Positions 1 through 35,811 of a stretch of DNA of 35,811 nucleotides are shown one piece after another. The notes beneath the pieces were generated by a model that was given only the letters and a program-made list of their open reading frames with translations, had not been told where the DNA came from and made no database searches. The number at the start of each line of letters is the position of its first letter. The first letter of the stretch is position 1. The position numbers were made by a program, and so were the translations under genes. The DNA comes from an uncultured bacterium (lineage in GTDB: Bacteria; Planctomycetota; UBA8108), in NCBI GenBank assembly GCA_913042995.1, contig CAJWMA010000004.1:1-35811 (forward strand), read 5' to 3'.

Positions 1-426
1 CCGATCTGACACTCCCCATCGTGTAGAGACGACCCCCTGAGATGGAAAAGGATGAATAGCCCATTCCCGCCCCACCCGCTTTCCACAGGATTTTCGGGCC
101 ACCCTCCGGCCATTTTTTCAGGAGGCCTGTCTCGGTAGATTTTCCATCCCGCCTAGGCCCCCTCCACTGTGGCCATTCACCCGAAGAATCGGCCCATAGG
201 AGAGATCCCGGCAGAAAAACCATGGAATGGCAAAGCCAAACCATAATGAACAGAAAGCGACAGACCCTGTTGTCTTTAAGTAGCAAAGGCATAGCAAGGC
301 TCCAAGGGTAATAGATGATCTGATCGAACCGTTTGATATAACACCTGCGCCGCTGAGCAGGTAAAGCTAGTCATCATAGCCGAAGAATCGCCTAATCGCA
401 TTAGTCCCTTTAACCTATGTAATGAT

Positions 427-801
427 CTACTCGAAAAAGCGACAGACCCACCGTCCCAGGCAGAGAGCTAACGGGATGATAAAAAACATGACGCGAGAGA
501 ACGACGACATGCGGCTCCAGAGCGATCGGGTTCTCTCGGAAAAAAAACCTACCGCGATCGCCAGGGCCACCAGGAAAAAGGAAAAAGGGTGGAAGTTCCA
601 TGCGGAAACAAACTCACCCTGCACCAGGGCCAGGCAGGAACGCGTCATGCCGCAACCGGGGCATTCGAGGTCGGTGGCCAGGCGGAAGGGACAGGGGATG
701 ATGGCCAGCTCTTCGCCGGAAGAGCTTGAGAAGGCCATGTAGAGACCCACCCCTCCCAGTCCAAGAAGAAACAGCCTTGCGAGGCGTGTGTGAGTCAACA
801 T
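427..801 (-). CDS. DUF2752 family small membrane protein
   Basis: Translation has the DUF2752 hallmark CPGCGMTRS plus hydrophobic segments (FHPFSFFLVALAIAVGF). Confidence 0.85.
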   Translation of the reverse strand: MLTHTRLARLFLLGLGGVGLYMAFSSSSGEELAIIPCPFRLATDLECPGCGMTRSCLALVQGEFVSAWNFHPFSFFLVALAIAVGFFSERTRSLWSRMSSFSRVMFFIIPLALCLGRWVCRFFE

Positions 802-810
802 CGCTCGTCA

Positions 811-1305
811 CTAGGATGGGTTATAGAACTTGTTGATCTCTTCCTGCTGGATGGCCATCGAGGCTATGGGGAACCCAAAAAACGAAACCACGACACATAT
901 CGCTCCCAGGTTCGGGTTGATGTGCCAGCCCCTCTTGCGCTGGATCTCGATGATGCCGTTGGACATCTGATATTCAGTGTAAATACCGTAAATTCCGCAG
1001 GTCAGAATAGAGAGCAGGAACCATTTCCAGAAACCGTACTCCTCCCTGCCCAGCCAGGCATTCAGAACCCTGAATTGCCTGGCCTGCCAGAACAGGGCGT
1101 AAAATCCACAGGTCAAAATTGTGAGAACGATTCCCGTACCTATGCCCACAAAAGCCTCGTCTCGCACAACAGGCACAGGATCCCTGTAGGAAGAATCGCC
1201 GGCGCTTTGACCGCCGCCGGTCTCCCCGGGTACTTTTTCCCCGCAATAGTCACAAAATTCCGCGCCCTCAACGAGACTCTCGCCACAAGCTGGACAATCA
1301 GCCAT
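811..1305 (-). CDS. Zinc-ribbon + DUF4234-like membrane protein
   Basis: N-terminal CPACGESLVEGAEFCDYCG zinc ribbon; C-terminal GFYALFWQARQFRVLNAWLGREEYGFWKWFLLSILTCGIYGIYTEYQ resembles DUF4234. Confidence 0.8.
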   Translation of the reverse strand: MADCPACGESLVEGAEFCDYCGEKVPGETGGGQSAGDSSYRDPVPVVRDEAFVGIGTGIVLTILTCGFYALFWQARQFRVLNAWLGREEYGFWKWFLLSILTCGIYGIYTEYQMSNGIIEIQRKRGWHINPNLGAICVVVSFFGFPIASMAIQQEEINKFYNPS

Positions 1306-1443
1306 CTCTCAATACCTCCAATTAAGACCCAAGTTCGCCCTGCAGGGTAACAGACGCGACCATATCGGAAAAGACCCGGTCCTGCCTGCCAGGAGAAAAC
1401 TCCGCCGAACAGGAACAGCCAAATGAAGTTTGCTGACGCAACA

Positions 1444-2259
1444 TCAGCCCAGGTTCTTATTTTCGGAGAAGCTGTAGAATTTGTTGATCTCCTCCTGTTG
1501 AAGAACGGCCGTCAGGAGCCCGGCTCCAAACAGGGTAGCAAGGAGACTCAGAATTCCCAGGCCGCGGTTTTCCGGCCAACCCATCCTGCGCTGGATCTCG
1601 TTGATGTCACGGCCCGTCTTGTATTCATGGTAAAGCGTGTAGAGGCCGCAGCTAAGCAGGCTCAGCAGCAGCCACTTCCAGAAGCTATGCTCCTGCCGGC
1701 CAAGCCAGGAGTTCAGCACCTTCATCTGATGGCGTTTCCAGAAAAAAAGGTAGAAGCCGAAAGTAAGGATGCTCAACAGGACTCCTCTCCAGATCTTGAG
1801 ACGACCCGCCGACTCCGGCATCGGCCGAACGCCTGCCGGCCCGGCCCTGTCAGACCTCGACCCGGAATAGGAAAACCTCTCCCCCGAATAAGGTGAAGAT
1901 TTCGGGTCTCTTGCCACCTGGACCGCGACCTTCGCCGCAAAGCCTGAAATAAAGCCCCCTATAAGGCTGCCATAGATGATAAGGCCCAATAACTCACCGG
2001 GGTCTCCTCCATCGCCGACAAAATAAACAAGCGTGGCGCCGGTGAGAAGAGCCCCGAGGAGGGAGCAAAAGATGACAAGAAAGGCGGAGCCCCGTGAAGA
2101 AGACTTCTCCTCTGCCCTTGCGGAAATTCTCGAGGGCGCATCGCCGGGATATTCTCCCAGCCCCGGTTGACCCCGCGGCAGGTCACCACCGCAATAATCA
2201 CAGAAGGTCGCGTTCTTGGAAACCTGCTCGCCGCATCCAGGACAGTAGACCATGATCAT
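1444..2259 (-). CDS. Zinc-ribbon + DUF4234-like membrane protein, paralog of 811-1305 with an extra central hydrophobic segment
   Basis: CPGCGEQVSKNATFCDYCGG zinc ribbon; GFYLFFWKRHQMKVLNSWLGRQEHSFWKWLLLSLLSCGLYTLYHEYK; ends QQEEINKFY like its neighbour. Confidence 0.8.
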   Translation of the reverse strand: MIMVYCPGCGEQVSKNATFCDYCGGDLPRGQPGLGEYPGDAPSRISARAEEKSSSRGSAFLVIFCSLLGALLTGATLVYFVGDGGDPGELLGLIIYGSLIGGFISGFAAKVAVQVARDPKSSPYSGERFSYSGSRSDRAGPAGVRPMPESAGRLKIWRGVLLSILTFGFYLFFWKRHQMKVLNSWLGRQEHSFWKWLLLSLLSCGLYTLYHEYKTGRDINEIQRRMGWPENRGLGILSLLATLFGAGLLTAVLQQEEINKFYSFSENKNLG

Positions 2260-2299
2260 TACCCGTACTTTGTTTCAGCCCGGCAGGAATCTACAGCCC

Positions 2300-2767
2300 T
2301 CACCGGGGCTGAGCCGATTCAGCGGCGCCTCGCAGCCCCTGACTGAAAATCTGCCGCGTATCGGGATGCCGGTAGACCAGCAGTGCCCAGAGGCCCAGGG
2401 GTAAAGTGAGCGGGGTGAGGAAATCAAGCGCCCCCAGGCATTGCCCGAGCCTGCGAGACCAGGGGAAGGGGCGAGCGGCGGCCAGCAACTGGATCGCCCT
2501 GAGCAGCCCCAGGAACACCAGGGCTCCGCCAAGAACGAAGAACGCCTCCCGATCCCCTGGCTCCGGACGAGCCGAAGAATGATAGGTAGGCAGCCACCCG
2601 CCAGTTCCCCCTGCCCACCCCGCCGCGACAAGCGTAATCCAGGCGCCGAGGCCCAGCTCGAACAGAAGCCTGAAAAAAGTTACACAATGAATAGCCTTCA
2701 GATGTCGTTGCAAAAACAGGAACCTCGCAGGAGAGAGACGGAAAACCGGGGCGTCCGCGAGGGCCAT
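2300..2767 (-). CDS. Hypothetical membrane protein
   Basis: Open frame with hydrophobic segments; ATG at 2767 preferred over the tracked GTG at 2863, which abuts the divergent gene. Confidence 0.5.
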   Translation of the reverse strand: MALADAPVFRLSPARFLFLQRHLKAIHCVTFFRLLFELGLGAWITLVAAGWAGGTGGWLPTYHSSARPEPGDREAFFVLGGALVFLGLLRAIQLLAAARPFPWSRRLGQCLGALDFLTPLTLPLGLWALLVYRHPDTRQIFSQGLRGAAESAQPR

Positions 2768-2865
2768 TGTCTTGAATCGGGAGTGATCCCGCAAGCCGCT
2801 AAAATGATGAAGGCGGACGCTGGAAGCGGATACCGGGCCGGCCGGCGATCCGGTATGCTTCACCC

Positions 2866-4290
2866 ATGCGAAAAGAGGCGCCGCTCATCAGGCTGATAGA
2901 GGTTGAGGCCTTCATCCACGACATCTCCACGCGGATGCCTTTTCGCTACGGTATCGCCTGCATGACAGCGGCTCCAGCCCTCCACATACGCCTCACGGTC
3001 GAAGACTCCAATGGAAAAACCGCCCGAGGGGTCGCAGCCGATGGTCTGCCGCCGCGCTGGTTCGACAAGGATCCGGAAAAGAGCCTGCGGCGGAACGTCG
3101 AGGACCAGGTGAAGGCGATGGTCCTGGCCCGGGACATCTACCTCGACTGCGGAGCCAGCGCCGCAACCGCGGCCGAGCACTGGCAGGCCGCTCTTCCCCG
3201 GGTCTACGAGGATGGCTCCAGGGCAGGACTCAACGCGCTGACCTCGGCCTTCGGCAGCTCTTTCTTCGAGCGGGCGATGCTCGATGCTCTCGCCAGGCTC
3301 CGCGGTCTGTCCTTCTTCGAGCTCCTGAAAAATGACCTCACGGGACTCGAGACCGCCGCCATACTTCCTGACCAGCCGCTCGAACGGCTCCACTGCCGGC
3401 ATACCGTAGGCCTGGGCGACCCGATCCGCGCCAGCGACATCTCCAGTGAGGACCGCCTGCGCGACGGGCTGCCGCAGGCTCTCGAGGAATGCATCGACGA
3501 ATACGGCCTGAGCTACTTCAAGGTGAAAGTTTGCGGCGATGATGACACCGACCGCGAACGTATCGGAGAGCTGACCCGTCTGTTCGAGGAACGCTGCGTC
3601 GATGGCTACTCCATCACCCTCGATGGAAACGAGCAATACAAGGACCCCCGCCAGCTGATCGAGCTGCTCGACAGGCTCTCCCGAGAGACCTCAACGAGGC
3701 GTTTCTGCGAACGAATCCTCTTTATCGAACAGCCGCTCAGCCGGGAAACCGCGCTCTCCTGCGACCAGGAGGCGGGACTGCGTGAGCTGGCAGGAATCAG
3801 GCCCATCATCATCGATGAATCCGACGACAGCCTCGACAGCTTCAAGAGGGCCGTGGCCCTCGGCTACAGCGGCGCCTCGCATAAGAACTGCAAGGGAATC
3901 TTCAAGAGCCTCCACAACCGGCGGATCGTCTGCGAGCTCAACCGGGAGGCTGGCGAAGAACGCTATTTCCAGAGCGCCGAGGATCTCGCGAACCTTCCCA
4001 TTATTCCCCTCCAGCAGGATCTCGCCGCAGTGGCGGCCCTGGGAATTCCCCATGTGGAACGCAATGGCCACCACTACTTCCGCGGACTCGACCACCTGCC
4101 CCCAGCCGAGGCGGCGGCGGCCCTGGAAGCCCATCCGGACCTCTACCAGCCATTTGCAAACTCCGCCCGCCTGCAGATCCGAAACGGCAGCCTCAAGATA
4201 GCCTCCCTGCAAGGCGAGGGCTTCGGCTATGCCTGCGAGCTCAGTCTCGAAGAACGCCTGCCCCTCGATGACTGGTCCTGCTCCATGTAA
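2866..4290 (+). CDS. Enolase-superfamily (mandelate racemase/muconate lactonizing-like) protein, specificity unknown
   Basis: Superfamily-like motifs: FKVKVCG (KxK), TLDGNEQY, LFIEQPL, IIIDESDDS, ASHKNCKG. Confidence 0.75.
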   Translation: MRKEAPLIRLIEVEAFIHDISTRMPFRYGIACMTAAPALHIRLTVEDSNGKTARGVAADGLPPRWFDKDPEKSLRRNVEDQVKAMVLARDIYLDCGASAATAAEHWQAALPRVYEDGSRAGLNALTSAFGSSFFERAMLDALARLRGLSFFELLKNDLTGLETAAILPDQPLERLHCRHTVGLGDPIRASDISSEDRLRDGLPQALEECIDEYGLSYFKVKVCGDDDTDRERIGELTRLFEERCVDGYSITLDGNEQYKDPRQLIELLDRLSRETSTRRFCERILFIEQPLSRETALSCDQEAGLRELAGIRPIIIDESDDSLDSFKRAVALGYSGASHKNCKGIFKSLHNRRIVCELNREAGEERYFQSAEDLANLPIIPLQQDLAAVAALGIPHVERNGHHYFRGLDHLPPAEAAAALEAHPDLYQPFANSARLQIRNGSLKIASLQGEGFGYACELSLEERLPLDDWSCSM

Positions 4291-4425
4291 GACCTTGTCG
4301 CAGGGCGCGGCAAGCGTGGCAGCGGTCCTTTTCTTCACCCGGGCTTGCTGCTATGCTGAAGGTTCGTCGCGGCGGTCCTGCCGCGAAAAATCAATCCTTT
4401 ATGCCCTCTTATGCAAGGAGCAGAC

Positions 4426-5055
4426 ATGCGCGGAAAATATCTCGTCATCGGTCTTGCGCTCCTCACCGGCGGATTCACGGCGAGAGCCGTGGCTGACGAT
4501 GCCGGGAAGAACGCGAAAGCGCCGAACTCTCTTTTTGAATTCAAGGCGAAGGACATCGACGGAAAGGCCGTGGCCCTGGACAAGTTCAGGAACCAGGTTC
4601 TTCTCGTCGTCAATGTCGCCAGCAGGTGAGGCCTCACCGGACCACAGTACTCGAGTCTCGAGTCACTCCAGAAAAAGTACAAGTCCAGGGGTTTCCAGGT
4701 GCTTGCGTTCCCGGCCAATAACTTCAATGGACAGGAACCAGGAACGAACCTGGAGATCAAATCCTTCTGCCGGAAGCAGAAGAAGGCGACCTTCCCTCTC
4801 TTCTCCAAGATCTCGGTAAAGGGCGCTGATATGCACCCGATCTACAGGTTCCTCACCGATAAGAAGAACGCCAAGCTCGGTGGAGCCGTAAAATGGAACT
4901 TCCAGAAATACCTCGTCAACCATGAGGGAAAGGTCCTGGCGAAATTCTCGCCCAGGGAGGATCCCATGGGCGCGAAGGTAACGGCGGCGCTGGACAAGGC
5001 CCTGACCGCTCGCGGCGCCTACAAGAAGCCCGCGGGATCGAAGAAGAAGGGATAG
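4426..5055 (+). CDS. Glutathione peroxidase, probable selenoprotein (Sec encoded by TGA 4627-4629)
   Basis: Two track ORFs (4411-4629, 4699-5055) share one frame. Read-through gives LLVVNVASR[U]GLTGPQYSSLE...LAFPANNFNGQEPGTN...VKWNFQKYLV, the GPx motif set. AAGGAG at 4415-4420 precedes ATG 4426. N-terminal signal-like segment. Confidence 0.85.
4646..4667 (+). promoter_or_regulatory. Putative bacterial SECIS hairpin
   Basis: AGTACTCG / CGAGT(C)ACT stem (5 bp + 3 bp with one bulged C), apical loop AGTCT, 24 nt after the TGA. Confidence 0.65.
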
Positions 5056-5072
5056 GACGCGCAGGAAGCGAA

Positions 5073-5113
5073 CCGCGGCCCGGGGTTCCCCCCGGGGAGC
5101 TGCAGGGCCGCGG
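5073..5113. terminator. Hairpin between convergent genes, possible bidirectional terminator
   Basis: Perfect 9-bp inverted repeat CCGCGGCCC...GGGCCGCGG, inner CCCGGGG/CCCCGGG; no U-tract. Confidence 0.5.
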
Positions 5114-5140
5114 ACCGCCCTTCCCGCAAGCGCGGGACTC

Positions 5141-5935
5141 TCAGTCCTCTTCGAGGAGAGCCCTCCAGTCCATGGAATCATCTCCATAGGCCAGGACGGA
5201 AGGATTGCGCAGGTCGTCCTTATTGTAGAGCAGCCTGCGCCCAGAGAGATCGACCAGGTAGCCCCCGGCCGTCTCGAGAATGCATTGGGCCGCGGCGGTG
5301 TCCCACTCCATGGTCGGGACGAGACGCGGATAGAAATCCGCCTTCCCCTCCGCCACCAGGCAGAACTTCAGCGAGCTCCCCATGCTGACGCACTCGGCCC
5401 CATCGAGACGCTCGAGCAGAGCCTCCACCTGCGGGCCAGCGTGATCCTTGCTCGCCACGATTCTCAGGCCCGGCGGATCAGCCGGACTCACGATGATCTC
5501 GTCGACGGATCCATCCGCGCGGATGGCGAAAGCTCCATCGCCGCGCGAGGCGTAATAGTATTCACCAGTGGCTGGCGCGTGAACAACACCCAGCACCGGC
5601 TCGTCTCCCTGGACCCGCGCAATATTCACCGTAAACTGGCCGCTCTGCTTGATGAACTCCTTGCTCCCATCAAGAGGGTCGACGACCCAGAAATCATGCC
5701 AGCTCTTACGGTCGGCTATTTCATCCTTGTCCGACTCCTCCGACAGCACCGGCAGCCAGGGGTCCAGCACCTGCAACGAGTTCACGATCACAAAGTGGGC
5801 CGCCTTGTCGGCAAGCGTAAGCGGTGAATTGTCCTCCTTGTACTCCACCGGGGCATCGCTTCCGTAATGTTCCATCGCGGCGCGCCCGGCTGACGCCGCG
5901 ATCTCCAGTACCTGTTCCAACAGCTGGTTGTTCAT
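5141..5935 (-). CDS. cysQ: 3'(2'),5'-bisphosphate nucleotidase (CysQ/inositol monophosphatase family)
   Basis: SPLTLADKAAH, LSEES, FWVVDPLDGSKEFIKQSGQFTVNIA, MEWDTAAAQCILETAGG motifs. Confidence 0.85.
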   Translation of the reverse strand: MNNQLLEQVLEIAASAGRAAMEHYGSDAPVEYKEDNSPLTLADKAAHFVIVNSLQVLDPWLPVLSEESDKDEIADRKSWHDFWVVDPLDGSKEFIKQSGQFTVNIARVQGDEPVLGVVHAPATGEYYYASRGDGAFAIRADGSVDEIIVSPADPPGLRIVASKDHAGPQVEALLERLDGAECVSMGSSLKFCLVAEGKADFYPRLVPTMEWDTAAAQCILETAGGYLVDLSGRRLLYNKDDLRNPSVLAYGDDSMDWRALLEED

Positions 5936-5995
5936 ATCTTACTCCCTGAGATCCGCGGCCTGATCATCTTGAACCATCGGCCCCGCGGAACTAAT

Positions 5996-6745
5996 ATGCG
6001 CGACGATATGCTAACCGAGCTTGAAAAAGTGATCAACGCGCGGCGAAGAATCTACCTTCTTCGCCATGGCGAGGTCAGCTACTTTGACCCCAGCGGGGCT
6101 CCCTACCAGCAGGCGGAGGTTCCGCTGAACGGAGAGGGCCGGAACCAGGCCTGCGCCGCCGGAAAGGCTCTCAGCGAAGCGAAAATCGACCTGGTAATAA
6201 CCAGCGGACTGCCGCGAACCCTGCAGACCGCCGAGCTGGCCCTGGAGCAGATCGGCTCCAGGCCGGAAACTGAAACTATCGAGGATCTGCGCGAGATCAT
6301 GCCCGGCGATACCTTCAAGAACGCCGGCAAAGGCGCCGATCTCGCCTTCGCCAATTCGCTGCGGAAGTCCCTCACGCGGGACACTGAGTTTTTCGGCGGG
6401 GAGACCTTCGGTTCACTGGAAGACAGGGTGATCCCAGCCCTCGAAGACCTGGCTGCGCGAGGCGACTGGAAAGAGCTTCTCCTGGTGGCGCACGGGGGAA
6501 CCAACCGAATGATCCTTTCGAGAGCCCTCGGCGGCGACCTCGACACCTTCGGCCGAATCGAACAGGATGCCGGCTGCATCAACATCATCGATCTCGACGC
6601 GGATGGGTCCTTCCTCCTGCGACTGATCAACTACACCCCGGAATCACCCGTGAAGGCCGACATACGCCTGAGTACGATGGAACAGATCTACATGACCTCC
6701 CTGCGGCCGGGACGCAAGGCGGAGCCTCCCCCGGGCAATGCCTGA
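5996..6745 (+). CDS. Histidine phosphatase (phosphoglycerate mutase-like) family protein
   Basis: YLLRHGEVSYF (RHG), ITSGLPRTLQTAELAL, LLVAHGGTNR; ATG 5996 preferred over upstream TTG. Confidence 0.8.
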   Translation: MRDDMLTELEKVINARRRIYLLRHGEVSYFDPSGAPYQQAEVPLNGEGRNQACAAGKALSEAKIDLVITSGLPRTLQTAELALEQIGSRPETETIEDLREIMPGDTFKNAGKGADLAFANSLRKSLTRDTEFFGGETFGSLEDRVIPALEDLAARGDWKELLLVAHGGTNRMILSRALGGDLDTFGRIEQDAGCINIIDLDADGSFLLRLINYTPESPVKADIRLSTMEQIYMTSLRPGRKAEPPPGNA

Positions 6746-6754
6746 GCGCTGCCC

Positions 6755-8008
6755 TCAGCCGCCGACCAGCTCATCGAGGGCCGCGAGCAGGCGGTCTACC
6801 TCGCCGGAGGTATTGTAGTGCAACAGTCCAACCCTGAGCGCCCCATCGGGCTCGAGACCGAGGGCCTCCGAGAGCGGCTGGGCGTAGAAGTTGCCGCTCC
6901 AGGCGAAGATGCCGCGGGCGGCCAGGTGGAGATCGACCTCCGCGCTCGTATATCCCTCGATCGTGAAAGAGACCGTTGGAACCCTCTCACGCTCGCGCTC
7001 CGGATCGGTGATGCCCCAGACCTTCAGCCCCTTGACCCCGGCAAGCCCAGCGAGCAGTTGCCTCAACAGGAGTCTCTCGTATTCACCTATAAGTTCCCAG
7101 GTCCTCAGCAGCGCCGCTCTTCGATCCGCAGGCTCGCCATCGGTACGCGAGAGATCCGCGAGGTAGTCGATCGCAGCCAGCGTACCGGCGATTCCCTCAT
7201 GGTTCTGGGTGCCGGTCATCCAGCGGTCGGGAGAGGTGTTCTCCGCCGGCCTTACCTTGTAGGCCGGCAATTCCTCCATCCACTCGCGTCTTCCCCAGAG
7301 CAGCCCCACGTGAGGCCCGAAAAACTTGTACGCCGAGCAAACCAGGAAATCACAGCCCCAGCGCTCAACCTCCAGCGGAGCATGGGGAGCGTAGTGTACC
7401 GCGTCGACATAGACGAGAGCTCCCGCAGCGTGCGCCAGCGCGATAATCTCTTCCACCGGATGAATCGTCCCGCTGAAGTTGGACGCGCAGGCAATCGCCA
7501 CCAGCCGGGTCCGGCTGGAGAGCTTCGCGGCCAGGTCATCGAGGTCGAGGGTGCAGTCCTCGGCCCGGATATCGACATAGTTCACCGTCACCCCCGCGTC
7601 GGCGGCCGCCAGCACCCAGGGGCTGAAGTTGGCATCGTGGGCCGAGCGGCTCACAATCACCTCGTCACCGGGCTTCCAGGTTTTTGACAGGGCGCGGCTC
7701 AGGGCGAAGGTCAGGGTCGTCATGTTAGCGCCGAAGGCCACGAGGTCGGCATCGGCGGAGCCCATAAAGTCAGCCGCCGCGCGATGGGCCTCGGCAAGCA
7801 TCGCATCGCTCTCACGGCTGGTCAGAAAATGGCCTCCATGGTTGGCATTACAACCGCCAAGATAAGCACCCATGGCATCGATCACGCTCCGGGGAACCTG
7901 GCTGCCTGCCGGGCCATCGAAATAAACCGCGGGCAGACCATCGACCTCCCTCTCAAGGGCAGGAAAATTCTTTCGACAGAAGTCAGGATCGAAGCTGGTG
8001 GTCATCAT
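6755..8008 (-). CDS. Class V aminotransferase, 'cysteine desulfurase-like' family
   Basis: YFDGPAGSQVPRSVI, YVDAVHYAPHAPLEVERWGCDFLVCSAYKFFGPHVGLLWG (PLP lysine context). Confidence 0.8.
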   Translation of the reverse strand: MMTTSFDPDFCRKNFPALEREVDGLPAVYFDGPAGSQVPRSVIDAMGAYLGGCNANHGGHFLTSRESDAMLAEAHRAAADFMGSADADLVAFGANMTTLTFALSRALSKTWKPGDEVIVSRSAHDANFSPWVLAAADAGVTVNYVDIRAEDCTLDLDDLAAKLSSRTRLVAIACASNFSGTIHPVEEIIALAHAAGALVYVDAVHYAPHAPLEVERWGCDFLVCSAYKFFGPHVGLLWGRREWMEELPAYKVRPAENTSPDRWMTGTQNHEGIAGTLAAIDYLADLSRTDGEPADRRAALLRTWELIGEYERLLLRQLLAGLAGVKGLKVWGITDPERERERVPTVSFTIEGYTSAEVDLHLAARGIFAWSGNFYAQPLSEALGLEPDGALRVGLLHYNTSGEVDRLLAALDELVGG

Positions 8009-8060
8009 CAGGTCCGTTAAGGGTTCTGGAAAGTGAAAGAGCTGAGGCCTCCGCGAATTC

Positions 8061-8513
8061 TCAGGCCGGCTCGCGCGAAGTATCTTCGCCAGAGCGTGCG
8101 AGAATGTCCAGAAAGGGCAGGTTGGATGGAACCAGCGAGGACCGGTCGATCTCTGCAGGAGCTACCCAGCGGATGGAGCTGTGGTAGAGCTCACGAGGCT
8201 CCCCCTCGAAGGAGGCGCAGCTGAAGAGATGGAGGGTTATATCGAGATGAGGGTAGCTGTATTCAAGGGTCGAGAGATGCTCCCCGACGGAAACGGCGAT
8301 CCCAAGTTCCTCCTCCAGTTCCCTGCGGAGCGCCTCCTCGCGGGTCTCTCCCTCCTTGACCTTGCCTCCCGGGAACTCCCAATATCCGGCCATATTACTG
8401 CCATCCGGTCGCCGACAGAGCAGGCAGGCCTCGGCACGAACAAGGACTCCGGCAACCACCTCCGCATGAGGACGAGAGCCGGCTGAACCTGGAGATTCCC
8501 CTGGATCCATCAT
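8061..8513 (-). CDS. MutT-like Nudix hydrolase ((deoxy)nucleoside triphosphate pyrophosphohydrolase)
   Basis: Nudix box GGKVKEGETREEALRRELEEELGI with WEFPGGK; start chosen at internal Met, upstream start possible at 8549. Confidence 0.85.
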   Translation of the reverse strand: MMDPGESPGSAGSRPHAEVVAGVLVRAEACLLCRRPDGSNMAGYWEFPGGKVKEGETREEALRRELEEELGIAVSVGEHLSTLEYSYPHLDITLHLFSCASFEGEPRELYHSSIRWVAPAEIDRSSLVPSNLPFLDILARSGEDTSREPA

Positions 8514-8641
8514 GGAGCCGATAGTGCCACGCCGGCGGGACCATGACAAGCTCCCTCATCTGCGTTGACGCTCACCGGCGGGCAACGCACAATCGTGCCA
8601 GCAATAACCGTGAAACCGGACCTGGAGAATCGAAGCTCGAT

Positions 8642-9835
8642 ATGATGTCAGAACGTTCCCCTGCCTGCAAAGATCTGGCTGAGCGCGCGCGGAAAAACTA
8701 CCGGGAACAATTCGGCTCCGACCCCGGCATCCTGGCGAGAGCTCCAGGACGACTGGAATTGCTCGGAAACCATACGGACTACAATAACGGCTACATCCTG
8801 TCGGTCGCCCTCGAGTTGGCGGTTGTCCTCGCGGCAGGAAAAGACGAAACCTCTCCCCGCCGTCTCGCCGGCTGGAGCTCCGAACTCAACGAGAGAATCG
8901 ATGCCGGTCTCGAAGAGCCGGCGCCGCTGGCTGGATCATGGATCAACTACCCACTGGGAGTGCTTCGAGAGCTCATGGAGGGCGGCAGACGGCTGCCATC
9001 GATCAACCTTGCGGTAGAAAGCTCACTGCCCAGCGGAGCGGGAGCCTCCTCGTCGGCGGCGCTCGAGCTGGCGACTGCCGAGGCGGTCTACGGGTTGCTG
9101 GGCGGACGGCCGGAGGAGCCCATGGAGATCGCGAAGCTCTGCCGGAGAGCGGAAAATGATTTCGTCGGCGTACCCTGCGGGATCATGGATCAATTCTCGG
9201 CGCTCTTCGGAAGACGCGATCATGTCCTCTTTCTTGACTGCAAGACCCTTGCCTATGAGCGCCTGCCCCTGCGCGGCCCCAGGATCTCCCTCGTCATCGC
9301 CGATTCCGAGGTGCAGCACCAGTTGATCGATGGACAATACGCCAGGCTGCGAGCCCACTGCGAAAGCGCGGCAGGCCAGCTGGCCACGGCTCTGGGACGG
9401 CCCGTGCCGAGCCTCCGGGAGGTGACGATGGAAGAATTTCTTGACTGCCGGGACACCATCGAGCCGGCGGCTCGTCGACGAGCCGAACATGTTCTCCGGG
9501 AAAACGGCCGGGTCCTGGACGGCATCGAGGCTCTGCGAAAGGGTGACAGCGGAAAACTCGGAGAGCTGATGGTCGAGTCCCATGCATCCAGCCGGGATCT
9601 CTTCGGAAATTCCTGCGAAGAGCTCGATTTCCTCGTAGAGGCGGCCTCCGGTCTGCCGGGATTTATCGGCGGAAAGCTGTCAGGGGGAGGCTTCGGCGGG
9701 GCCACTGTCAACCTGGTAGAAGAAAATGCCGCGGCGGAATTCCAGGCCGCACTCGCGGAGAAATGGACCGCCCGCTTTATGAAACCGCTGCGAATATTCG
9801 AAACAAATATCGGCAATGGAGCCCAACTCCTCTAA
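8642..9835 (+). CDS. galK: Galactokinase (GHMP kinase)
   Basis: ARAPGRLELLGNHTDYNNGYILSVALE, SSLPSGAGASSSAALELA, GVPCGIMDQ, SGGGFGGATVNLV; track start 8543 is probably over-extended. Confidence 0.85.
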   Translation: MMSERSPACKDLAERARKNYREQFGSDPGILARAPGRLELLGNHTDYNNGYILSVALELAVVLAAGKDETSPRRLAGWSSELNERIDAGLEEPAPLAGSWINYPLGVLRELMEGGRRLPSINLAVESSLPSGAGASSSAALELATAEAVYGLLGGRPEEPMEIAKLCRRAENDFVGVPCGIMDQFSALFGRRDHVLFLDCKTLAYERLPLRGPRISLVIADSEVQHQLIDGQYARLRAHCESAAGQLATALGRPVPSLREVTMEEFLDCRDTIEPAARRRAEHVLRENGRVLDGIEALRKGDSGKLGELMVESHASSRDLFGNSCEELDFLVEAASGLPGFIGGKLSGGGFGGATVNLVEENAAAEFQAALAEKWTARFMKPLRIFETNIGNGAQLL

Positions 9836-10006
9836 AAACCACTCTGGGTCGGTAGAATTCGAAATTGCATTGCTCCTCTGGAGGTCGGACAATTACCTTC
9901 ATAAAGGGTCCGTTATTGATTTATCCTTAGCTAGCCGGACAGGCTCCGCTTGGGTCCGCTGAAAAAACAACCTGCGGTTTGAACGAAAAGGGCTGGAGGT
10001 CCTCAC

Positions 10007-10954
10007 ATGAGAATGAAGGTAGTCCTGGTTTTTATAGTCTCTATGCTCGGCGCCTGGCAGGCCCAGAGCGCTCAATTCATCCGTGGTGATTCGAACCTCG
10101 ATGGCCAGGTCGACATTTCTGACCCGGTCGCGCTGCTGGGAATTCTCTTCCTCGGCAATGAGGATCCCGGCTGCGCGGATGCGCAGGATGCCAATGACAG
10201 CGGTGAAGCCGACATCTCCGATGCGATCTTTACCCTCGCCTATCTTTTCTCAGGTGGAAGAATGCCGCCGCCGCCCTTCGGTGAATGCGGCTGCGATGAG
10301 ACCGACGATGACGCGCTTGATTGCCAGACAGCCCCCGAGGGTTGCTCTGCGGACCCCTGCGGCATCGTTGAGCCTCCCCAATGCATCGACCAGGAATTTC
10401 TCACCGAGATGATCCGCAGGGAGGTCCCTCCGACCATCTGCATCGCCCCGGATGCCGCGGTCATCGAGGTTACCGACACCATGACGGCCACCGTCTGCCC
10501 TGCGGATGAAGACACCATGTGCGAGGGCGAGCCCGGCTGTCCCGTGGCGGTCACGGAAATCACGGCGGAACTCGACATGGACAACGAGCGCCTGATCGGC
10601 CATATGGAGGGCAATGTCCGGGGCCTCACGATCCGGGTGGACTCCGGCTTCGGCGGGGATACCGACTGCCAGGTCGATATCGATTTTTCCGGTGATATGA
10701 TCGTCCCCTTCGTCACCGGCTTTGATGATGAGGACAACCTGATCCTCGTCGAGATCCTGCCGATCGAATTTGACCGAGACAGCGTCGTGATTGAGCTCGA
10801 CGCCCGGGGAGGTTTTATCTGCAGCCTGCTGGCGGGCTTCCAGGACCTCTTCGTTGAGGACCTGATCGGCCAGCTCGAGATGGCCGCTGGTGACCTGCTC
10901 TTTGGTCTCAATGTCGAGCTCGCCGGGCTTCCCTTCTGCGACCAGGACTTCTAG
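10007..10954 (+). CDS. Secreted protein with two dockerin-type-I-like repeats and an unknown C-terminal region
   Basis: Signal peptide; RGDSNLDGQVDISDPVALLGILFLG and DANDSGEADISDAIFTLAYLFSGG. Confidence 0.75.
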   Translation: MRMKVVLVFIVSMLGAWQAQSAQFIRGDSNLDGQVDISDPVALLGILFLGNEDPGCADAQDANDSGEADISDAIFTLAYLFSGGRMPPPPFGECGCDETDDDALDCQTAPEGCSADPCGIVEPPQCIDQEFLTEMIRREVPPTICIAPDAAVIEVTDTMTATVCPADEDTMCEGEPGCPVAVTEITAELDMDNERLIGHMEGNVRGLTIRVDSGFGGDTDCQVDIDFSGDMIVPFVTGFDDEDNLILVEILPIEFDRDSVVIELDARGGFICSLLAGFQDLFVEDLIGQLEMAAGDLLFGLNVELAGLPFCDQDF

Positions 10955-10966
10955 ACCCGGACGGAG

Positions 10967-11554
10967 TCAGCTGTCTTTTCCGCGCCGCTGACGATCCCGT
11001 GAGTTCTTTGCGCGAACGGAAGAGGCGTTCCTGGCAGCTGAACGTACGCTCTCTAGCGTACGGCGTGTCTCGCGGCCGCCGGCGCCGGGTTTCTTTCTGG
11101 CCAGCTTGAGCACCTGCAGCTTTTCCGACAGCCTGGCACTGCCAAGTGAACGAATCGAGCACCAGGGCTCTTCATCCTGCACATCGACGAGAGACGCTCC
11201 GGTCTCTTCCGGTTTGCCGTTCACGCACAGAAGCTTCAATGCTCCCCGGCCGGCGTTGAAGGTCGCATGGACCGTATCGGCCGGGATGTGGGCGATCTCC
11301 CCGGTCTGGAGAATCCGCACCTCCTCACCAACCCATTGTTCGGCCTTGCCCTGCAGAACGTAGATGATCTCTTCCATCCCCGGATGAAGATGGAAGGGAA
11401 TGCCCTCGGTCCTTGGAACCTCGACCCTTACCATCAACAGGCCATCGGAATCCACCAGGTCAGGACGGCACAGCCAGTCATGAGGTCCCCAGGGATAACG
11501 CTCGACCCGTGTCTCCTCACGCGTCACAAAGTGACTCTTGTTCCTCTTCACCAT
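10967..11554 (-). CDS. Cupin-domain protein
   Basis: GIPFHLHPGMEEIIYVLQGKAEQWVGEEVRILQTGEIAHIPADTVHATFNAG; start at internal ATG 11554. Confidence 0.75.
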   Translation of the reverse strand: MVKRNKSHFVTREETRVERYPWGPHDWLCRPDLVDSDGLLMVRVEVPRTEGIPFHLHPGMEEIIYVLQGKAEQWVGEEVRILQTGEIAHIPADTVHATFNAGRGALKLLCVNGKPEETGASLVDVQDEEPWCSIRSLGSARLSEKLQVLKLARKKPGAGGRETRRTLESVRSAARNASSVRAKNSRDRQRRGKDS

Positions 11555-13097
11555 CTCTCCCCGCTCTCTTCTCTCTCTTTTCTCTCCACCATTCGAAACC
11601 CAGGCAAAGATAGAACAGGCCGAAGCTGATAAGCAGGTCCCTGTCAGCAAACCGTTCCGCCAGGTTTTCGTCCTCAATACGGTACTCGTACCAGAAACCG
11701 AGATAATAGACCATTAAGAAACACGGCAACAGCAGCCAGCTGCGGTACCGGGAAAAGGGGAGCAACGGAATGCACCAGGTGAAATACCAGGGGAAGCCAA
11801 GAGGCCCCAGGAGCAGAAGCGCCGCGAGAGCATGGAAGCAGGAGCCCAGAAAAACCTTCGGCTCTTCATCGGAACGAGACCTCATCGCCAGCAGGATCAC
11901 GATCCCCCCGATCAGCAGAGCGCAGACCGAGCGCGCGATGATTCCCGAGAGTTCAAATCCATAGAGCGCGCCGCCAAGGGTCAGCTCGTACTCCCCGGTG
12001 ACTCCGAAAAACTCGAGGCCCGAGCGCAACACCAGGAAGAAGGCTGCGTGATTCTCCCAATGGAGCGCGAAAATCTTCAGGGCATCACCCCGGCCGCCGG
12101 CTCCCTCTCCCCCGGAGACGGCGGAAAAAAGCAGGACCAGGAGACAGGCGGCGCAGAAAAGCGCTCCGGAACGCAGTCCCAGACGGCGCCATAAAAGGGG
12201 CAGGAGCACCAGGGGGAAAAACTTCAGGCCCGCGGCAACCCCGAGGGCCAGGCCGCCGGAGAAGAGCCTCAGCGCGCCCGGGCTTCGGCCTCGCCCTCCC
12301 CCCGCCGCGGCCACCAGTGCCAGCAGGAGAAAGAAAACCGGCGCGCTGTCCATGTGCCCGGAATTCGAATACTCCTTGAGTACCAGGGGACACCAGGCGT
12401 AGAGCAACAGGAGTCCTCGGGGCAAACGGCAGATTCCCAGCAGGACCGCCAGCAACGCGATATTTCCGATATCGAAAAAGAGCAGCAGAACCTTCATCGC
12501 AAGCACCTGCGAATTCGGCTCCCAGTCGACAGGGACCAGCGTTCCGTGCAAGGCGAAAAGATATTGAAGGAGGGGAGGATAGACCGTCACGTACTCGCTG
12601 TTGTTGACCCTGGCGAGAATCGTCAACAACGACGGGCTCGCCTTCGACAGCTTCGCCTGCGCGACCAGGGAGGCCCCTCCATCGGACGAAGCCTCGAGAA
12701 CCTCCGCGGGACTGTGGAGGTAGGGATCCAGGCCTGCCGCCGTCACCCTCCCATCCCAGATATAGCGATAGATATCATCCTCCTGGACCGGCCGCGAGAA
12801 GAGCAGGAGCAAACGGCACAACAGGGCCAGCAGGAGTACCGGGGTGAGCGGGGGAGGATGTGAAAACGAGCGCAGGGCCGCGAGAAAATAGACGATACCG
12901 GACACGGCCAGCACCGTGACCACCAGGAGAAGCGGACGCTGTTCATAAAGGCGGCCGTGCTCAAAGGTCTCGCTCCAGGAGAGCAGGCTGAGAATCAGGC
13001 AGCAGCCGAGAAGGAGCGCTCCCGGCAGCCAGAGCCGCCAGTCCATCCCGCCTTGTCTTCTCGTTTCATTCGTTACACCGCGCATCAGCTTTTCCAA
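11517..13097 (-). CDS. GT-C-type polyprenol-phosphate-dependent mannosyltransferase-like integral membrane protein
   Basis: Multiple TM segments; EDDIYRYIWDGRVTAAGLDPYLHSP motif. Confidence 0.7.
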   Translation of the reverse strand: MEKLMRGVTNETRRQGGMDWRLWLPGALLLGCCLILSLLSWSETFEHGRLYEQRPLLLVVTVLAVSGIVYFLAALRSFSHPPPLTPVLLLALLCRLLLLFSRPVQEDDIYRYIWDGRVTAAGLDPYLHSPAEVLEASSDGGASLVAQAKLSKASPSLLTILARVNNSEYVTVYPPLLQYLFALHGTLVPVDWEPNSQVLAMKVLLLFFDIGNIALLAVLLGICRLPRGLLLLYAWCPLVLKEYSNSGHMDSAPVFFLLLALVAAAGGGRGRSPGALRLFSGGLALGVAAGLKFFPLVLLPLLWRRLGLRSGALFCAACLLVLLFSAVSGGEGAGGRGDALKIFALHWENHAAFFLVLRSGLEFFGVTGEYELTLGGALYGFELSGIIARSVCALLIGGIVILLAMRSRSDEEPKVFLGSCFHALAALLLLGPLGFPWYFTWCIPLLPFSRYRSWLLLPCFLMVYYLGFWYEYRIEDENLAERFADRDLLISFGLFYLCLGFEWWREKREKRAGRDGEEEQESLCDA

Positions 13098-13258
13098 TAT
13101 TCCGGATGGTCTCCAGATATCGAAGCCTCACCCGGCCGCTTCCAGCAAGAAGAATCCGGCAGGGCTGGAGATTCCAGCCCCTGGCTGGCATACTGCCCAG
13201 CCAGGCAGGCCGTTGCTGAGCCTGTATCCCTCCGCGATCCTGACCAGGAGTAACCCGA

Positions 13259-14050
13259 ATGAACAACCCCCTCAAATCCGCGCTCTCAAGGGGCGAGGTC
13301 CAGGTTGGAAGCTGGCTGAACCTGTGCAGCCCCTTCGCGGCGCGCTTTCTCGCCCGGGCGGGTTTCAAGTGGCTGACCGTCGATATCGAACACAGCCCGG
13401 TGAACTGGGAGACGGCGGCCCAGATGTTCGGAGTCATCGCGGAGGCCGGCATCGTCCCGCTGGCCAGGGTCCCCTCCAATTCGCATGAAAACATCAAGCG
13501 CTGCCTCGACAACGGGGCCTTCGGCATCGTCGTGCCGATGGTCAATACCGCGGAGGAGGCGCGGGCAGCGGTGGCAGCCACGCGATACCACCCAGTCGGA
13601 AACCGCAGCGTCGGGGGGAGCCTCCATTGCCTGAACTTCGGCGTACCCGCCCCGGAATACTACGCCGAGGCCAGCAACGAGATCTTTGTCGCTGTCCAGA
13701 CCGAGCACATCGAGGCGGTCGAAAACGCCGAGGAAATCTGCGCGGTAGAGGGTGTCGATGCCATCTTCGTCGGGCCGAACGACCTGCTGCAGTCCATGGA
13801 AAAAACTCCCGGCATGGAATCCGATGACAAGGAGTTCGTCGAAGCCATGGACCACCTGCGAGAGACCGCCCTCAAACACGGTGTTGCCCCCGGGCTCCAC
13901 ACCCTTCTTCCCGAACAGCTCCGCCGCAGGATCGATGAGGGCTGGACCTTCCTTGCGCTCGGAAGCGACGTCGCGCTGATGCTCCAGGGAGCGAAGAGCT
14001 CTCTCAGGGAGGCCGGCATCGGGGAAGGCGGAGAATCGACCCGCTATTGA
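13259..14050 (+). CDS. HpcH/HpaI aldolase family protein
   Basis: GSWLNLCSPFAARFLARAGFKWLTVDIEHSPVNWE, PLARVPSNSHENIKRCLDNGAFGIVVPMVNTAEEA, AIFVGPNDLLQS. Confidence 0.85.
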   Translation: MNNPLKSALSRGEVQVGSWLNLCSPFAARFLARAGFKWLTVDIEHSPVNWETAAQMFGVIAEAGIVPLARVPSNSHENIKRCLDNGAFGIVVPMVNTAEEARAAVAATRYHPVGNRSVGGSLHCLNFGVPAPEYYAEASNEIFVAVQTEHIEAVENAEEICAVEGVDAIFVGPNDLLQSMEKTPGMESDDKEFVEAMDHLRETALKHGVAPGLHTLLPEQLRRRIDEGWTFLALGSDVALMLQGAKSSLREAGIGEGGESTRY

Positions 14051-14637
14051 CCGGTTTGCGGGGAGGCTGAGTCGGAGGAGGCGCCCTTCCTCCAATGGGT
14101 TTCCGGTTTTCCCTCGGCCCGGTTCTGCCTCCGGGCAAGCACGAAGAGCAGGTCCGAGAGCCTGTTGAGATAGGGAATCACCCGCGGGCCGATCGCCTCA
14201 TCTCTGCGGAGAGCGACGGCCGCGCGCTCCGCACGGCGGCAGACCGTGCGCGCCAGGTGCAGGGTCGCGGCGCCCGCCGCCCCCCCCGGCAGGATAAACT
14301 CCTCCAGCGGGCCCAGCTCCCGCTGCAACGTGTCGATCTTATCCCCCAGGCGATCGACCTGGACTCCCTCGATCCGGCAGGCGCCCTCGGCCGGCTTATC
14401 AGTCTCCAGGACGGCAAGATCCGCGCCAAGATCGAAGAGATCATTCTGAACCAGGCCCAGCTCTTCGGCGACATCCTCGGCAAGCTCTCCGGCGAGAGCC
14501 AGGCCAATGAGAGCGTTCAATTCATCGACTCCGCCGAGGGCCTCGATTCGCAGCGAGTCCTTCGACACCACCTGGCCGCCTCCCAGGCCCGTGTCTCCCC
14601 CATCGCCATCGCCGGTGGTAACGCTGGTGATCCTCAT
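14044..14637 (-). CDS. Cob(I)alamin adenosyltransferase, PduO type
   Basis: TGDGDGGDTGLGGG, EALGGVDELNALIG, ILPGGAAGAATLHLARTVCRRAERA, PYLNRLSDLLFVLAR; ATG at 14637. Confidence 0.85.
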   Translation of the reverse strand: MRITSVTTGDGDGGDTGLGGGQVVSKDSLRIEALGGVDELNALIGLALAGELAEDVAEELGLVQNDLFDLGADLAVLETDKPAEGACRIEGVQVDRLGDKIDTLQRELGPLEEFILPGGAAGAATLHLARTVCRRAERAAVALRRDEAIGPRVIPYLNRLSDLLFVLARRQNRAEGKPETHWRKGASSDSASPQTGQ

Positions 14638-14656
14638 AGCTCGCTCAGGCTCCTCC

Positions 14657-15826
14657 TCAGGATGACTCGAGCTCGTCCCAGGTAACCCGGCCATCGCTCT
14701 CCAGGGCCCGGGCGCAGAGAAGGGCTGAGAGGGTCGCGCGGTAGGCCACCTCGATGTCGGCCTCAGGCCTCTTCCCATCGAGCAGGCTCTCGAGAAAGGA
14801 TGCCATCGCCAGGCTGGTCTCATTGCCGCGGGTCCGGCACAGCTCGCGGCTCTTGCCGGAAGCATCCCAGGCCATGGCGTTGGAGATGTCGACGCCGGCG
14901 TTCTCGCAGAAAACCAGCTCGTAGGCGCCGGAAAAGCGTCGATCGGGAATCGAGAAGTTCATGTGACTGAGCTGTACCTTGGCGCCGCCGGGATATTCCA
15001 GGATAGCTCCATAATGATCCATGGTGTTCTGCAGGGGAGCGGAGGCACCGGAATGGTTCAAGCCGCCAAGAGCCACCGCCGCCACCGGAGTGGAGGAGAA
15101 GACCCAGTTGAAGACATCGAATTGATGGGTTCCCTGCTCGAGGGCCAGGCCGCCTGATTTCTCCTGGCGGAAGAGCCAGGGTTTGTTCTTTCGCGAGCTG
15201 GCAACCCCATGCCACTGGGCCCGCACGAAGAGAATTCTTCCGGGCTCGCCGCCCTGCACATACCGGATACTCTCTCGGTAGCGCGGATTGTAGCGCCGCT
15301 GGAGACCGCATTGATAGAGCTGGCCGCGCCCCTCGGCATCCGCGCAGGCGCGCCGCAGCTGCCGGCACTCCTCGACAGTGAGCCCCAGGGGCTTCTCGCA
15401 GTAGACATGCCTCCCGGCGGCAAGCGCCGTCAGGGTATGGGGAAGATGCTGGTACGCGGGGGTCGAGATGACCACCGCGTCGACATCCCTGCAATCAAGC
15501 AGGGCCCTGTAATTCGTAAAACCTCTTGGCCCCGCCCCGGAACCTTCCCCCCCCCTGGCGATCTGAAGAGAGCGCTTGAGCCTGGAGGGATCTACATCGC
15601 AGAGCGCGGTAACCCGGGCATTGGCGGAAGCGAGAGCGGCGCCCAGGAGCTGTCGGCCCCGGTCACCAAGACCGATGAAGCCCAGGCGAACCTCGGCCTC
15701 AGAGCAGGAAGAATCCGCCGCTCGGGTCGCACGAAGCCCCATCGAGGCTCCCGCAACACCGGCGGAATGAACGAGAAACTGCCGGCGTGAGAGATCTGAG
15801 TTGTTTTTCTGCTTGTCGCTATTCAT
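14657..15826 (-). CDS. Gfo/Idh/MocA family oxidoreductase with Tat-like signal
   Basis: SRRQFLVHSAGVAGA; GFIGLGDRGRQLLGAAL; YCEKPLGLTVEECRQL. Confidence 0.85.
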   Translation of the reverse strand: MNSDKQKNNSDLSRRQFLVHSAGVAGASMGLRATRAADSSCSEAEVRLGFIGLGDRGRQLLGAALASANARVTALCDVDPSRLKRSLQIARGGEGSGAGPRGFTNYRALLDCRDVDAVVISTPAYQHLPHTLTALAAGRHVYCEKPLGLTVEECRQLRRACADAEGRGQLYQCGLQRRYNPRYRESIRYVQGGEPGRILFVRAQWHGVASSRKNKPWLFRQEKSGGLALEQGTHQFDVFNWVFSSTPVAAVALGGLNHSGASAPLQNTMDHYGAILEYPGGAKVQLSHMNFSIPDRRFSGAYELVFCENAGVDISNAMAWDASGKSRELCRTRGNETSLAMASFLESLLDGKRPEADIEVAYRATLSALLCARALESDGRVTWDELESS

Positions 15827-15995
15827 TTGTCGTAACCGTCAAGATACGAACTATCGTTTGTACACTTTGCGCAGGCCAAAGGCAACGCAGATGGACGGTC
15901 CCGCCCGATGCCATAGAATCGCAAACAGCTATAAAATAAGCCCAGCACGCTCCAGAGGGCCTCCTGCGAGGTCAGGCCGTTTTCTGAGGCAGATG

Positions 15996-16025
15996 AAAAG
16001 AACACCCTACTTTCCGTTCTTTTCG
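15996..16025. terminator. 9-bp perfect inverted repeat downstream of the glycine oxidase-like gene, possible terminator
   Basis: GAAAAGAAC (15996-16004) / GTTCTTTTC (16017-16025), 12-nt loop; no clear U-tract. Confidence 0.35.
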
Positions 16026-16098
16026 AGCCATCGGGAGCAGAGAGGAGAACCTGCGGACTACCCGCCCGAAGACCATGGATCAATCTTCCACGATTCGA

Positions 16099-17202
16099 TC
16101 AGCCGCCCAGCAGAGCGAAGCTCTTGTCAATCTCTCCGTCTCCAATCATGGCATCACAGAGGATCCGCGCCGTCGCCGGAGCCTGGATGATGCCGGTCTT
16201 GAAATTGCCCGCGGCGATCCAGAGATTTTCGAGTCCGGGCCACCTGCCGATGAAGGGGCCGCCCAGGCGCATCGCCTTCGGCCGCAGGCCGGCCCATTGC
16301 CTGCTGACCATCTCTTCGGTCGCCGCAGGGAGAATCGTCCGCGCGGCGACCAGCAACTCGGCGAGACCATGCGGCGTGGTCGACTCATCGTAGCCCGCCT
16401 CCTCGACCGTGCTGCCGACCCAGGTCCTGCCTCCCGGTTTCGGAACCAGGTAGTAGGCGTTCCCGGAGCCGGCCAGGGCGAAGTGCACAACGCAGCCTGG
16501 CGGCGGAAGCTCCAGCTCGATCGCCTGGCCCCGCACCGGCCCCACATCCACCCGGCGCGAGCCGAGCGACTCGACGGCGCGCGGAGTCCAGCAGCCGGCG
16601 GCGACAACCACCTGCGACCGCGGCCCCAGGCGGGACGACCAGGGCTCGGGCAGGACCGCCCGGCCTGACTCTTCAGACAACTCCAGCCGGCCCGTCTCCT
16701 CTACCAGTTCGACACCAAGCCGCAGACAGGATGAACGCAGGGCCGCCAGCAGGGCGGCAGGATCGATGACGGCCTCACGGTCGAGCTCGAGACCGAACGC
16801 CTCTTCGCCGCCGTAGCCGGGAATGAGCTCCTCGATCCTGTCGCGGCCGCGCCAGGACGCCTCCACCCCGGAATTCTTCCAGAAGGTCAGCTCTCTTTCC
16901 GGATCGGTCGGCAGCTCATGGCGAAGGTGGATACAACCGCAGGGGCGGTAGCCCGTATCGATACCCGTCTCCTCGAGCAGCTCGGCCGCGATCGTTCCAT
17001 AGGAGTCGCCTCCCTCTCGCGAAAGCCGCGAAAAAGCGGACTGTGAGAGCCTGGGAGCCTGCAGGACCCCGACAGCGGAACCGCTCGCGCCGGCGCCCAA
17101 CTGGCGGGCCTCAAAAAGGGTCACCCTCCAGCCCTCGCGGGCCAGCCGGCGCGCCGTGAAAAGCCCTACAACTCCTCCACCCAGAATCGCGACATCATTC
17201 AT
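16099..17202 (-). CDS. FAD-dependent oxidoreductase (DAO family; glycine oxidase ThiO-like)
   Basis: MNDVAILGGGVVGLFTARRLAREGWRVTLFEA Rossmann motif; C-terminal WAGLRPKAMRLGGPFIGRWPGLENLWIAAGNFKTGIIQAPATA. Confidence 0.8.
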   Translation of the reverse strand: MNDVAILGGGVVGLFTARRLAREGWRVTLFEARQLGAGASGSAVGVLQAPRLSQSAFSRLSREGGDSYGTIAAELLEETGIDTGYRPCGCIHLRHELPTDPERELTFWKNSGVEASWRGRDRIEELIPGYGGEEAFGLELDREAVIDPAALLAALRSSCLRLGVELVEETGRLELSEESGRAVLPEPWSSRLGPRSQVVVAAGCWTPRAVESLGSRRVDVGPVRGQAIELELPPPGCVVHFALAGSGNAYYLVPKPGGRTWVGSTVEEAGYDESTTPHGLAELLVAARTILPAATEEMVSRQWAGLRPKAMRLGGPFIGRWPGLENLWIAAGNFKTGIIQAPATARILCDAMIGDGEIDKSFALLGG

Positions 17203-17392
17203 GAAAACAGTACCTGGTCCCTGATTGTCTACCCTGTTGAGACTAACCGAAACGACCGCCGGGAGCATCCCCCCCGAATCCGGCGGCAGAGAATACCGGA
17301 TGCCTGGCTGGCGAGAATATGCTGTGTCCTCCCCGCGGCGGAGCTTATGATCCGGCTACAGGTCTCTCGCGGCTTCCGTCTGCCTGAGAGCC

Positions 17393-18493
17393 ATGGCCCC
17401 CGAACCCTTCATGGTAACTTCGATGCTGCGAGACATACGCTCCCTGCTCCCGCTGGTTTTCTTTACCGCGCTGCTGGCGGCCAGTCCCGGCTGGGGCCAG
17501 GACGCGAAAAAGATCGCCGAGATTCTTCGCAAGGCAGCCGAGACGAAGGAAGAAACGGGCCTGAAAACTCCCTCGAAGACCCGGCAGGAGGAAGAAGAGA
17601 GGCTCCCCATCTTTCTCCTGCGTGACCGGGCGAGGATCCCGGCCCGGCCCGCATTCGAAACGATCAGCGTACGCACCCGCTACGGCATCCTCAAAATTCC
17701 CCGGGAGCAGCTCATCTCCGTACGCTTCGCCCCCCGTATCGATCCCGACCTGGAGAAAAAAACAGCCGCCCTCGTTGAGCGGCTCGGCTCGAGCGCCTCC
17801 CCCGGGAGAGAGGCCGCCGCCGATGCCCTGGTCAATCTTGGCGAGCCAGCCCTGGCCGCCCTCAAGCGGCTAGCTCCGGAAGCCGGAGAGGAGGTCCGCC
17901 TTGAGATCCTGCAGGTCGTCTCCAGGATCGAAAAGACCGGCAAAAGAAAGAGCCGCGGCGCGGGCAAATACAACGGCGCCATGGACGAAATCCATACTGA
18001 ATTGATGACCTTCAGGGGAGAGATCCTGACCGAAGGCTTTCCGCTCAAGACCCGCTATGGAGAGCTTCTCATCAAGGCCGTGGACCTGGAGTCCATCCGC
18101 TTCAAAGCAGATGGGCGAACTAACCGCGTCATCCATGTCGCTCCCAGCTTCCAACCCTCTGGAGCCTGGCTCGATACCAGGATGGATGTCGGCAAGAACA
18201 AGCTGCTCACTATCAAATCCAGCGGCGAGACCTCGATAGGGAGCTGGAACCTGACCGCCGACCCGGACGGAACCAATCGCTACTCCACCTTCAAATCAAA
18301 CCAGGGATTTCCCATGCTCTCGCTGGTAGGAAAGATCGGCAAGAGCGGCAAGCCCTTCAAGGCCGGCAAGAAATATCGCCTTCGGTCCCGGACCGCCGGC
18401 AGGCTGTACCTCGCGATCCAACCATTCGATTACGAGCCTGCGGGTGTCGATGGGCAATACCGATCCGTGATAACGATCACGGACGGCCCCTGA
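17393..18493 (+). CDS. Secreted hypothetical protein with duplicated 'TRYGxLxI' motif
   Basis: Signal-like N-terminus; repeated motif VRTRYGILKIPREQLISVRF / LKTRYGELLIKAVDLESIRF. Confidence 0.65.
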   Translation: MAPEPFMVTSMLRDIRSLLPLVFFTALLAASPGWGQDAKKIAEILRKAAETKEETGLKTPSKTRQEEEERLPIFLLRDRARIPARPAFETISVRTRYGILKIPREQLISVRFAPRIDPDLEKKTAALVERLGSSASPGREAAADALVNLGEPALAALKRLAPEAGEEVRLEILQVVSRIEKTGKRKSRGAGKYNGAMDEIHTELMTFRGEILTEGFPLKTRYGELLIKAVDLESIRFKADGRTNRVIHVAPSFQPSGAWLDTRMDVGKNKLLTIKSSGETSIGSWNLTADPDGTNRYSTFKSNQGFPMLSLVGKIGKSGKPFKAGKKYRLRSRTAGRLYLAIQPFDYEPAGVDGQYRSVITITDGP

Positions 18494-18503
18494 AAAGAAC
18501 GGC

Positions 18504-18519
18504 CTCCCGCGTCCGGGAG
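18504..18519. terminator. Short hairpin between tandem genes
   Basis: CTCCCG-CGTC-CGGGAG, perfect 6-bp stem with a 4-nt loop. Confidence 0.35.
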
Positions 18520-18541
18520 AAACAAGGAAAGACTGAACGCC

Positions 18542-19492
18542 ATGCCGGATCTCCAGCTTCCAGATCTCCTCGGAATCGAAACCGCCAGGAACCGGATCGG
18601 AGCACACGCGCATTGGACACCCCTGCTGAGCAGCCGATCGATCGGCGAGCTCTCAAACGCGGACGTCTGGCTCAAATGCGAAAACCTGCAGAAGGCCGGG
18701 GCTTTCAAGTTCCGCGGCGCCATGAACGCCTGCCTGCGCGCGGTCGAGGAGGAGAGGATGCCCGAAGCGGGAGTCATCACCTTCTCTTCGGGCAACCACG
18801 GTCAGGCGGTCGCCCTCGCCGCGAGGACGCTCGGCATCGATGGAACCATCGTCGTACCCGAGGACATCCCCTCGGTCAAGAAGGCCGCCATCGAGGCCTA
18901 CGGCGCCCGGCTGGAGATCGCCGGGCTCACCTCAACGGACCGGCACCAGCGAGCCCTGGAGCTCTCTGAGGAGAGCGGAGGCCTGATCATCCCGCCCTTC
19001 GACCATCCGGACGTGATTGCCGGGCAGGGAACGACCGGCCTCGAGATCATCGATGAACTGCCCGAGGTCGATGCGATCCTGGTTCCCACCGGCGGCGGAG
19101 GCCTGCTCGCCGGCGTGGCGATCGCGCTCTCCCACAGGAACCCATCGACCCGGGTCATCGCGGTCGAACCCGCCGATGCGAACGCCATGGCGCTGTCGGT
19201 CGAGGCCGGTGAGATCGTCACCCTCGACAGCGTACCGGGGACCATAGCCGACGGCCTGAAACCCATGGCCCCCGGCAAGCTGACCCTCGAGGCGGCGCTC
19301 GAGCACGTCGACCGGATCCTGCTGGTCGATGACGAGTCAATCCTGCGCGCCCAGCGCCTGCTGCTCGAACGCGCCAAGCTCCTGGTGGAACCCTCGGGCG
19401 CCGCGGGCGTCGCCGCGCTGCTGGGCTGCGATGAGCTCGCCGGCCTGCGGGTGGTGACCATCCTCACCGGCGGCAACACCGACCTGCCCTAG
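18542..19492 (+). CDS. PLP-dependent threonine/serine dehydratase family protein
   Basis: LKCENLQKAGAFKFRGA, FSSGNHGQAVALAA, VPTGGGGLLAGVA. Confidence 0.85.
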   Translation: MPDLQLPDLLGIETARNRIGAHAHWTPLLSSRSIGELSNADVWLKCENLQKAGAFKFRGAMNACLRAVEEERMPEAGVITFSSGNHGQAVALAARTLGIDGTIVVPEDIPSVKKAAIEAYGARLEIAGLTSTDRHQRALELSEESGGLIIPPFDHPDVIAGQGTTGLEIIDELPEVDAILVPTGGGGLLAGVAIALSHRNPSTRVIAVEPADANAMALSVEAGEIVTLDSVPGTIADGLKPMAPGKLTLEAALEHVDRILLVDDESILRAQRLLLERAKLLVEPSGAAGVAALLGCDELAGLRVVTILTGGNTDLP

Positions 19493-19606
19493 GTTCGCTT
19501 CGCGCAACACTGCCGCTCCAAAGCCTGGAACAAATCATCAGGCCATCGACCGCTTCCTGGTCATTAGGATTTTTGCCGAAACCCTTGTTTTCAGTAGAAT
19601 AAGAGC

Positions 19607-22600
19607 ATGCCTGGACTAACCGCGCTTACAACTCGATCCGGCACCCGGGGAACAACGGGCCTGCACCTTCTTTTTGCCGCGGCGCTGGCCGCTGTTTTCC
19701 TCCAGACCTGCGATGCCCGCGCCCTGGACGTGGCCGCGGGCATCGAGCTCTTCGAAAAGAAGATTCGGCCGGTGCTCGTCAAGAGCTGCTATAAGTGCCA
19801 CTCCGCGGAGTCGAAGAAGCTCAAGGGCAAGCTGCGGCTCGATAGCCGCGAAGGCTGGCTCAAGGGCGGTGAATCCGGAGCCGCCATCACTCCCGGCAAG
19901 CCCGGGGAGAGCCTGGCACTCTCGGCGCTCAGGTACGACGAGCTCAAGATGCCCCCGGGCGGGAAGCTGCCGGAGACCGTGGCGAAAGACTTTGAGAGCT
20001 GGATCCGGCTGGGCGCCCCGGCCCCGGCCTCCTTCGGAAACCCGACCCCGGCAACCCCCACAGAGAAAGTGATCGACTGGAAGACCGAGGCCGGCTTCTG
20101 GTCCTTCAAGCCGCTGACCGATTACCCGGTAAAAGACCCGGGACTGGAGGCGCCGGTTCGCAACCGGATTGACAACTACGTGTTCAGCAGGCTGACGGAT
20201 CAGAAGATGCGCCCGCCCGGTGAGGCCGATCGCAGGACACTCATTCGCCGACTCACCTACAACCTCATCGGCCTCCCCCCGACTCCCGCGGAAATCAACG
20301 ACTTCGTCAACGACAAGGATCCGCAGGCCTGGGAAAACCTGGTCGACCGGCTGCTTGATTCTCCCCACTACGGGGAGCGCTGGGGACGCCACTGGCTCGA
20401 CGTCGTGCGCTACGCCGACTCTAACGGCGCCGATGAGAACGCGCCCTATCCCCTCGCCTACCACTACCGCAACTATGTCATAGACGCCTTCAACGAGGAC
20501 CGCCCCTTCGACGAGTTCATCCGCGAACAGCTTGCCGGCGACCTCCTGCCGCATCCTTCGGACGCGGCCATCACCAATCGCCGGCTGACTGCGACCACCT
20601 ACCTGGCCATGGGAATCAAGATCGCGGCTGAGAAGGATGGCGCGAAAAAAGAGTCTGATATTATCGATGAACAGATCGACACGATCTCCCGGTCCCTGCT
20701 GGGAGTGACCGTCGCCTGCGCTCGCTGCCACAATCATAAGTTCGACCCGATCCCGACAAGCGATTACTACGCCATGGCCGGAGTTCTTCGCTCTACCAGC
20801 CTCAGCAACCGAAAGCTCGAATCCGGCGAGAAGAAGGCGCTGGGCAGGGAACTCGACGAGCTGAAAAAGGACCGTAACAAGCTCCGCGCGGCAGCCGAGT
20901 CCCGGATCGCCAACGAGGCGAAGAAAAATATCGCCTCCTACCTGGCGCACGCCCCGGGGGTGCTCAGATGGCAGCGGTACGCCATCCCGACCAGCCTCCG
21001 GCTCGCGCTCGCCGAACAGACCGCGCCGCCCTACACGGCCGCGGCCTCGACTGTCCCGCCCTCCCAGCTCAGCCAGCTTCACCTTCTGCGCGAGGCCGAG
21101 ACCCACGACCGGGGCACCGCGCGCGAAGATGACACCTATGGCAAGGGAATCGGCATCATCTCCGACAAGGGCGCGGGGCTGACCTGGGCCGAATACGACA
21201 TCGAGCTGCCGGAGGACGGCACCTACCAGGTGGAGTTCCGCTACGCGGCCCGATCTTCCCGCCCTGGCAAGCTGTCGGTCAACGGCAAGGTCGTCAACGA
21301 AAAGAGCATGGCCGGTGTCACCGGCACCTGGTACCCCGACAGCCAGAGGTGGTTTGTCGAGGGGCGCTACGGATTCAAGGCCGGAAAGAACGTCCTGCGC
21401 TTCGAGGTCGGCTCCGCGATGTCGCACCTCGATAAGATCGCCATCGCCCGGGTAGCTCCTCTCACCTCGCCGGTGGTCGAGGCGGAGAGCTTCCAGAGAG
21501 GCAACGTCAAGCCCTACACCTCCGACAAGGTGGTCTACATCTCCGACCCGGGCAACGCCGAGAACATCCATTTCATGGAATATGACATCGAGACGCCCCT
21601 CGACGGGAGCTATTCGCTCCTGCTGCGCTACGCCGCCCTCGAGTCGCGTCCGATGATCCTCTCTGTCGATGGCAAGGTCGTCTCCGAGAAAGCGATGGCG
21701 AAAACCAGCGGCGGCTGGGATGCCGTTCACCAGGGCTGGCAACGGGAGCTCGACCTGGAACTCACCGCCGGCAGGCACACGCTGCGCCTCGAACGAAAAG
21801 GCGCCGTCTCGCATCTCGACCAGCTGCGCCTGGTCCCGCCGGTCCCCGGCAACCGCGAGCTTCCCTCGCCAGCAGAGCTGGCTGGAAAAAACGGGCTCGA
21901 CCTCGGAGCGCTTCACCAATGGGCACGCTTCATCGACACCCAGGACAAGCCGAACGCCCCCTTCTACCTGTTGAACAACCTCAGCCACGGGGACGAAAAT
22001 TTCGTCGCGGGAAATAAAGAGTCCCTCGCCAGGCGCAAGCCCGGCAATCCCATCTCCAGGAAGCTGCTCACCCCGCCCCCGAAAATTCCCGGTGAGCTCG
22101 CAGCGCGGGCCGGCCTGCTCGTTACCGCGGCCCTGGCTGAAGACCGAGTGCCGATACTCGAACCTCTACACCACGCTCTCACCGGAAAGGATGGCCCCTT
22201 CACCCCCTACCGCCACGCAACCACGCACTATTCCCCGGACGAACAGAAAGCCGTCAACGCCCTCAGCCAGGCCATCGCCGGGCTTGAAGAGCGGCAGAAA
22301 AACATCCCATCGATCACGGTGATGGCGGTCTCTGATGGTTCGGTCACGGACCACCCCATCTACATTCGCGGAAATCACCTTCAGAAAGGCCCGGTCGTCC
22401 CACGGCGCTTCCTGACCATCGTCGAAGGCCACGAGCAGGCGGAATATCCGGAGAACAGCAGCGGGCGGCTGCGGCTGGCCAACTCGATCGCCTCGCCCGC
22501 CAACCCGCTGACCGCGCGCGTGCTGGCCAACCGAATCTGGCGCTGGCATTTCGGCCGGGCGCTGGTGAAGACCACCGAGAACTTCGGTCACTCAGGCGAG

Positions 22601-23329
22601 CAGCCGTCCCATCCGGAGCTCCTCGATCACCTCGCGCTGAAGCTGATCGAGTTCAAATGGTCCATCAAGGAGCTCAACCGGTATATCACCTCCTCCAGCA
22701 CCTACACGATGGACAGCTCCTACGCGCCCCGAAATGCTGAAATCGATCCGGAGAATCGCTGGTACTGGCGCTTCGAACCTCAGCGGCTGGAGGCCGAGGT
22801 CATCCGGGACGCCTTTCTCTTCACCTCGGGGCGTCTCGACCCGGCGCTCGGAGACGGCCCGACCAGCAAGGTGCGATCCCAGGATCCATCGCCTGAAAAC
22901 CTGCGGCAGAACCGGGCCTTCTACGAATCAAGTCGACGACGCTCGGTCTACCTGCCGATCATCCGGACCAACGTCTACAAGCTCTTCACTCTCTTTGATT
23001 TCCCAAACCCCGCGGCTCCCGCCGGCAATCGAACCACCACGACCGTTCCGACCCAGGCGCTGTTTCTGATGAACAACCCCTGGATGAACGGACTCGCGGC
23101 GGAGATCGCCCGCAAAACCGTGGCCGACCACAAGAGCGATGACCGGCGGATCCGCCACCTCTATGAATCTCTTCTCGGCCGCGTCCCGGACCAGGCTGAC
23201 ATCGACTCGGCCGGCAAGCTGCTCGAGGCGGCGCGAGAGCAGGCGGAAGCCGGGCAGCGGGCAGCGGCGGGATGGGAGTCCCTCTGTCATGCTATGCTCA
23301 TGTCCAGCGAGTTCCTCTACGTTCGCTAA
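19607..23329 (+). CDS. PSCyt1-DUF1549-DUF1553 planctomycete cytochrome-like protein with two internal carbohydrate-binding-like modules
   Basis: CYKCH at the N-terminus; NRIDNYVFSRL...RWGRHWLDVVRYADS (DUF1549); CARCHNHKFDPIPTSDYYAM; LANRIWRWHFGRALVKTTENFGHSGEQPSHPELLDHLA and NNPW (DUF1553). Confidence 0.9.
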   Translation: MPGLTALTTRSGTRGTTGLHLLFAAALAAVFLQTCDARALDVAAGIELFEKKIRPVLVKSCYKCHSAESKKLKGKLRLDSREGWLKGGESGAAITPGKPGESLALSALRYDELKMPPGGKLPETVAKDFESWIRLGAPAPASFGNPTPATPTEKVIDWKTEAGFWSFKPLTDYPVKDPGLEAPVRNRIDNYVFSRLTDQKMRPPGEADRRTLIRRLTYNLIGLPPTPAEINDFVNDKDPQAWENLVDRLLDSPHYGERWGRHWLDVVRYADSNGADENAPYPLAYHYRNYVIDAFNEDRPFDEFIREQLAGDLLPHPSDAAITNRRLTATTYLAMGIKIAAEKDGAKKESDIIDEQIDTISRSLLGVTVACARCHNHKFDPIPTSDYYAMAGVLRSTSLSNRKLESGEKKALGRELDELKKDRNKLRAAAESRIANEAKKNIASYLAHAPGVLRWQRYAIPTSLRLALAEQTAPPYTAAASTVPPSQLSQLHLLREAETHDRGTAREDDTYGKGIGIISDKGAGLTWAEYDIELPEDGTYQVEFRYAARSSRPGKLSVNGKVVNEKSMAGVTGTWYPDSQRWFVEGRYGFKAGKNVLRFEVGSAMSHLDKIAIARVAPLTSPVVEAESFQRGNVKPYTSDKVVYISDPGNAENIHFMEYDIETPLDGSYSLLLRYAALESRPMILSVDGKVVSEKAMAKTSGGWDAVHQGWQRELDLELTAGRHTLRLERKGAVSHLDQLRLVPPVPGNRELPSPAELAGKNGLDLGALHQWARFIDTQDKPNAPFYLLNNLSHGDENFVAGNKESLARRKPGNPISRKLLTPPPKIPGELAARAGLLVTAALAEDRVPILEPLHHALTGKDGPFTPYRHATTHYSPDEQKAVNALSQAIAGLEERQKNIPSITVMAVSDGSVTDHPIYIRGNHLQKGPVVPRRFLTIVEGHEQAEYPENSSGRLRLANSIASPANPLTARVLANRIWRWHFGRALVKTTENFGHSGEQPSHPELLDHLALKLIEFKWSIKELNRYITSSSTYTMDSSYAPRNAEIDPENRWYWRFEPQRLEAEVIRDAFLFTSGRLDPALGDGPTSKVRSQDPSPENLRQNRAFYESSRRRSVYLPIIRTNVYKLFTLFDFPNPAAPAGNRTTTTVPTQALFLMNNPWMNGLAAEIARKTVADHKSDDRRIRHLYESLLGRVPDQADIDSAGKLLEAAREQAEAGQRAAAGWESLCHAMLMSSEFLYVR

Positions 23330-23351
23330 CGATACCAGGAAGAAACCTGCG

Positions 23352-24821
23352 ATGACCTTCAACCCCCTGCGGCAAGAACCACATTTCCCCGGTCGACGCG
23401 ACCTGCTCAGGTCCTGGAGTCTCGGCTTCGGAGGACTGGCCCTTGCCGACCTGCTCCACGCCGAGGACAAGGGGGGACGAAAAGAGCCCGCGCATCCCCT
23501 CGCGGCCAGGAAGCCGCATTTCAAGCCGCGCGCCAGGCGAATCATCTTCCTCTTCATGCACGGCGGACCGTCTCACATCGATCTCTTCGATCCGAAACCG
23601 GCGCTGCAGAAAAACGATGGCAAGCCTCCCCCCTTCGAACGGACCCGGGTGAAGTTCGCCGCGCGCGGCAACCTCCTCGCCTCGCCCTGGAAGTTCCGTC
23701 CGACCGGCAAGAGCGGGATCCCGATGAGCGAGCTCTGGCAACACCTGCCGGAGGTCGCCGACGAGCTGTGCATGCTCCACGGCCTCTGCGGCCAGAACGT
23801 AGCGCACGGCGGCGCCTGCATGAAGCTCTTCACAGGCAGCGACTCCCTGCTGCGTCCGAGCATGGGCAGCTGGATGAGCTACGGGCTGGGCACCGAGAAC
23901 CAGAACCTGCCGAGCTTCATCACGATCTGCCCGACAAGCCTCCATGGCGGAGTCGACAACTTCGGCACCGCCTTCCTGCCGTCAATCCACCAGGGCGTTC
24001 CCCTCGGCACACCGGGCTATCCGAACACCCTGATGAAGAACGCGAAGTTTGAGTTCCTCGAAAACTCTTTCAGAACCCCCGGACAGCAGCAGGCCCAGCT
24101 TCGCTACCTCAAACGTCTCAACCAGCGGCACCTCCGGACCACCGGTCCGAACTCAGACCTCGAGGCCAGGATCGCGAGTTTCGAGATGGCCTTCCGGATG
24201 CAGCAGGCCGCGCCCGAGGCGACCGACCTTGCCGGGGAGACGCCTCAAACCCGCAAGCTCTACGGAATCGATGACCCGAAAACGCAGAACTTCGGGACCA
24301 TGTGTCTCATGGCGAGACGCCTCGCCGAGCGCGATGTCCGCTTCATCCAGGTCAGCCATGCCCACAGCCTTCCATTCAACAATGAACAATGGGACCAGCA
24401 CAGCCATATCAAGCAGGGGCATGAGATCAATGTCGGCCAGATCGACAAGCCCATCACCGGCCTGATCAAGGATCTGAAACAGCGCGGACTCCTCGAGGAC
24501 ACCCTCGTGCTCTGGGGCGGTGAGTTCGGCCGCACTCCAACGGCGCAGCAGGGAAAGAAGGCCACGATTGGCCGCGACCACCATCCCGATGGATTCACCA
24601 TGTGGATGGCCGGGGCCGGGGTCAAGGGCGGCTTCCGCTACGGCAGGACCGACGAGTTCGGCTACTACGCCATCGAAGATCGAATGACCATCCACGACCT
24701 CCACGCCACGCTGCTGCACACCATGGGCATCGATCACGAGCGCCTGACCTATCGCTACGCCGGACGGGACTTCCGCCTGACCGACGTACACGGAGAGGTG
24801 GCGGAGAAGATCTTCGCCTGA
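23352..24821 (+). CDS. DUF1501 family protein, Tat-like signal
   Basis: GRRDLLRSWSLGFGGLALADLL; FLFMHGGPSHIDLFDPKPAL; LVLWGGEFGRTPTAQ; track start 23139 over-extended. Confidence 0.9.
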   Translation: MTFNPLRQEPHFPGRRDLLRSWSLGFGGLALADLLHAEDKGGRKEPAHPLAARKPHFKPRARRIIFLFMHGGPSHIDLFDPKPALQKNDGKPPPFERTRVKFAARGNLLASPWKFRPTGKSGIPMSELWQHLPEVADELCMLHGLCGQNVAHGGACMKLFTGSDSLLRPSMGSWMSYGLGTENQNLPSFITICPTSLHGGVDNFGTAFLPSIHQGVPLGTPGYPNTLMKNAKFEFLENSFRTPGQQQAQLRYLKRLNQRHLRTTGPNSDLEARIASFEMAFRMQQAAPEATDLAGETPQTRKLYGIDDPKTQNFGTMCLMARRLAERDVRFIQVSHAHSLPFNNEQWDQHSHIKQGHEINVGQIDKPITGLIKDLKQRGLLEDTLVLWGGEFGRTPTAQQGKKATIGRDHHPDGFTMWMAGAGVKGGFRYGRTDEFGYYAIEDRMTIHDLHATLLHTMGIDHERLTYRYAGRDFRLTDVHGEVAEKIFA

Positions 24822-24845
24822 TAAACACCCGGCTCCGGGCGGCGC

Positions 24846-26438
24846 TCAGAGTCGCTTGCAGCGCTTGACCCTGGTGATCACCTTGCGGCCATCCTTGACC
24901 TTGTATTCACCCTCGAGCTCCACGACCGAGCCGACACAGGCATCGATGCGCAGGTTGTGGACGGTGCCGAAGCCTGTGCGCACCTCGAGGCTCTCGCCGC
25001 TGGATAATTGCACGAGATAGAGGTTCAGGTCATCCGGCTTGACGCTGATCTTCAGCATCCCCTTGACCAGGAGCTTGCCGCCTTCGTCCTGGATAATCTT
25101 CCACGAACCGTCATCGACATATTTCGGAGCGAGGTTGGCCTTCTCGGAGATCCCCGGGAGGATCCCAGTCGAGTTGCCGTATTTTTCTTTTTTCACGCCC
25201 ATCATGTTCATGAGCTTCAGGAGCAGGTTGCCGTTGGGAGTATTAGGATATTTTACGTAACGTCCCGGCAGGATCCGGCCGCCTCCCCCGCCTGAGAGCA
25301 CCAGCGGCAGATCGGTAACCGAGTGGTAGTCGCCGTGCTTGATGCCGGATCCGAAGAGAACGATGGAATTGTCAAAGACCGTGCCCTCGTCGTCATCGAG
25401 GGACTTCAACTTCTCGATAAAATAAGAGAACTGCTGCACATACCAGTGGTTGACCTTGTCATATCCCGAAAGCCCCGAGGAGCGATTGCGCGTGCGAACG
25501 AAGTGGGACAGCATATGAAGCTCATCGTTGATTCCAAGAAAACCGTAGGTCGACCGGGTCTCGGTGTGGGCCATCATCAAGGTGCTCACCCGCGTCATGT
25601 CCGTCCAATAGGCCAGGGCGATCAGATCCAGCATCGCCCTGGTGCGCTGCGCGAGGTCGGCGGCAGCCGGCACCGGATTGATCTGCTTCATCCTCGAATC
25701 GCGAGCAGGATTTCCACGGGTCTTGAACTGGTCGAGCTCCCGCTCCACATCGCGAACCGACTGCAGGTAGTGATCGAGCACCTGCCGGTCACGGTTGCTG
25801 GCCTTGCGAACGACTGACTGATAGCTCTCCTTCACCTCATCGAGAACGCTCGCGGTCCGCTTTCGGAAGCCGCTGTTGTTGAAGCCCTTGAAGAGTCGGT
25901 TGAAAACCACCTCGGGATTGTGCTCAACCGGAAGAGCCCTGCCGTCAGCGCCGAAGGAGAGAAAGTTTTCCGAGGGATCGTTGGCGTCGAGATAGGTGTC
26001 GCTGCGCAACTGCAGAGATTTCACGGGAGTCGCAGCGCCTACATGATCCGCGATGACCTGGTCAAAGGACTGCCGCTGCACGAGACGTGACTTGCGGACA
26101 TTGCCGGTCATGAAGGTCAACGTCACGTTCTCATGCCCACCATTGGCGCGCTGGTCAGCGTCGATGTTGCGCAGGATAACGATGTCTTTCTTGTTCTTTT
26201 CCAGCGGGCTGAGCAACTTCGAAAGCGTGAACTCCGTCTCTGTAGCTCCAGTGATGTCCCACGAATTAGGATTCACTCCAGCGCCCTTAAAGAGGACACA
26301 AAGACGAAGATTCTTCGCCGCCGCGGAGTTACCGTAACCCAGGGCCGGGGACATGATCTCCAGCGAGGGTAGCGCCAGGGCCGCGCCGACTCCCCTGAGA
26401 AACGACCGTCGCGGGATGAGATAGGATTCTCTGCTCAT
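24846..26438 (-). CDS. DUF1552 family protein with C-terminal extension
   Basis: Tat-like IPRRSFLRGVGAALALPSLE; LFKGAGVNPNSWD; FGSGIKHGDYHSVTDLPLVLSGGGGG; ATGA overlap with the upstream gene. Confidence 0.85.
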   Translation of the reverse strand: MSRESYLIPRRSFLRGVGAALALPSLEIMSPALGYGNSAAAKNLRLCVLFKGAGVNPNSWDITGATETEFTLSKLLSPLEKNKKDIVILRNIDADQRANGGHENVTLTFMTGNVRKSRLVQRQSFDQVIADHVGAATPVKSLQLRSDTYLDANDPSENFLSFGADGRALPVEHNPEVVFNRLFKGFNNSGFRKRTASVLDEVKESYQSVVRKASNRDRQVLDHYLQSVRDVERELDQFKTRGNPARDSRMKQINPVPAAADLAQRTRAMLDLIALAYWTDMTRVSTLMMAHTETRSTYGFLGINDELHMLSHFVRTRNRSSGLSGYDKVNHWYVQQFSYFIEKLKSLDDDEGTVFDNSIVLFGSGIKHGDYHSVTDLPLVLSGGGGGRILPGRYVKYPNTPNGNLLLKLMNMMGVKKEKYGNSTGILPGISEKANLAPKYVDDGSWKIIQDEGGKLLVKGMLKISVKPDDLNLYLVQLSSGESLEVRTGFGTVHNLRIDACVGSVVELEGEYKVKDGRKVITRVKRCKRL

Positions 26439-28390
26439 GGCTGGTCCTGTCGACACTGAAACTGCCTACTCCTGATGATGTCGGTAATCAACGTATTGAT
26501 CTTAAAGCCATCCCGCTCGAGGGTATCGCAAATTTTTCTGAGCGCGGGACGGTCATACGGCTCCAGCTTGCGACCCAGAGCGTAGGCGAACATCCGCCCG
26601 GCGATGTTCTTCACGATCGGCTCTCGGTATTCTTCCACCAGGATCTGCTTCATCTGCCGCGGTGTCTTGAAGGTGTCTCCATTGGGAAACACCCCGCTGG
26701 ACCTGACCGGACGCTTGTTCCTGTAGGATGCCCTCCACTTCCCGAAGGGGTCGAAATTCTCGAGACCAAGGCCGAGGGGGTCGATGTGCTTGTGACAGCT
26801 GACGCAGATCGCCTTGCTGGTATGCGCCTTCAGGATGTCGGCAAGGTCTGTCAGCTTCTTTCCATCCACCTTCTCGCTCTTGCTCAGAGCAGGAACATTC
26901 TCCGGCGCGTGCAGCGGACGCCCGATGATTCTGTCCAGCAGCCAGACTCCCCGGCGGATAGGGTTGGTTTTCTCAGGCGCGGAAGTCACCCGCAAGATTC
27001 CAACTGTGGTGATCAGACCGCCACGCTGGTCGCTCTTGATCTTGAGAAGGTACGGAGGCTTGTAGAATTGCTCCTGGATTCCCGGGGGATTGTTGCGGCG
27101 CGACGCGAAGATGTCCCCATGCTTCGCGTCGAAGGTGTGCCTCTTGCCTGAGGCGCGGACACCGGTGTAGTCGCTCTGGTAGATCCAGTCGGAGTCGACA
27201 ATCTCCAGGATACTCCGATCCGATTTGACCAGCTCATCGAAGAAGAACAGCACCTCATCGTAGATCCCGCGACTCCATCTTTCGTTCCGGTAGAAGATCT
27301 TGTTGGTCCACAGCTCTCTGAATCCCAGCCATTGCCCGGCGAAGTCTTCCGAGAGCGAGATGCGCCGAGGTGACTTGAGCATACGGTCAACCTGTCCGGC
27401 AAGGACCGTCCCATCGAGCAGCCGGCCGTCAGCCGCCAGGGCGAACAGCTCATCGTCGGGCATGGAGGCCCACAAAAAATACGAGAGACGGCTTGCAAGC
27501 TCATAGGCGCCGACCCTGTAAGGCAGCGTCTTGTTCCTGGCTGTCTCGATTCGATAGACAAAGGGCGGCGAGAGAAGGCCTATTTTCATCGCATGCAGAA
27601 GTGAAGAAACCGGCTCCTCCTTTTTACGGCGGACGCGATAGGCGCTCAGCACCACCTCCTCACTCTCCGCGTTCTTATAGCCGCGCCAGGCCCGGGCCAG
27701 GAAACGGCGGAGAATCTCTTCGGCCTGCTCCTCGGTCAGTTCGGGCGAGACTCCCTTGAACCCGAAAACTTTTTCGCGAGCCGCGGGGGCTTGCTCAAAA
27801 ATCCTCAGGGCATAGTCGAAAGCCTCGCTGTATTTCAAGACCGGCGGCCTGGACCCGGCCAGCTGAGCCGCGTCATTGTAGAAGCCGGATTCACCCTGAG
27901 CATCAGACGGCAGGATTGTCTCCAGCGTGGAGGGCAGGAAGGCGGGAAATTCCGGGCTGTAGACATAGGGTTGCTTCAGCGAGACCCGCAACAGTTCCTC
28001 GAGCGTATTGATCAACTCATAGCGGCTGAGCCTCCGCAGCCTCGACTCGCCGATGTGTTCCTTGCCGTCCTTCAGGACATAGGTCTCCTCGAACCAGCCG
28101 GCGATCTGCTCCTTCTGCGCGGTGGTCAGGGGCTTCTTCTGCTTTGGCGGCATCTCGCCTTCGCCAACGGCCTTGTCGACCTTCTCCCACAAAGCCACAA
28201 TCTTCTCATCGAGTGGATCCGGGGCGGAGAGAAGCTGCTCGAGATCGACCCCTCCCTTGCGCGTATCCGCGTCATGACAGCTGAGACAGCGAGATTCAAG
28301 AACCTCCAGAACCGGGGACTGCTCAGCGGCGCCCAGGCCCGGCCCCAAACCGGGCAACAACAGCAGGATCATGCAGGCGATTGATTTCAT
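26435..28390 (-). CDS. DUF1587/DUF1595/DUF1592/DUF1588/DUF1585 planctomycete cytochrome-like protein
   Basis: CLSCHDADTRKGG; RRLSRYELINTLEELL; ELASRLSYFLWASMPDDELFALA; TNPIRRGVWLLDRIIG; CVSCHKHIDPLGLGLENFDPFGKWR. Confidence 0.9.
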   Translation of the reverse strand: MKSIACMILLLLPGLGPGLGAAEQSPVLEVLESRCLSCHDADTRKGGVDLEQLLSAPDPLDEKIVALWEKVDKAVGEGEMPPKQKKPLTTAQKEQIAGWFEETYVLKDGKEHIGESRLRRLSRYELINTLEELLRVSLKQPYVYSPEFPAFLPSTLETILPSDAQGESGFYNDAAQLAGSRPPVLKYSEAFDYALRIFEQAPAAREKVFGFKGVSPELTEEQAEEILRRFLARAWRGYKNAESEEVVLSAYRVRRKKEEPVSSLLHAMKIGLLSPPFVYRIETARNKTLPYRVGAYELASRLSYFLWASMPDDELFALAADGRLLDGTVLAGQVDRMLKSPRRISLSEDFAGQWLGFRELWTNKIFYRNERWSRGIYDEVLFFFDELVKSDRSILEIVDSDWIYQSDYTGVRASGKRHTFDAKHGDIFASRRNNPPGIQEQFYKPPYLLKIKSDQRGGLITTVGILRVTSAPEKTNPIRRGVWLLDRIIGRPLHAPENVPALSKSEKVDGKKLTDLADILKAHTSKAICVSCHKHIDPLGLGLENFDPFGKWRASYRNKRPVRSSGVFPNGDTFKTPRQMKQILVEEYREPIVKNIAGRMFAYALGRKLEPYDRPALRKICDTLERDGFKINTLITDIIRSRQFQCRQDQP

Positions 28391-28558
28391 GGATGGCCTT
28401 GACGCTTCGGGAGAGACCGCGCGAATCAGTATTAGATAATCCGGAAAGCTCAAATACATCGAAGTGGTTCGCCCTCCCCGCTGAAACTTCTTTTAGATCA
28501 TTTTATTTTCCAGCCGGAAGATCCGCAATCCACTTGTGACCTCCAGGCGCCGCTTCTC

Positions 28559-29161
28559 TCAGCTCATACGCAGAGCGCTCCACCTGGAGCCGGGAAGCGG
28601 GAGGCTGCCGGCGACAGCCAGACCCTCGAGCTCGAGCAGGAGAACCTTCAGGCGCACGCCGCAGGAGAACCCGCCCAGGCGTCCATCGCCTGAGATCACC
28701 CGGTGGCAGGGAAAAATGACCGGCAGCGGATTCTGTCCGACGGCCTGGCCCACAGCGCGGGCGGCGCGCGGCGACCCGACCCTGGCTGCCAACTCCCCGT
28801 AGGTACGAAACTCGCCTCGGGGGATCTCGAAGAGAGCCTTCCAGACCCGCAGTTGGAACGGCGTACCCGAGCCATCGAAATCGAGGGGAGAACGAAAGGT
28901 TATCTTCTCACCGGAGAAATAGCGGTCCAGCTCCGAGCAGGCCCGCTCAAGAATCTCGCAGGCGGAATTCTCAGCTCTCCGCGGAGATCCGCCTGGAGAC
29001 GAGGGCGCGGTCTCAAAAAGCTCCACGCGTCGAACACCCTTCGGGCTGGCCGTTACTTTCAGCTCTCCGCCCGCAAGACAGTCCGGCCGGAGGATGACGC
29101 TCGCAAGATCCTGCATCGAAATAAAATCTTCCACCATGGGATTGAGCCCGTGAGAAAACAA
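28559..29161 (-). CDS. ogt: Methylated-DNA--[protein]-cysteine S-methyltransferase
   Basis: Active-site motif PCHRVISGDGRLGGFSCGVRLK; FQLRVWKALFEIPRGEFRTYGELA; N-terminal start uncertain. Confidence 0.85.
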   Translation of the reverse strand: MFSHGLNPMVEDFISMQDLASVILRPDCLAGGELKVTASPKGVRRVELFETAPSSPGGSPRRAENSACEILERACSELDRYFSGEKITFRSPLDFDGSGTPFQLRVWKALFEIPRGEFRTYGELAARVGSPRAARAVGQAVGQNPLPVIFPCHRVISGDGRLGGFSCGVRLKVLLLELEGLAVAGSLPLPGSRWSALRMS

Positions 29162-29231
29162 AAACCGGGGAGGAACCCTCCTTCCCTACAGCATAAGATA
29201 CAGGCTCTGGCCCACATGCAATATGGGAGAA

Positions 29232-29741
29232 ATGATGGACCCCCGTGAAGAGCTCGTAGACCTGATCGATGAACAGGACCATGTTATCGGCTGGGCGCGC
29301 CGTGAGAAAATCCGCCGACTGAACCTGCTCCACCGCGGAGTCGGGATTCTCTGCCTTGATCCTGATGGACGAATCTATGTTCATCGCCGCACGGAGACAA
29401 AGGACGTCTTTCCAGGTATGTACGATATGTTCGTCGGTGGTGTCGTAGGCCAGGGAGAAGACCGTGACCTCGCCGCCGCCAGGGAGATCGCCGAAGAGCT
29501 GGGAATCGAGGGGCCCAATCCGGAACCCATTTGCCGCTATCTCTACCTTGGCCCCCTGAACCGCAGCCTCGTGGCGGTTTACAAGGTCACCTGGGAAGGG
29601 GAAATCCGCCACCAGCCGGAAGAGGTTGCGTGGGGAAGCTATATGAGCACCGAAGAAATCGAGGCGAAGATCGGCGAGTGGAACTTTGTCCCCGATGGCC
29701 TGGAGATCTGGAAGCACATCAGGGAATTGAAGGCCATCTGA
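29232..29741 (+). CDS. Nudix hydrolase (IDI/YfcD-like)
   Basis: RREKIRRLNLLHRGVGILCLDPDGRIYVHRRTETKDVFPGMYDMFVGG; RDLAAAREIAEELGIEG. Confidence 0.85.
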   Translation: MMDPREELVDLIDEQDHVIGWARREKIRRLNLLHRGVGILCLDPDGRIYVHRRTETKDVFPGMYDMFVGGVVGQGEDRDLAAAREIAEELGIEGPNPEPICRYLYLGPLNRSLVAVYKVTWEGEIRHQPEEVAWGSYMSTEEIEAKIGEWNFVPDGLEIWKHIRELKAI

Positions 29742-29751
29742 GAAAAGACCC

Positions 29752-29765
29752 GGAGCGAACGCTCC
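29752..29765. terminator. Hairpin between convergent genes
   Basis: GGAGC-GAAC-GCTCC between Nudix stop (29741) and HEAT-protein stop (29793). Confidence 0.4.
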
Positions 29766-29792
29766 ATCAGCCCACCCCGAGAAACCGCGGAA

Positions 29793-31649
29793 TTACTTGC
29801 TCTTGGGCTTCTTCTTTGCGGAACGGGCCTTGCGAGCCGCGCTGGTCGAGGCACTCACATCGATCGTTACCCGGCGGCTGGAGGTCTTCTTGGACTTCTT
29901 CTTCGCAGCGGGCTTCTTCTTTGCGGAGGACTTCTTCTTCGCAGCGGGTTTCTTTGCCTTTTTGGTCTTGGAGGACTCGGCGGCCTCTTCTTCTTCCACC
30001 TCATCTCCGAGATGAAGCCTCAGCTTCTGCTGGGCCTGTTCCGAAATCTTATTACGGGGGAAGGCCTCAACCAGGTGCCTCAGCATGCGAATGCCAAACC
30101 TGCCCATCTGCTCGCCCTCTTCGGCGAAATGGAAACCGAGATAGTAGTAATCCTCGGGGTCGATGTGCTTATCGACAGTGATCTTCTCCACGAGCTCTAT
30201 ATAGCTGTCGTAAATCAGCGCGCGCAGAACCCGCAAGCCGAGATCCGATCTGCGAGAGGCCGGATCCAGATCTCTCGAGCTCTGGCGAATGAGAGCGACA
30301 GCGAAAAAATACCGTCCCTCGGAGGTGATCATGTGGTGATCCCACAGCAACTGCATGTATTCGGTAATACGAACCCACTTATCGCGGCTCGAACTATTCT
30401 TCAGCTTAACGGCCTTTTGATACACCTTGGTTCGCAGCGGATCCGCATCTACTCCTTTTACAAATTCCAGGAAAGAGCGATAGCGAACATCGTTTCTCTC
30501 AAAGAGAAGAATCAGGCGCTTCACCGCGCGATCGAGATACTTGCGGCGTGTCTTCTGGGGGAACTCCTGGAGAATCGAATTCACTCTCTGGGTGACCTCG
30601 AGATCCTCGGACTCGACAAGAGTCTTGAAGAGACTCTCAATACCCGAAGAGATCTCGCGCAAGGTCGCCTCAGCCGCCTCGCGAACCCTGAAACGTGAGT
30701 CCGAAAGGAAGGGGACGATCGCTGCGGCGATCTCGGGCTTGTCGATCCCCTTAAGCCGTTCGAAGACATGAATATGCACGGCGAAATGCGGAGATTTGTT
30801 GAACAGTTGAACAAGCTTGATGGAGTCCTTGGCGGGAAGATCGATCTTCTTGAAACCCGTCAGGGCATGCTGGGCGACATTCTCCCAGTCCGCATCGCAA
30901 AGACTCTTTTGCAGGAAACGCGTGTAATCCGGCGTCGCCTTCAACTCATCGGACTGCCTGTAGAGCGAGATGAATGCAAACCTCCGGATCTCCGGGAGGT
31001 GCCTCTGGTCAGCGTAATTCCTGAGAATCTTCCTGGCCCGGCCAGCAAGAGACCTTCCCTTGAAACAGCCGAGTAGAATGAGACCTGAGATATGCAGGTA
31101 AGGACTGGCCGAATCAGGCTTCCCGCGCAGAAGCTTCTGCACAAGCGGAAACACCGGGGTCTGCTGAGCAGGTTTCATCGCGTTGATCGAGTCCGAGAGA
31201 CGCGCCAGCAGGTGCTGCTGCTGCTCAAAAGATTCTTCCTCAAGCTTCTTCAGGAGGAATTCTACAGCGGATTTTCCATTCACAGCTGACAGGGTCGATA
31301 TGATCGCCCGACGGCCATTGAAATCAGCCCCCTCGTAGAGGTCGCGAAGCTGCGGGATAGCGGAAGGACCAATAGCCGTAATCACAGCCATTGAATGCTC
31401 CCGGATAATGCCGCCCTTGAGAATCATGGGCACCACCAGGTGGGACACATCAGCCGCCCCCAGGCGCGCAAGTCCCTTCAAAGCAGCCAGTTGCATGGGC
31501 TCATAGGGTTCCCTGAGACAATTCCCGAGAGCCTTGATAACAGGCTTCGTCGAGATCCCAAGCTCGGAAAAAACCTGAGCAGCCGCGACTCGCAATTCCA
31601 AGTCGTCAGAACTCAGTAAATTCAATAGTTTCTTGGTGGTTGCGTCCAT
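29793..31649 (-). CDS. HEAT-like repeat protein with Lys/Ala-rich H1-like C-terminal tail
   Basis: Helical repeat segments (LAALKGLARLGAADVSHLVVPMIL etc.); tail KKAKKPAAKKKSSAKKKPAAKKKSKKTSSRR. Confidence 0.75.
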   Translation of the reverse strand: MDATTKKLLNLLSSDDLELRVAAAQVFSELGISTKPVIKALGNCLREPYEPMQLAALKGLARLGAADVSHLVVPMILKGGIIREHSMAVITAIGPSAIPQLRDLYEGADFNGRRAIISTLSAVNGKSAVEFLLKKLEEESFEQQQHLLARLSDSINAMKPAQQTPVFPLVQKLLRGKPDSASPYLHISGLILLGCFKGRSLAGRARKILRNYADQRHLPEIRRFAFISLYRQSDELKATPDYTRFLQKSLCDADWENVAQHALTGFKKIDLPAKDSIKLVQLFNKSPHFAVHIHVFERLKGIDKPEIAAAIVPFLSDSRFRVREAAEATLREISSGIESLFKTLVESEDLEVTQRVNSILQEFPQKTRRKYLDRAVKRLILLFERNDVRYRSFLEFVKGVDADPLRTKVYQKAVKLKNSSSRDKWVRITEYMQLLWDHHMITSEGRYFFAVALIRQSSRDLDPASRRSDLGLRVLRALIYDSYIELVEKITVDKHIDPEDYYYLGFHFAEEGEQMGRFGIRMLRHLVEAFPRNKISEQAQQKLRLHLGDEVEEEEAAESSKTKKAKKPAAKKKSSAKKKPAAKKKSKKTSSRRVTIDVSASTSAARKARSAKKKPKSK

Positions 31650-32091
31650 GGATGGAGCGCCTCCGATGTCGGTTTTTTTAACAGATCCCAATTAGTTCAG
31701 TCGTAAAAGGATACACGCGACAAAGCCCTATTTACAGAAGATTCGCCCTAGGTCCCTAAGTCCCATAAATGCCTTACGAAAAAAACACAAAGCTATACAT
31801 TACAATGACTTAAAATAGTTCTAACCAGCCCTCAGAACTGGTCTCAAACCCGCCATCCTGCCACAGAAGCCCATAGAACGCATTCCAGGCCAGTCCGGAT
31901 GACACAACATATTGTAAAAAATAGAGTTATCGGAATTCCAAAACCTATATGGACTATTTCTGAGTCGGGAACTACGGGTAAGTGGCAATGGATCCAGAGA
32001 AAAGACGGTAGTGGATGTTTGTATGCTGAAAGGGACAATTCCCTTCTGGGAACCCTAAAACCGCTTCATTACGGCTAAACAGCACAATTTC

Positions 32092-33609
32092 ATGAATACC
32101 TGCGAAATACCCCCGGAACTCGACCTGCACCCTGTTGAGGCTGGGGTCTGCTCAAACGGCAACTGGTCCGGCCAAGGCGAAGAGCTCGTCTCCATCAATC
32201 CTGCAAGCTCTGAAGAGCTTGCCAGGGTGGCTGGAGCAACCCCCGAGGAAACCCTCAACACCATCCAGGACGCGTACGACTCGTTTGAAAACTGGAAAAA
32301 GCTCCCAGCTCCCCGTCGGGGGGAATATATCAGGCTTATTGGCGAAGAGCTCAGACGATTCAAGGAACCCCTTGGAAAGCTCGTCTCCCTCGAATGCGGC
32401 AAGGTGCTCTCCGAAGGTGAGGGCGAAGTCCAGGAGATGATTGATATTGCCGACTTCGCGGTAGGACTCTCACGTACGATCGGCGGAGCCACCCTGCCAA
32501 GTGAGCGTCCTGATCACAGGATGTTCGAACAGTGGCACCCCCTTGGCCCCGTGGGCGTCATCACCGCCTTCAACTTTCCAGTAGCCGTCTGGTCCTGGAA
32601 CGCCCTGGTCGCAGCCATCTGCGGTGACACCATCGTCTGGAAGCCCTCCGAGAAAACACCCCTGACGGCAATCGCCGTACAAAAAATCTGCAACCGGGTA
32701 CTCGAACCAGAAGGGCTCGCCGGGGTCTTCAACCTCTGCTGCGGGGGAACTGAAACCGGCGAACGGATCGCGGCGGATGAACGCCTACCCCTGGTCAGCG
32801 CGACCGGAAGCTGCCGAATGGGACGGGAAGTCGCGGTAGCTGTCGCCGGACGAATGGGACGAAGCCTGCTCGAACTGGGCGGCAACAATGCGATCATCAT
32901 TCTGGATGATGCCGACGTCGACCTGGCCCTCAGGGCCGTACTCTTCGGTTCGCTGGGAACTGCGGGACAGCGATGTACAACGACCAGGAGGGTCCTGGCA
33001 CAAAAAAAAATCTTTCCGACACTCGCAAAGAGACTGACCGAGGCCTTTGAATCCGTCATCGTGGGTGACCCGCTTGACCCAAAGACCCTTGTCGGCCCCC
33101 TCATCGATGAAGAGGCTGTCAACACTTTTGAAAAAGCCGTAGCAGCGGCCCGGGACAGCGGCGGCGAGATCCTGACTGGAGGCCAGGTAATCGAGGGACC
33201 GGGCTTCTTCGTGCAGCCCACCCTTATCAAGGCTGGTTCCGGAATGGAAATCGTCCGTGAAGAAACCTTTGCCCCCATTCTCTACCTGTTAGAGACGGAT
33301 GGACTGGATGAGGCCATCTCAGCACAGAACAACGTTCGACAGGGTCTCTCGTCGGCGATTTTCACCGACTCGGTCAGGAACGCGGAGCGATTTCTTTCCG
33401 TTGCCGGCAGCGATTGTGGAATCGCCAACGTCAACATAGGAACAAGCGGCGCCGAGATAGGAGGAGCCTTCGGAGGTGAAAAGGAAACGGGCGGCGGGCG
33501 GGAGGCCGGGTCCGACTCCTGGAAAGCCTATATGCGCCGCCAGACCTGCACGATCAACTATGGAACGGAGCTGCCGCTGGCCCAGGGCGTTCGCTTCGAC
33601 CTTGAGTGA
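32092..33609 (+). CDS. Aldehyde dehydrogenase, ALDH7 (antiquitin/alpha-aminoadipic semialdehyde dehydrogenase)-like
   Basis: GPVGVITAFNFPVAVWSWNALVAAICGDTIVWKPSEKTPLTA; LLELGGNNAIIIL; GTAGQRCTTTRRV; GGEKETGGGREAGSDSWKAYMRRQTCTINY. Confidence 0.9.
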   Translation: MNTCEIPPELDLHPVEAGVCSNGNWSGQGEELVSINPASSEELARVAGATPEETLNTIQDAYDSFENWKKLPAPRRGEYIRLIGEELRRFKEPLGKLVSLECGKVLSEGEGEVQEMIDIADFAVGLSRTIGGATLPSERPDHRMFEQWHPLGPVGVITAFNFPVAVWSWNALVAAICGDTIVWKPSEKTPLTAIAVQKICNRVLEPEGLAGVFNLCCGGTETGERIAADERLPLVSATGSCRMGREVAVAVAGRMGRSLLELGGNNAIIILDDADVDLALRAVLFGSLGTAGQRCTTTRRVLAQKKIFPTLAKRLTEAFESVIVGDPLDPKTLVGPLIDEEAVNTFEKAVAAARDSGGEILTGGQVIEGPGFFVQPTLIKAGSGMEIVREETFAPILYLLETDGLDEAISAQNNVRQGLSSAIFTDSVRNAERFLSVAGSDCGIANVNIGTSGAEIGGAFGGEKETGGGREAGSDSWKAYMRRQTCTINYGTELPLAQGVRFDLE

Positions 33610-33743
33610 CCGCTTGCGGCAGAATTCTCCGGATCTCATCAGCCAGGGTTCATCCTGAACTGGATTTCAGCCATATAAGACTATAATATCGACTCCTCGA
33701 AGGGGTCTGAGCCCCCTTGGCTGCTACCATAGATATAGACAAA

Positions 33744-35811
33744 ATGTTTCTCGACCCCGCCCCGCCTACAGCTTTCAGGTTTAAAGCCCCCCCGTTGATC
33801 GCTCTGCTGCTGCTCTGCAGCCTTCACGCCTCCGGGGCCGATTGGCCCATGTGGCGAGCGGATGCGGCACGCAGAGGGACCTCAACCGCCGAGCTACCCG
33901 ACAAGCTGTATCTCCAATGGACGCTGGAGTTGGCGAAGCCTGACACAGCCTGGCCGGCTAACCAGGAAAAGCTGCAATTTGACCGCCTCTACGAACCTGT
34001 CCTCGCAGGGAAACGTCTTTTCGTTCCCTCCATGATTTCGGACAAGCTCACCGCGTTTGATACCGACTCAGGGAAAGAGCTCTGGCGCTTTTATACCGAT
34101 GGCCCGGTGAGGTTCGCGCCTGCTATCTGGAAAAACAAAATCTTCATCGCTTGCGATGATGGCTACCTCTACTGCCTCAGCACCGCCGATGGCTCGCTCG
34201 TCTGGAAATTCCGAGGCGGCCCCAGCGAGAGACGAGTCCTCGGCAATGATCGTCTCATAAGTACCTGGCCGGCCCGCGGAGGTCCCGTCATCTACGATGA
34301 CAAGATCTACTTTGGAGCAGGGATCTGGCCCTTCATGGGAATCTTCCTGCATGCCCTCGACGCCGAAACCGGACGCCTGATCTGGACCAATAGCGGCGAG
34401 GGCTCCAGCTTCCAGACCCAGCAGCATGGCAGTCCTGCCTTCTCCGGAATAGCTCCACAGGGCTACCTGGCGGCAAACGAAAATTTTCTCGTTGTCTCCG
34501 GAGGACGAACCATGCCGGCCGTCTACGACAGGAAAACGGGCGCCATAAAACACTACGATGTCAGCGCCCGAAATATGGGGACCAAGGGCGGCGGCGGCTA
34601 TGACGTAGTCCTTGGAGAAAATTTCTACCTGAACCGGGAATGCGCTTACCGCCTGGACAATGGCAAGTTCATCACCAAGCTGGAGGCCCTCCTAATCAAC
34701 GACCACTCCATCATCTGCCACGATGGGGAAGGCCTCAGAGGGTTTCAGCCACGCTGGGAAAAACACACGGCCAAGGACCGCAAGGGCAAGGTGCAAAGCT
34801 CCATCAGGATTCGCAAGACCTGGGCCGCTCCCATTGACCAGAAGGTAAAGAAGGTCTTTATCCAGGCGGGTAAGCACCTCTACTGCAGCGGAGAGGGCGG
34901 CCGGATTCTGGCGGTCGATTTCTCCAACATCATCGCCGGGGCCAAAGTCGCCTGGAGTATCGAGATCCCCGACGAGGCGCTCAACATGATCGCCGGAGAT
35001 GAGAAGCTCTTTGTCAGCACCGCCGCTGGCAGAATTTATTGCTTTGGAGGAGCGAAAACGGAGCTTCAGCTCCCGGTCAAAAAGAAAGAGCCCGCTGCCG
35101 AGAAAGTCGAGATCAAGAGCATCGTATCCAAGGGATCCACCTGGAAATATCAGGATGATGGCCAGGGACCGGGCGCCGATTGGCAATCGATCAGCTTTGA
35201 CGACTCAAAGTGGAAGGAGGGCCCGGCCAGGCTCGGATACGGAGAAAATAACGAAAAGACCCGTCTTGGCTTCGGTAAAAACGACAAGAAGAAACACGCG
35301 GCCTGCTATTTCAGACACGCCTTTGAGCTTCCGGATGGGCTCCAGTTCGGTGATCTCGAGTTGCAGATCCTGGCCGACGACAGCGCCATCATCTATCTCA
35401 ACGGAAAGCAGGCCGCCCGCCTGCGCATGCCCGAAGGCGAGACCAACCACCAGACCTATTCCGGAATACAGATCAAAAATGAAAACACCTTCGACAAGCT
35501 GAAGCTTCCCGGAAATCTTCTCCAGCCGGGGAAAAACCTGCTGGCGGTAGCCGTCCATCAACAAAGAGCCGACAGCTCGGACCTGACCTTCGACCTGAAT
35601 CTGGCCCCTCTCACCAGCCCGAAGCGAATTTTCCAACCTGAAATAGCCGTTGAGGGAACTGACCCCCAGAAAAAATGGGGGGGCGTGGCAACCCGGATCC
35701 TCCAGGGTATGAGAACACGAAAGGGCTATTGCCTGGCTCTCGGGCTCGGCTCAGGCCAGCTCGTCTCCGCGCTGGCGGAGCAGTCGGAGCTGCACATCGT
35801 CGTCATCGAAG
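33744..35811 (+). CDS. PQQ-like beta-propeller secreted protein, truncated by window end; followed by a jelly-roll-like domain and a possible methyltransferase start
   Basis: Hand-translated from ATG 33744 with no stop to the window end (689 codons); signal peptide; DWPMWRADAARRGTS, LTAFDTDSGKELWRFYTDGPVRFAPAIW. Not in the ORF track, presumably because no stop falls in the window. Confidence 0.85.
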   Translation, partial: MFLDPAPPTAFRFKAPPLIALLLLCSLHASGADWPMWRADAARRGTSTAELPDKLYLQWTLELAKPDTAWPANQEKLQFDRLYEPVLAGKRLFVPSMISDKLTAFDTDSGKELWRFYTDGPVRFAPAIWKNKIFIACDDGYLYCLSTADGSLVWKFRGGPSERRVLGNDRLISTWPARGGPVIYDDKIYFGAGIWPFMGIFLHALDAETGRLIWTNSGEGSSFQTQQHGSPAFSGIAPQGYLAANENFLVVSGGRTMPAVYDRKTGAIKHYDVSARNMGTKGGGGYDVVLGENFYLNRECAYRLDNGKFITKLEALLINDHSIICHDGEGLRGFQPRWEKHTAKDRKGKVQSSIRIRKTWAAPIDQKVKKVFIQAGKHLYCSGEGGRILAVDFSNIIAGAKVAWSIEIPDEALNMIAGDEKLFVSTAAGRIYCFGGAKTELQLPVKKKEPAAEKVEIKSIVSKGSTWKYQDDGQGPGADWQSISFDDSKWKEGPARLGYGENNEKTRLGFGKNDKKKHAACYFRHAFELPDGLQFGDLELQILADDSAIIYLNGKQAARLRMPEGETNHQTYSGIQIKNENTFDKLKLPGNLLQPGKNLLAVAVHQQRADSSDLTFDLNLAPLTSPKRIFQPEIAVEGTDPQKKWGGVATRILQGMRTRKGYCLALGLGSGQLVSALAEQSELHIVVIE

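Follow-up and report, generated by a model that had tools for sequence, protein, structure and literature searches.

The window (the whole stretch of 35,811 nucleotides that was analysed) derives from an uncultured bacterium of the Planctomycetota, a phylum to which proteins of the PSCyt/PSD1 type also point, and contains, on the plus strand, a glutathione peroxidase (GPx) gene that is interrupted by a TGA codon at the catalytic position, followed by a short hairpin. The features of this locus are listed below; the role of Cys115 is presumed from known thioredoxin-dependent GPx enzymes, and that of Trp157-Asn158 follows from established GPx biochemistry.

4415..4420, plus strand: Shine-Dalgarno-like AAGGAG, 5 nt upstream of the ATG, read directly from the sequence
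4426..5055, plus strand: gene for a predicted selenocysteine (Sec)-containing glutathione peroxidase, 209 amino acids including one Sec, ATG at 4426 and stop codon TAG at 5053-5055
4426..4497, plus strand: probable N-terminal signal peptide, MRGKYLVIGLALLTGGFTARAVA, from a by-eye reading of the translation
4627..4629, plus strand: putative Sec-encoding TGA, residue 68, at the catalytic position, aligned to the Cys of Cys-type relatives
4633..4680, plus strand: codons +2 to +17, with no synonymous change within the genus
4649..4663, plus strand: putative bSECIS hairpin ACUCGA-GUC-UCGAGU, stem 4649-4654 / 4658-4663, loop GUC 4655-4657
4768..4770, plus strand: Cys115, candidate resolving cysteine, nearly invariant in the alignment
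4894..4899, plus strand: Trp157-Asn158, GPx active site, invariant in the alignment

The glutathione peroxidase gene and its product

The original prediction, according to which an in-frame TGA at 4627-4629 separates two open reading frames of the same frame, was exact in its coordinates, from the ATG at 4426 to the TAG at 5053-5055, and the translation contained no lesion other than this TGA. The read-through product is a full GPx, as had been suggested, and matched the Pfam family GSHPx (PF00255) with an E-value of 1.5e-37 and 128 bits, as compared to a curated cut-off of 27, over 107 of the 108 profile positions (1-107). In the alignment, the TGA coincided exactly with the catalytic Sec/Cys of the NVASxUG motif, here NVASR-U-GLT, which is where the prediction had placed it. 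Sec68, Trp157 and Asn158 of the catalytic residues were present, while the usual Gln was replaced by Asn99, which is a local peculiarity; the equivalent position is also variable (E, D, S or N) in the Cys relatives.

The matches in the PDB were GPX4-like, with E-values down to 1.3e-43, and the closest were GPX4 and designed GPX4-like proteins. The product is probably a monomer-type (GPX4-like) glutathione peroxidase in an exported form, as judged from these matches and from the signal-like N-terminus, which was seen in members of the genus and was absent from the Sec-GPx proteins of another family in the phylum (f27). Neither promoters nor terminators beyond chance expectation were recovered when the gene was scanned for them. 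A gene caller using translation table 11 would miss the gene, as had been anticipated; genes of this type are divided or left out by standard gene callers, with the consequence that peroxide defence in an uncultured lineage is misread as missing.

Conservation of the TGA codon and the downstream hairpin

The TGA was identified at the catalytic codon of GPx in all five genomes of the genus (G000-G004, of which G000 contains the window), although the sequence breaks off just past the TGA at a contig end in G002 and at a run of N in G001. Three of the five differ from the window protein at 16-23% of the residues over the aligned stretch, and retention of the codon across this divergence argues that it is not there by chance. 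Among the order-level relatives with a GPx gene, G006 has TGT and G007 has TGC at this codon, both encoding Cys. The close homologs thus carry TGA and the more distant ones TGC or TGT. A sequencing or assembly error at a TGC or TGT codon could be suspected from the fragmented state of the assembly, but the identical TGA and the frozen hairpin behind it are shared by independent assemblies of diverged genomes. The agreement of five assemblies refutes this explanation, to which we attach a negligible probability.

The ratio of nonsynonymous to synonymous substitutions (dN/dS) between the window genome and G004 was 0.11 before the TGA and 0.17 after it, so that the downstream decay which the prediction had named as a refuting sign was not seen. 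This bears directly on the possibility that the gene is a pseudogene cut by a nonsense mutation. The in-frame stop is what such a mutation would leave behind, but the same TGA is present in five genomes, the frame is otherwise without lesion, and a dN/dS of about 0.17 downstream of the TGA shows that the gene is not a pseudogene. The conserved TGA and the purifying selection on the codons behind it refute this reading, and we consider it very improbable.

The synonymous sites immediately after the TGA were under a constraint of their own. In codons +2 to +17, 0 of 16 codons had changed synonymously, as compared to 21 of 54 upstream and 29 of 98 further downstream (Fisher p 0.0025), and the comparison with G002 gave 0 of 10 (p 0.010). 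Likewise, dS was 0.09 over codons +1 to +17 and 0.59-0.78 elsewhere. A freeze of this kind is what an RNA element overlapping the code leaves behind, and the frozen stretch includes the hairpin, which spans codons +7 to +12 and has the first loop position, a G, 25 nt after the UGA. An alternative fold has a 5-bp stem and the loop AGUCU.

Bacterial SECIS elements have been described in PMC13188914 as hairpins with a loop of 3-9 nt, a stem of 4-16 bp, a G among the first two nucleotides of the loop, a distance of 16-37 nt from the UGA and a minimum free energy (MFE) at or below -7.5. The window hairpin fits this geometry (a 3-nt loop beginning with G, a 6-bp stem and a distance of 25 nt), and segments of 35 nt and 40 nt that contain it have an MFE of -8.0 and -9.1, respectively, while the bare 22-nt hairpin has -6.9. 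On its own, it exceeded synonymous-codon shuffles only marginally (p 0.054). When the hairpin region of 40-70 nt was shuffled by dinucleotides, the shuffles were not clearly worse than the real sequence; the z-scores were uninformative, and comparative tests were therefore used. An Rfam scan of the gene region gave nothing above the cut-off, and no bacterial SECIS was among the listed matches.

The stem and the GUCU loop were recovered in 10 of the 11 Sec GPx genes, which fall into two groups and are not eleven independent cases, and in none of the 137 Cys homologs. In G093, the loop was retained and the stem broken. The hairpin of the f27 Sec-GPx genes, ACUCC-GGUCU-GGAGU, is in the same register as that of the window with two pairs compensated; in the test of compensated pairs, 6 of 500 shuffles scored as high, and the result was zero for slid versions. 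It is this comparative evidence that carries the interpretation of the hairpin as a putative bSECIS. The search for such an element proposed with the prediction thus recovered a hairpin of the bSECIS type, in place and protected at synonymous sites.

Selenocysteine decoding genes and other likely selenoproteins

The genome that contains the window (3.9 Mb, 464 contigs, 91% completeness) has a complete set of genes for Sec decoding, located on separate contigs; each of the four components listed for a check (selA, selB, selD and tRNA-Sec) was found in the same genome. SelA was identified with an E-value of 6e-168, selB encodes a protein of 644 amino acids with EF-Tu-like domains and the SECIS-binding C-terminus (SelB-wing_3), and selD was recovered as a fusion (E-value 5e-90). 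The tRNA-Sec has the anticodon TCA (UCA) and scored 67.5 bits, as compared to a cut-off of 47 bits. SelA accompanied the Sec-GPx in all five genomes of the genus and in the five f27 genomes covered by the search; this co-occurrence is consistent with Sec decoding rather than strong evidence for it, since 167 of 245 genomes of the phylum have SelA.

In the selD fusion (L020:1384-3648, minus strand), SelD is located behind a pyridine nucleotide-disulfide oxidoreductase domain; the protein passes the selD cut-off and is below the cut-off of the model 'fusion_not_SelD', which also scores. Some 12 bases separate the tRNA-Sec gene (L012:12-109) from the end of its contig.

With the GPx, an AhpC-type peroxiredoxin and a TlpA-like protein, the genome probably encodes at least three selenoproteins of peroxide and thiol chemistry, as judged from their codons and hairpins. 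The AhpC-type gene (L180:42-641, minus strand, contig C318), identified in a search for the AhpC-TSA domain, has an in-frame TGA at the peroxidatic Cys (FFYPADFTFV-U-ATE), followed by a strong 8-bp hairpin of -11.7 kcal/mol (p 0.006 against synonymous shuffles). G001 has a copy of the gene that is 98% identical and likewise contains the TGA. In the TlpA-like protein, the TGA is at the first Cys (WGYG-U-GPC) and the hairpin has a synonymous-shuffle p of 0.0008; the gene is split at the TGA and the hairpin between L192, at the end of C225, and L189:3-350, at the start of C287. This TGA was kept in all five genus genomes as well as in three genomes of the order, G006, G007 and G008, with one compensated pair (A-U to G-C) in the hairpin of these three, and the Cys paralogs of the protein in G006 and G008 are without the hairpin.

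In a 37%-identical AhpC-type homolog at the class level (L204, G010, contig C26), this codon is likewise TGA, and a hairpin of 8 bp is present. All matches from the search for formate dehydrogenase fell short of the family cut-off; a weak match to the alpha subunit (contig C90:10882-11367) contains one TGA. Assembly breaks were observed at or beside the hairpins of the Sec codons, as a run of N in G001, a contig end in G002 and a split gene in G000 (L053, L052 and L189/L192).

Several genes with an in-frame TGA could also be taken to indicate that TGA has been reassigned throughout the genome to an amino acid such as Cys, Trp or Gly. Neighbouring genes, however, end in TGA, at 5141-5143 on the minus strand and at 6743-6745 on the plus strand, which had already been pointed out in the prediction, and the GPx gene of G003 (L024) has both an internal and a terminal TGA. 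The tRNA-Sec with its matching anticodon is present, and the three in-frame TGAs examined are all at redox Cys positions and followed by hairpins. Use of TGA as a stop codon refutes genome-wide reassignment, which we regard as having virtually no probability.

Proposed mechanism, known relatives and distribution in the phylum

The gene at 4426-5055 would thus encode a GPX4-like, probably exported glutathione peroxidase with Sec as the peroxidatic residue, decoded via the downstream hairpin, and we assign a probability of about 96% to this interpretation. The Sec genes, the hairpin, the codons of the homologs and the lack of decay downstream all support the original assignment as a Sec glutathione peroxidase, in so far as genomic sequences can. 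By analogy with the decoding of Sec in known bacteria, the hairpin that follows the UGA at 4627 would recruit SelB-GTP with its Sec-tRNA(UCA), and Sec would be inserted in place of termination. The protein would be exported through the N-terminal signal-like stretch, its selenol would reduce hydroperoxides, the presumed substrate, and Cys115 would probably form a selenenylsulfide that is reduced by a thioredoxin-like partner.

In known bacteria, Sec decoding competes with termination. Insertion of Sec at the UGA could accordingly be incomplete, with a truncated product of 67 residues or a low efficiency serving as a selenium-dependent switch; the sequence holds no sign of a function for the short product, and we find this variant unlikely. 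The reading as a Sec-decoded, GPX4-like enzyme is the one compared below to known systems.

Sec-GPx is already a known kind of bacterial selenoprotein, GPx being a family listed as such in passages of PMC1794560 and PMC13188914; what is new is a member in a lineage that is unnamed in those passages. As described there, the Gpx of Treponema denticola (PMC1794560) and the GPX-like UxxT family (PMC13188914) likewise belong to PF00255 with Sec at the peroxidatic position. The UxxT motif corresponds to UGLT in the window GPx, and both would be decoded by SelA/B/C/D, whereas the window protein differs from these relatives in its lineage, in the apparent signal peptide and in the replacement of the Gln of the catalytic tetrad by Asn99. 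It also contains an additional residue within GLTGPQY, as do its Cys relatives and in contrast to the other Sec-GPx family of the phylum.

Mammalian GPX4, the closest natural family in the PDB by sequence, is of the monomer type without the oligomerisation loop and has equivalent Sec, Trp and Asn residues. In contrast to GPX4, in which the SECIS is located in the 3' UTR, the putative element of the window is in the coding region beside the UGA, and the window protein has the candidate resolving Cys115. The bSECIS hairpin of E. coli fdhF, with the loop RGUCU and a G-U step, presumably resembles that of the window and is taken as a lead only; the window loop is located 25 nt after the UGA, and the host gene is unrelated.

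We searched 392 genomes of the phylum with a sequence pattern and identified a TGA at the same GPx codon in seven, all of them from a single family other than that of the window, f27, while the reversed pattern, used as a control in the same genomes, gave no match. The pattern allowed a gap of 3-6 nt and was hence blind to the genus of the window, where the gap is 7 nt; the genus and the order were covered by a protein search instead. In the protein tree, the Sec-GPx proteins of the genus grouped with the Cys proteins of their own order (support 89) and separately from the Sec proteins of f27; the tree required four changes between Sec and Cys. A single Sec clade was not rejected by the AU test (p 0.173), and we therefore do not claim an independent origin of Sec as shown.

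A tentative scenario, to which we would give somewhat less than an even chance, is that a Cys-GPx became a Sec-GPx in the genus independently of f27. The hairpin would then have arisen twice under a similar coding constraint or have been inherited from a Sec-containing ancestor. If true, this would represent a natural exchange of Cys and Sec with the Cys relatives still at hand. Either independent gain or repeated loss of Sec may have taken place among the GPx proteins of the phylum. The apparently exported Sec-GPx is found beside Cys relatives, and such close neighbours, with the hairpin in one and not in the other, form a good set for studying this exchange. The hairpins of the genus and of f27 have the same loop, RGUCU, in the same register.
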